Part shown: positions 1 through 64,000 of the stretch, piece after piece
How positions within the stretch are numbered: the stretch's first letter is position 1
Layout: every line of letters begins with the position of its first letter
From: Morchella semilibera
Lineage: Eukaryota; Ascomycota; Pezizomycetes; Pezizales; Morchellaceae
Reading direction: 5' to 3'
Length of the DNA: 64,000 nt
NCBI GenBank assembly: GCA_009192285.1
Contig: WBVU01000012.1
Location: 1,949,726 to 2,013,725 of the forward strand
Made by a program: the position numbers and the translations under genes
The notes under the pieces: generated by a model
The model's database searches: none
The model's input: the letters and a program-made list of their open reading frames with translations, nothing else
What the model was told of the DNA's origin: nothing

Positions 1-1990
1 TTGATTGCTGGTGGGGAGCGGGGCGGAATGGGTGGTAGCTGGAGCCTGGTACGGGGCCGGTGGAAGGAGGAGATGCGAGATAGCACTCTGGCGGACGGAT
101 GCGGGGATACTAGCGGTTTTTCTGACACTTCCATTACGAGAATATATATATAATTTGTATAGAAGGGTCATTGAGGTAGTTGGGAGACCGTTATTCTTTG
201 GGGGAATTAGAGACAAGGCAGAATAGAACAGATTTCGTGGCCGCCTGCGGTATAGGTGTCAATGACAGATTTCATGTTCTCGCCTTTAGGTGAAGTTTAT
301 CCCAATGGTTGATTTAGTTTTTTTTTTTTTCGAGCTCAACCGGAGTATCGCCCCTGCTCACCTGTAGCCTGCTCGTGAGGGGTTGATTATCTGCCCGCCT
401 TGGGTGATAGTTCGAATTATCTCCAGCGGAGACTCTTTATTAAAGAATTTAAATAGCTAGAGATAAGTTCAAGCTCGAGGTTATAAGTTTTCCCCTATAT
501 ATCATATGAGAATTACGGGAGCCAAGGTGTCAATATCTCACCCAACGATATATTTGGACTAATAGTATTTCAACTAGGAGAAACAAAAGTCATGGATTTA
601 CACACACTAGAGCGGAGTAGCAACTACTATCTGCTAACTTCATTACAGAGCTCCAGGCCAGCATTTTATTCCTTCTTGTGCGCAAAACCAGAAGATACAT
701 ATATTATATCCAGGCACAAATTAAAGTCTTTAAACAAGACATTCAAATCTTCACATTCAAATCTTCGCATTCATCTTCCGGGATTGATAAAATACAGCCC
801 TTAACTGAGAGTAGTTGACCGAGTGAATTTTGGAATATGATAGAGGTTCGGGGGGGGGGGCAATTCTAGGATTTGGGGACATATTAGCTAGTACTCGGCC
901 TTCGGGGATTAATAATATATATATCTTTGTCGGTTTCGTATAATTTAATAGGTACACATTTATGCAGAGTATATGACTTGTAATTGCCGAAGGAGTGCGG
1001 TCTAGTGATTCATCCCCCTATTTAGATCTCTCGGCCCTATGATCTCAAAAAGCCTCAACATGCAGGGGACGTACGATCAAGATTGTGGTTGAATTAGAGT
1101 ATGTAGATAGATAGATTTAGATGGTATGTTCATAGATATTGGTTGTATGTACATATGTTGGCCATGGAGTACATGTAGTAATATAATCGCCTATAACGGT
1201 ATCGTATGTAACGGTAGCTATCTGTCCCGGTACCGAAAATCAACGTACGATTTTCACATCAGAAAGGGGGCCAATAAGAATACGGTAGACCTTGCCATAT
1301 CCACCCCTAGTCTGGGGTTAGTACATGTATTCACCACTTTGTCATCCATCTATGAAAACGCGATACCACATCTGATATCCTGGTCCTTGTACATACCGAA
1401 CCTTGACATACGATCGCGAGAACGAGAACGAAAAGAAAAAACAAATATTTAATTTCGGCTTCAGGAACGCTGCTTAAAAAGAGAGTAAAGCTATCCCTAA
1501 TACTAACTGGTATTCTTCTCCTCATTTGCGAACAGGTGGATGAGTGTATACGTGTCTAATTGTCTATCCTTTCATGAATTCCTCAATTGCATGATCATGA
1601 CTTAAGTGAGGTAATATATGATGCCAAGGTTAAAAATTATCTCAAAGGAATGTTACTAGTGACCTCTGCTGACACCAACTTCTGCCCTATAGGCCCTGTA
1701 CCGGAGGCGGTTCCAAATAGTTGGTAAATTTCACCCAGTAAAATTCTAGTAACATGCCAGGTTAGCAGCCCGGTAGCATACTAGGCCATGAGCCTGTGCA
1801 TATGCATGTCAGATCAAACTACATGTAGGTACTCTACATACTTCTCTACTCTACATACCCACCCCACCTAACCACATGTAGCTGGGGGGGGGGGGTTAAT
1901 ATGATTATACACGGCTACAATTCTAGACAATCAAATACCCTTGTACCAGCTACCTACCTACCTAGCTAGCTAGGTTAAAGTCACTATTGG
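1..1990. other. Intergenic region, no gene seen
   Basis: No open frame here has family motifs, spliceable exons or codon bias that I can defend. The short frames run through AT-rich sequence. Visible landmarks are poly-T and poly-G runs (near 320-330, 851-860 and 1886-1895) and several copies of the palindrome TACATGTA. The last 150 bases probably carry the promoter of the FAD oxidase gene that starts at 2075. Confidence 0.6.
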
Positions 1991-1997
1991 AACGGAG

Positions 1998-2005
1998 TAT
2001 ATATA
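1998..2005 (+). promoter_or_regulatory. Probable TATA box of the FAD oxidase gene
   Basis: TATATATA lies 70 bases upstream of the start codon at 2075, in otherwise non-repetitive sequence. The spacing suits a fungal core promoter with a short leader. This is inferred from position and sequence only. Confidence 0.4.
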
Positions 2006-2074
2006 GTGAGACCAAGCTCCGCACATAATATTAATTCTACAATCACAGTTCAATCATCCATTCTAGAATTAATC

Positions 2075-3792
2075 ATGAAGACATCAACCTATTCTGCCCT
2101 TCTAATTGGCCTTTTCTCCCTTGGTAGTAGCTTTGTCAGTGCCGACAAGAGCCATACCGATACTCTAGAATCTTTTGCTGAGGGCCTTGGTCTCTCATAT
2201 ACCGAGATCTCTGGGTTGGCTGATTCATACGATGCGGCTGGTGAAAATGTGGATATATCTTGTTCGCTTTTGAACCTTCTTTTCCCTGACAACACTCTCC
2301 TTCCCGGCGATGAGGCGGTATTTGCCTTAAAAGTCGGTGTTAACTGGTACCTTTACTTATATTACATCTCTCATATCTTTTCTGAATGAAAGCTAATATA
2401 CCCTCCAGGTCACTTCGAGCTCATCTTACCCCATCCTGCATTTTTTCGCCAAACAGCACTACTACTGCGGCTATAGGTGTCAAGATTGCGGCCTTCTTGA
2501 ACACCCCATTTGCTATTAGGAGTGGCGGACACACCCCCGACCCTGGCGCAGCATCGATAGAAGGGGGTATATTGTTCTCCTTGGAGAATTTGAATGAGGT
2601 GTCCATAGACCATGAGAACGGGATTGCAAGAGTCGGACCAGGAAACAGATGGTTTAATGTTTATGAGAAGTGCGAGAGTGAGAATGTATTGGTCGTCGGG
2701 GGTAGAGTCGCTCCTGTTGGAGTGGGCGGGCTTATTACCGGAGGTATTTATCTATCCGGTTAACGTCTCAACTCAACGGGGGGGATGCTAATTAGTTTCC
2801 CAGGCGGTCTATCGTTTCTCTCAGGGACCGAAGGATTTGCCGCCGACAATGTCAAGAATTTTGAAGTCGTCCTTGCCTCCGGTGAGGTCGTTAACGCCAA
2901 TGCAACATCACACCCAACGCTCTGGTGGGCCCTGAAAGGTGGCAGCAATAATTTCGGACTCGTTACGCGCGTCGACCTGGCCACAATTCCCAAGCCTTCC
3001 GGGCTGATCTATGGCGGCACGCTCTACTTCCTTCCATTCCAGTACCCCGAAATCATCTCCGCGATCAAAGCCTTCCAAGAAAAGGGCCAGCTCGAAGATC
3101 CAAAAGCCGCCATAATTTCCTCGTTTGTCAGGATGCCTTCGCAGTCAGCGGAGTTACTTACACTACAAGTGTTTCACCAGGACCCAACAGAGACCGTTCC
3201 CCGCTCGCTGCAGGCATTCTTTGATATCGGGCCGTTCCAGAACACCGCGACCACTCGACCGCTCAGCAACTTCGCTTCGGAGATCTATTCTCTCGATGCC
3301 GGGATCCCTACAGGCCGGCAGCAGTTTAGGGATCTATCCGTTGGTGTCAGCAAGGAGATGTATCAATACGCCATTGATCTATATGCCAGCACTTACGCTG
3401 CGTTGGATGATGTACCGGGATTCCTGGGGACGCTCACGTACCAACCAATCTCAACTGCGATGGTGGATGTAGCGAATGTAACCGGGGGAAGATCAATGGG
3501 TGTGCCGAGGGTGCCACATATCTGGTTCTGCTTGAGCGCTATGTGGAGTAACGAGGCTGATGATGAGCTTGTTATTGGGACCGGGAAGGAGTTCATGGAG
3601 AAGCTTGCGGGAAAGTCGAGGGAGCTGGGTGTTGAGGAAACGTTCATGTATTTGAACGACGCAGCGTTGGACCAGGATGTTGTAGAGAGCTATGGTAAGG
3701 AGAGGGTGGAGAAGTTGAGAAAGATTAGTGAGGTTTATGACGAGGGGAAAGTTTTCCAAAAATTGGTCAAGGGCGGCTTCAAGCTGTGGTAG
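2075..3792 (+). CDS. Secreted FAD-linked oxidoreductase (BBE-like), 3 exons
   Basis: Exons 2075-2346, 2409-2743 and 2804-3792 join into a 531-aa frame. Both introns (62 and 60 bp) are GT-AG, and splicing restores family motifs across the junctions: WSLRAHLTPSCIF at the first and GGLITGGGLSFLSGTEGFA at the second. The protein starts with a signal peptide (MKTSTYSALLIGLFSLGSSFVSA), so secretion is likely. The FAD-binding PCMH fold covers roughly residues 90-270. RSGGH, with His132, is the usual site of 8-alpha-histidyl FAD linkage. The second, cysteinyl attachment seen in true berberine bridge enzymes is not visible, so flavin linkage is probably mono-covalent. Conserved blocks include ADNVKNFEVVLASGEVVNA and LWWALKGGSNNFG. 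The C-terminus (KVFQKLVKGGFKLW) has the BBE-type end. Length and all domains look complete. Such enzymes oxidise sugars, alcohols or secondary metabolites; the substrate cannot be read here, and no biosynthetic cluster surrounds the gene. The start was chosen at 2075 because the in-frame ATG at 2006 would place extra residues before the signal peptide. Confidence 0.9.
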
Positions 3793-3901
3793 TCAATATG
3801 TCGACCCGGTTTTGTTGGGCGGTTTGTAGTTATATAATTAGGGGTTGCAAGATATGAATACATGTACAATCAAAGGTTGTGATATATAAGGGCAATATCC
3901 C

Positions 3902-4044
3902 TATGTCCTGGCCGTATGAGACATTGAAAAATCTCTCTCATGCATAAACCTGGCTCATTGGTAGTATTCCAAGGACTCTAACTGCCAAATTTCAGGCGTT
4001 AACGCATGAGAGAAATTTCCAATATCTCATAAGTCCAGGGCATA
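3902..4044. mobile_element. MITE-like element with long terminal inverted repeats
   Basis: The two ends, about 40 bases each, are imperfect inverted repeats: TATGTCCTGG..TATGAGA on the left matches the complement of TCTCATAAGTCCAGGGCATA on the right, continuing inward to TCTCTCATGC and GCATGAGAGA. The element is bounded by TA on both sides, which suggests a Tc1/mariner-type non-autonomous element. It carries no coding sequence. Confidence 0.6.
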
Positions 4045-4118
4045 AGAGTACCACTCTTTGGCCCGCTTTGTTTTATTTATGTAGTTGGTATGTACCTAAA
4101 GGTAATCTCGCCAAACCC

Positions 4119-4775
4119 CAGTCCCCTGTGGTTCACGACCCGCACCCGAGTAGTTTACTTTTAAACCATTTGGTGGTTTAGTCATAGTTTAAGTAAACCC
4201 CTATGGTTTAAGTACACCACACCTTCCCCCACCCAGGCTCTCACATGGTTTAAATAAACCACAAATTTTTTTATTTTTTATTTTTATCTTAATTTCATCA
4301 AAAAGATATGAATCATGATGAATTGTTAGATGAAAGTATGGAATTCAGGAATAATTTTCGGGTTTATGAGACACATCTTTAGAACATTATCAACTATTGT
4401 GGTGGTATAAGGGTATGATATCTCAGTTATTACCCTTAAGGTCATGAGTTCAACTCTTATCTTTGTTCAGGATTTTTTTATCCTTTCAGGTTTTTGCACT
4501 AGAAATAATGTAGTCAAACAGGCGTTTAGTTATACTACTTTGTAGTTTAAAAGTGGTGTAGTTAAACCATTTCGTGGTTTAAGTTATACCACTTGGTGGT
4601 TTAAGTTATACCACCTTGTGGTTTAGTTATACCACTTAGGGGTTTGAAAGGGGTTTAATTGAAACTACTAAGTGGTTTAAAAAGGGTGTAAGTAAACCAT
4701 GCCTGGGTGGTTTAAAAGTGGTTTACCCGAAGCGGTTTAACTAAACCACTCCAAAATGTACCACAGGGAGTCCTG
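4119..4775. mobile_element. Non-autonomous DNA element rich in TGGTTTA motifs
   Basis: The left end CAGTCCCCTGTGGTTCA is an imperfect inverted match to the right end, TGTACCACAGGGAGTCCTG. Next to both ends lies a GTAGTTTA or AGTGGTTTA block. The interior is filled with AAACCAC/GTGGTTTA repeats in both orientations, including about three copies of a 22-bp unit (GTGGTTTAAGTTATACCACT) near 4575-4640. A tRNA-like B-box (GAGTTCAACTC) occurs near 4447. No target duplication could be settled. Confidence 0.5.
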
Positions 4776-6224
4776 AGCGTACTTTTTTAGAAAGTTCTCA
4801 CATCCAGGTAGGTCATGCAATTCTGCGCTAGCACACTACTTTATAAAGTTATAGATGTAGGCAGGCACTGACTTCAGCTGAGATAGTACTATTCCCTATA
4901 CTTCTAGCTTGGGAGAAAAGGATGAAGTACATGGTCATAATTTACACAGCTCCAACCTACTAAGTACCGTACACATATCCTTTAACTACACCTACATCCT
5001 ATAATTACATCTACATCCGTTAATTTCCCTGTTCCGTACTTTCATCTCCCGTTTTCGCTGCATTTTTCCCACCACGGTAGGCAGTAAATCATAACCTCTC
5101 ACTCGTGTCCCGAGTCTTGGCAGAAACATACCTTACCCAGTAATAATAGAAAGTGTAGGACAATGCCTCACAGGGCAGAAAGGTCATGAGGATCAAAAAT
5201 TGGGTATGAATATGGGGCTGTGATACCGCTGCGCTGGGAGGCGGGATCTGAGTCGTTCAATTCGCTATGTTAGGATTACGTATACTGGGTAGTTTGGTAA
5301 TTGAAAAAATACTAATAGCTTGACAGTTATAGATGGCAAGCGTTCAGTTCGTATCTAGCCGTTGGAGTGCGGGAACAAAACGATCCGGAACGTCGCATTC
5401 CTTCCATTGGCTTGTTTACTACATGATAAACGTGGTTGACACCAGCGGAGGCTGGTTTGTATATATCTTCTCAATGTAACTCGAGTGAGATTTATCAGCG
5501 GGGGGTGCATGTGGCGATCGATATCCTTCGGGTACACTTGTGGCGGATCTTACTGGGTAGGGACACCTGAGCTTTCGGGGGGATTGTGAGGACTGTTGGC
5601 CGGTGGATGAGGGAGTTAAACGGGTGTAAACGTCCTGAAATTTGAGGCACCTCTTTAACACATAGTCGGCCGGAGACGGACACATATGTGGGGGTAAGTG
5701 AGAAGACACCACACCGCCAAGATTGCTCGAAGGGTGTACCCCCGAAATACATGACGTAGTTTGGAGTATGTATATACCTACAAGTACGCATAAGCAAGTA
5801 CTTGAAGTAGTTGGTTTACTCTGTTTTTTTGTCGGGGGTTTCCCTGAAGACTGAGTCCTGAGGTCCCTCACCATATTGCAAGGTTAACAGCCACCGCGCG
5901 TGGAGGTATCTGTATTTCCAACTGAATTCATACCAGTCTCGGTCGCCAGAGAGTTCGCTCTACCGAGGGACGGAGACCCGCATATGATATATGTTTGAAG
6001 CCATGCAAATCACATACAAAAGCCTTAACAGGCATCTTCTAGAATAGCAATTAATGCAAGTTTATGATTTTATAATTGGGGTTGATATACATGATATATT
6101 CTCGCAGTTGGGTCGAAAATCGGAAGGTTGCCCCGTTGAGGGAAAGCTTTTGAAGGTCATAAAGACACATCGGTCTCTACTTAAGAACCACTGCGCTGCG
6201 ACTTGGCTAAAGGCCCCCATTACA
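4776..6224. other. Intergenic region, no gene seen
   Basis: The longest frame (about 150 aa on the minus strand near 5419-5874) has no motif, low hydrophobic order and no splice context. I see no gene, RNA or clear repeat here. Confidence 0.5.
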
Positions 6225-6348
6225 AATAGGCCCTTTGCGCAAAAGACTCCAGAGTCTTTTCCCGGTAACCTGATTGGTGCCTATTCTCCCATCAACCAAT
6301 CACACAAGTAGAAAAGGACTCTGGGGTCTTTTGCGCAAAGGTCCTATT
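6225..6348. mobile_element. MITE of the TTTGCGCAAA family, copy 1
   Basis: Near-perfect terminal inverted repeats of about 37 bases read AATAGG[C/A]CCTTTGCGCAAA and continue into AGAC[T/C]CCAGAGTC. The centre contains CCGGTAACCTGATTGG and a mirrored CCAATCA, shared with copies at 21.4, 55.4 and 58.8 kb. Non-coding. Confidence 0.65.
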
Positions 6349-7821
6349 GCTTACTCTGGTCTGTAACTAATATTGACGGGGGCTTAGACCTTTGGTGATA
6401 GGGTTGGTATGGATCATGCTGTGGACTCTACATATACTGCGGTTTTAATGGGTGACTAAGACACCGCCCCCACGCACTCAACCCATATGCCCGCCATTAA
6501 CGTGGGAACGAGTGTTTCTTTTGGTAATTTATCACACCATTAATATGCAAAGAAAGAAAATTAAAAGGAGACCATTAATGGTACGAGAGTACATGTTCTG
6601 TGCCAATAGAAGCTTCCTTGAATTGCGCTTACTCAGGCAAAGAGAGTAGTGCACGCGTATATCTATCCGTGATCATCATTGGCATCCAAGCCCATAATAC
6701 GTAGTCTAACTGGGTTTAACTCTGTTGAATCAAGGAGTAACTACCCTTGATTGGAAGGAAGGATCAATATCAAAGACGTTGAGGGCACTGCAATAAAGTC
6801 GGTTAGAGTTGATCTTAAGCTACATGTATGTACATGTAGCTATGTGTTGCGTGGGTAAGGGTGCACTTGTGGCGCTAGGTACTGCGATTGCTCACGCTGT
6901 AAACCACATACTGTGTATGTACTTCACAGCAGTTCTAAGATTAGAGTCTTCACACAAGCAGATAATACGAAGCTGTCCGTCATAAATAACTGCCGCATCA
7001 ACCCGGCCGCGGGTTGTGTAACCTTTTATCCGGAAGGTCGGCATAGAAATATCCTGGAAAGCTTATCTTTTGAATCTCAGAGCGGTCAAAGTGCTAAACT
7101 TAGAAGGTGCGATAGCTTCAGATGGTGGCGCACCGTTGGGCTAGGATTGAATACCATGTACCAGAGGCTTGGCTTAATGAGCTTGGCTTGCAGAAAATAT
7201 CATCCACCTCAGGTACGAGGGCACATGTAATATCGATCATGGAGGGAAGTGAGGGTTGAACTCAGCACGACTTAATTCTGCTGGGGATGCGTGGCCTTGC
7301 CTTGCAGGTGATAGGGAACGTTTTTTTTTTTTTTTTTTCCTTCTAATAGGTAGTGGGACCATGCCTACTACTATCACCCGAACTATATTATCGTGGACGA
7401 TATCACGAAATGTGCAACTCTTGTCACAATCGAACGATGATAACCAGTAAGAGAGAGATCGAACTCCCCCCCCTTTTTTTTTATAAATCACTTAAAACAA
7501 TCATTTACCAGGATTCAAAATACTACTCTAAAAACTCCACCCCGCATATGCGCCTCGGTATCCCCCCATGTGTGCACACGTCCATCACTCCCAACCAACC
7601 AAACTTCTGCCGATCAGTTCCTGCAGTCGAGACTCGCGAGCCCACCTTCTACTTCGGTATGCGAGGGAGGGGGAGGGGGGCCCACCTAAATAAGATCACA
7701 TGCCCACCGCCCTTCTTTTAAGTCCGGTTGAGCTCTTCACTCCAACTATTGTTCCAACTTCACAGCACTCGAGTCGCGATTTCAACAGTACAGTGTATAA
7801 CAACAACCACGTACCACAACT
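6349..7821. other. Intergenic region upstream of the transporter
   Basis: No gene is supported. A 19-base sequence TACATGTATGTACATGTAG at 6821-6839 recurs exactly at 11993-12011. A poly-T run lies near 7321-7338. The 120 bases before 7822 are CT-rich (CTCTTCACTCCAACTATTG) without a clear TATA box, as is common in fungal promoters. Confidence 0.5.
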
Positions 7822-9751
7822 ATGGCTGACAAAGTGGAGCCTCAAGGCGAGAGGTTGTCCCCTATCAAACAGAGGAAGATTATGGGTGTAACATTGGCGC
7901 CATGGCGGTCGCCTCTATCGCAAGGTATGAGGATGGGCATCTGGAATGTGTGTATAAATAGGAGTAGGGGGGAAACTAACTATGTGGCTGGTATAGTAAT
8001 TCTTGTCGGCTTCGTATGTTTCTTGTGTCCCGGTAGGTTTATCATCTTTCGCTGGACTATGCCCATAATCTAACGGATAAAACAGGAATGTTTAATGCCC
8101 TCGGGGGGTGAGTGATGATGATTCCTATTGCCTCTATGCTAGGAGAGTCATTCTAACAAACACTGAAGAATCGGCGGAGCAGGCCTACTAGATACGAGTG
8201 TTCAGTCAGATGGCAATACAGCGCTCTACACGACTTTTGCCGTATTTGGCTTTGTCGCTGGGACGTTTCTCAACTACTGTAAGCCAATCGCATCTGCCCC
8301 CTCCATCAATGTCTCTATACTGACCACCTGGTGTTAGTCGGTGCGAAACCAACACTTGCGTTCGGAGGAATAGGATATGCGGTCTACACAGCTTCATTTC
8401 TTTGCTATAACCACACCGAGAACCGTCCATTTGTCATTTTTGCTGGTGCGCTGTTGGGTGTTTGTGCTGCACTTCTATGGTGTGCTCAGGGAACAGTCAT
8501 GATGGTACACTAACCCTAAAACTAAGTGAATCTGCGCTGGTGCTAATCACTAGGCTTCATTTAGTCATACCCGATCGAAAGTGAGAAGGGGAGATACATC
8601 GGTATGTTTTGGGGGATTTTCAACACCGGTGCTGTTATTGGCTCCATCATTCCAATTGGTAAGCCAAAGTTAATATCCCTCCCTCACCCCTCATGGCTAA
8701 ACATTAGTCTTATTCCATTAGCGGCGAATTGGAACGACCCAGATGCGCTTCACGTATCCGACGGTACCTATATAGGATTTCTTGTTCTTATGGTAGCTGG
8801 TGCCATCTTGGCGTTTCTCCTTGTCCCTCCTGAAAGGATTATCCGGAAAGACGGTACCCGAGTTCAACGAATCCATCACCCTTCAGCCCTCTCAGAGATC
8901 AAGGGACTCTGGGCTACTCTCAAGAGCGATTCCTATATTCTCCTCCTCTTCCCCTTTTTCTGGGCGAGCAACTGGTTCTATACGTACCAGCAGAACAGCT
9001 ACAATATGTACATGTTCAACCTCCGTGGGAGGACATTCACAAACTTGTGGTACTGGCTAGCCCAGATTATCGGTGCGTTGATGTTTGGTTTCTTTCTAGA
9101 TAACAAGAGAATGTCGAGGAGAACAAGGGCGATCGCTGGTTGGGTTATTCTCTTTGCTGTGGTCAATGCTACATGGGGAGGAGGACTTAAGCCACTCATT
9201 GGATCTACCCGAGAGAAAGTAGACCTCAAACAGAATCCCAATCTGGATGTCTTCGGTATGTCCTTTTTTACTTCGTAATCGCCCTTTGGAGGCGCGGCAA
9301 CTGATTTTTTTGCTAGATTCGGATTACACATGGTACCTGCTCCTGTACCTATTCTACGGGTTTCTTGATGCCGTCTGGCAGACATACGCGTACTGGCTTA
9401 TGGGCGCACTCTCAAACGAGCCCCGTAAGCTAGCTTATTTTGCTGGGTTTTACAAAGGTATCCAATCCGCTGGTTCAGCGGTTGTGTGGAGTCTTGACGC
9501 CAACAAACATAGCTACTACGTTCTGTAAGTGCTAACTTATCCGTAACTGGTATCGAATCGCTTGGATGTCATTTCTAATATAAATTAGGTTCGGAACATC
9601 TTGGGGCCTGTGTGTTATAGGAATGTTATTTGCAATTCCAGTGATTTGGTGGAGGGTGCACGACACAGAGATCACGGAGGCGGACTTTGTGAGGCCGGAC
9701 GAGAAAAATATGAGGGTGAGTGAAGGTGAGGGGGATGAGGCTCGAGCTTAG
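7822..9751 (+). CDS. UNC93-like MFS membrane transporter, 9 exons
   Basis: Exons 7822-7924, 7997-8032, 8086-8107, 8169-8278, 8338-8504, 8565-8658, 8722-9255, 9317-9524 and 9589-9751 give one 478-aa frame. All eight introns are GT-AG and 53 to 72 bp long. Exons 2 and 3 are only 36 and 22 bases, but splicing them yields VILVGFVCFLCPGMFNALGG followed by IGGAGLLDTSVQSDGNTA, the conserved N-terminal signature of fungal UNC93-like proteins. Later blocks fit the same family: LAFGGIGYAVYTASFLCYNH, FVIFAGALLGVCAALLWCAQ, SYPIESEKGRYIGMFWGIFN and SDGTYIGFLVLM. About ten to twelve hydrophobic helices are expected, with both termini charged. The C-terminal tail is acidic (EITEADFVRPDEKNMRV). The family belongs to the major facilitator superfamily; the fungal members are mostly uncharacterised and the substrate is unknown. 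The gene appears intact, and no neighbouring gene suggests a pathway. Confidence 0.9.
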
Positions 9752-12329
9752 ATCTTGATTAGATCATTAATTTCGCTTTTCTTTTTCTTTCTTCTAATTA
9801 GCGATCAGTCCTTTTATTCCCTTTACTGTTTATCATGATACTGGATATGATGACGTGATATGATAATTTACATATAAGTTTCTCCGGAGCGATATCAAAA
9901 ATTATGACATGATCTCTCTGGATAACCAACCGCAAATGTGCATTCGTATAGGAAACCAGGGTTGGCCGTCCGTCATATATGCAAAAAAGTAAACCTTGGG
10001 CGGTTCTAAAGACCGGTGCGCGGTGAACCGTACATACATGTCATCCATCAGATATGCAATGGCCAATAATCCACCAGCGCTTCTATTTGCATTCACTCCA
10101 CCTTAGACCTATTTATATCCTGTCACAAGTTCAAAGCCACCATAATTCCCATCCTCGTATAATTTCTATCGTCAGGCCTTGGCGCCAAGGCCCAATTCAC
10201 TCCTAGCTCAACCCTAACCCTAACTATTTCCGCCAAATTCTAATTTCGTTTCCGTAATGACGTTTCACTCAAAAAGGTCGCTGGAAGTACCAAGGCAAAC
10301 AAGCTTCACGACTGGTGGGAGAACTTATGCCTGGCCTCCGTGTCGGCTTTGTTTCACCAAGGGTATGGAGTTTAGCGCATATCTAGCTCGTGCCCAATGT
10401 AGCTGCAACGTATATGTAGCTTGCAAAGCCTGGAAGTAGGACTAGGGACGGTTTTGAGTGGTTGGTATAGAGTCGAGATATATATCCCGTGGCCCTCATG
10501 GCTATTGAGAAAAGAAAGAAGGCTAGTCCAGTAGGGGTTAAGAGTAAGTAGAGTTTTCTAAGTTTAGTTGGTTTATATCATCTTAACAGCCAATGTTCAT
10601 CAGTATCAGTAGGCTACAGTATTTCATATATATGCATGTTACATACCCCATGCCGCGAACCGAATACTTAGCCACTCAAGCCAGATACTGATTCATTCCT
10701 GGGTACGTAGTTCGCTCCCTAGGCAGACCGCGGCGAGCGGTGCCAGCTAGAAATCTTTCATTTTTACCTTCACTGGTGCAACCCCAAGCTAAACGCACAG
10801 AAAACACAGCCACCTACGATCGAATTAGACCCCACTATCTACCCCAGGTTCCTGGGTTGTATGTACAACTGTCTGGACTACCCCCTGGCAGAGATGCCAG
10901 AGCGCATGTGACAGACGCATATCAACCACACCCACCCAACTACAGTCTTTCATGGCATGCATCAACCTCTATGATTCAAGAGTAACATGTACAGGGATAT
11001 TACCGCAGTCAGAACTCCAACCGGGCACACGAAGTGCAGTTTCATATCAGGATCGATCCTTGGGTCTTCAGTGGGCTTTGGCAGAAAGTGTTGGGAAACG
11101 CCTTCCTTATCGACCGGAACACCGCATCACATGGTCAAGCGTATGGAGATCTTAATTCCTATATAGGCTTTCGAGCGAACATCTCTTGGCGCTGATATGG
11201 CGTGGTGGTATCTCGAAAGTTCGATGCGATGGGAGTTGTAACGCTAAAAAAGAAAGAATCCGATACAAAGAAGAAACAAACTATGGGAGGGGGTTGTGAC
11301 CAGCGACTTTAGAATTCAAATCCGAAGTCGGGGTTCTTTAGTATTCGAGGCCACTGGTGGGGCTGTGCGGTTTGTGTGTGTCCAGGGAGCAAATTTTTTG
11401 AATTTTATGGGGTATGTGTCTTATTTTGCTGTTTGAGGTGTTACTTGTTTCTTATTTCCGGGAACCGGACTGGTTCCTCTTCATAATACAAGCTAGGAAT
11501 AATAGAAGTGTAAGAAGGAAAATGAAGTAATGAGCGTGACTAGTATGAAAGGAAAATATTAGGAAAGAAACCTAAAGATCTCGTAGCTTTAGAACCGCAA
11601 TTAGCCCGAGTAGAAGCAGTGAGTCTCACGCCTTCCGCGCCACTAGTACACCAGCTCCACTCCCGAGGACTAGATGTATCCCATTTGGGCCGTGACCCTC
11701 CAATTCGAACAGTAGTCTAGTCCTAGTTAGAAAGACGCTAGCCCAGCTGGGGAGCTGTTTTTTTGTGGTCGTAGAGGGGGTTATATATCGGTACTTACAC
11801 GTAGTTATATATATTTCCCAGTGCATCTTTCGATCGATCACCTAATCTGGCTTAGGCTACTATGTTACTTGAATTAAAATGTGAGAGTTGCGAAGAGATA
11901 CCTCAGCCTAGAGCATAGTACCGCCTCACAAATGTGTTGGATCTCTTGGTGAGGCGTTGGAAAAATCTCTACACGTATTAGAAATATATATATACATGTA
12001 TGTACATGTAGTCAACAGATGTCACTCGGAACTTGAAACTACATGTAAGTATTGCAAGGTGCCACAAGTAGTTGAACATGAGGGTAGTAACCATACAAAC
12101 CACCTAACAACATCAAAATTTCAAATTCGCACTCTCGAGCTGACATTTTAGTCGTAGGTACTATCACAGCTGGAGAATCTATATCTAAGGTTCTTTTGCT
12201 CCATCTCCTTGCGCTTGTAGAGAAATACGTCTTTAAAGTTGCATTCCCATACAAATTTTGTTGCAAGGTGAATGTTCGCTTACTTGTGGAAACCCACCAT
12301 ACATGCATACATGTATATATGTACTCATG
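9752..12329. other. Intergenic region, no gene seen
   Basis: No frame shows family motifs. Structures noted are a perfect 18-bp palindrome GGCCTTGGCGCCAAGGCC at 10175-10192; a short interstitial telomere-like run AACCCTAACCCTAACTA near 10208-10224; and a second exact copy of TACATGTATGTACATGTAG at 11993-12011. Confidence 0.5.
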
Positions 12330-12659
12330 AGGGTGTCGGAAAGTGATGCACATTTGATACATACCACATGCGATTATTTCCAGGTTAATATGAGCATTGA
12401 GATACATTTGTGACCAGGAACTAAAGAAACGAGGCTGTTACCAATTCTTTTCTGTGACCTTTACCACTCGTTTTTACTACCTTGAAGTGACTTCTTGCCT
12501 ATAAAGCAAACATTTAGTATCCAGACATCTCTAGATACATTCCAGGTAATAATAGAGGGAATATATACCCGAAGCTCCACCTAGAAAGTATTTTCAGTTG
12601 GTGTATTTGGGTGTATTTAGGCGTTGTTAAGTCAAATGTGCATCACTTTCCGGCACCCT
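12330..12659. mobile_element. MITE-like element with 28-bp inverted ends
   Basis: The left end AGGGTGTCGGAAAGTGATGC continues to ACATTTGA. The right end carries its complement (TCAAATGTGCATCACTTTCC then GGCACCCT) with a single mismatch. The right-hand terminus reads CAGGGTGCCGG when turned round, a form common in Tc1/mariner-like elements. The 275-bp interior has no coding frame. Confidence 0.6.
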
Positions 12660-12673
12660 GGGTACATGTAATT

Positions 12674-12724
12674 AAGTCCTGAGAAATCTTGGCAGCAACT
12701 GCCTCACAAAGGTTCTCAGGACTT
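12674..12724. repeat. Small hairpin
   Basis: AAGTCCTGAGAA at 12674-12685 is the exact complement of TTCTCAGGACTT at 12713-12724, giving a 12-bp stem with a 27-nt loop. No gene is adjacent; the function is unknown. Confidence 0.4.
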
Positions 12725-13309
12725 GATGGATCGCTAGTGAATATTGATAGAGAGGGATTGTGTATCATTGGTTACAGGTTTATTGGTCTCTAGATATGAA
12801 CTTACTTCCGTCCAGTTGGGCTTCTTTTGAAACTACGTATACTGTTACCTTGAGCCTATAGCTGTGGGGTGGCTGTTCCGGTAATAGAATTTATAATACA
12901 TGTACGTACTCGCAAAGGCCTGGTTTTTCCTTTCTTTCGGCGGTGATGTATTGAAGTAGTGATAGATGTAAAACAACATATGAATATCTTGGTTTAAACA
13001 TTGACCTCTTCCGTCCTGTCAAAGTCATAAAAATCTAGAGGTTAAAATAAATCAATCTTAATACCCTGGATTTTTAAACTTCCATTTCGTTGGAGCTCTT
13101 ACAGCCTCCGGTGGTTGGGGAAAAAAGGAGAAATATCCATCACCAGGGTTCGTAGAGGCATTGATAGGTCAAACGGACTTAAGCCCGGCTGGCCTGGACG
13201 GTTATATGAATGGAGAATCTCGGTAGGAACTCGGGCTCAGGTACCTGGAGTTGACGGGATTTGATATCAAAATCTTGCTGATTCAGTAATTCAATGTTTG
13301 CATCCCTGT

Positions 13310-13625
13310 TAGTGATGGGCACGAGACGAGACGGGTAGGACTTGGGGAAATCACCTCTTGTCTTCCATTATTTGGGTTAAGCTTTGGAATCCGGGACAAT
13401 GGTCTAGTTTCATCAGAGTCTCGAGAGTTTTGGTCATGTGGCCTAGTTTCTGGGGAACCTATATAATCATGATAGTCAATGCGGGTTGGGGGTTGGGGAA
13501 ATAAGTTGGAAACGTGGCTGGGGAGCAAATTTAGGTGCCCATAAACAGACCTAGTATTGTCTTGTCTTGCCCTGTCAACCCTCAGGTCTCGTCTTGTCTT
13601 TCTGAAAGTCTCGTGCCCATCACCA
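13310..13625. mobile_element. Non-autonomous hAT element, copy 1
   Basis: The termini TAGTGATGGGCACGAGAC and GTCTCGTGCCCATCACCA are inverted repeats that fit the hAT consensus (YAGNGNTGGGC). The flanking octamers ATCCCTGT (13302-13309) and ATTTCTGT (13626-13633) match at 6 of 8 positions, as expected for an old 8-bp target duplication. The inside is rich in GTCTC/GAGAC words and has no transposase frame. It shares internal sequence with the copy at 14.6 kb. Confidence 0.75.
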
Positions 13626-14557
13626 ATTTCTGTGCGATCGGCGGTACACGCGAGTGATGATTTGTGGTTAGCCCTCTCCGGACACGAGAGTGGAGATGGC
13701 TTGTAGTGGATCGCATAGTCGTGCTTGCGAGTGTTAGTGTCTTTACTCGATCGAGTCGGCCGGCCTTTGTCCTTGTTGCTACTACACTAGTGCTATCGTA
13801 TGCGTACATGTTGTAACTGAGATGCAAGGAGTGCGAGTGGCCACGGAGCGAATCGGGTTATATAATTATAAGACCGGTGCCGTATCAGAGCAAATGACCC
13901 GTAATGTAACAGTTGATTATGGAGCAGGGAAAGTTGTGTGGCCAACGTGTAAGAGGAATATTATATAGTGCATAGTGAGTTAATAAGTTACGGGACTGGC
14001 CAAATCCCTGGAACGGCCGGGGGATGATTTCAGTGCTGTAGGCTGACTTAGATTTATCGACTTTGATTGCTATTAACTGAACGTTAATCTTCCTTTCCAG
14101 CTGGGTAAGAAGGGTGCTCTACATCTAAAGAGATATCTCAACGAGCAGAAAGACCGGGGAATCTATCATGAATTACGCGTTAGCTCGGTTGATTTCCCCC
14201 CTATGTACAAAAATAGAGCCCTCTTATAGTGCCAAATAGGTTGTAAAAAAAGAAGCCGAGAGATGGGGTCGTGGGTGCATAGGGGGGCAAGTGACTTTTG
14301 TGATGGGCCCTATAGCCAGGTCTAGAGTACAATCAGTACATGTACTAATCCTAATCCTAAACCTGTACTAACTATCACTATAGTTCCTACCAAATCAGCC
14401 CAGACGCGACAAAAGTCACTGTTAATTGTGAATCTGTACTAGCTAAGAATTTCGTATCTGCTGCTCAAACGTTTTCAACGTAGCGTAGCTAGTAAGTGTG
14501 TACGAATATCTTTTAGAGTTTATCTATACAATATAGTTTATCTTCTGATGGCCTTAC

Positions 14558-14920
14558 TAGTGATGGGCACGAGACAAGTTGTCTCGAGACTTTCAGAAAG
14601 ACAAGACGAGACCTGAGGGTTGGCAAGACAAGACCAGACAAGACTAGGTCTGAGGGTCTCGAGACTTGTCTCAAGACTTGTCTCAAGACTTTTTGGACAC
14701 CTAAATATGCTCCCCAGCCACTTCTTGGACACCTGAACACACTCCCCAGCCACGGTTCCAACTTCTCCCCAACGATTATATAGGTTCTCTAGAAACTAGG
14801 TCACATGAATAAAGGTCTCGGGACTTTGACGAGACTAGACCATTGTCCCAAGATTTCGAAGGCTCAAACGAGACTTCCCCAAGTCTCGTCTCGTCTCGTC
14901 TCGTGCCGTGCTCATCACTA
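14558..14920. mobile_element. Non-autonomous hAT element, copy 2
   Basis: The element begins TAGTGATGGGCACGAGAC and ends GTGCTCATCACTA, and it is bracketed by a perfect 8-bp target duplication, GGCCTTAC at 14550-14557 and 14921-14928. The interior carries many tandem and inverted GTCTC/GAGAC words and short blocks shared with copy 1, for example GACTTTCAGAAAGACAAGAC and the reverse. No transposase is encoded, so movement would need one elsewhere. Confidence 0.8.
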
Positions 14921-15291
14921 GGCCTTACTAGCTTAATATTCTTCTACCTTCCATATAAGGTGTGTAGATATGTATTTCACCTCCTCCATATCCCTTCATT
15001 CCTTCTGACAACCTGGTGTTCCCGTTCATGTGGCTATAATGTAGCACATAGTCAAAGGTAGTCTGAGCTTTACTCGCTTCACCAATATATATATATATAT
15101 ATAAGTCTACCTGGACATTAGCGATATCAATAACGTGGCTACTACCTATGCCGTTTATGGAAACTCTCTTAACAGTTATTTGTATTTACTTTTATCTCCC
15201 CTATACCTAGGGTCACTGCCGCACCGGCCATCTGTATAATAGAATCAGTTGCTCTCAGGTCCGATATATATGGCGCCATTCCTTCTCAGAT

Positions 15292-15735
15292 CGAGCTTTC
15301 CCACCATATACAGCTCTACCACCACAATAAATGCATCAATTGATGCATTTACTAACATAAGAAGGATCTGTGAATGCATCGAAGGATGCATTAAATGCAA
15401 CGAAGGATATTAATGCATTACAGCAACGAATTTAATTACTGACGACACCAACAAATTTACTGATACTTTAGCTGTAAATAGTCAATAGCAGCCCTGAAAT
15501 CATATCAATTTATAGCATGGCATTATAGATTAGCTTTTGAGTAATCTAGTATAGTGGTTGAGGTTCAATTCTCTAACAGTTTTCTTTTTTTTCAGGAAAT
15601 TTTCCATGTCCTGATTAGACTGATGCATTAGCTGGGGTTTTGATGCGTTTTCGATGCATTATGAAATTTTACATTTTAGATGCATATGCATATATGCTGA
15701 TTCGTTACGTGGGGTGGTAGAGCAGCGAAAGCTCG
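15292..15735. mobile_element. Non-autonomous element rich in TGCAT motifs
   Basis: The outer ends CGAGCTTTC and GAAAGCTCG, and just inside them GCTCTACCACC and GGTGGTAGAGC, are inverted repeats. The interior repeats GATGCAT/ATGCATC words and an AACGAAGGAT block. A tRNA-like B-box motif (GAGGTTCAATTCTC) lies near 15562. No coding frame. Confidence 0.5.
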
Positions 15736-18700
15736 CTATAGGGGTGCTGCCTATAGGGGTAGTCTCTTTATTAGTGTGCTACCTTTCGGCCCCGTTTTTT
15801 TCTGGTGGGTAGAAAGGTAAGAATACCCGTAGACGGCCTATATATAATATTTTGCTGAGTACCTTTGTATAAAATATAGGGTTAGGGTATTTTGAAGGGG
15901 TTTTCAGCAAATTTCTGTAGTTTTTATCACTCCGTAGCTTGGTATATATGGCTCATTCCTAGCATCAACCATCATACCCTACTATTATTGTGACTTACTA
16001 GCAGCTTGCAGTTCACTTTGGACGAGCCTAATATTCCCCCTATTTAGTCACACTGATGTACTGATAAATAACAAGCTCCCATAAGGGACAGGTTTTCGGC
16101 CCGAGCGTACCCTTATAAAAGGCCTTCGCTGTATACGGTAGGTGAATGCTCATCTCTAGCATATCCAAATATTTTGAGCTGATCATAGTATATATATAGG
16201 TTCGGCCGGCTGTCTTTATAAGCCTAGAAAAATGAATTCTCTGATGTTGAGCCGGTAGTTAAATTAATGTCTGGATAGGACTAAAATCTCTTTGACTTGC
16301 TGGCTTTGGCTACCCATGCCCCCGATTTGATATTGGTGAAGAAAAACTCACGTTCCTTTCGGGGGGCTTTAATTGGTGCCATAAATCCCATTGCTGCCAG
16401 GAGCTACCCCTAACCCTGATCAATTAAGTACCAAGCACACTACATACCCAGAAATTAAAGTAATGTTGTCACTATTTGGGGGGGGGGGGTGGTAAAGACG
16501 AGCTGTTAGATATAATGAGAAGAGCGGGTCTTCCCTCTTCTTACCATCAACTGTAGGGGATAATCTGCATTTCATCTTATTGCAGTACCTATATATGGGC
16601 ACGTAGGGGATGTTTGTGGGCTCTCTCCCCTGAGATTGTCCTTTTAATTGACCCGCGAGCACATTGTGTAAGAAAAGGTCGCTAACTCTGCATTATCTCT
16701 GTGGCTTTGGCTGACACTGCAGGCTGACACTGCATAAGTTTGATCACTTTTGAAGAATCAGAGTACCAGCCTAAGTCGCGGCGTTGGCTGCATAGTAATT
16801 GCGCCGGTTATCTATCATCCACCGTCAGCCTAAACGACAATACCGCACCCTGCCCCCTCTACCCCACTCACATTGGACTTGAAAACAATATCAAATTCGT
16901 GGCCACCTTTGCAACTGGCGCCTCATTAGGTCCTGGGAATGAAAACATAGATACTTAATCTTCCCAGGTGGGTTATGTATGAGATGTAGAGCGGAGTTAC
17001 TATAGTGGATACATTATATGGCTAAGCTTTGGAAAGAGATGTGTGCTGACAGGAGGATTGGGGATTAAAGAATTTATACATCAATGTAAACTTGAGAATA
17101 AAAGCGGCAAACTGTTCCCGCATTGCGCCAAACTCTCTGATTATGAGATGAGCAGATGATGGCAGCTGGATGCATTATAGCTGGTTGTATGGGACCCGGC
17201 CGGGCGGTGACTGACATCGCCCTGATTTGAGCAGAGGATCTGGAAGAGAATGGTGTGGTGGTGGTAGGGAGCTCAGCTCACCATACGTGGGGATTATTCT
17301 TTTCCTGCTGTTTCAGGCGAATTCACCGTCAAACCTTGATGCAGGGATCAAGTAGGAGTTGCGAATGGGGGGCCAAGACTTACTCACGGAACGGTGTCGC
17401 GACTTTGGGACTAGTTCCGGTGAACGTGAGAGGACAGTGCTTAACGGCTTTATACCCGAGGGGGCACAAATTCTCCTGCTTTGGGATTATCGGAGGCTAA
17501 GAGGTCTAATATAGGCTATTATATCCTGAAATATAACATATTTACACTTGAACCTATTTGAATTTTAGAATCCCACAAGTTCCTGCCTACGGGCGTTGGT
17601 GCAGGGTAGCAAAAAGAGCAGAGTTTAGTAGTATATAATCGCCTTCTCCATGGTCCAGGGCCCTTTCCGGATATGGTAAGCACTGGCCTGGCTCGGTCAC
17701 TAGTAGCGCATGCAGGTGTTAGTTGGGGTGGGAAGTATGGGGTATCTCTAGCTTTTTCGCGGCCCTTTAATACCTCGACATGGAGATTATGAGACGAGGT
17801 AGCATATGTAATATTATATTCAACTAAAGATATGTATATGATTATTTTATGGTAGATAGGATTTTCTAGAAAGGAGAGTCCTTTTAGCCCCTCTTTGGCC
17901 CCGCACCCTCTGGAAGCGTCACTCATAGTTATTATAAAGGCGATAGAGTAGGGTTATATTTGCGGAAGAGACTTTGAATAGGGGTTTTTCCTTTCCTTTT
18001 TTCAAACTCACAGGCGTGAGGTGAGCTTTTGCCATAGCCTCCGGGTTGCACGCATGTATGAAGTATAAGTAATATAAATAATAGATAAATAGGTTCTCAG
18101 GCGTGATCCTGTTGAGATATTGACGACCAGGCCGGGCACCCAAGGGGCAATAATTATATCAGTTCATTGGAATTCCCCCATGAACATACCCCTTGACTTT
18201 CTGATAGGCCGCGATAATGCCTCTGCCGAAAGTCTCTGCAATATTACATCGGTTCTCCCATCTCAGGATCAGGGCAGGAATACTCACAACTAATCACTCG
18301 ATCATCAAATCTCACTCGATCCACTGCCACAGAATTAACCTTTTTGGTTTCATTCACTAATCCACGGGAGCTATTTAGCTATAATGTACATAAAGGCGGC
18401 ATATCTCCCGGGCAAAAAGTACCGCCTAGTTAAGCATACCATGGCTACATTTGATTGATTAATTGATACATGTATGCAGCCCGTAGGCTATGACAAACCC
18501 TTTCCTCTACCGGAGGCAGGGTAAATCTTCCTCGTCAAAACGCGGGGGGGGGGGGGGGATTAAAGAAACGCAAACAAAAAACACAGAAACTTAACAAATT
18601 TCATTCCTTATCACTTTCTCTCCTATTCTTGCTTCTACTCTTCCTCTCTCTCCAGCTCCCCCCACCCATATTACATCTCCCGCTCCTCTTCTCTCCTTTC

Positions 18701-19901
18701 TCCTTGCTTCTCTCCCTATTCGTGTCGGTGTTTTATCCACTCGCTCCATATCTTTATGCTGGTTTCTATGCCTGTGATTACATTTGAACATATACGTGTA
18801 AAAGTTAAAAAACATATGTGCGTGTTGATAGTAATTAGTTAAAACCCTTCTATAACTCTGAGGGCTACTGGCTATTAGCGTATAGATGGATCTGTATACG
18901 TATGGGTGATAATGAGGGTGCTGTATTCTTGCAATGTGTAAGACTGAAACCAGTGGATATGGTATACCTATGCATTTGTATTAGCGGGCCATTTTCACGT
19001 CGTTGTAAGTTTTGAGAGTGCGATGTGTTCGGCTGCTAACGCTAGGACAACTATATCCTTGACAGCATCAATATTCCCTTGCAGCTGGTGATAACCAGCA
19101 CCTGAATTCGAAACCACCTCTGAGAAAATGTCGCTTTGGCGCACCGCAGAGGCAATGGAGTACGTCTGAATTTTAAGAGGCTGGTCCGGAAAAGTGCTTG
19201 CCAGTAGCTACTTCAAATTAGGTCATACGAGTATCTAAGGAGCAATTTGGTGATTCGTGAAAAGATTGCAGAAGGCCACTCCCTGCCTCACACCTAGAAC
19301 AGTAGTCGATTCTAGAACTTGACACCTGTCACCCCCAAACACACGGAAATAGGTTTATCGATACTATTGGGTTAAAGAAAACTAAGAATCTCTAAAGCAG
19401 TTCTTAGACTTTAACACTCAGGAAAATGGGTGGGGCTACCGAGAAGGGTTGCTAGTTTCTAAACCGGCGGCGATGTCACCCTTTGATCAATTGAAGCAGA
19501 GCGTTATAGGGTGCAGTGGGGAAAGTTATGCCAGAATAAACCAAGTTAATGCTACTCCATCTTTGTCTTTGGCACTACCGGGACAAACCTGTGGTCGTCG
19601 CCTCTGTGGGCAAGCAGAAACGTATGTTGACGCACAAGGGCTTTTCTAATTAGGAAGAGCGTATAGGGAGCGTAGTAGAGAAGCTGTCAGGGGATATATA
19701 GAAGTGAAAGGTGCCCATCTCCACCTCCCTACTTCTACATTGCCCGCTCTTCCTCACCCACCCTCGTCTTTCTTTATCATTCTCTTCGTCTCTGATTTCT
19801 TCTATTGGCGCGCGCCTAAACCACGCCCAAACGACATCAGCAGGTAGGGGGGTGGACGCGTGGGCTGGCGTGCGGGCAGATATATGCATATATGTACATG
19901 C
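15736..19901. other. Intergenic region, no gene seen
   Basis: I found no supported gene. A 15-base G run sits at 18544-18558. Frames up to 135 codons (minus strand near 17519-17926) show no motif or exon structure. Confidence 0.5.
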
Positions 19902-19971
19902 GGTGAAATTAAGTATTGTCTTTCGAGATAACATGGTTGCCAGCGCGGTTGGGACAATACTTAATTTCACC
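19902..19971. repeat. Perfect 19-bp inverted repeat (hairpin)
   Basis: GGTGAAATTAAGTATTGTC at 19902-19920 is the exact complement of 19953-19971, with a 32-nt loop. It could be a miniature transposon or a hairpin RNA locus; no promoter is evident. Confidence 0.55.
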
Positions 19972-21433
19972 CCAAGTACATAGATTTATATAACATTTTA
20001 TAGAAATGAAAAGTGACGGTCTCGTCTCCTAGCGTGAAGTATTATTTGTCACCTAAACTATGCTGGTTGGACGTATGGGGCTGTGTGGTTTTTAAATGAT
20101 TGATTTTTTTCTTTGGCAAGATCAATAATCGACCAGCATAAGCTCCGCGCGAGGCAGCATGCAATAACGCATATATATAACTATATCGGGGATAGGTGAC
20201 GAAAGATTCTCATATAAAAATCCAAGGAAGGTGATCTAGTCTCGTTCCCAGACCCAATCGGTATTTCTTTAAGTGGTGTGCTCTGTGGACTAATACATAA
20301 AATACTACATAACTAACCATACCAAAATAAGGGATGGGCACGAGACTAAACGTGATCTATTTAATTATGGACTCTTGTGCAATTCATTCATTTAGTTATG
20401 GACTAGTAGAGGCGCAGTGAATTAAAGATAACGTATGCTACTATACCTACCCTTGAACGGTCACCGTTGTGTGGTGCCCCCTGATCTACCTTTTCATACC
20501 GCGCGCCCGCAAGCTTAATTATATTAGTCGCTATCAGCCAACCATCCCAGCTAGTCCGCCGAGATGTTATAACCCGCACTATCATCAACATCAGTTTCAA
20601 CCCACAAGTCCCATTACCGTCTCTTCCTAACCCACCATGCGACACAAAACTAAAACCGAGACCAACGTATGGGATCTCGAAACCTCATTTTTTAGCCTGA
20701 CACCGGGCACCAGCATCACTGCTGCAAAATTAGAAAGTCTCGCTTTGGCTCACGCCCAAAGCTGCACAATATAAACAGGGCCGGCTTATAAAGCCCCAGG
20801 AAGTGTGAAGTCTCCCAGCGTCGCCAGAAGCTATCTCAGACCTCAAAAAGTCAAAACATATGTATCTCCAGTATTTAGGAATTACAATATGCTCAGGGCT
20901 ACAATTAATGAATTAAACAAAAAAAAACAATATTTTCATGGTTAGGGTTAAGTATTTCTACATGCTCGATGTACCAATATTATAGCGTCTAGATCAACGT
21001 CGTTCTAGGAGTTAGGGGAGAAAAAGGTGCTTTAAAAGCGACGGGGGCCGAGTTTTGCGAGCAGTGTTGAGTACTTGAGATATTTAACCCCACTCGTGGG
21101 GGTGGCGGTTTGTAGTTCTTTTTTCAAGCGGGCCACATCTCGCGACGGAGAAGGTGTTTTTGGTGATGGCCTTATGATGGGAATCTGCACACCGTGGGGA
21201 TGCTGGGTTAATGGATGAAGCTGTAGGTGCGGGCGAATGTTGGGACTCTGTAAGGGCGGGTCGAACAGGCGGCGGTAGGGCAGGGGGGGGGGAGCGGGAC
21301 AGTGGGTAGTGGGGAGGGAGCTGGAGTTATCAAAGCGAGGAGTGGTATTATGGGGTGGGGGGGTGATAATCGACAATCACCTTCGGGGGCGTAGAATATA
21401 TATAACAAGCCTTAGTTGACGAAAATGAAACAA

Positions 21434-21548
21434 TGGGGACTTTGCGCAAATGGAGCCAGCTCCATTTCCCGGTAACTTGGTGCCGATCCCAAAGCCACCA
21501 ATCAGAGAATCCAAATATAGAGCTGGCTCCATCTGCGCAAAGTCTCTA
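21434..21548. mobile_element. MITE of the TTTGCGCAAA family, copy 2
   Basis: The left end GGACTTTGCGCAAATGGAGC and the right end, whose complement reads TAGAGACTTTGCGCAGATGG, are inverted repeats extending through GAGCCAGCTC. The centre has CCGGTAACTTGG and CCAATCAGA, shared with copies 1, 3 and 4. Confidence 0.65.
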
Positions 21549-22540
21549 ATGTCAGCATACACTAAAGACTTAATTACAAACACGGAAAACTGCTTACCCA
21601 TATAGGTTTTGAGATCACATGATATTTACGCGTGATTGGTGGGCATAGAAAAAAAACAAGGCCTCAACAATGCCCCACTACAAGTAATAAGAATCAAGGC
21701 CCTTGAATCGCCTCGCGCTGTTTTCGTATATGCGGGAGCAGGTGTACGTGTTCTTAAATTATACTTCACCGGCGGAGGCTACAAGGTCGTTATAGCATCT
21801 CGACCATAGTACAATCTATGTTCCTAGCAGCTATATGCAAGGGTTATGGCGCTATCCGATCTCTCGCTAAAAAATGACTATCTAGTTTGGCGCAGAGAGG
21901 TGCGTAATGAGGAGACTGAAGTATTGAAGGCACTGTAATTTCTATAAGGCCTGCCCACCGACAATACACCCTGAAATCCTCTCCCACCTGTCCGGATGCT
22001 TTGAATGGAGCGGTTATCATCTGACATGGTTTCTTGTCTCTCTATACTCGAGACTATGGCAATGGGGTTCCATCAAGTAGCGACGTACCTAGGATCTTCC
22101 TTTCAGAATAGTATGGGGCTAGGTGCCAGTGGGTTGAAAAGTAGAGATAATGATTCTCCCCCTCCACAGTTCAGGGTTTCCAACGGTTCGACAGTTGTAC
22201 CACGAAACCCAGTTTGAGGAAATCGGTTTAAGAGATAGTTTGGGTCAGTAATTGAGTGTGGCCTGCATTGGTCCCAACGGTTCCTACATTTGCTAGCTCG
22301 ATTTGAACTGGTTCCTGTAGCAGTTCTAATATATGAGAGAATAGTAACATGATAGTGAATATCTCGTTGGATACAGGCGCTAAGTTTGGTCTACAGAAGA
22401 TATATGAGAAGGAGTTCCTGCCTCGAGCTTTGTGTACAATGCAGCAAAGAATCATATCAGAAGGGAAGGGGCTTCTTATTGTATCAAATAACTTTAGACC
22501 AGTCATCAGATCATGGCTCACTGGCACCTAGCACTATATA
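21549..22540. other. Intergenic region, no gene seen
   Basis: Nothing coding is supported. The segment near 22170-22200 (GGTTTCCAACGGTTCG) resembles the ends of the hAT-type element family found at 51.8 kb but has no partner end that I could find. Confidence 0.4.
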
Positions 22541-24574
22541 CAGTATTATTTATTTACCTTCTACTGTGCACAATCCATTAAGAGCACATACAATGTTAAT
22601 TCAATCATCCATATTGGCCCTTACCTTCCTAGTGCCCTCATACAGTGATTACCATTTGCTATATGAATCATTACGTGCAGCACCTATAGATACTTGATTC
22701 GATATGTTTCAGTACCCTGAAACATTAATACCAAATTTCACAATACCAATGATTGATTCAGCTATACCACCTGTCTTGCTATCCGTTGTATTAATACTTG
22801 ATGCAAAAAGAAGGAACACTATAGTAACTAGATTCTGGAGATAGAATGAGGAGGATATAGTACATGATATGAAGATAGTGATGGATAGAGAGAGGTCTGT
22901 GGCCATAATCTATCACTAACATTAAAAGGCTTCAAAATTTGACATGGTTTGTATGTAGGAGTACTTCCATTGTAGTAATCGAACAAAGTTACAATAATAT
23001 TTGATATCAACCAGATCAATAGCTATATTATTATGATCCGCTTCCTGCACCTCGCCCTCCAACAAAGCGTCTTCAGAACAGGGTTGTTAGATAGTATCGG
23101 TCAATCTCGGAAGTAGGATGAGAGGTTGGGAAGGAGCTCAGGTCAGAGAATGTAAACGCTAGGAAGGATTAAGTAATAATGAGGTAGAAGTAAGAGTATT
23201 GGAAATAGTATAGGTGGTACAGGAGTGTAGGAGTTTCCATGGAGTTCTATGGTATGAATTATTGGTGTAAAGAAATAGTTGTATATATAGTGTGCGTTCT
23301 TTCCTATGTTTCTGCCTCTTCAAGCAACTTCTTCTTTCTGTTAGCAATCTATATCTTTGGCTTCGGCCCTTCTGTCCTTACTTCGTTTCTGAACCTGAAC
23401 TTGAACCAGCATCTGTTTCGTCTGCGGTGTATCCTGAGTCGACCCCGTACGTATTTTCGTTTCTTATCTCGGTGTCTTGGCATTAATCCTGGAGATTTGG
23501 TAGTCGAAGCGCTGATGTACTTAATGAGGAAGAGTTAAGTGAGGAGGAGAGGTGCTGAGAGGAGGGTGTCGTCATTAGGTTTTAGGAGGTTCGATAGCGT
23601 AATAGATTTGTAATAGGAATAACAGAAATAGTGGAGAAGAATACAAGGTGTAGTAACGATAGGTTTCTATGGGGTTCTATGGACGAAAGTGTGAGTCATA
23701 ACGGACTGGTGCGGGAGATGTGTTAAATAGCGGGGATACATGTTTTCCTTAGTTCTTTCTTTCTTTTCTCTCTATCTCGTCTTCCTATTATATCGGTATT
23801 TAGGAATCTACTCCTACTTCTAAACCATAGCTTCTCGTACCAAAAACCCTGTCCTCTAGAAAGAGGAAATCCATAGTATCTCTCATCGTTCTCGTTGAGG
23901 TCCATCTGGTCCTCAATCTTCCGGCCCTGCGCCCTTGTGCCTTTGCCTTTGCCTTTGCCTTTGCCGGTGCCTGTGCTTGTACCTGCCTGGTTTTGCCCTT
24001 GTCTTCGTCGGTCTCCTCATCGCTGAAGCTGTACTCCTCAGGTCCTTCTACGTCATCATTGTCATCTTCTTCTTTGTGTCAGCTTACTCCGTCACATTTC
24101 TGAACCTGTCTCCGCCTCGCTCCTGACCCCGACCCCGCCCTGTTAGATAAAGCCCAACATTTCGAAAAGGCCGACAACATTATTAAACCTATATTTTGCA
24201 AGCAATAGAGACTACAACAAAGTAACATATCTATCCCACATGTAACGAAGTATACAGATGAAGTAGGAGTGAGACAAAGACAATTACAACAACAAGCAAA
24301 TAATTTTACCCACACTTCATCAGGCATTCCATTAGACCTTATGGTCATTACTGATTTATTGGTTCAGATGATAGCAAAATGCAGTGTGACGGAGTAACCA
24401 GAATGCAAGGTGACAGACGACAATGGCAACGTAGAAGAATTCGAGGAGTACAGTTAGCTATCACGGCGTGCTACGGACTTCGCAGAGGAGGAGGATATTG
24501 GAGAATAGGTTTTCGGGTATAAGGTTTCTTTTGGGTTCTTGGAGTTTCTATGGGTTTCTGTTACACGATGTTAT
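22541..24574. mobile_element. Decayed retroelement sequence, including an LTR-like repeat
   Basis: The stretch 23567-24095 is repeated in inverted orientation at about 53590-54118. The outer part (23567-23880) also matches 31610-31885 inverted. The first part resembles an LTR (starts TGTCGTCATTAGG). The second part encodes, on the minus strand, a highly charged Asp/Glu/Lys/Ala-rich segment built on CTTTGC repeats, with many stops. Upstream frames are interrupted. It is probably a nest of old Gypsy-type relics into which, or beside which, the younger element at 24580 inserted. Confidence 0.45.
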
Positions 24575-24579
24575 GAGTC
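24575..24579 (+). repeat. Target site duplication, left copy
   Basis: GAGTC immediately precedes the 5' LTR and is repeated at 30429-30433 right after the 3' LTR. A 5-bp duplication is what Ty3/Gypsy integrases make. Confidence 0.7.
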
Positions 24580-24979
24580 TTTCATGGATATGTTAGGATT
24601 GGAAGACTGGAGCGATTGGCAGGGTTGGGATTATTGTAAGTTAGGAGGCGGGGTTGAGTCAGAGTAGGTTCTATGAGTTTCTGTTACGCGAGAATGTGAG
24701 TCATGGTTGGGGTTATGCGAAGATATGAGTCTGGCTTGGCTCTGGAATAACGGGTATATAAGGGAGGCAAGGGCGCCTACTCCTGTACTTTCTTTCTTTT
24801 CCTTTTCTCTTTACGCAACGTCTTCTGTATCTACAATATACTATAGTCTCTTTTCTCTACTAGTGACTATCGCTGATTTCCATACTTCTTCTTGATACTT
24901 TCCTCTCCTCTTGGGAAGTATCGCTGTCACTAGCCCGCACCCTGCGGAACGAAGCTACAACCCTAGCGCCCCCTTGAGA
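24580..24979 (+). repeat. 5' LTR of the chromovirus
   Basis: This 400-bp sequence is repeated at 30028-30428 with roughly a dozen differences, so the insertion is not brand new. It contains a TATA box (TATATAA, 24755-24761) followed about 55 bases on by a pyrimidine tract and ACGCAACGT (24813-24821), the likely transcript start. The termini are TTTCAT and TTGAGA rather than TG and CA. The boundaries were set by the flanking GAGTC duplication and the end of homology between the two LTRs. Confidence 0.8.
24755..24761 (+). promoter_or_regulatory. TATA box in the 5' LTR
   Basis: TATATAA lies in GGGTATATAAGGGAGGC and is conserved in the 3' LTR. It precedes the proposed transcript start at about 24813 by a distance normal for fungal promoters. 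Confidence 0.6.
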
Positions 24980-24981
24980 TT

Positions 24982-24990
24982 ACGTTGCGT
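24982..24990 (+). promoter_or_regulatory. Primer-binding site, probably self-priming
   Basis: ACGTTGCGT begins three bases after the 5' LTR. It is the exact complement of ACGCAACGT (24813-24821, repeated at 30261-30269), which lies where the mRNA should start. This layout is that of Tf1/sushi-type chromoviruses, which fold their own 5' end back as primer instead of using a tRNA. The match is 9 bases, so it is suggestive rather than proven. Confidence 0.55.
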
Positions 24991-25013
24991 CGTCATCCAC
25001 ACCGTGCACAACT

Positions 25014-26351
25014 ATGTCTATTCCTGGTCCTCCACCCCCTCCCACAGCCCGCATCCTAGATGGGGTCACCATCGATGGTAATTACCAAATTCCTCAAACC
25101 TTTGAAGAGTTTGACGCAGTCGAAGATAAACACTATCACTATGTACAACTCCTCGCTCTTGTGCGCGAAGGAGATCGATGGAAGGCAGAACGGGACGCTA
25201 GTCGGGCCCTACACCTTCAAACCAGACAAAAGTTGGCCGAAACGAGGGACCAACTGACCGCCTCCAACAACCATATCGACGCTCTGGAAAACCAGGTCCG
25301 AACCTTGGAATTCCAACTCGCTGCAGCTCGCGCACCACCATCACCACCACCACCACCACCACCCCAACCCCCATCAATAGTTCCTCCCCCACCCGCTAAT
25401 AATCCGCCCACAGCTTTTCGTTCGGAGAAATTCCCAGACCCGCCCAAGTTTAACGGGACCCGCAAGGAGCTATTCGGGTTCCTTAACCTTCTTCGTACCA
25501 AACTCAAGGTTAACCATGATAGGTTTCTGAACGAAGAAGCTAATGTCTTTTATGCAGTAAGTCGGTTGGAGGGAAAGGCTTTAGATCAGGTCATCCCAAT
25601 GGCCACCGGGGACGCTGCCCCATTTGCTTTTGTTGCTATCTTCGTCGCATTTTTGGAAGCATTTTTCGGAGACCCAGACCCTAGAGGCACAGCCCGAAGG
25701 GAGCTCCAAGATCTTCGCCAAGGCAAGGGAGACTTCGCAACTTACCTTACCCAATTTCTACGTATCATGGGCCAACCTGACTATAATGAGGAGGCCAAGA
25801 AGGACGCCCTGGAAACGGGACTCTCTGACGACCTTAAGGATGCCATGATCTACCAGGATACCACGGAGGAAGGCTTTGATGCATATGTCAGGAGACTTAT
25901 GACCATGGACAACAGGATTAGGACCAGGAAGGATGCCCACAAAACTACCCGGAATCCGATGGGACAGTTCACCTCCCAACCTGCTTCTCCCCATCCGTCG
26001 CATACGCCAGGAGGCCTGGCCCCCATGGATCTTTCTGCCCTGCAGGCTCGCCCCACTGTACGCCCCCCGCCCGAAGGGAGGTATACATTTGCCAACGGCC
26101 GCCGACATACTACAACTGCTGAAAAGAAATGGAGGATGGAGAATGGCCGTTGTGCCTACTGTGCCGCCCCCGACCATGTTTTCGCCAACTGTTACCAAGG
26201 CAATCGCCCACGTGCTCTCCCTCCAGGTATGAGAGGTGCCGCTCTATCTGCTCCCCCTGTTGCCCCTATTGAAGCTCCTATTTCTTCCTCTTCTTCTTCT
26301 TCTTTATCTACGGATGTTGTGTTGTTTTCTGGTGATTCGGGTTTTCAGTAG
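25014..26351 (+). CDS. gag: Chromovirus Gag polyprotein
   Basis: The 445-aa frame starts 35 bases after the 5' LTR and is uninterrupted. Residues about 40-105 form a charged coiled-coil-like stretch. A proline-rich linker (about 108-130) follows, then a Retrotrans_gag-type capsid region (about 140-290, with ARRELQDLRQGKGDFATYL). A single CCHC zinc knuckle, CAYCAAPDHVFANC (C-x2-C-x4-H-x4-C), lies near residue 382 and would bind RNA. The tail is serine-rich. Gag packages the element RNA into cytoplasmic particles. The frame stops about 90 bases before the pol start codon and is in a different phase, so Pol would need frameshifting, re-initiation or a lost overlap. Confidence 0.85.
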   Translation: MSIPGPPPPPTARILDGVTIDGNYQIPQTFEEFDAVEDKHYHYVQLLALVREGDRWKAERDASRALHLQTRQKLAETRDQLTASNNHIDALENQVRTLEFQLAAARAPPSPPPPPPPQPPSIVPPPPANNPPTAFRSEKFPDPPKFNGTRKELFGFLNLLRTKLKVNHDRFLNEEANVFYAVSRLEGKALDQVIPMATGDAAPFAFVAIFVAFLEAFFGDPDPRGTARRELQDLRQGKGDFATYLTQFLRIMGQPDYNEEAKKDALETGLSDDLKDAMIYQDTTEEGFDAYVRRLMTMDNRIRTRKDAHKTTRNPMGQFTSQPASPHPSHTPGGLAPMDLSALQARPTVRPPPEGRYTFANGRRHTTTAEKKWRMENGRCAYCAAPDHVFANCYQGNRPRALPPGMRGAALSAPPVAPIEAPISSSSSSSLSTDVVLFSGDSGFQ

Positions 26352-26440
26352 TCCCTGGCCAGTATTATGGCCCTCGCCAGGGACCTTCAAAGGAATTTTC
26401 TTTATCTGCGTTTTCTATTTCTGGTTTTTCGGTTTGGGTT

Positions 26441-29400
26441 ATGGCAGAGGAGGAATTAAATGGAGACCACTTAGTTGTAGCTTGTAACATTGCTCACAAT
26501 AAGAACTCTATTTCCACCTATGCTATAATTGATACTGGAGACTCGGGATTCGCATTTATTGATGAAACCTTTGTACGCCATCATCAACTTCCTCTTTTCC
26601 CCCTTAAAACTCCTCGTACTCTTGAGGTGATCGATGGAAGACCTATCGCATCCGGACAAATTACCTCAATATGTCGTGTACCTCTACTTATCGGCTTTCA
26701 TCAAGAACAAATTCCACTTTTCGTTACCAAGCTAGGGCAGTACCCCCTAGTTCTTGGTATTCCTCGGCTACAACATTACGATGCCACCCTAAAATTTAAG
26801 AGTAATACAGTGGCCTTCGATTCAGAGTTCTGTAAAAAGAACTGCAATTCTACCACTACCCCCGATGTTATTCCCGGCATTAGACCCCCAACTTATATGA
26901 TAGGCCCTGTTCCTTTTAGTCGCCTCGCCCGGCGTAAGCAACTCCAGATCTGCAGTATAACATTGTACGAGATTGAGAAGGCCCTTCAGGACGCCCCAAG
27001 GGATGGGTGGAAACAAAAGATCCCCGAATGCTATCACAATCGATTGAAAATGTTCGACGAAGCCTTTGCCCAGGATCTACCGCCTCGCCGCCCCTATAAT
27101 CATAAGATACCTCTGAAGGAAGGTAAGGAGCCTCCATTTGGTCCCCTCTATGGCATGTCCAGGGACGAGTTGTTGGCACTAAGGGACTATATTCGAGAGA
27201 ATCTCTCTAAAGGCTTTATCCGCGCCAGCTCGTCCCCGGCTGGGGCTCCAGTATTATTTGTGAAGAAAGCTGACGGGTCCCTTCGCCTCTGCGTTGATTA
27301 CCGAGGACTAAACGAGCTGATGGTCAAGAATCCATACCCATTACCCTTAATTCGGGAAACTTTGGACCATCTCTCCAAAGCCAAGTGGTATACTAAGTTG
27401 GACTTAAGACAGGGGTATAATCAAATTTGTATGGCCGAAGGGGAGGAGTGGAAGACAGCATTTAGGACCCGCTACGGTCACTTCGAATATACCGTGATGC
27501 CATTTGGGCTTACTAATGCCCCCGCTACCTTTCAACATTTTATCAATGATTGCCTCCGAGAACATTTGGATCAATTTTGCACCGCGTATTTGGACGAGAT
27601 CCTTATATATAGCGACTCCCTTGAGGATCACGAACAACAGGTCGAAATAATATTGGGAGTCTTCCAGGAGAACGGAATTTTGTTGAAGCCAGAAAAGTGC
27701 GAATTTCATACTCAAAGCACCACTTATCTAGGATTGATTATTGAACCCAATGGTATACGTATGGATCCGTACAAGGTATCGGCGGTACAAGAATGGACCA
27801 CCCCTAAGTCGGTCAAGGATGTGCAAGCCTTTCTGGGCTTTGCCAATTTTTATCGCCGCTTTATTTTCGGATTCTCAAAATTCGCCGCCCCCTTGACTAA
27901 ACTTACAAAAAAAAATGTTCCTTTCATATGGACATCGGAAGCAGAAATAGCATTTCAATCCTTGAAAGAGGCCTTTACCACCGCCCCTATCTTGATTCAT
28001 TTTGATCCCGAAAAGCCAATTACAGTGGAAACAGATGCGTCGGACTATGTTGCCGGTGGCATACTTTCTCAATATGATGAATAGGGGAAATTACACCCTG
28101 TGGCGTTCTTTTCTAAGAAACATACGCCAGCAGAATGTAATTACGAGATTTACGACAAAGAGTTATTGGCGATAATCAGATGTTTTGAGGAATGGAGGCC
28201 GGAGTTGGAAGGAGCTAAACATCCTATTGAGGTTATTTCTGATCACAAAAATCTCGAATACTTTATGTCCACCAAGCAACTCAGTAGGAGACAAGTACGA
28301 TGGGCCGAATATTTATCGCGATTTAATTTTATTATTAAATATAGGCCAGGAAGGCAGAGTGGGAAGCCGGATGCATTGACTAGGAGATCGGGAGATTTCC
28401 TTGAGGAAGGGGATGAAAGATTGTTGCACCAGAGTCAGACGGTTTTGAAGAAGGAAAATTTCGATCCTAAGCTAAGTTTGTTAGCGGGTTCTTTGGCAAA
28501 TGACCCCGCTGAAAAGAACGCCTCCCTACAGAAATTATTCGATGAAGGATACCTAGCTGACCCATTCCCACAAAAGATTCTGGATCTACGGCAGACAGAT
28601 ACAAAACACTGCAAGGAGATATCCCTAGCAGAATGTACCGAAGTAGACGGCCGCCTGCTCTATCGCGAAAGTTTTTATGTTCCCGACTATGCACCATTGA
28701 GGCTGGAGATTCTGAAACAATACCACGATGCTCCTTCGGCAGGACACCCTGGCAGAGAAAAAAACCTTTGAATTGGTTAGCAGGGATTATTATTGGCCAA
28801 ATATGCGTGACTATATCGGTCAATATGTTCGGAATTGCCATATTTGCCAGCGAAGCAAGCCAACTACACATGGGAAGTTAGGAGTACTTCGACCGCTACC
28901 TATACCAGAACAACACTGGAGAGAGATCTCTATGGATTTTGTTACGGGTCTACCAGAGAGTGAGGGGTATGATGCCATATTGGTGGTTGTGGATCGGTTA
29001 ACGAAGATGCGTCATCTCTTGCCCTGCAATACTACAGTTAATGCAGAAGATTTAGCCATTCTATATTTGCAATATGTTTGGAAATTGCATGGCCTGCCTA
29101 CGTATATTACGTCCGACAGGGGAACCCAATTTACTGCGAAGTTCTGGAAATCTCTTTGTAAGCAATTGAAAATCGAAGCCAGAATGTCAACAGCCTTTCA
29201 CCCGGAGACGGATGGTCAAACAGAGAGATTGAATGCGGTGATGGAGCAATACCTTCGAGGGTACGTATCATATCAATAGGACGATTGGGTTAAGTGGTTG
29301 CCAATGCCGGAATTTGCAGCAAATAATCAGGTGTCAGCCTCCATCAAAGCCACTCCGTTTTTTGCCAACTATGGCTATCACCTTCGATTTACGATGGACC

Positions 29401-30115
29401 TACGGAAATTAGAGAAAACTCCACCGAGCCTCGATGCTCACGACTTTGCAAGCAAGATGAAGGAATTGCACGACTACCTACGAACTCAACTCAGGACCGC
29501 TCAAGATCAACAAGAGAAGTCAGTTAATACGAAACGTCTCCCGCCCCACGTTATGAAGTTGGCGATATGGTGTTTGTATCAGCAAAGAATATTCGAACTT
29601 CGCGGAATTCCAGGAAGCTTGATTGGAAAAGATTGGGACCCTTTCCCGTTCAGGAAGTCGTCTCACCCTACGCTTATCGATTAAATCTTCCTGGCTCGAT
29701 GAGGATGTATCCTGTCTTCCATGTTTCTCTGTTGAACCTTGCCGCCGTCGATCCTGTACCGGGACAGAGACAACCACCACCTCCACCTATTGTTGTTGAT
29801 CAGGAGGAGGAATATGAGGTCGAAGAAGTTTTGGACTCAAGGCATCATAGGAAGCAGGGACTTCAGTACTATGTGAAGTGGACAGGGTATGCTGACCCTA
29901 CGTGGGAGCCCGCCGATTATCATCAACAGACTGCCGCCGTTGATAAGTTTCATATACGCTATCCTGCTAAACCAGGACCAGGGGATATCAAGGCTCGCAG
30001 GAGCTCGCGTTTGAAGTGGGGGGCTACTTTCATGGATATGTTAGGATCGGAAGACTGGAGCGATTGGCAGGGTTGGGATTATTGTAAGTTAGGAGGCGGG
30101 GTTGAGTCAGAGTAG
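26441..30115 (+). pseudogene. pol: Chromovirus Pol (PR-RT-RH-INT-chromodomain), inactivated
   Basis: Domains in order: aspartic protease (IIDTGDSG near residue 30), reverse transcriptase (LRLCVDYRGLN, YGHFEYTVMPFGLTNAPATF), RNase H (TDASDYVAGGIL onward), HHCC zinc finger (NCHICQ), integrase core with its three acidic residues in [17 protein letters not shown] and TDGQTERLN, then a C-terminal chromodomain (YYVKWTGYADPTWEP). Damage: in-frame TAG at 28082-28084 and 29277-29279 (the second within YQ*DDW, a likely CAG to TAG change); a frameshift in the seven-A run at 28758-28764; another frameshift near 29549. The RT active-site box reads YLDE instead of YxDD (codon 27596-27598), which alone should abolish polymerisation. 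The last codons run into the 3' LTR. The chromodomain marks it as a chromovirus, whose family members target heterochromatin. Confidence 0.9.
30013..30024 (+). promoter_or_regulatory. Polypurine tract of the chromovirus
   Basis: GAAGTGGGGGGC lies three bases before the 3' LTR and would prime plus-strand DNA synthesis. It overlaps codons of the pol reading frame. Confidence 0.6.
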
Positions 30116-30428
30116 GTTCTATGAGTTTCTATTACGCGAGAATGTGAGTCATGGTTGGGGTTATGCGAAGATATGAGTCAGGCTTGGCTCTGGAATAACG
30201 GGTATATAAGGGAGGCAACGGCGCCTACTCCTGTACTTTCTTGCTTTTCCTTTTCTCTTTACGCAACGTCTTTTGTATCTAACAATATACTATAGTCTCT
30301 ATTCTCTACTAGTGACTATCGCTGATTTCCATACTTCTTCTTGATACTTCCCTCTCCTCTTGGGAAGTATCGCTGTCACTACCCCGCACCCTGCGGAACA
30401 AAGCTACAACCATAGCGCCCCCTTGAGA
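30028..30428 (+). repeat. 3' LTR of the chromovirus
   Basis: This is the partner of 24580-24979, with one extra base and about a dozen substitutions. It holds the same TATA box and ACGCAACGT start region. Its first 88 bases also encode the last pol residues and stop codon. GAGTC at 30429-30433 completes the target duplication. Confidence 0.8.
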
Positions 30429-30433
30429 GAGTC

Positions 30434-33191
30434 ATGACTGTACAGGGATTAGGAGGGGTATATATATATGTTGCTACAGATCTTCCCTTTGTTCTTTTCT
30501 TTCTCTTTCTTTTCCTACGTGTTTTTCCTGTTGTCAACCCTACGGTTTAGTTTCGCCTTGTCTCGTGTGTCTTTAGCTCTGAATATATTACGTTATAACT
30601 ATAGTCGTCGCCAAGACCGTATTGGGTCTTCCATAGTATCTTGTCTTCGTCTCGTCTCGCCTCGTCCTTGCCTCGCCTCGCCTCGCCTCGCTTCGTCTCG
30701 CCTCGCCTCGTCTTGCTTCGTCCATAGCCTATGACCGTAGTACGTATCGTTTACTGGTATGTTCGTCTCCACGTCTTCGTCAGAGAGGCCATCTGGACCC
30801 TCTGCCCTACAACCCTGCTCCTCGGTTAAGGTCTTCCGCCGTCGCTCCTCACCTTCGTTCTCGTTTCCGCCTCGGTTGTGTACCTCGGCTCTCTTGTCTG
30901 TTGTCTCCGTGTTGCTCCATAACATTAGTGGAACGAGAACATTGATGAAGAGAAGGAGAATACCAGTCGGATACAAGAACAGGTACTGACAAGTGCAAAT
31001 GCTAGTGCAGAGATAAGAGGGGGGTGGGATAGAGAGAGTGAGGACCGAATAGACTTCTATGTATATGATAAGGAATGCTATAAGTTTCCTCAGTATTATG
31101 GAGCAAACGATGATGTAGTCGGGGGAGCCAAAGTACACAACCAAGGCAGGGGGAAACCGGTTGAAATGAGACGAAGCGAGGGAAGGCAAAGCGAGTAAGG
31201 ACCTATGAAGATAACTAGGGATAAAGAACGAGGCGAAAGGAGGCATAGGGACTATGCGAATTCCTGGAGTTCGTCAAGGGACGTTTTGATACTAAAAGTT
31301 TTGAAGTACAGGTTGATTAAAAGTACAAGAAGGTTGCGTGAAGAAGAAAGGAAAGAAAGAGAAACCTACACGCGGGGGAGAGAAAACTTCCTATATAGCA
31401 ACCGAAATCCCCTTGCTAACTCATCCCATAGAAACCCATAGAACTCCAAAGAAATCCTTTTATTAGAAATACATGCACACTTATGGAAATCCTGGAGCAG
31501 ACACTCATCGAACACTATAGAAAACCCTGACTAATCCTTCTTCTCTCAACGTCAGCAAGCACGCTCCATGCCGTGATACTCAGTCACTAAAAATAGCTTC
31601 CAAAGTCTTGTGGACAATAGCTTAAAATAGGAGTCTATTCCTATTTAGTGAAATAATAGTAAGACGGGATAAAGAAAGAAAAAAATAAAACCAAGAGAAA
31701 CATCAATATCTACTATTCAACATTCTTTGTTCGCCAGTTCTATATGAATCATACATCAGCGAATTGAAACTCATGGAAACTTAGTGCAACCACACCTCGC
31801 ATTCCTCCCTACTATCAAACCCAATACTATTACCAATCCTTTGTGTAATTGAACATTAAAGGACTTAATGACAAAATTCTTACCTCATCTCAACATCAGC
31901 AAACTCAACTTATTGCTGGAGTCACCCAGCAGTTTCTCGGGTCTCCTGAGAGTCCCCTGAAATTCCTGGATATTTTTGGAGTCTCCTGAGGCTCAGGAGA
32001 CATCAGGAGACAAATGAAGTCTTGCTGATGAACTTTTCACGTTTAACTTCACTTCATTATCCACAACAGCACTACAGTAACCAAACATCTAGAACTAATG
32101 CCAAGACACCAGAATATGCAACATTTCCTTGAGCTTCATTACCAGTCTTGTGTTTATAGCTTAAGCTTAATATATTGGGTATGATATCATACTTTTGTTC
32201 CTTACGTCACCCAATACAGTTCAATCCTGGGTCATACAATTGTTTAATGTTCAAAAAGAAGTTATACAGAATGAGTTGCATAGATCTGAGTCAGAAATCT
32301 ATGTAAAATTGGATTTGTGGTAAAGTCCAAATAATTATTGTTTGTTAGGGGTAATCTGGCACTTTACTAATGAAGGAGGTTAACTCTATAACCGTATGTT
32401 AGGTTTCAAGATTGATAAATTATATTCGGGGGGAAATCTCTTATTACCAATATGTGATCTGTTGTATTCATAAATGGTGACATTAAACCTTAGTTATGGA
32501 AAATTAGACCATGCGACCAACAATAACTCTTTGTGGCGTTTTCTTGTTGTATACCTACGAGGGATAGGAATAGAAGATTGTTGCCATGATGACAGAAGAT
32601 TAAGATGGACTGACCATATTATCAACCTATCAGTTCAACTCGCGGTCGCGAAGTTGGACACTACTAGTGTAGAGTACTCGAGTAGGTATTCTATACTCGC
32701 CAATATTTAAAAAATTGAGTAGACTGGTTGTGAACCTTGTGATATGATCTCCAATGGCGTGAGTTGCTAAGCGAGCTGTGTGAGAGCGCGTGGGTAAACA
32801 TAATGGAGGTACCCTACGCCCCACCCCTACTCGCCAACTTTTAAAGTCTGTTGATATTTTGCGTGGCAACCGCACTAGAAACATGAAGATTGTAGAATTA
32901 AACGGATAATTATAAGCCCAAGCTATCCAGATATATAGTGAGCTCCAAAGCTTCGATTCCTCTCGAGTATAGATTCCATAATTTGACAACCAACAATCGC
33001 CCTCGGGACCGCAATAGAGCAGGTAACACCTGATTCTGGTGATTTAGGTACCTCTTACATCGCGAGCTAGCCAATCTGTGCTGTATAGTAGTTACAATGA
33101 TCTTGGCGGTGCTTGAAAAGTGGCCGCCTGAACCTCCCCGCCCTAACATTGCCCAACACTACCTATCGAACACGACGACAACAAAGCCCAC
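30434..33191. other. Low-complexity and relic retroelement sequence
   Basis: 30650-30720 is a degenerate CTCGC/CTCGT microsatellite. A 215-codon minus-strand frame over 30599-31246 depends on that microsatellite and has no family motif. 31610-31885 is an inverted copy of the LTR-like relic at 23567-23880. A 137-bp MITE sits at 31894-32030. 32.0-33.1 kb shows nothing coding. Confidence 0.45.
31894..32030 (-). mobile_element. 137-bp MITE with CAGGAGACT repeats, copy 1
   Basis: The ends CATCAGCAAACT and AGTCTTGCTGATG are inverted repeats. The inside is made of tandem variants of GTCTCCTGAG. The copy at 62559-62695 has exactly the same length and lies in the opposite orientation. The flanks are AA on both sides here and TT there, consistent with a very short target duplication. 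Confidence 0.65.
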
Positions 33192-35136
33192 ATGGATGAC
33201 TACTATAATTCAGGATACAGAGTATACCACGTACGTGGTGTCTACTATACCAACTACCATGCTTTCGATGGCGATCCCGCGCTCCTCGGGAAAGAAATAC
33301 TCGCCGAGATTCCGAAGGATCCAGCGGAGTATAGTGGTAGGCCCCCCAACCGGATCCGCGGCTCTAATGACTGACTAATTGAATCACTGACATCGGTTAA
33401 TCGATAAACAGACTGGAAAGTTGTCATGCTCGCATTCTACGGCAACGAGTTGAGGAGGATCCGTCGGATTGAAAGGGAGAGGGAAGAAATGCTCAGGGAA
33501 CCGGTCTGGGGACGCCATTACGTCTTAAAGCCGACCCGCCTCTTGAGACTCAGCAAGACGTTCAGTTGGGCGTACATAGTCGACCTCGACACGGACAGGT
33601 TGATCGTCATTGGTTTCGATAGGTGTGATTTTAGCGTTTGCATTAGTGTCTTCCGTCTGAACAAGATTCCACGAGAGCTTTTCAACCACCCCAATGTTCT
33701 TGAGGGAGGCAGGTAAGAAACGGTTGTGCAACAAAGCCTGAGAGGTTTTGACTGATATCTGTGCTGCTAGGGTCTTGGCGTTCGCCCATCCTATCATATT
33801 CGCCGATGTTGAAGATGAATATATTCCGCCGCTCCCACCAAAGAGAGTAGTCAATATAACCGGGTCACGTCAACCAAGGAAGCATGTGGACGAGAGCCCG
33901 ACCCTTCCCGAAGGCTATAGCCTCAGTGTGAGTCAGCCACTCCGATACTCCCCGGCCCGGTCTGGGTGGTTGTCGCGGGGCTATAGTGTGGGTTATGGGT
34001 CGGCGGTACGGAAGAATTACTCGTCGCTATGGAAGTCTCTACGGTTATTGCTTCTACGCCAATTCCTCCACCGGTACAATTGCACCACGGCAGTCTACGA
34101 TAACTATGAGCGGCAGCCCAAGAGCTTCTTCGTATTTCGCCAATTAGTGTATGCGCTTGTCAGTATCGCTCACGGAGCCAATATTATCAGATTCAGGGAA
34201 CGGCCCGCTTCCTATGAACTGGGTATCGGCAATCCCATAGATGCTACGCCGTCTTGGGAGCCACCTACCACAGATTCTTACTGGATAGGGGATGTTTTGA
34301 TCGTCCTGGACCCCGATATGAATCGGCGAGCAGACCACCACGCCGCGCTTGTCAACGCCATCCAACAGGGCCTGGGACATGAGAGGACCACCGCGATTGT
34401 TTTCTCAGTTTCCTACGTCACTGCCTTTGAGGTAAACCGTTCGCCGGATGAAGTGCATATCTCGCAGATGTCAAGCCGAGGCAGCGTATTCGGTAGTTCT
34501 CAGAGACCTTGTTGTGTTTGTTGCTGCATGGACGAGCCAACCCCCTCCCTACTCTTATTGATTGACCTTCTCGCCTCCGCACCGGCCAAGGTTTGCCCAC
34601 CACGTTCGTATCCCGCACTACCCATCGAGATCTGCGAAACGATCTACGACTACGCCCCCCCAGCTACGCAGCGTGCCCTCAGGGCTTCATGTCGATTGTT
34701 TAACACATTTTTCCAACGCATCGATCGCGACATAGAGGTTGGTGAGTGGAGACTGAAGATGTCGCCTGGTCGTTGCCCATCACGCTATAGTGGCACATCA
34801 GGGCAGGGCTCCTCACTTGAGGATGTGGATCTAAAGACTGGTCATCTGAAGGCCGAGTCGGGGTACGAGGTTGGTATATTGACAGAGAAAGGAGCGATCG
34901 ACCTTGACCTTTCTCTGTTTGGTATTGTGAAGGCTACAGGCGAAGACTGCTGCAGGAATTACCCCGATACTGAATATAGTTCTGACGGGGAGTGCCCTCC
35001 GGAGTGTACTGCGCATTACCACCGGTGGTATAGCGGTCTTCCACGCGATGAAGTTTGTCTTTGTGGTGATGTGATGGGATTATGGGGTGAACTAAGTGAG
35101 CGTTCTAGGCTAAAGCCTAGCGGTAGGTATATCTAG
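33192..35136 (+). CDS. Uncharacterised 603-aa protein with F-box-like segment, 3 exons
   Basis: Exons 33192-33336, 33412-33712 and 33771-35136 join in frame through GT-AG introns of 75 and 58 bp. The N-terminal part (YHVRGVYYTNYHAFDGDPAL and EILAEIPKDPAEYSDW) and the segment with WAYIVDLDTDRLIVI resemble a family of uncharacterised fungal proteins that react to a small DGxPxxLG-type core; this is recalled by pattern, not searched. Around residues 428-465, LPIEICETIYDYAPPATQRA followed by LRASCRLFNTFF looks like an F-box, the motif that binds Skp1 in ubiquitin ligases. Two cysteine clusters are present: PCCVCCCMD near residue 394 and a C-terminal set with several Cys and His (about 535-590) that could bind zinc. 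There is no signal peptide or membrane helix. It lies alone between repeats. The exon structure is well supported; the function is not. Confidence 0.75.
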
Positions 35137-36439
35137 AACATGATCTTTCGACATAACTTTTTTTCCAACGATTTATTTTAGCACAGCTATAGTCTATGAG
35201 ATTTTGATCAGAATAAATTGAAAGATATGATGTTAACTGTACCGAATCTTGCATGAGACCAATAACAACTTTTATGTGTTGAAGATCGCCGCCATCATGG
35301 GATGGGTTGATGGAAAGTAAGGTTTTCAGCGCCGCGTTTGGGTCTCAGTTGTTCGGGGAGGAGGGGGGGGGGCATTGTTGGAGGCGGACTCGAGTGGCAA
35401 TGGCAAATAGGTACCGGATATCATTAGTAAATTCCGGAGACCTCTAATACTCTCTAAAGGGGAAATGGAATTTTAATGAGTGGTTGCCACCTTGATATTG
35501 CACTGATGTTGATTGACAATCGTAGAGTTTTTCCCGCCCTTCCTGCCGTGGGCCGGAGGTGCAAGTCAGCGTAGCTCTGGTTAGTACATTTGGGATCATT
35601 TTTTGGATTGTCTCCACACCTAGGACACTCTGGTTTATTTTTCCGCGCTTTCACCTCTGCAGGATGGGCCGGGTCCGTGGAGGATGAGAACAAGAGACTT
35701 TTACCTAAAATAGCCTAGAACCCAAATATCGACTTTTTGGTGAAACAGGGCGAATGGTGTAAGAAGTTCATCACCTCATGCCATTATCCTACCTCGTTCC
35801 ATATATCTATCTCATTGTACAAGTACAATACGGCCCACTCAGAGGCCGAGTCAAGACGTCTAGCCGTACTATTATCATCGATTGCCGGCCGGGTTCGGGC
35901 TAGTAAAAACCCCTCTGATAGTTACATGTATATAAGACGAGCAGACGCTAGCTCTCAAATGTTACTTCCGGTGCGTAAAAGAATGTGTGGGTGGGTTGGT
36001 CTAGGGGCAGACAGCCCGTTCAAAACAGTGGTAGGAGGACTGTCATTTCAATCTATCCATGGCGAGAGGGTTTAGGGTACATTGGTCAGGGCTAGGGTCT
36101 AGTGCTTGTCCTTCAATGTCAACTCCCTTCCCGTATCCCCAACCCGGAAGTAATTCTTTGTCTAATCATCCATATAAAGTTTTATAGTAAAAACGTGCTA
36201 CAACGAAGAAGCTTATACTATTTAGACGTCCTGTACCCAATCCATCAGCCACAGCAATAGTTTATTAGGTCGCCGCCACTAATCCCCCCTCGCCGCTAAG
36301 CACATCCGACACCACCACACTACACTACACCACCGAGTCAACTCAGGCATCAGATACATGTATCGACCGCCCTAGGCTACACCTACCCACCTACCCACCT
36401 ACCTACTTCTCGCACCCAACAACCAAACAAGAACACACA
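35137..36439. other. Intergenic region, no gene seen
   Basis: No coding signal. TACATGTATA motifs occur near 35924 and 36355, CTACCCAC repeats near 36384-36410, and a G run near 35363-35371. Confidence 0.5.
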
Positions 36440-37760
36440 ATGGCTAATGAAAAAACAATGAATCCTCCCCCCCCTCCACCGCGGATGGCGCGCGAGGTAC
36501 TCCTGGAGACGCCGACCTGGAGAGAATACTACTGAAATGTGTTCTCCTTTACCCCCCCGTTCCCTTTCCCAAACTAGCTATTATGTTTGGAGGAGGCTAG
36601 GGAGGCAGGCATGCTAGGCTGTGCTGACGTGACCTTGGGAAATAGATGGTACGACCACAGAGCCAGAGCCGCACCAGAGTTGTGAGGATATTACTTTGGG
36701 ACTGAGCGCGCGGGCAAAAGGTGGGGAGGGGAAGCCACGCACGTGACAATATGATCCTTTGGTGATGGGGGCGGGGATGACCTGTAGTTGCGGTTTTTTT
36801 TTCTTTCTTTTTTATTCTCCCATTTTTTTCCGCTGCGGCGTCTGGCCAGGGCGCTACACTGGCCAGCGTACTTACTACTGCCCAGATCGGCGTGGATTTG
36901 CTGTTTCTCCGCCCGGAAGAGAATGGTGGTACCTATACCTCCGCCTGCATGGCAAGATAACGCCCCTATCACCCCCCCTCCCACCTATGCCACCTCCTCT
37001 CCCACCCATGCCACCTCCTCTCCCTCCTCCCTTCTAATTTAAAGCCTCTCATAACCGCCTCCAGACAACACAGACAGCTCCATCGTCGCCTCCTTCAAAC
37101 AGACATGGTCCACCACCCCCTCCACAACCTTCTCCCACTAAGCAGCCATCAAAGGCCAAGCCTTCCCCATCCCCAACCTCAACTGCTTCAACATCGCCAT
37201 AGCCTTCAAGTCCGCAAGCATCGCTACGGCCCCTCCGCCTCCTGTGCCACCAGGACCACGAAAACGCGGCCGTCAAGAGCGATACCAAGGATCGTTACTA
37301 CACGGTCCACTCGGCGTTCAACACGCCCGTAAAGATACCGGCTATCACTGCGGGGTAGAGACTCTCGTTCGGTGTCATCACGAGCGTGCCGAGGGCGATT
37401 AGGCCCCCGCAACTCGCGGGCACAGATCCTGGGGCAGTGTACAATATGAAGTATGATTTGAGGACTCACAAATTGAGGACAGATCAATATGTAGGTTAGC
37501 TAACCAGCCGTACCAGCCCGGCCCCACTGCTGACGAGGTCCAGATCAAGAACTGGGGGGGGGGGGGCTCCAGGAAGGTGGGGAGCCGGACCGACGTGGAA
37601 GCCCTCGAACTTGCAAACACCAACGCTCTGCGCCAAAACGCCTTCGTATTCCTCTTTTGGTACTATAGTGTCTACCCCCGATGTGGCGTGGCCCTAGCCG
37701 GACAACCATCATCTAGAGTGTTGCCGGCGCATCAGGACCCCAGTGGGCCCTAAAGGTATT
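36440..37760 (+). pseudogene. Decayed unknown coding sequence
   Basis: Several stretches look like protein but are split among frames by stops and shifts. They are an ATG at 36440 in good context leading a proline-rich start (MANEKTMNPPPPPP); a segment near 37070-37200 (SSIVASFKQTWSTT, AFPIPNLNCFNIAIAFKSAS); one near 37290-37350 (YYTVHSAFNTPVKIPAITAG) that hits TAG and continues in the same frame as LSFGVITSVPRAIRPPQLAG; and one near 37500-37730 (QPYQPGPTADEVQIKNW, NALRQNAFVFLFWYYSVYP) containing a long G run. I do not recognise the family. It may be a degenerate gene or a gene with unusual introns. Confidence 0.35.
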
Positions 37761-37893
37761 CAAGGCTGAACCATGCACCAGGCTGCATCCGCGTCTGTTT
37801 CCGGGTGTGGTCCATACAAATTACACCCATTCTCCCACCCTAGCCCGGCGCCAACTCCACCAGAGGGCCCTATAATCGCGATGTCAATGTGGT

Positions 37894-38031
37894 AGGCTAA
37901 AAGGCAGCTCAAGAGCAGCCGCATGTGGAGTATGTGGCTTCTGCAGGCCGGATAATACGTATCGGGATTTAGCTGATCATGAGAAAGGTGCCAAGCACCT
38001 CGCGGCCCTTGAGGTTATGCTTGGGAGTTAG
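37894..38031 (+). pseudogene. C2H2 zinc-finger-like fragment
   Basis: An open frame ending at TAG 38029-38031 contains CGFC, then YRDLADHEKGAKH: Cys at 37933 and 37942, His at 37978 and 37996, spaced C-x2-C-x11-H-x5-H. No start codon or splice acceptor of quality is evident, so this is best read as a fragment. Confidence 0.3.
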
Positions 38032-39122
38032 TTAGGACTTAAACCAGCTATCCAGTCCTCCCCATGGTTCTATATCTCTGTGGTTGTTGTTGAATATCTT
38101 AGGTCGACGTCACTCAGAATTCGACCTAGTACCAGGTTCGGGGCCTGACCCGGGACCGGAATACTGATCTCTTAAACAGTTCCGAGCCGAACTGCTTTTT
38201 GGGCCTGGAGATGGTCCCAAGCAGGAGACCAGAGCTCCCAGAAGAGGTCGACACAGGTCACGGCACTTCACGGCGAGATCTAGGGAGGCGACAATGACAC
38301 CTAAAGTGATGTTAGCAATAACACGGGTCTTGATGCAGTCATGCAGCTCCCCACCATAGCTAAATATTCGTACCTTTGGAACAAAGGAAAGGATAACTAC
38401 TCAATGGACAGGGTTTGGACAATTTAATTCCCATTCCTAACAGTGGAGTTCCTATATATATACGGCTAGTGGAGATGCTTAGGCCGATGGTCTGGAGTTG
38501 GCGCCCAGTCAGGTTGAACTAATCACAAGCTACTCATTTGGCCAACGAGTCGCTCGTTTCATTTTCTAACGGCTACTTTCGCTTGGCTTGTGTGTGCTTG
38601 GCGCGCTGTGGCACAGCTTATGGGATATGCGCGTGGAGTAGGTGTGGACGCTGGTGGGGCTGGCCTTTACTTTTAGATAGGTAACGTCGTCAGCCATACA
38701 ACCCAGAACACATGCAGCCTTTTCGGTCCAGTGCAGAGCCTCTGGACGGGCAACCAAAAGACACACGTAGCCGTCTCAACTGACACGGAACTCAATAGAA
38801 CCTTTTTTTTTGCTCTGGCTACATTCGTATGATATTGAACAATTTGCAAACAAAGGCAGCTCTTAATTCCCACTTTCCTCAAAGTAACAACTGCACCGCT
38901 TGTCTCTCGAGACCACCTCTGTTCAATGCACTCTCAAGCCTGTCATTTCTAGGACTGTAAACCGGATTCGAGTCTTTGTATTCGGGTGACTTGGTGAGGA
39001 CAAGTATACCAATAACGGGGACCATAACGGGGGGTTGACCGATCTCTATGGTGGCAGAGATGATACCAACTAGGAGACTAGGGACCCCTTCGTGCGATAT
39101 AGTTGTCCAATCGACCTATGAA

Positions 39123-41030
39123 TCACGCCAGGAGTGATGGAATGTCAGCTTGCTGCATGAGGTAACGACGCCAGAGGTGGCCACATACCAATTTGACCTC
39201 CCGAATCCAGTGCTTTCTCAGGTAGTTAGACACTGCAGTGGATTCCAACGAGACCAAATCCTTCTCGGGGTCGGCGATCCTGTCCAAAGGTGCGTTGGTC
39301 AAAGGGACTAAACCGGTAACGACCATTCCGCTCTCTTAGTCTGACTTGCATCGCCCACAGCCTACGGTATCAAGCGTGGATACCAATACAGGGTAGGCTC
39401 CCACAAGGCTTTTAACCATATCAAGCTCAGTCGAGATACTACCTAGGTGTATAGAGACTTTGAAAGAGGAGTTGAGAGTGTATTGTTTCACTCTCATAGT
39501 GACAAAGTATCTGCACCCTTGCTAGTAAGCAACCTTTGGGAAACATTTGGAAAATACACCCACTCCGTCGATGTTCCATCGGGTCTCACTAGCCCCGGGT
39601 GGTAACGTAGAACCCTACCGCGCGGCGCGGTTGCTCCGCGCAGTACGTGTATCGCAGTTTCGGCATCTTTTCTCCGCTGCTCAGGGCCGCTGTGTGAAAG
39701 CTCAGAGTAGTTGCTTCCATACGACTTGTAATTCCATATGTTACTAGAGTTCCAGAGTGTCGTTTGTTCTTTGTGCAATGGTGTAAGTTCGAGTAATCGT
39801 CCGGGTTAGTTTCTCTCCACAATAGTTATACTTGGGCAAGCCTGGTCCTGTGACCTGGAATTCGTTTTCATTCGATCTCACCTAGTATCTGTGCCAGGTT
39901 CATCTTCCATCTCACTACCAGGGTGCAGTACCTGTCATAACGCAAAGATACGGTTGACGGATGCATGATGAAGGGCAAACACCGGGTCAGAGGTGGTATA
40001 GGCCTGATATGCCTAGATGTGAAATGTTCGAGTTCGGAGGTGGATATAGAAGATGTCCGTCTTTGTGTGCGAAATCTTGTACTCTTTGTATCGAAACAGG
40101 TCGAAGGTTCGGTCACGTATGCTCTAATAAGAGCCCTTTCAGTATACTTCGACAGTCGGATAACATATTCAAATACTCTGTTTTTCTTCACCACCGAAGG
40201 CTTCACAAAATCTGTCTGGCTAGCCTAGGTTATTCGGGTCAGGCTTGGCTTTATATGGATAGCTGATTGTATTCAGCCAAGTATTGAATCCGAGTTTCTA
40301 GAGTATTGTCAGTTATCGGCCATATCCAGCTCTTCCACTCTCCCACTAGAGTTGGAGCTAGTGCTCGGGACAGAGAATACCGGGAAATTCTCTTCGTTGA
40401 TTTCTCTGAAGTCGAGGTTGTACAGAGGATTTCTAATTGCCTCCAAACCATTGACGCCTAAAATCTGCCACGTTTGAAAAAGAAGGATCTTAGGTACTCC
40501 GGGACTGCGCTGCCCTCAGGTACGGCTCTCGCCCAATCCCAGTATCTGTTACTCAGGTTAGTCGGGCATACAAATTCTAGCAAGACATTCATCATCTCCT
40601 TGACAAAATTGTCGTCAAGGGGTAAGGAATTGGCAAGCTCAACGACCATAAACTCAGCGCTTTTATATAGTGTTTGCTATTTTCCAAGGAGTCAGCACTC
40701 TGATTTTATATTGCTGTTGAAGTCAAATGGGGATATATCACCTCAATCAAAGTCAGCTAGGCCCTGTGCCAAGTTGGGAATGGGATGAACACGGTAATCG
40801 TACTTTGGAGCTTTTTTAACGTTGCCCCAAGGTTTGTATGGTCGCCCATGAGTGCCAGAGATCTCGAGCCACATGAACTAGTCTCCCCATTGGGAAAATT
40901 ATTCTGGAAATGGCTCAAGGCTCGGAGGTACAAGCTAGGGTAGTGCTCTTGAGGAAATCGTTGATCTCAAGACGAGTGGGAAATGGAATCCCCTTCTGAA
41001 TGAACAGCCTCCACTACAACGTGTTGATAG
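39123..41030 (-). pseudogene. Tyrosinase pseudogene
   Basis: Read on the minus strand, family landmarks appear in the correct order but in shifting frames. They are GIPFPTRLEINDFLK (about 40950-41000), SLYLRALSHFQ (about 40900), HGRPYKPWG (about 40835), FPTWHR (about 40770, copper A region, followed by a stop), RYWDWARAVPEGSAVPEYL (about 40500-40550), NGLEAIRNPLYNLDFR (about 40400-40445) and DPVFALHHASVNRIFAL (39941-39992, copper B region). Last comes the tyrosinase C-terminal domain (CRYFVTMRVKQYTLNSSFKV, then LVVTGLVPLTN-like sequence with TAA) ending at 39123. Tyrosinases are type-3 copper oxidases that make melanin precursors from phenols. Multiple stops and frameshifts, and loss of the Asp normally after the HHxxV segment (Asn here), show it is dead. 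Confidence 0.75.
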
Positions 41031-41425
41031 AGTGACATATTGTGTTCGATATAGGATTGGAGTATGTATGCAACAGTTTCTATGTTTACTGTAGGGTATT
41101 CGGGTTTGGGGGATGAGCGATATGAGCATGGAAGAATAGAGAGCCTATAAAGACACCATGTCACCCCTAAAGCCGCTAAAGGCACCCCCACACTACCCTC
41201 ACCTCCGACTCAAAGACTCAACAACTACCCCGCCTTTGCCTGCATTCGGAAGGTTGTGCTAACCCTTGCCGCCCCTTGCGATTCTCACCTATATCTCAAT
41301 CATGCTTTTAGAAGCTCTAAATACAATATACATTGGTTGCAGCTGAATTTAACTCGTCAACCTTACTTCCAAATAGGTGCACCCGAGACCTGCCTAGAAT
41401 CGATAGCAGATTCAAATGGTTATAT

Positions 41426-41559
41426 TAGAGTGTTTTGGCAACACCCACATTTTCAATTGTTGAGCTCAAATTTTAAGCTCCTGGCGAGCTATCCACACTA
41501 AAAACTAGTCCCCCAAAACTAAACATTTAAACTCAGAGGTTAATTGCCAAAACGCTCTA
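41426..41559. mobile_element. MITE of the TAGAGCGTTTTGGCAA family, copy 1
   Basis: The left end TAGAGTGTTTTGGCAA and the right end TTGCCAAAACGCTCTA are 16-bp inverted repeats with one mismatch, bounded by TA. The interior contains GAGCTCAAATTTTAAGCTC. The second copy is at 55817-55939. Confidence 0.7.
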
Positions 41560-42655
41560 TTAGACGGTAATTGTATATCCCTATGGTAAAATATTTGTGT
41601 GCGTGTGTTTACTCCAAACCAGTTACGTGCCCAGGTTAATCAAAATGAGGGTATGTTAAAACCTTCAGCCGTTCTAAACTCTTCGACCACTACTCATTAT
41701 TAACTTAAACCATGTCTGTTTAGATTATAATAAACCTTACATAGTTTAACTTAACTATATCCGACTTGCCAACTTTAATATTAAACCCCTCGAGTTTCAT
41801 CTTATTTAAAACTTATTCTTTACATATATTAAACATATCCAACTTGCATTCCTCGATGTTAAACACCTGAATGTTTAGTAAATGTTAGCCTATTTTTTAT
41901 TAGCCTAGCTAGGTAGTACGAACCCTACCCACTTACCTGCCTGCAGCGGATTCTCGCCGTGCCTACCTGTTCATTCGATTTTGATTTACTATTGATTTGG
42001 AATCCGCGGTGTCAGTACAGGCGTTAAAATACCAAGGTACGGGCATACATATCCATACGTCGAGGTAGGCAGATATTTAGGCTGTAACCTGCAGTGTAGC
42101 GGTCAGGCTCACAGATAAGCAAGCAGACGGGTAAGCTAAAGTAGTCAACTACAAGGCCTCCAATAGGCTGGCCAGGCTGAACTATCTTCAGGCTCGGCTC
42201 GCCAAAGTTAAGCTGCAGCCCAGCCCAATGTCTCTTTGTCTGGGCACTCTACCTTGGGCCGAAGCTCATTGAAGCCCTAGTCAGGTAGTTTTATATATAC
42301 ACTTACATTTCTTCATAAAGTATTGTAGCTTAGTTAGTATTCGCAGTGTTCGACCTCATTCCGTAAGATCGCCGGTTCAAACCACTCCAGAACCAGCACA
42401 GTAGTAGTAAGAGTCGATTGGTATGGGTGTACTATACACTTCCAGTGGTGCTAGAGCAAATGTTAGGGACATTTTCTTTGCAAAATGGAAAATGCGCTGG
42501 ACCGCATATCCTGTTTAAGGTAACTATCTCTGCTAATTTTAAACGTCCGAACGATTTCAATAAACCTCACAAACAAGTCAATGTTTAGGTCAAGCGGTGC
42601 AGAGCTAGTGTTAAACACTCAAAGAGTTCCAGTAAACCTCATATAAACAGCATAG

Positions 42656-42738
42656 TTAGACGAGCTTAGACGACTTTTAGACGAGCTTAGACGACTTTTA
42701 GACGAGCTTAGACGACTTTTAGACGAGCTTAGACGAGC
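42656..42738 (+). repeat. 21-bp tandem repeat, about four units
   Basis: The unit TTAGACGAGCTTAGACGACT plus one T is repeated nearly perfectly. Each unit is itself a doublet of TTAGACGA, so the true ancestral unit may be 10-11 bp. Confidence 0.8.
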
Positions 42739-43919
42739 CAACTATGACCTGTCACTTTTTGGAGGCGCAAGACGCACCCAACGCATCCAGACGCGCCAAG
42801 ACAAGGACTTTTTGATATCTGCGTCTTGGGGGGCAAGATTTGTCCTCGGGAACCTATTTTTTGCTGATGTTGGGAGGCTACTGCAACCACCGCTCCCCCT
42901 TCCCTTGCTACCCAGACCAAAGCCACCGGTACCTGTACTAGGAATTCATTTGTGGCCTCCAGCTTAAGGCATAGTCAGAGTATTGTCAATTACTAGCCGA
43001 CGGTTTTCAGCCTCCCTCCAGTTTTTGACAGCACTGGTGTGGAATAATGATAGAAGAGGTACATCATGAGATGTCACTTGCTTTCGTGGTTGCGTCATGG
43101 GATATCACTCACTCACTTGTATGAGCTGAAGGATGGGGATCCAATCCTCCAACCGACATTCATTAATATAAGAGTCTGGTTTTGATTTTAGGTCGATCAC
43201 CCTATCATTATAATATGGGATAAAACCTCAAGTGTTATTTGGTAAACGTTTGTTATCGGTAATAAATTGATTTATCCCTCAATGTATCCTTAAATGTCAA
43301 TCATGGACTCGAGTCAGTGCAGGAGCGAATAAGGTAATTATGTGTCAGGGATATTCAGGGTAGAGTAACCCTAATGTGCTGGTAAGCGTTGAGACTCTGT
43401 TATTGTTGGACTATTCCCCAGCGTTCCAATCGCGACGACCACTTAATATGTTTATATTCTGAGATATTAGATGGATGCGGGGGCTTTAGTTCAACGTATA
43501 CACAAGCTTTGGAAGCTGTCAAATGAACAGTGCCTACTCCCGAAAATTTCAGACTCACATCCAGTATATGCAATATAGCACTATACGATGACTCTTACTC
43601 TTGTCATAAAAGAAAAGATACTGTATAGTTATATTGGGATTAGTTTTTCCTTATCGCTAAGCATCTCGTTACTTTTTGGTGGCCTCAACCCTAAGGGCAC
43701 CCAATCACAAAGGCTTATTTATAGTGCGCTTTCTGCGTGTGTTTCGTTTGGAGGTATCGCTTCTACGCCCTTGTAAGTTTTATTCTGGGGTTGCGCCTCG
43801 TTATAGGCTGTGCAGTTAGTTTTCGGAAAGTGTTTCTTCCTATCCTGTTACTTCTTGTTTGATTCGACTCAGGGTTACACCTGATTTATCAGTTGAGCTG
43901 CTGTAGCTGTAGGTGTGGC

Positions 43920-44048
43920 CTCTCCTCCCTTGCATGGGTTTCTAGTTGTAGGTGATTTGGTTCCCTTTCTTTATACTGAGCCGATCAGGCTCCTGGGGTT
44001 CCCCTTAGTATGTGTTGATAATTAATTAACTTGATCACTAACTCCAAC
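43920..44048 (+). repeat. Dispersed repeat, copy 1 (partner 54911-55038)
   Basis: Both copies contain CCTCCCTTGCATGGGTTTCT, then GGCTCCTGGG[G/A]TTCCCCTTAG, then ACTTGATCACTAAC in the same order and orientation, with small differences between them. Non-coding. Confidence 0.7.
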
Positions 44049-45636
44049 TTAGTTTTGGGACTGTGCCACATTACGGGCTGTACCGCATCGTCGGCCTTTG
44101 TATCACGGATCGGGCTCCTACATCACAATCAAGAGCCCGATATCACATCTCAGAGGCAGACAAGAGTGTCGGCTGACACTTGTATTAGGTCGTCAACCTT
44201 CGGGTTGATGTGCGCCGCCATAGACTACAGCCTGCATGCGAGTATGAATTAAACAAAGGAAAGAACATGTTGGGACCGGTAGGTGTCAACCTTATGACTA
44301 TATATCACTATAACAAGAGTCTGCTGTATATGTCTTTGTTTAACAATTAGTTTAGTGGAACAAAAGAAACCATTTACTCCTCCGGAGGAGGTCGCTGGTT
44401 GAGCATGGTTCAAACACAGCGACACACAAGCCTTTTTCTACTTGGATGGAGACTTCGGACGGGGAAGCGGACGAACGGTATTGAATGGAGGGAAACATGA
44501 GTTCGACAAAACGGGAATGCTGGTATCGAGGAATGCGTGTACGAGGACTTGGGTAGATACTCAGGGATTCATTTCTGGGGAAAGGAGAAGAGACAGGAGA
44601 AGGGACAGAGTTCAAATTGTTTGCGCCGGTGAGTAACTTTATCTGTTCGTTTTATTTTTGAATGTGGCGGTGAATAGATGGGTGCTCTGGGGGGAAGGTT
44701 TTGTCTACGTTTGGGCTGGCCCTCGTCACAAGTGAGAGGTTCCATATAAGTACTAAGTTAAACAAAAATAGAAAAAAAACGTAGGCGGAGGACCGGCGCA
44801 ACTGATTTCTTATGACTGCAAGCCATAGGGTTTACGTGATTATTAATCGAGGGTTAATTTTCTCTGGTTTACCCGTGGGCAGATATGGTATGTTCGGAGG
44901 TTCGCCGCCGCTTATAGGAGTAACCGGTTTACTTTGGTAAGTTCACCCAGGCTTGGTGCGAGTGAGATCTTGTGACTAACTGCAGGAAATTTACGGACGG
45001 AGAAGAAAAAACCGAGGATATCATGGGCGGTTCACCAGGTGTGAGCTTGGATATGCTCGTGCTGGGATAATGGCGTAGATTAGCGGGAGGAATGCCGTGT
45101 AATATTTAATTACACCTTAACCAATTCTTTTTACCAATTCAAAAATGTGCAAAGGCCTCTCCGAAGATATTTTACCTCTGTCCATCGTCATAATTAATTG
45201 TGTTGTGGTTGTACACTTGGAACCTGGTTCCACCTAGTTTGGGTGGTAATTGGCCCTTCCACGAGAACATTTGGGTAGGCCCTTTAGTTATGGGTGTGGA
45301 GCGGGGGTGACAGAGTGATTGGGAAGCGTTGAGGTGCTGAGGACCGCAGCGTGGTAGGTTGCGGGGAGCCCCTGGCGGTGTCGGTCTGCTCCGTCTGTGG
45401 CGTTGAGGGCGTAGACACTGTTCGCGGCGGGCCCCGCTACGGACTAGGCATAGCGATGCAGGACCAGACAATCTCTGTCACACTGAGACAAGAATGCAAC
45501 CCCGCATCCTTTCTAGAAGGTCAGGTTTGAACCCCCCCCCATAGCACTGGCTCACCACAGAGAGCGTCATTGATTGACTGAGGATGATGTTTCGTTGTGC
45601 TGCAGCAGGGACAAAAACCGGCATATTTTCTAATGG

Positions 45637-45833
45637 GCAGTGAAACATCGACACTGCGCATACCCGCTGTCACATAATCTCAGCCAATTGACTGGCATTG
45701 TGATATGTAAATGTGAATTGGTGCTATGGGGGACCTTAGCCTTATATAACTTGCGTGAATTATCATTTGCTCTGTGCAAGCGAACATTGATCCTCAGCTT
45801 TAGCCGGTATGCATAGTTGCCAAAGTTGCCCTC
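45637..45833 (+). repeat. Dispersed repeat, copy 1 (partner 55989-56199)
   Basis: This copy has CACTGCGCATACCCGCTGTC; the partner has CACTACGCATACCCGCTATC. CAAGCGAACATTGATCCT and GTTGCCCTCTA follow in parallel. Copy 1 is interrupted at that TA by a MITE; the partner is not. Confidence 0.7.
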
Positions 45834-45951
45834 TACAGCGATGGGGAAAATCATTGTATGTAAAAACAGGGGTCTAAGACCAGGGTTTAGGTGGCTGCCC
45901 TGGCCAATAGGACTCTTAACATACTTGTACAATAGTTTTCCCCATCGCTGT
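45834..45951. mobile_element. MITE of the TACAGCGATGGGGAAA family, copy 1
   Basis: The ends TACAGCGATGGGGAAAAT and TTTTCCCCATCGCTGT are inverted repeats. The interior AACAGGGGTCTAAGACC..AGGTGGCTGCCCTGGCCAAT is shared by the copies at 46.5 and 48.8 kb. The paralogous repeat at 56.19 kb shows the empty TA site, giving direct evidence of insertion at TA (Tc1/mariner type). Confidence 0.8.
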
Positions 45952-46511
45952 CTCAAACTCCACGGGCTCGTGTAGGTAGGTACATATAGGATTGACGGTA
46001 ATTAATTATGCGTCCTCATCGCGGATCGCTCCCTTTGAAAGATCCCCACTCTGTGCTGACGTGCACGCGCAGCTTCGTCGTTGGCTGCACAGCACCATCC
46101 TTGACCATTCCCAATTGATGTCTATTAATCCATACACGGCGGAAGCGGGTCTATGTTCCTGTTAACCGAGCGATGTCCCCACACAAATGGTATCAGTGAG
46201 CAGACCTGTCAGCAAGGTGATATCACCACCAGCAGATGATGAAACCACCCCCAACTAAAAGGCTTGATACATTTCTCCGCGCCCCACTCCGGAGCTCACT
46301 CCATTCCAGTCAATGTGTCTGTAGACATCAACCTTGACCTTTACTTCTACCCAGTCTCTCGTACGCCGCGGTCCCGTACCTTGAGGTTCAAGCATGTTGG
46401 GAAAGAGAGGGTCACACAGGAAAATACGGGAGCAGGGGTGGAAGAGGCGGTACATTGGGTTGAGAGGGGTAGGCCGTGCACTCTTCTAGATCTGCAGCCA
46501 GGGCTCGCTAG

Positions 46512-46619
46512 TACAGGAAAGTTATTGTAGAAACAGGGGCTTAAGAACACTGTTTAGGTGGCTGCCCCAGCCAATAGGACTCGTACCATACTTCTACAAT
46601 AATTTTCCCCATCGCTGTA
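46512..46619. mobile_element. MITE of the TACAGCGATGGGGAAA family, copy 2
   Basis: The right end AATTTTCCCCATCGCTGTA is intact. The left end is shortened to TACAGGAAAGTTATTGTAG. The interior matches copy 1 (AACAGGGGCTTAAGAAC, AGGTGGCTGCCCCAGCCAAT). Confidence 0.75.
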
Positions 46620-47642
46620 GTAGAGTTCAGGATCCGAGTTCGACTGAATCACATGACCTGTGAGCAGTTCAAAAATTCTGCCTACCAGCGTCACGTGAGT
46701 AGGTAGAAGCTAGGCCGTGCGACTATGTAGTGGTGGAGGTTGGAGGGAGAGCCTGGGACAAAGGGTTTGAGATACATTACTGTCGTAGGCTGAGGGTTGC
46801 AATAAATTCCTGAATGAGAAAAGATAAAAGAAATTAATAAAACGACAATTGGTTGCCTTGGTTGGGGGAGTCTAGTGGTCGGTTGTCGGCCAGCTATCGC
46901 ACAGTTGCCCGGCGCCTCAGAGAACCAATAGCCCTCTACCAGTAACCTGTTATGGATAGATCCTTCAAAGGGGGTCAATGTCGTTGTAAAGAGATGCTGG
47001 GGATTGGCTGCCGCTGCGTGATAAACCTGTTGATACAACTTGTAAGTCTATTTAACTTTCGCTTACGTGTAGTTTTGGTAGCGTAGGAGAATCGGATGGG
47101 TCAACAAACAAGGTTTGATCCGGTAGCGAGCAGCGGCCCGCCCCGCCTGTATGTTCCACTGCTGCAGTTTGGCAGTGTGTATGGTGGGGGACACGACAAA
47201 GGGGTCAGTCTTGGCAGAAGCAACAAAGTTCCATGCGCTGATCAGTTCCGTTTAGGGAAGTGATTAAGCCTAATAAGGACAGATCAAGTGCTGACTCATG
47301 AGGATTTCAATTTGCCCTTAACAAATTTGTATGGGTAACAAACTTTGTCCTGCCTAACAAAATTGAAACCCTTTCTTGTTAACAACAATACAATCTAATT
47401 TAATTTACACACTGACCCGATGAGCAGCTCTACGGGACCAAAGAATTTGAAACAGTATAGAGTATTGATAAATGAAAATACCTATCATTTTAATTGCTCA
47501 AATCGAATAAAACATATAGACTTTGCTATTTAATGAACCAGGAACTTTTGCTTTCGGACCAGTACTGGTTGCCTTGCGATGTACTGAATACCCCCATATA
47601 GATTATTAGACCAATAAATATTTTGAGCTTGCCCGCTCACGT
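46620..47642. other. Intergenic region, no gene seen
   Basis: A segment near 47105-47160 is an inverted match to 56310-56375 (GGCGGGGCGGGCCGCTGCTC on the other strand). Nothing coding was found. Confidence 0.45.
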
Positions 47643-48117
47643 TTACATCCAGCGTCTAGATCCAACTCTTCCAGCATCTTTTTGTCTCGCATATAAGTTA
47701 GTATTAACTGCAAAGGTTTGAGACTGGTCCTCGGTAAAGAACAGTTTCAAGAATAACAAAGATTTAATTTCTAACTCAGATAAAGGGTCCTTCACTATTC
47801 GTTCAGAAAGTTCATGAGGAAATTGAATTTTCTGCTCATGTTCTGGCCTATGATGTTTAAACAGGGTGAATTCATGTGGAGTGAGTAGATTTATTAACTC
47901 GGTAGGTATCATGGTTGGAACTGTAAGAGAATTTGTATCAGAATTGGTTTCAGCAATGTCTTCCCTAACTGTGTTACCATCTTCTCCATCCAACTCACGA
48001 TCTGCATCTTTGTCATATCCTTCCTGCCTCGTATACTCCAGATTTTCCACTTCTTTATTTGAATCATCTTCATCAAGTGATATATGATTGGAGCTATTCC
48101 CTGTTGGGTTGAGTGAC
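47643..48117 (-). pseudogene. piggyBac-like transposase fragment
   Basis: On the minus strand an acidic N-terminal region (ENLEYTRQEGYDKDADRELD) is followed by DPLSELEIKSLLFLKLFFTE and NTNLYARQKDAG. The latter resembles the start of the DDE_Tnp_1_7 (piggyBac) domain, where P-L-x-x-F-x-L-F-F-T and T-N-x-Y-A are typical. The frame stops soon after, at 47643, so the catalytic aspartates are missing. A possible splice acceptor (TGTAG) precedes the frame at about 48118. It is a 5' fragment of a dead transposase. Confidence 0.5.
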
Positions 48118-48796
48118 TACAGGTAACCTCTTGCATCCTCTATTGCTAAGGCAAGAATGTGAAATAGTGAAACAAGGAATTCAAACCAAATGGGTTGTAT
48201 CAAAACGTTGAGAAAACTAATAAACGAATATTTATTGAAAACCGAAACGCTAAGTATGACTCGTAAACAAAACGCTATACGGAAACGAAACGGCGAAATT
48301 AAACAGTGGTGTACGTTAATAGAACACTAGTAAAGAAATTAGTATCTGAATAGAAACCTGGGACAACAGACTTACACTAGCATTCCAATACTGGACAGTA
48401 GGGTACGAGCTCTGAGGAAGTGCCAGATAGTGAAAGGTAGACTGCAAGGCAGTATCAGTATGTGATTGTAGGTTTACCTATCATGAGGTCATAGTGTGAC
48501 AACAGTCCATAGTTGGCTTAGTTCGTTGATAGCACCCGGTCCTGAAAACGAGAACCTGGTTCTTATGGTAATTAATTCCGGCCGGCGTTGCATAACAAAG
48601 TGTGGGGTAAGACGCGTGAAGCACAACCGGATCGGCGCCAATCACACAGATAATATAATGCATGCATATTAACTCGCATATATTACTGTTTCTAGAAGGG
48701 ATCGCTATTGTATGCCATAAAAATACGCGCAAAGTCCAAGATTTAGTAGAGTATGGTATGCAAGAGTGGTCCCTTTTACAAATGCCAGGGAGGTAA
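48118..48796. other. Intergenic region, no gene seen
   Basis: AT-rich and GAAACG-rich sequence near 48230-48310; no gene or clear repeat boundary. Confidence 0.45.
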
Positions 48797-48910
48797 ACAG
48801 CGATAGGGAAAACTATTGTAGAAGTATGGTAAGAGTCCTATTGGCCAGGGCAGCCACCTAAACCCTGGTCTTAGACCCCTGTTTTTACAATAATCTTCCC
48901 CATCGCTGTA
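48797..48910 (-). mobile_element. MITE of the TACAGCGATGGGGAAA family, copy 3
   Basis: The ends are ACAGCGATAGGGAAAACTAT and ATCTTCCCCATCGCTGTA. The interior (GGCCAGGGCAGCCACCTAAA, CCCTGGTCTTAGACCCCTGT) is the reverse complement of copy 1, so it lies in the opposite orientation. Confidence 0.8.
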
Positions 48911-49120
48911 CGCCAATTCGCCTCGGTTCGAACTTACCTCATACGGGTACGGAGACAATGGATTATCCGAGAATTGACGGTAATTCATCATGATCGGACC
49001 GCGCGGTGTACCCCCCCACGCTGAAATCTTAAATTAGTGATTATACAACCATCCTGGTAATAGAACGCTGGGACGGGATCCTATGTAGCCTCGTTCTATA
49101 TCCTAAATGTATATATGACA

Positions 49121-49298
49121 TACAGCAGACTCTCGCTATAAGGATATGGTCGGGACCAAGAATACGTATCCTTATAGCGAATTAATCCTTATAGAAAGTG
49201 GGGAATGCTAGCAAATCGGCGGTTGCGGACCGGCCACTGGTATCCTTATAGTGAGTATATCCTTATATAAAATATCCTTATAGCGAGAGTCTGCTGTA
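49121..49298. mobile_element. pogo/Tc1-like MITE
   Basis: The perfect inverted ends CAGCAGACTCTCGCTATAAG..GATAT lie between TA dinucleotides. Extra copies of TATCCTTATAGCGA and TATCCTTATA occur inside. The CAG-start inverted repeat with TA duplication is the hallmark of pogo/Fot1-type elements. No transposase is present. Confidence 0.8.
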
Positions 49299-50463
49299 GT
49301 GGTAAAATTTCCCTCCACTAGAGCCGGTCTTACCCGGAAGGGAAATAATGTAGCTAAGTATGCGCCTGCCATTACAGCTGATAAGTGTAGAACCCGCGGG
49401 TATTTCTCGGTATGGAGTTGCAAGGCTTTCCTCTGTGCTTTTCCTCAATAGCTTCTTGTATCTCGAGTGGACTCTTGGCTGCGTGGATTGCCCTTCGACT
49501 TCCAAAATGAATTACAAGGGTGCCCTGAGTAACTCACTTTAGCGCCGCAGGGTAGGCTCAAATCCTGGTAACCACATGTATATAACGTCTTCGGACCGAA
49601 CTTGGTCTGCATATGGACGATAAAACACCATGTCCAAAACGTTATTAAATGAAGAGTATTGGTTAAAACACCCTGAGTAGGCCATCGGGTAGGAAAGCCG
49701 TCACCTCTCTAGCGGGTGTACCCTTCAGAGAGTATCAATTCACCTCGATGGACGGTTATGCATTAAGTTGGTTCATTTCATATATATCGTATCTATGAAA
49801 ATATCATTGGAAGTAGACAGCACGGTAATTGCCCCACCGCACTGCAATTCATACGAGACGCGCATTCTATATTCCAGTACATAGCACTTTACCACCCCCA
49901 CACCCCGGTCCCCACTGACACCTTTGAGGTCTCTGATACCTGCCTAGATTTTTATAGCAATCTCTTTTCACATTGGTTTCCACAATCATAAGTGCAACGC
50001 TGCCCCCGTTGTGGATTACACAAAGATTGCGCAGGAGCGATTAAGTGAGGGCTCGCAAGTCTTACCATGTTGCAAGTCAAGTAAGTAGTAAGATAACCAG
50101 AGTGGAATGTGAAATCCTCCCCATGATGAGAATCATGCACACCTAGAACATGACAGATTCCCACAACGCGGGATATATGCAGTCTTGATGTCATTGGGCT
50201 TTCCCAGAGGGCGAGCTTGGAGGTGTTCTTGTGAAGCTGGGGATAGAGTTTATAGAGGGGGATAAGAGAGTTGATCGGTCAAGTTAGGAATATTCTCCGG
50301 TAAGGTGGGTAATCTCTGGATTGACCATTTTGGTGGGTCAACCGTCAAGGCCAGACTGACTGACATATTCCTGGGTTGACCGAGGGTAATATATTGCGGT
50401 TTGTCAATTTTTAGGTTCAGGTTGCGTATATAATTAATACTATCCAGAAAAAGCAGGGTCTAA
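49299..50463. other. Intergenic region, no gene seen
   Basis: No supported gene, RNA or repeat boundary was found here. Confidence 0.45.
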
Positions 50464-50587
50464 TGTACTCGGGGTGGTAATAAGAACCAAAACATGCAAG
50501 TCAAGAAACAGGGATTATCTGTATGGAGTGGCGCCGCTCTGCCATACAAATGGCCTCGTTGCATGTTTTAGTTCTAACCCTCGTACC
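50464..50587. mobile_element. Putative MITE with nested palindrome
   Basis: AAGAACCAAAACATGCAA near the left end is complementary, with one mismatch, to TTGCATGTTTTAGTTCT near the right end, and the outermost GTAC[T/G] bases also pair. The middle holds a second palindrome, GTATGGAGTGGCGCC with CCATAC, at 50521-50547. Confidence 0.5.
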
Positions 50588-51210
50588 CAGGTATAATCGA
50601 TGGTGCTAGATAAAACAATTGACAACGTCTTGGCATGAGTGTGGGGTAGAAACTTTGCGTCAATAGAGGGATTCTGCAACTTCCGCTAGCTATCGATGAC
50701 TTAGGTAGTGAATTTTCCTGAAGTGCAGCAGGCGAACAGTTAGCAAATGAGCTTCTGCTGTTTAGGGATGGCTATTGTGCCAAGTCAGCCGTTGTCATGA
50801 GGGAGCCCTTAAAAATCTCTAGGTATCTAGTGTTTCCAACGGTTGTAACCGGTTTGTATTTTGAGCAAAACTGAACTGAACTGAACTGAACTAAATAAAA
50901 ATGCCCTGCAACTGAACCGACCAATAGGAACCGTTTTATGCTGTAGAACCGTTCTGAGGTCTTAGCGCCAGTATAGCAGGAACTATACAGCAAAGGTGGT
51001 CAGGGTTCGTACGAGACAGCTAGGGATCCGGCGTATTGAGATCTGGCATATCGTGTTGCGACTGTAGTTGATCCCGGCCCCTCGCCCATTGGATCTTGAT
51101 TCTTTTCCCATAAGCTAAATGCCACTTTGGCGCACAAGGAACTGAATACATGAGGGCAGATCGAGAGAAACAGTGTTTATCGTGGCTTCACAACTAGTGG
51201 GCAACGCTCC
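50588..51210. other. Intergenic region, no gene seen
   Basis: A short pentanucleotide run (ACTGA) occurs near 50875-50893. The nearby GTTTCCAACGGTTG resembles the end of the hAT-type element at 51802 but lacks a clear partner. Confidence 0.4.
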
Positions 51211-51418
51211 TCCATATGCAAATATAAACAGTAAAACCGGATTGTATCGCGTCATAAGCTATAGCTATCCCGTCCCGCGCTTCACACCGGTGCCGTGATA
51301 ACCCTAACTAACGAAGTATTCGCGTTTATCTCCTGTAGGAGAGCACCCACCCGTTTCCTACCACAGATACATAGCTCCCCGCTGAAGCCTTTGCTAGCGA
51401 AGGATTGAACCCTAATCC
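51211..51418 (-). repeat. Dispersed repeat, copy B (partner 51776-52416)
   Basis: Read on the minus strand this segment matches 51776-51801 plus 52223-52416. Shared words include AAGGCTTCAGCGGGGAG, AACGGGTGGGTG and GTGAAGCGC. It is not interrupted by the hAT-type element. Confidence 0.65.
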
Positions 51419-51801
51419 CCATCACAAAATCGATGTTCAGCTGGAGGAACATATGACCAGAGAGTTTTGTCCCCAAATTTCCGACGGCAACTGTTCTACC
51501 ACCACAGCAGCTAAATTACTTTGACTCTATATGATTGTGGAAAGGAGGGCAAAGAATCATTCTATACAAATGAGATTAATTCGGGTCTATTGGTTGAGGT
51601 ACAGAAGGCTGTTGATAGACTTTTGGTGTAGTGGCCTCCTAATGTCACATTATTTTATTGTTAGTCCAGTAGTGTTATGTGGAGACATAAAGAAATGAAA
51701 AGGAGATAAGAAATGGTCGTGTGCGTAACGAAGTAAAACACGCAAATAATACTGGTTACATGCACGTGGATTAGAAGCCGGATCAGAGTTGGATTCTTTG
51801 T

Positions 51802-52222
51802 CAAGGTTTCCAGTGGTTTAAGGGTTAAATGGTTTAGACCAGTTTAATTGAACCGTCCAATTGAAACAGTTGGTGCAGTTCTTGCCGTCATCAATCCATG
51901 GTTTGGACGGTTTAGAGGTCTGCAAAACCTGTCTTACTGCCCGTCGAAACGGTTTATACAGCCCATGGGCCCGAATACCCAGTTCCTGAGCTTGAGCGCG
52001 CTAGTTCCGGAGCTTGAATACCCTGTTCGAGAACATGGGTAGCTACTTTTTGGACTGCTACCATGGTGAGATCGCAAAGATATAACACCGCGGTTTAAGT
52101 AGTTAAAATGGTTCAAACTGTCAAGATAGGTTAATACAGTCAATATAGTTTGAGCCCCTTGGTTCAATGGTGGATGAGGTTCTATCTCATATTACAACCA
52201 GTTTCTACCAATGGAAACCTTG
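51802..52222. mobile_element. hAT-type non-autonomous element inside a repeat
   Basis: The ends CAAGGTTTCCAGTGG and CCAATGGAAACCTTG are 15-bp inverted repeats with one mismatch. The flanking octamers TTCTTTGT (51794-51801) and TTCTTTGC (52223-52230) form an 8-bp target duplication. The inverted paralog at 51.2-51.4 kb shows one uninterrupted site at the corresponding place. The interior is rich in GGTTTA/AAACCG words and has no transposase. Confidence 0.75.
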
Positions 52223-52426
52223 TTCTTTGCTAGCAAGGCTTCAGCGGGGAGAGGTGTTAGGTAACGGGTGGGTGTCTCCTACGGGGGATCGGCGCGAGTA
52301 CTCCGGTGTCAGGCGGATCCCAACACCAGCGTGAAGCGCAAGACGAAATAGGTATCACTCATGACGTGATAAAATCCAGTTCTACTGCCTATATATTGCA
52401 TACGGGAAAGAGATCATGATGCAATG

Positions 52427-53159
52427 AACGAGGGCTGGGATCGACTATCCGAACGTTTTGACCATTAGATACCTGATTTCTGGTACTCAAAAAAGCTTAA
52501 TCGGGTAATACGTATGTCGATTGTGGGGTCAGACACGCGATCTGTCTAGAAGTCTAGTAGGAAGCCGAGTACTGTTCTACTCCGGTGACCAAGATATCTA
52601 TTTGGTCAAGTGTGCGCTACCACTAAAAATATCGATGGATAGGGCGATCTGATCATAAAGAACATATTATGATGAGCGGGTCATACCAATCATTCAGACT
52701 TATGCCACTTATCAAAGGTCGGGTAAAGGTAGTGGATGCTGGACATCAGCATGGCCGTATATTGGTCTCTAAAATTAAGGTTTTTTGTGCAACATACTAC
52801 TTAGTTTAGTGGTAAACATCTGACCTATGTCTGAGTGGGTCCGGAGTTCAACTCCGGTCTAAGCTAATTAAATCCTGAGATGGGTTTTTAGTGATCAGCA
52901 TAGAATTGAGGGCCTTAGCTGGTGCCAACATATTCATATGGAAGGCCGGCTGGGGGAGAGGTTCGTCCGCTTGGGGAGTGAATTTATTCACAGCGATCCA
53001 AGAGTGTAAGGACCCGGTTGTTTATCATGCCTAATCCGACATCATTCAAGTTGTACATGAGTGGGATCGCATGATAGACAGCTGGGTCCGGTGCAACACA
53101 CCCTTTTTGTGTTTTCCATTGGCGTTCAAGGATAATGTCAGGTACTATAGTTCAACGTG
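52427..53159. other. Intergenic region with a tRNA-like segment
   Basis: 52802-52860 contains a D-arm-like TAGTTTAGTGGTAAAC and a T-arm-like CCGGAGTTCAACTCCGG. The acceptor strands do not pair, so it is a tRNA relic or SINE head, not a tRNA gene. No gene otherwise. Confidence 0.4.
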
Positions 53160-54118
53160 CCCTGCCATCATTTTATCCGCTGCTAAAAACAAATATATTT
53201 GAGGAATTATTTGCCAACACGGCACTAGTATAAATGATTTACAGGATTTCGAAATATCAGAAGATATACTTTAAGCTAATGTATTAAATATAGAGTATGC
53301 TCAATCCACTCTAGAAAAAGTACCAGTGCCAAATGAAAGTAAAGAATTGCCTCAGGTCGAGACCGCAACTAAGAATGGTAGTGACAGTCAGTAAACTTGA
53401 TACAAATAAATAAATGAGATGTAAACAAAGCTAATAAGAATTTGATGGTTTCTTCTGTACCTTCAGGATAGCATATACACTTGTATAATTACTTTGACTG
53501 ACATAAGTAGTACCAATACCCCTATGACTATGAATCTTTTGCATTAGCCCATTGAATTTTCTTCCTAATTCCTCTAGCCTGCTCCATGCTCCTCTTTCCT
53601 GTGACAAAGTAACCTGATGCAAAGTAGAAGATGACAATGATGACCCAAAAGAGCTCGAGAAGTACAACTAACATAACGAGGACGCCGACAAAGACAGGAA
53701 CGACAACAAGCAGGCACAAGCACAGGCACTGGCAAAGACAAAGGCAGAAGCAAGGGCAAGAAGCACAGAGCAGAGAAAGTGAGGACTAGATGGACCTCAA
53801 CGAGAACGATGAGAAGTACCATCAGTTTCCTCTATGAGGACAAAGTTTTGGGTGAGGAGAACTGTGGGTTGAGAATAGGAGTATATTCCTATGTACGGAG
53901 ATAACAAGAAGACGAGACGAAGAGAGAAAAAGAAAGAACTAAAGAAAACATCCATCTCCTCTATTTAACATCTATCCCCCGGCAGTCCAGTATGACTTAC
54001 ATATCCGTTCATGGAAACCCATAGAAACCACTCCTTGTATTCCTCCCCACAATCTCTTCTAATTATATTACAAATCCATCACGCTATAGAATCTCATGGA
54101 ACCTAATGACAACACCTC
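53160..54118 (-). mobile_element. Decayed retroelement relic (inverted partner of 23.6-24.1 kb)
   Basis: 53590-54118, reversed, matches 23567-24095 over both the LTR-like and the charged coding part (KDRNDNKQAQAQALAKTKAE on the plus strand). Just upstream, 53205-53400 has another protein-like stretch (INDLQDFEISEDIL, then a stop, then YAQSTLEKVPVPNESKELPQ). All frames are broken. Confidence 0.5.
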
Positions 54119-54474
54119 CATCTTGTCGCATCTCTCCCTCGCTTAACATTCCTTCATTAGTTACATCAGCCCTTCGACGACCGAACCCTGGGCGCCAACG
54201 CCAAGATACAGGGACATCAGTACTATCATTGTTGTACAACATCAAAATTAAGGGAGTCACCCATTCTTATCGCTATCACAATCACTAAATATCATTTGTG
54301 ACTGATGATGACTGCAAGTGGATGGGATAGATAATTGACGATTGGGATTGGTACTGGCGCTTGGAAATGATTCCTAGAACTGATAATTAGCTGGGAACTA
54401 GGATTGTTAACTGGCACCTGGAAATGACTTTGCTGCATTTCCAGGGGTGGGAATTGGGGCGCATTGTGCCAGGA

Positions 54475-54890
54475 ACTAACATTGAGTGATGGGGAATAAA
54501 TTTCAATGTATTTTGAATTTGGGTTGTATGACAGTTGAGATAGATTTAGAAATTTAAATATGGGACTGTACGATTGGTTGTATTCAGCTTGGATTTGTCA
54601 AGTACTCCTGTGCGGTAGAAAATGATGTTATGCAAAGGCTATGATTGCACTGTACGGTTGAATTTATGTTTTACTCCATTTATTAACTCGTACGGCGAGA
54701 AAAGTACATTTGGGTAAATTTGCTTTTCCATATACGGCAGACTTTGAGTATCGTAGACATCAGCAACACCATCGTGGCGGTCTTTATTACCATTGTGGCA
54801 ATCAGTGGATCTATCGCTGCCTAAAACTACGGTTCAGGTACCACCTAACCCGAACTCCACACCACAAAAAAGCCCATAAATGTTTGGGTT
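54475..54890 (-). repeat. Inverted fragment of the 42-bp phased array
   Basis: The reverse complement matches 59684-60075 closely, through words such as GCCACGATGGTGTTGCT, GCCGTACGAGTTA and ACATAAATTCAACCGTACAG. GTAC-type cores fall at 54483, 54525, 54568, 54610, 54652, 54690 and 54732, so the 42-bp spacing is kept apart from one small deletion. Confidence 0.8.
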
Positions 54891-54910
54891 TGACAGAGGT
54901 TCGGGGGGGG

Positions 54911-55038
54911 GTCTCCTCCCTTGCATGGGTTTCTAGTTGTGGGTTGTTCGATCCTCCCTGTATGGGTGGTTGATCGGGGCTCCTGGGATTCCCCTTAGCT
55001 GGTGTAGATAATGAATAAACTTGATCACTAACCCTAAC
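54911..55038 (+). repeat. Dispersed repeat, copy 2 (partner 43920-44048)
   Basis: Same orientation and order of blocks as the partner; see that entry. About 1 kb downstream a second repeat (55989-56199) also parallels the partner region, so both may belong to one larger element. Confidence 0.7.
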
Positions 55039-55427
55039 TAATTCAACCCACCAGAAAGCCCTAAAATGTACGGGTGGCTATGGGAGAGTGGAGAAAACCG
55101 TGCTAGCGACTGTGGCGCGGCGGACGCCAGCGTTTGGTCTCTACCTTCGGCGTTGATAGCGTGGGATCTGCTCACAGCAGGCTGCTCGACGGAACAAGCA
55201 TACCGACCGGATCAGAATAATAATGACCACTGTAACCAGACAACCTCTCCTACTCGGAGCAGATACGTAGTACCGGACAATGCAAGTTTCGTCTCTGGGC
55301 TTTTTTTGCAGTAGTTCTCGCGTAGGACGCGCACCCAACCTTTATTGTCCGGTACTTTTTACCTGCCCCGAGTACAGCGAGATGATCATGAAACCCATAT
55401 CATTGCTGGAAGGTTACATGATTTCAA

Positions 55428-55510
55428 TAGAGACCTCCCGCAGATGGCGCCAGCTCTATATTTGGATTATCTGATTGGCAGGTATTGGGATCGGCACGAA
55501 TCAAGCTACC
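55428..55510. mobile_element. MITE of the TTTGCGCAAA family, degraded copy 3
   Basis: TAGAGACCTCCCGCAGATGG, then CGCCAGCTC, then ATCTGATTGGCAGG..GGGATCGGCACG match the left end and centre of copy 4 (reversed). The other end is lost. Confidence 0.5.
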
Positions 55511-55816
55511 AAAAAATGTAGGTAGCTCAAATTACGCAATTTCTCCATATAACAACGATACCCTAACATGTTTTTGTCGCTACTAATTCCATGACGTTTG
55601 CGAGCACGACTGCTATTGCATACACAGCAAAAGGTGCCGAGTCTCCCCTATCTGTATGGTATGCAATATTGGTAGCTGTGCATGCTTGGTGCACATGGCT
55701 CACTGAGTCAAGTCAAAGGACCAAAACAGCACATCGACTGAGGACGAAACGAACCCCAGGGAAAAGATGAAATGTGACATGCGCGATTATCTTGGCATCT
55801 TGGATGTCCCGCATTA

Positions 55817-55939
55817 TAGAGCGTTTTGGCAAGCAACTTCTGTGTCTACATTTTTAGTTCTTAGCGACCGGTTTTTGGTCCGAATAGCCCGCCAAGAGCT
55901 CAAAATTTGAGTGAATTTGGCTGTTGCCAAAACGCTCTA
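55817..55939. mobile_element. MITE of the TAGAGCGTTTTGGCAA family, copy 2
   Basis: The perfect 16-bp ends TAGAGCGTTTTGGCAA and TTGCCAAAACGCTCTA include terminal TA. The interior GAGCTCAAAATTTGAG resembles copy 1. Confidence 0.8.
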
Positions 55940-55988
55940 ATCTTGGAGCTCTCTGTATTCGCAATGAATATTACGAGATAACTAATGC

Positions 55989-56199
55989 GCAATGAAACAT
56001 TGACACTACGCATACCCGCTATCACATAATTTGGGCAAATTGACGGGCATTATGATACTTAAATCTGAGTTGGTACGAGAGCCCTGTGTACAACATGCGC
56101 GAATTTTGTCATTGGTCCTATGCAAGCAAACATTGATCCTAAGTTTCAACCAGACCTCTTTCTGAGTGCCAAAGAGATGTAAGTTGCCCTCTACTCGCT
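55989..56199 (+). repeat. Dispersed repeat, copy 2 (partner 45637-45833)
   Basis: Colinear with the partner. At 56192-56193 it keeps the uninterrupted TA where the partner carries the MITE. Confidence 0.7.
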
Positions 56200-57116
56200 C
56201 ACGCACAGTCGACTTATGTATGCCTTACTTTCATATGTTTCCCGCGTCTTACCCCGCAATTCATGATGGAACGCGGCCCATATTACCCTGCATATGCCAA
56301 TCCTTGCGAGTGAGACATGCAGGCGGGGCGGGCCGCTGCTCGCCAGGCGAGCGCGGTCAAACCTTGTTTTGACATCTCAGATTGCCTGATCGCCTGACCT
56401 TTAGCCTAAACGAGGAATTTTGCGCAACTTGCGCCTTCTCCTACGCCCCCCTAAACTAAGTGAAGACAAAGCCGACGTACTCTACAATCTATGAGAAGTA
56501 ACTGTGATGCAGTCCTTCATGCAGGACTTGGCGGATAGCAGTTTCCTACACGGGTCCAGGATCAAGAACCAGAAAATGCAAATGCCTAGTTGTATAGTGG
56601 ATAAACGCCACTCCATACCAATAAACCCTCCTTTCTTACTTGCATGTTCGGGTCCATCTTCCCCGATGCGAGTACTGAATATGTTTTGAGAGAGGTTCGG
56701 AGGTTCCTGAATGGGCCAGCCGGGGCACCTCTTGGACTGTAAGTAAAAGCTGAGACCCCCCCCCCCCCAAAGAAAAAGCACATTCAATATGAAATAATAG
56801 ACCCCCTATAAAGGTTTGATCTCTCTATTGTTGTGCACGGCCAATGTTGACGCTTTGGGTGATAGCTACACACCTAGCGGTAGGTAGGTACCTAAACAGG
56901 TTGGCTGTTTGGAGCTCAACTGTTCCCATAGCATAACATGGCCAGTTTAGCTTACTGGTTGTTTTACGTAAAAGTTAGCGGTAAGAAATGTGATAGCTTG
57001 CGACTCGTGAAAGAAGCCTGACATGGGGTGGTTTTCAGAATGTGATAGCTTGCAGCCGACACCCGAACGCACCTAGTCCTGCCAGAAACGTTGTTGTGCA
57101 GAAGCATGCATACGTA
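56200..57116. other. Intergenic region, no gene seen
   Basis: 56310-56375 is an inverted match to 47105-47160. A C run of about 13 bases lies at 56756-56768. No coding signal. Confidence 0.45.
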
Positions 57117-57233
57117 TACCGCATTAATTGAGAATATTCGTTGCGCTGCAGCAGTGGTCTCCTCTACCAAACCCCGCATATCGACGCCCAAACCCCGCCT
57201 CTGGTTGGCTCATACCCCTCAATTAATGCGGTA
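57117..57233. mobile_element. MITE with TACCGCATTAATTGAG ends
   Basis: TACCGCATTAATTGAG on the left is the perfect complement of CTCAATTAATGCGGTA on the right, including terminal TA. The 85-bp interior contains two ACCCCGC repeats. Tc1/mariner-like by its TA boundary. Confidence 0.7.
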
Positions 57234-57356
57234 TTCTGGTGTCAACCACACCACCGCGGTCTACTCACTTACTGTCATAACCAGCGGGGTTGTTTGACCT
57301 AAGAGGTATAGCAGAGTTTACTTAATCTAGTTTATCCGTAGGACTAGTACTGCACG

Positions 57357-57363
57357 TTGTATA
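57357..57363 (+). promoter_or_regulatory. Probable TATA box of the small orphan gene
   Basis: TGTATAAAGC occurs about 105 bases upstream of the ATG at 57469, after the MITE at 57117-57233. Inferred from position. Confidence 0.4.
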
Positions 57364-57468
57364 AAGCAATCCTCTTGACACCTTGAAAACTACAGTCCGC
57401 TCGATCAAGAGACAACAAACTCGAGAAGACACATAAAAACGTATACACCCCCTCAACCAGCACGCATT

Positions 57469-58056
57469 ATGTCTACGATGGAATTTGTAAGTATTGGTTA
57501 TTACAGTTTTAGATAGACATCTGCTAACCATTTGGTTGTAGCTTGATAAGTATACCGACCACATATCCTTAGCCTGTATACTGGATGCACTTATTAACCC
57601 ACCTAAAGGGAATTTGATGCCTTTACCCAGGATGACTGGGTTCGTTGGACGGAGCTAATCGAGCAACTTGGTGGCTCGAAGGCCCTCAGAGACCCACCAG
57701 AACTTGATATCGAGGAGTTAAGCGAGGAATATCTCGCCTCAGGCGGGGCAAAGATTCTTAACGTACCCATCTCGGTCAAGATTCGAAAGCGAGGACCGAT
57801 TTATACACTCCATACGGGTGACCCCTATCGGGGTAGGGGTGTCATCACGGGTACCGGACTCGTTCAACTTGACAACGCAGGAAAATTATCTTCGCCGAAT
57901 AAAGAGACGTTGCGCACAACAAACCGCGTTATCGTGAAAAAGCAGAATGGCAGTTTAAAGTGCACCTTTGGCAAGGACCAAAACCCGACTGGTAAAGTCG
58001 ACGGTACTGCAGTCTCGGGAAATCCTTACGGCGCCGGGCTATTCTCTTTCTCTTAA
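57469..58056 (+). CDS. Small orphan protein, 147 aa, 2 exons
   Basis: Exon 1 (57469-57486) encodes only MSTMEF and ends at a consensus donor GTAAGT. Exon 2 (57631-58056) starts after CCCAG, in the same phase, with DDWVRWTELIEQLGGSKALR, and ends TTCTCTTAA. The 144-bp intron has CTAAC-like branch sequences and an in-frame stop if retained. Exon 2 has no ATG near its start, so a simple ORF search misses it. The protein has a charged helical N-terminal half (DIEELSEEYLASGG). Its C-terminal half is Gly/Thr-rich and probably beta-rich (GRGVITGTGLVQLDNAGKL, GNPYGAGLFSFS). There is no signal peptide or membrane helix. I do not recognise the family. The clean 426-base exon in a stop-dense region supports a real gene. 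Confidence 0.6.
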
Positions 58057-58796
58057 AGGTATGGAAGGCACCCAATCTCACCACTGTTGTAATCGTGCAT
58101 CTATACCTGACTTACTGGCTAGACCTCGATGGCACATCACATTTATCCAGGATGACAACCGCATACTGAGACTGATAAGAGAGCATGTTGCTTTGTGGAT
58201 CGTGGCGATAGGCGAGAATTGGATGATGTATCTACCTAAAACATTTAGGCCTAAGGCTTGGGAACATACAGTTCTTCGTGTTTTTTCGTGATTTCTGTGT
58301 CAGTGAAGTCGAACATCCTACCCACCTGTCTGTAGCCTGCAGGAGAGTCAAAAGCAGGCCAATCTGTCCAAATACCCCTTCGGGTGGCTGGACCGTAGGC
58401 CTCACGCTTGCTGTGCGGCAGAGAATTCAAAGGGTATATTGGCAGCCCTAGTGGCAGCTATTCTACTTGATAAAGTACTCGGGTGTAAGGTCGGGTGTGA
58501 GGGTAAGTGAACAGGGCCGCTTCTGGTTTGCCTGCCTAGGTATATATCAACAATGTGACCCACGGAACTTCAGAGGCCAAAGTTTGACTGGTTCCCTTGA
58601 ATCATTAACTGCTGAAAGTTAGCTACATACAGTCAAAGCCGTGCAGAAACCGTGCAAAAATACAACATAGGTAGGCGCTAATAGATCTAATATTCCCATA
58701 TTTCCTTCGATCCCCTTTTCGGATTCCTGATGGGGGTCTTTGAAGAGCTCTGATTACATTTTTTCCTGATTCGAGATAAGGGTTCTGGGCAGATAG
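58057..58796. other. Intergenic region downstream of the orphan gene
   Basis: A 107-codon frame over 57968-58291 overlaps the end of the gene in another frame and looks like a shadow. No other signal. Confidence 0.45.
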
Positions 58797-58915
58797 TAGA
58801 GACTTTGCGCAAATGGAGCCAGCTCATTTTCAGGCAACCTGATTGATGTCGATCCCATAGCCTGCCAATCAGATAATCGAAACATAGGGCTGACTCCATT
58901 TGCGGAGAGTCTCTA
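58797..58915. mobile_element. MITE of the TTTGCGCAAA family, copy 4
   Basis: The ends TAGAGACTTTGCGCAAATGG and the complement of CCATTTGCGGAGAGTCTCTA are inverted repeats bounded by TA. The centre has GGCAACCTGATTG, GATCCCATAG and CCAATCAGATAATC, as in copies 2 and 3. Confidence 0.7.
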
Positions 58916-59136
58916 AACCTGACCCATATGTCCTGCATCAAATCGCCATGTATGATGTAGTAAACATTCCCTTGGCAAGGCCTAAAGAAAGGTGGTGTGC
59001 ACGGGAGTGTCTGCAGGAAGTCAGCAGCGCTTGCGTGCTGGTGGGGCGCCAGCACTGTTTTTCAAAGAGACCAGTCATACTGCTAACAGAGAAGAATGGG
59101 TAAGACGTGGGACCCTACGTTTGCTCCGCTCTGTCC

Positions 59137-59250
59137 TACAGCTATGGGTGAAATTATTATAGAAACAGGGGTCTAAAAACAGGATTTAGATCGCGGGCAG
59201 ACAAATAAGACCTTTCTCATGCTTCTACGATAATCTTACCCAAAGCTGTA
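59137..59250. mobile_element. MITE of the TACAGCGATGGGGAAA family, diverged copy 4
   Basis: The ends are TACAGCTATGGGTGAAATTA and TAATCTTACCCAAAGCTGTA. The interior AACAGGGGTCTAAAAACAGG is shared with copy 1, and the rest is diverged. Bounded by TA. Confidence 0.65.
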
Positions 59251-59656
59251 AACGTGCCGGGGGTCGAAAATCTTTCTTATGCATTGTTAGCGCTCCCAAT
59301 GCGAGGAACAACTAACCCGGCCCATCAAATAAAATCTAGGGCCCAGCCTGGTCTGCCCACAAAATAGCCCGGGGCGCCCATCTCAACCCACGTCCCATTG
59401 ACGTCCTTGCCCCCATAGGGGCCAAAAGGCAGCATGGTTTTGAGAGTTAATAATTTGTTGTTTGTTGCCTTTCGCAACTGTGGCTAAAAGTCTCTATTTA
59501 CTGTCGTAGTATCTCAAGAGACCCTCACTGTTGGGATCTCAGATACACCTCTAAAAGCACCAAATCCAAAGCTATTAGGTCATAGGTGGTGCACGGGGAT
59601 TTAATGGCCATCAGCTAATAGCATTTTGTGGGGTCGGAGTACTCCCGCTCACCCTC

Positions 59657-59683
59657 TACAGGGATGGGAAAATTGTTGTAGAA
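59657..59683. mobile_element. Truncated MITE end (TACAGCGATGGGGAAA family)
   Basis: TACAGGGATGGGAAAATTGT and the following TGTAGAAG match the left end of the family, then sequence switches abruptly to the start of the 42-bp array. Confidence 0.5.
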
Positions 59684-62558
59684 GGATTTATAGGCTTTTT
59701 TGTGGTGTGGGGTTCGGGTTAGTTGGCACCAAACCGTAGTTTTAGGCGGCGATATATCCACTGACTGCCACGATGGTGTTGCTAATGCCTACGATACTCA
59801 AAGTTTGCCGTACAGGGAGAAGCAAATTTATCCAAATGTACTTTTTTCGCCGTACGAGTTAGTTAATAAATGGAGTAAAACATAAATTCAACCGTACAGC
59901 GCAATCATAGCCTTTGCATAAAATCATTTTCTACCGCACAGCAGCACTTCACAAATCCAAGCTTAATACAACCAACCGTACAGTTCCATCTCTAAATTTC
60001 CAAATCTACCCCAACCGTCATACAATCCAATTTCATAATACATTAAAATTCGTTCTCCATCGCTCAATGTTACTTTCATATTCACTACGGAGCACTACCT
60101 GTTATACAGTATCTCTTTACAATTCCGAAAATTAAGATTCTTCCTGTACAGCTGAAACAAGATATATCCAGAACTGCAAACATAATCATATACCATAAAG
60201 TACTATTTCTTCAATTCTCATCATGAATTGTACAGCATTAGATTACCATCTTTCTCTTTGGTCTCACTATCGCCCAGTACCAACTTTGGAGCCCCACTTT
60301 GTTAGTTTCGGTCACACAGCATACCCATCTCCTCTCTATGCCCATGCGCCCACAGCCAAAACTACGAGTTTCTCATGAACCAGCACATATCGGCCACAAG
60401 AGCTTGTCCTGCCATTCCCAATTAGTAGTGCTCCTGCAGTACGGTGCATTTCGGCATATGACTCAACTAGTTAATCTCCAGTACGATAGTAAAGACTAAG
60501 TTATAATATATTTTTAATATCGTACAGCGATACTTTTTCATCATTTATCTTTCATCTATGCTGTATAGCTCTTGTATCAGCTTCCTCTCTAGGTTTTGTT
60601 TATTGTCTAACCAAAGTTTTATTTCTGTTTTTAGAACATACTATCGTACGGGATATACTGCTTAATTTTTCATGCTCCTCTTGTACTGTACAACACAGTT
60701 TTTGGATTTTAGATAATAGTCATTCTGCCCCCTAGGACGTTTCCCGGCTATCAGCCCCAACTTAAATTATCGTATGGCACATTTCTGCATGTTTTCCCGA
60801 ATATATTTCTGCCGTATACCCCTTTTTCTCAGTGTGGAGACCTTATCTATATGTCTGTTAATCTTTGAATTCAATATCAACTTTTGATCTATCCCGCCGT
60901 ATGGAGCATAAAGCTCAATTTCTTTCTCTAATTTTGCTTGCTCTCAGCTTCACCCTCCTTATGACTTAGATGTACAATTTTGTCGCCCGATTGAAATTCT
61001 ATATTATTCACAACTTTGAGCCCTACTGCACGACAAATGTTTGCAAATACCTCCATCCGCTCTGTACCATTCAATATTATTTTTATACCTGTCTAATGGC
61101 ATTGATCAACCAGCCCATGTACCTCATTCAGCCTGCCTATCGTAAGGGTATCAATACCTCCAAACAAATCTCCCATTCTGCCGTACAATACTAATTCTAG
61201 CACTTGATCAACTTGTACCCCTGCCGTACGTGCATTATTTCCTCACAATCTCTCTCCTGATTTCCTATACGACGGGATCTTTTTATATAATCCAAGCCTC
61301 GCCCCTGCCGTACGTGTCATAGATCTCTATACTTCTTTTTCCTCTTTTTTATCCGATAACAACATTACATTTCTCAAGTCTAAACAATATCGTTTAACAT
61401 TAAATCTCTAAATCCTATCCCCTCTTATCTGTTGTACGACGTCATTTCCTCATATTTCAACACCCCTTACCTCTGCCACATAATGTGATTTCTTCAGATT
61501 ACCTTGGTCCTTATCCTCACCGTACGTGGCTCAAATCTCCATTCCCCTTTTATTTTTCTCTTATATGACGGTGTCCCTCACATTTCGTCAACCCTTCATA
61601 ATGCCGTACGAGCACCATTTCTTCAAATTCATTTCTAGTCTTTCACCTTATTACGCTATCTCCTCAATTTCCTCAACTCTCAACATTGTCGTACGAGCAT
61701 TATTCCTTCAGGTTCTCTCTTCTTCTTTCGCCTTACGACGCTATCTCTTCACGCTTCTTCAGGCCTCGATCATGTTACAGAGGTATTCTATTTCTAATCC
61801 TCTCCCCCTCTCTGTTGTACGGTGCAATTTTTCACATCTTACCAATTCTCATCAGCGTCGTACAGGCAGAATCTCTTTTATGTTTTTCCTTCTCTTTCAT
61901 CTTGCGACGCTTCCTCCTCACATTTCTCATTTCTCAACATTGTCGTACGGGCATTTTCCCTTCAGGTTCTCTCCTTGTCTTTCGCCTTACGACGACATCT
62001 CCTAACATTACCTCAAACCCCTACCACATCGTACGAGGATTTTATTTCTAATCCCTTCACCCCCTTCTCTGTTGTACGATCCAATCCTTCACAACTTGCC
62101 AACTCTCAACAATACCGTAGGAGTAGGATCTCTTTTATAATTTCTCCTCCACTTTCGTCTTACGACACTATCTTCTCACATTTCCTCAGACTTTCACAAT
62201 GCCGTACGAGTCTTATTTCTTTGAGTTCTTCCTCCCCCTTTCGCATTCCGACGCTATTTTCTCACCCTAATCTATCCCGTACAAGCATTATTTTTATAAA
62301 TTCCTACCTCCTCTTTCACCTTACGACGCTATCTACTCACATTTCTTCAACCCTCAATAATGCTGTACAGGTATTAAATTTCTAATCCTCTTCCTTCTAC
62401 TCTTCTGTACAATGCAATTTTTCGCATTTCCGCAAACCTCGTCCATGCCGCACGACTCAATCTCCTCAAATTTCCCCAATACTCATATCTGTCGTACGGG
62501 CGTTATTTTCTCAAGTCCCCCTCTACTGTTTTGCCTTACGGTATCATCTCCTCACATT

Positions 62559-62695
62559 CATCAGCAAGACTTCATTTGTCTCCTGATGTCTCCTGAGCCT
62601 CAGGAGACTCAAAAAATATCCAGGAGTCTCAGGAGACTCTCAGGAGACTTGGGAGACTGCTGGGAGACTCCAGTCACAAGTTGAGTTTGCTGATG
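62559..62695 (+). mobile_element. 137-bp MITE with CAGGAGACT repeats, copy 2
   Basis: The ends CATCAGCAAGACTTCATT and GTTTGCTGATG are inverted repeats, and the inside is tandem CTCAGGAGA variants. It sits inside the phased array. Removing its 137 bases restores the 42-bp spacing between the cores at 62536 and 62718. Confidence 0.75.
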
Positions 62696-63025
62696 TTATC
62701 CATTCTTTATTCATGTCATATGATGCTATTTCTCCACATCATTAAACCTGGCCCCTGCCGTGCAACCGTCATCTTACATATTTCCTTTCTTTCTGTTCTG
62801 CTGTACGACGCTTGCTCCCCAGATTCCCTTTTTCCCCCATTCTGCCGTACGATATGAGATTTTGCAAGATCCTTTTCACTGTTCTTCTTGTACGACACCT
62901 TTTTTCCTACTTAACCTTTCTTATACTTTGCCGTGCGATCTGGTTTTTTTTAGATCTGTACCCCATTCATCGCGTCGTATGGCACTGTTTACTTGAACTT
63001 TTTTTTTTTCGCGTATCATCGCCCG

Positions 63026-63111
63026 GCACCATTCTATCAAACTTGCGTATCGGGTGCAACCACCGGCCGGCACCACTCTATCAAACTTGCGCTTCGGGTG
63101 CAACCACAAGA
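63026..63111 (+). repeat. 44-bp tandem duplication ending the phased array
   Basis: CGGCACCATTCTATCAAACT then TGCGTATCGGGTGCAACCAC is followed by a second copy with two or three changes. Its GCAC cores (63026 and 63070) keep the array spacing, so these are the last two units, recently duplicated. Confidence 0.75.
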
Positions 63112-63195
63112 TTTATTTATTATTCAGAGAAAACAAAGATCTCTTAATTTTATTTACTACCTCCGCTATGACTAATTGCTCGGTACATATGCATA

Positions 63196-63904
63196 CTAAT
63201 CATCGACAGGAGTATCTTCCCGCGAAATAGCGATAATTTTGTCTACCATATCTTCAGGAAGCCACTGAAGCATGAGTGATTTATAGCTAATCTTAGCGAG
63301 GTTTTTACAGTCGACTAGGACCTGTGCATGTTGCGACACGGGGCAAATCCTGATCTCGTCCATTCGCGGGTACGGTCGAACTCCTTTGATCCGGGAACAG
63401 ATACCCACGCACTCAAGTAGGCGGCCAGTAATCTTTTTGTGTTCTAAATAAATCAATTTTTGAGTTAGACGAAGCTGGGTCTAGGACATGTGTGCGTGTG
63501 CGGCACTTACCAATGACTTTAATTATTTCCTGAGAGCTAGAGACCTGGCTCGAATGCCTATCGACGTCCTGCGGGTCGCTGTACATCAAGCACCTCATGA
63601 CAAACAAGAAATACCATTCGTCTTTAGGTGTGTTGACCTTAGCACCGGGTTGAAGAATCTTTTGTTCTGGTATGTTCAAATCAAACCCGAGCGCGACAGG
63701 GGGAGGAGCATGCTGAGACAGCACATAGCCAATCAGAAGAAATAGATTATGCTGGGGATTATTGAGTTGGACAAAACCAGCAGAGCGCCGAAAGTAACTG
63801 GCAATCATTCCTGCTGACCCTCCACGGGCATGATTGGCTGATTTTTTGTACCTCGCAAGAAAACTTGTCTTACCGGTCAGGTACTCTGATGGGAACTCTT
63901 CAAG
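63196..63904 (-). CDS. Unknown gene, 5' end cut off by the telomere
   Basis: On the minus strand, exon A (63904 down to 63511) is open from the edge of the telomeric repeats and reads LEEFPSEYLTGKTSFLARYK and onward, then VQLNNPQHNLFLLIGYVL and EWYFLFVMRCLMY. It ends at donor GTAAGTG. The 67-bp intron 63510-63444 ends TATTTAG. Exon B (63443 down to 63196) continues in phase with HKKITGRLLECVGIC and ends REDTPVDD and stop. At least 218 residues are encoded. An internal ATG at 63808 exists, but the open frame runs past it to the array, so the gene more likely lost its start. The family is not recognised; no catalytic motif is evident. Confidence 0.55.
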
Positions 63905-64000
63905 GTTAGTTAGGGTTAGTTAGGGTTAGTTAGGGTTAGTTAGGGTGTTAGTTAGGGTTAGTTAGGGTTAGTTAGGGTTAGTTAGGGTTAGTTAGGGTTA
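63905..64000 (+). repeat. Telomeric array of TTAGTTAGGG
   Basis: About nine and a half tandem copies of the 10-mer TTAGTTAGGG run to the window edge, with one variant (GGGTGTTAG near 63945-63951). The G-rich strand points outwards, as at a right chromosome end. The canonical ascomycete repeat is TTAGGG; here each TTAGGG is preceded by an extra TTAG. Confidence 0.85.

Follow-up and report, generated by a model that had tools for sequence, protein, structure and literature searches.

What is the array of GTAC motifs, spaced about 42 bp apart, that lies close to a chromosome end of the morel Morchella semilibera? The window, i.e., the whole stretch of DNA analysed here, comprises the final 64 kb of scaffold C11, with the telomere at its end: (TTAGTTAGGG)n, built of a 10-bp unit, occupies 63904..64000 on the plus strand, where the scaffold terminates. 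The assembly contains 56,756,124 bases in 23 scaffolds (C1-C23), the longest of 7,341,407 bases. We read 20 left end loci and the right ends of C11, C12 and C13, plus a few internal stretches; search matches alone covered the right ends of C1-C10 and C14-C20 and, for C21-C23, both ends. The reading that we put forward, and to which we give an even chance, is that the GTAC array forms the body of a chromosome-end element, T1, a terminally added, non-autonomous retroelement bearing a protein-docking lattice.

The regularity itself is beyond chance. An earlier note on this DNA had described a GTAC-type core recurring at 41-44-bp steps for more than 3 kb, and the counts bear this out: the stretch 59684-63111 holds 40 exact GTAC, whereas 300 dinucleotide-preserving shuffles averaged 8.7 and never had more than 17, and 10 GTAC pairs are 41-43 bp apart, where the shuffles averaged 0.05 and gave one at most. 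Between about 59.8 and 62.99 kb the GTAC steps are mostly 41-44 bp, and base autocorrelation over 59684-63111 peaks at lags 42, 85 and 84. Within 59804-62552, identity is 0.332 at lag 42 and 0.336 at lag 85, whereas the best of 300 local shuffles reached 0.315 across lags 30-59. A shuffled control with the same dinucleotide content, which the note had proposed as a check, thus did not equal the observed 42-bp periodicity. Among the individual core positions that it had named, 59810, 59852, 59894, 59978, 60146 and 60230 carry an exact GTAC; 59936 is GCAC and 60104 is ATAC.

A spacing-aware chain placed 73 core slots of the form RYYGTAYRR on the plus strand, from 59804 to about 62988 (59804..62988), with a mean step of 41.96 bp and G-poor spacers (7% G); this regularity is partly imposed, because the steps were constrained to 38-47 bp with 42.5 favoured. 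An unconstrained scan found 33 strong cores where 0.17 were expected by chance, and 26 of the 32 distances between adjacent strong cores fell within 2.5 bp of a multiple of 42.4 (expected, 3.8). That scan is slightly circular, its core model having been trained on the chained sites; the count of exact GTAC is free of this circularity. The motif YYGTACRR occurs 26 times in the 3,335 bp of the array and 11 times in the preceding 59,685 bp. Distal to about 61.5 kb an 85-bp dimer in part takes the place of the single unit. Tandem Repeats Finder, at a minimum score of 50, gave no row for the C11 lattice. Chance or base composition as the cause of the lattice is ruled out by the shuffles together with the core and spacer statistics given below. 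A coding repeat was also rejected: frames on the C/T-rich strand are open, yet steps of 41, 42, 43 and 44 bp mix, so that no reading frame is kept along the array.

The lattice is shorter than had been supposed. It stops near 62988 and does not extend to 63111; at its distal edge, outside the lattice, the tandem repeat listing has a separate duplication of a 44-bp unit in about two copies (63023..63107). Nested within the lattice is a dispersed, MITE-like repeat of about 146 bp (62552..62697) with at least 68 other matching places in the genome, at 76-99% identity among the 40 of 734 candidates that were scored. Between lattice and telomere lies an orphan gene fragment on the minus strand (63196..63903; open frame 63413-63919, another frame stopping at 63196), with one other genome copy found, on C20. 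As an ORF of the element itself this fragment was rejected: only two copies of it turned up in the genome, and the protein search gave no homologue at E 0.01.

Conservation along the unit is very uneven. At C11, the nine core columns hold 0.51-1.24 bits, while 17 of the 24 spacer columns stay below the 99% null bound of 0.107 and the remainder do not exceed 0.21 bits. In the first 13 slots, where all steps are 42 in the chain, a little spacer similarity persists (identity 0.345 vs 0.294 shuffled). The left end of C7 carries a second GTAC lattice, in which 18 slots were chained across 735 bp, placed behind a related terminus and followed by about 450 bp of weaker sequence before the telomere; its core is YYGTACRR, and all 11 steps between strong cores are in phase. 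Despite the common core, this lattice and the C11 array show no cross-match. Scaffold C14 terminates in a 99% copy of part of the C7 sequence. Information is concentrated in about nine core columns at both C11 and C7, and similarity across the entire unit, as expected of a satellite, was found at neither.

The near-identical right ends of C12 and C13 bear a different lattice. The first 39 bp of the C11 element recur there without a change, about 4.4 kb from the scaffold ends, and are followed by a lattice with a step of about 43 bp (44 chained slots at C12, mean step 42.21) and the core GTCG(C/G)CTGATGGC, which is not a clean palindrome. Past the shared 39 bp, nothing is alignable between the C11 and C12 bodies at E 0.001, and YYGTACRR is absent from the C12/C13 T1 body. 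Phase is kept in 31 of the 32 strong-core steps at C12. The spacers are also similar to one another (0.46-0.49 vs 0.29-0.33 shuffled in two blocks, 0.376 vs 0.342 in a third). Spacing that is kept while the spacers diverge, as the earlier note had it, therefore describes C11 and C7 and not C12. Its conserved palindromic core likewise holds as GTAC at C11 and C7 and is not universal, because the C12/C13 member has another core at about 43 bp. A member at C6 has a 24-bp unit in place of the one of about 42 bp. We count the C12 spacer similarity and non-palindromic core, the slight similarity left in the first C11 slots, the 24-bp unit at C6 and the lack of YYGTACRR at C12 as points against our reading.

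These same data bear on whether the array could simply be an old subtelomeric minisatellite, its 42-bp unit spread in register by slippage or unequal exchange and then decayed, with the cores surviving as exchange hot spots or by mutation bias and no protein lattice involved. Such exchange is displayed by in-phase block duplications, of 85 bp at C11 and 127-129 bp at C12, and in-phase duplication of blocks (85, 129 bp) can preserve spacing without selection; the similarity retained in the C12 spacers and the predominance of transitions among the changes in the C11 core, as expected of deamination decay, also favour this explanation. Against it, slots 7-18 at C7 have spacers at the shuffled level (identity 0.28 vs 0.287), yet their steps are 42 in nine cases out of ten and 41 in the other, and a core of about 9 bp is not expected under uniform decay. 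A simple neutral indel model, with rates assumed by us and the observed steps taken from the chain, gave P ≤0.027 for 12 of 12 unchanged steps at ≥0.3 substitutions per site. We regard the minisatellite as rather unlikely; a lattice under selection is favoured over plain satellite decay because core and spacing are conserved at C11 and C7 while the spacers are near random.

A further difficulty for the minisatellite, which leaves it unexplained, is a terminus shared between ends. The C11 array begins at a precise point (59689, TATAGGCTTTTTTGTGGTGTGGGGTTCGGG) that is common to a family of sequences, here named T elements; the earlier note recognized the lattice correctly and missed this membership. 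The proximal terminus of T1 (ATTTATAGGC...GGGTTAG, 59686..59724, plus strand) is the 39-bp stretch that C12 and C13 repeat exactly at their right ends. Across the family the proximal terminus is fixed over about 35-40 bp, as TATA..GG.TTT.TGGTGGGGTG..TTCGGGTTAG, and the distal ends vary. In the 23 scanned end loci we found 23 termini of six types, confined to 11 loci, with the near-identical pairs C9/C10 and C12/C13 counted separately. Seven rows at four edits were set aside as chance or as belonging to the LINE: two on the minus strand, at C8L and C15L, and five inside the LINE, at C15L, C16L, C17L, C12R and C13R. From a general terminus pattern, which gave 25 matches vs 11 in a reversed control and missed most types through a one-base offset, no inference was drawn.

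The termini are strongly polar: 22 of the 23 are oriented towards the telomere, and the exception lies within an inverted block of the window. Directly before each of the 23 stands AT or ATT, which the search patterns did not include. Nine junctions were tested, and in the seven with a known uninterrupted parent the AT was the parent's own (7/7); AT at the junctions could nevertheless belong to the T element itself. All seven of these junctions lie in non-telomeric sequence, unlike the telomere-repeat junctions of the MoTeR/FoTeR type. Where this was checked, parental sequence distal to the join was missing, in three cases: the LINE at C7, T2 at C12/C13 and T3 at C4.

Genome-wide matches show the same combination of fixed proximal end and variable distal truncation that characterizes telomere-specific non-LTR retrotransposons. 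For the T2 type, all 18 non-self matches start at query positions 20-24 and end at 83-255 (255 being the query end); 13 of them (14 of 19 including the query) are 7 kb or less from a scaffold end, and every one of these is directed at it. For the C7 query, 18 of 23 non-self matches start at 4-6 and end at 73-221, the query's own T3 piece ending at about 210. Orientation at chromosome ends is thus nearly uniform (22/23 termini, 14/14 near-end T2 matches with the query counted in, 8/9 near-end matches of the C7 query). Judged from sequence, T termini at ends are AT-preceded and, with one exception, of one polarity; wherever we checked, the parent lacks its distal part, and beyond the T copy come telomere repeats or a further element. 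Addition to open chromosome ends is the simplest reading of this pattern and, we think, probably the right one.

The inverted block that holds the exception is made up as follows. A second T1 terminus with the first ~390 bp of the GTAC lattice lies inverted at 54474..54881 (minus strand), about 4.8 kb from the main array, at 84% identity overall and 89-91% in ungapped pieces. Adjoining it at 54882..55065, also on the minus strand, are a T3 terminus stub, one telomere repeat and the 3′ end of a telomeric LINE; this stub, at 55065, is too short for the terminus patterns and is not among the 23. Along the minus strand from 55065 to 54474 one meets first the T3 stub, then the telomere repeat and the LINE 3′ end, and last the T1 terminus with its lattice; the block is a relic chromosome end, now inverted within the chromosome. 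A dispersed repeat of 617 bp (53600..54216), with at least 102 other matching places, interrupts the inverted T1 body. Among the 40 of its 1,031 candidate matches that were scored, identity is 66-91%, and several places are closely spaced in opposite orientation. Farther inside the window, a long run of open frames (24978-30115) looks by eye, from its translation, like a Ty3/Gypsy-type gag-pol, and a perfect 21-bp tandem repeat stands in 3.9 copies at 42656-42736.

Transposons with subterminal repeats have a precise terminus followed by repeated short motifs, and T1 shares this layout. The array could in principle be the terminal region of such a DNA transposon, whose transposase would bind the repeats; the inverted partner 4.8 kb away in the window and the existence of some copies inside chromosomes are in keeping with this. 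Yet the sole opposite-facing terminus in the 23 end loci belongs to the inverted block with its own telomere repeat and LINE end, and the copies are variable distally, are stacked one way and are joined where the distal part of the parent has been lost. Besides that inverted relic, no second inverted terminus occurs in the scanned end loci, where all T copies examined are cut short distally. A DNA transposon with inverted ends was therefore rejected, as the scanned loci show no partner ends, and a transposon origin of any such kind is very improbable.

The telomeric LINE itself recurs in the same end loci (L034, L035, L033, L013:7561-9200), where copies at three other ends are 95-96% identical and the one at C7 is 85% identical, and is joined directly to telomere repeats, with TTAGGGTTAG abutting TGATCAAG. 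It contains RVT_1 pieces at E 1.3e-7 (above the curated cut-off) and 1.1e-5 (below it). Pieces of reverse transcriptase were seen only in this separate LINE; none were seen in the T bodies examined, nor any other ORF, in copies that are all cut short distally, and this counts against our reading. Just proximal to the LINE at the C7 left end (L025:2500-3600) is about 1 kb of a 30-bp, G/T-rich minisatellite.

Not all T copies are found at ends. Five T2 matches lie far from them (C1:1410011, C20:3979481, C6:1705775 and a C21/C22 pair near 348 kb). For the C7 query, a scaffold end is at most 7 kb away from nine of the 23 non-self matches, of which eight face outward and one, C8:673010, inward; the other 14 are farther away than 7 kb or unplaced (C23, without scaffold length). 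Some 58 kb away from scaffold ends, two termini of T1 type (C19:57648 and C4:2673160) face inward, and the former showed no clear lattice on reading. The many T3-type copies far from scaffold ends count against end addition. Telomere repeat tracts also occur inside long scaffolds, e.g., at C1:1462163, C1:4005225 and C2:4063791, and those of C1 and C2 may mark places where chromosome ends were joined, or be true interstitial telomeres. An internal telomere tract lies 1.7 kb from the far T copy C2:4065584, so that former ends or wrong joins may account for some of the inner copies.

How would such elements reach an open end? In the mechanism that we propose, an element RNA whose 3′ end is the terminus would be reverse-transcribed, the chromosome 3′ end serving as primer through AT/UA microhomology; priming of this kind is plausible, with a likelihood just below even. 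The T elements look non-autonomous because their bodies differ behind one common terminus, and these bodies would be passengers mobilised by a reverse transcriptase from elsewhere. No oligo(A) was found in the T elements, and a conserved RNA fold of the terminus was rejected, as folding predicted not a single base pair in nine termini.

The lattice would dock a core-binding protein, either on the DNA of the chromosome end or on the element RNA. We infer this role, like the protein binding and nucleosome phasing suggested in the earlier note, from the pattern of the sequence: a docking array is indicated because the core spacing of 42-43 bp, or four helical turns, is kept and the spacers mostly are not. 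It is a tentative reading that falls a little short of an even chance. Helical phasing is inseparable from the 42-bp step itself, and a covarying dyad in the core was rejected: with 153 pairs examined per array, the highest z was 3.22, for two neighbouring positions. In sopC of plasmid F and other phased ParB-type arrays, 43-bp repeats surround a short conserved core in helical phase; sopC serves bacterial plasmid partition, and its likeness to the T lattice would be one of working alike, with no common descent implied.

Of the two substrates, what speaks for DNA is the rigid step of four turns, for which flexible RNA has no need. Two observations count against a DNA lattice, namely the non-palindromic C12 core and the strand bias, which is strong at C11 and C12 (GC skew -0.38 and -0.34) and weak at C7 (-0.06, almost none). 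If the lattice instead acted in RNA, it would form the long 3′ untranslated region of the element transcript, and a Gag-like protein bound to its cores would bring the transcript to chromosome ends. The orientation, which places the lattice beside the presumed RNA 3′ end, would suit this, as would the strand asymmetry at C11 and C12 and the long strand-biased 3′ UTRs reported for HeT-A/TART/TAHRE in the account of PMC5537684. The near absence of skew at C7 does not, nor does the lack of any Rfam match in window 54-64 kb, in locus L013 or in L025 (the C7 left end). Furthermore, the G-poor strand runs towards the telomere in T elements and towards the centromere in the Drosophila telomeric retrotransposons as described in PMC5537684; this opposite polarity speaks against an RNA lattice and against our own explanation alike. 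We consider the RNA lattice unlikely.

Comparison with known systems places the T elements near several of them, as a proven member of none. HeT-A, TART and TAHRE undergo 5′ truncation and join to open ends without target repeats. According to the part of PMC5537684 devoted to them, they form one-way stacks at Drosophila chromosome ends and have a long, strand-biased non-coding part; T elements, too, are stacked in one direction at ends and have a non-coding, strand-biased body. In contrast, Morchella encodes a telomerase RNA-binding domain (C11:243869, E 4e-48), the T elements were found without ORF or oligo(A), and the phased core lattice that they carry is not mentioned for HeT-A/TART/TAHRE in that part of PMC5537684. 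The fungal elements MoTeR1/MoTeR2 and FoTeR are described, in the sections of PMC7367193 and PMC12857005 concerned, as telomere-proximal, with the 5′ end towards the chromosome end and with truncated copies; their non-coding parts hold tandem repeats, the largest array of MoTeR1 being near its 3′ end, and MoTeR carries TTCGGG-type repeats. MoTeR1 and MoTeR2 share their ends and differ in body, as T elements have a common terminus and differing bodies (PMC7367193, PMC12857005). Going by these descriptions, however, MoTeR and FoTeR join telomere repeats, and MoTeR1 and FoTeR encode a reverse transcriptase, whereas T elements join at AT in non-telomeric DNA and no reverse transcriptase was seen in them; by place and orientation, the MoTeR-like member of these loci is the separate telomeric LINE. 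Endonuclease-lacking Penelope-like elements (Athena, Terminons) transpose to ends and are 5′ truncated, as outlined in PMC5537684; the reverse transcriptase and the short telomere repeats at the junction that Athena and Terminons possess were not seen in T elements. The T family resembles HeT-A in placement; its membership is unproven, as the reverse transcriptase and the RNA end are postulated, part of its matches lie away from scaffold ends, and the telomere-repeat junctions of MoTeR/FoTeR did not occur at the 23 termini. In the open-licence literature searched we found no earlier description of it, and it appears to be an undescribed chromosome-end retroelement-like sequence.

Beyond the single elements, a broader picture can be drawn, which we offer as speculative and improbable as a whole: a telomerase-bearing fungus would use a second, endonuclease-free class of retroelement to heal eroded ends at AT microhomologies, and the body of these elements would be a helically phased lattice with swappable core and fixed four-turn spacing, a protein-nucleating platform for the capped end. 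Terminal retrotransposition that replaces telomerase is best known from insects that have lost telomerase. If the picture is true, end healing by retroelement and by telomerase could be observed side by side in a culturable morel that encodes telomerase, and the lattice, with its two different cores, lends itself well to testing whether spacing can be under selection while sequence is not.
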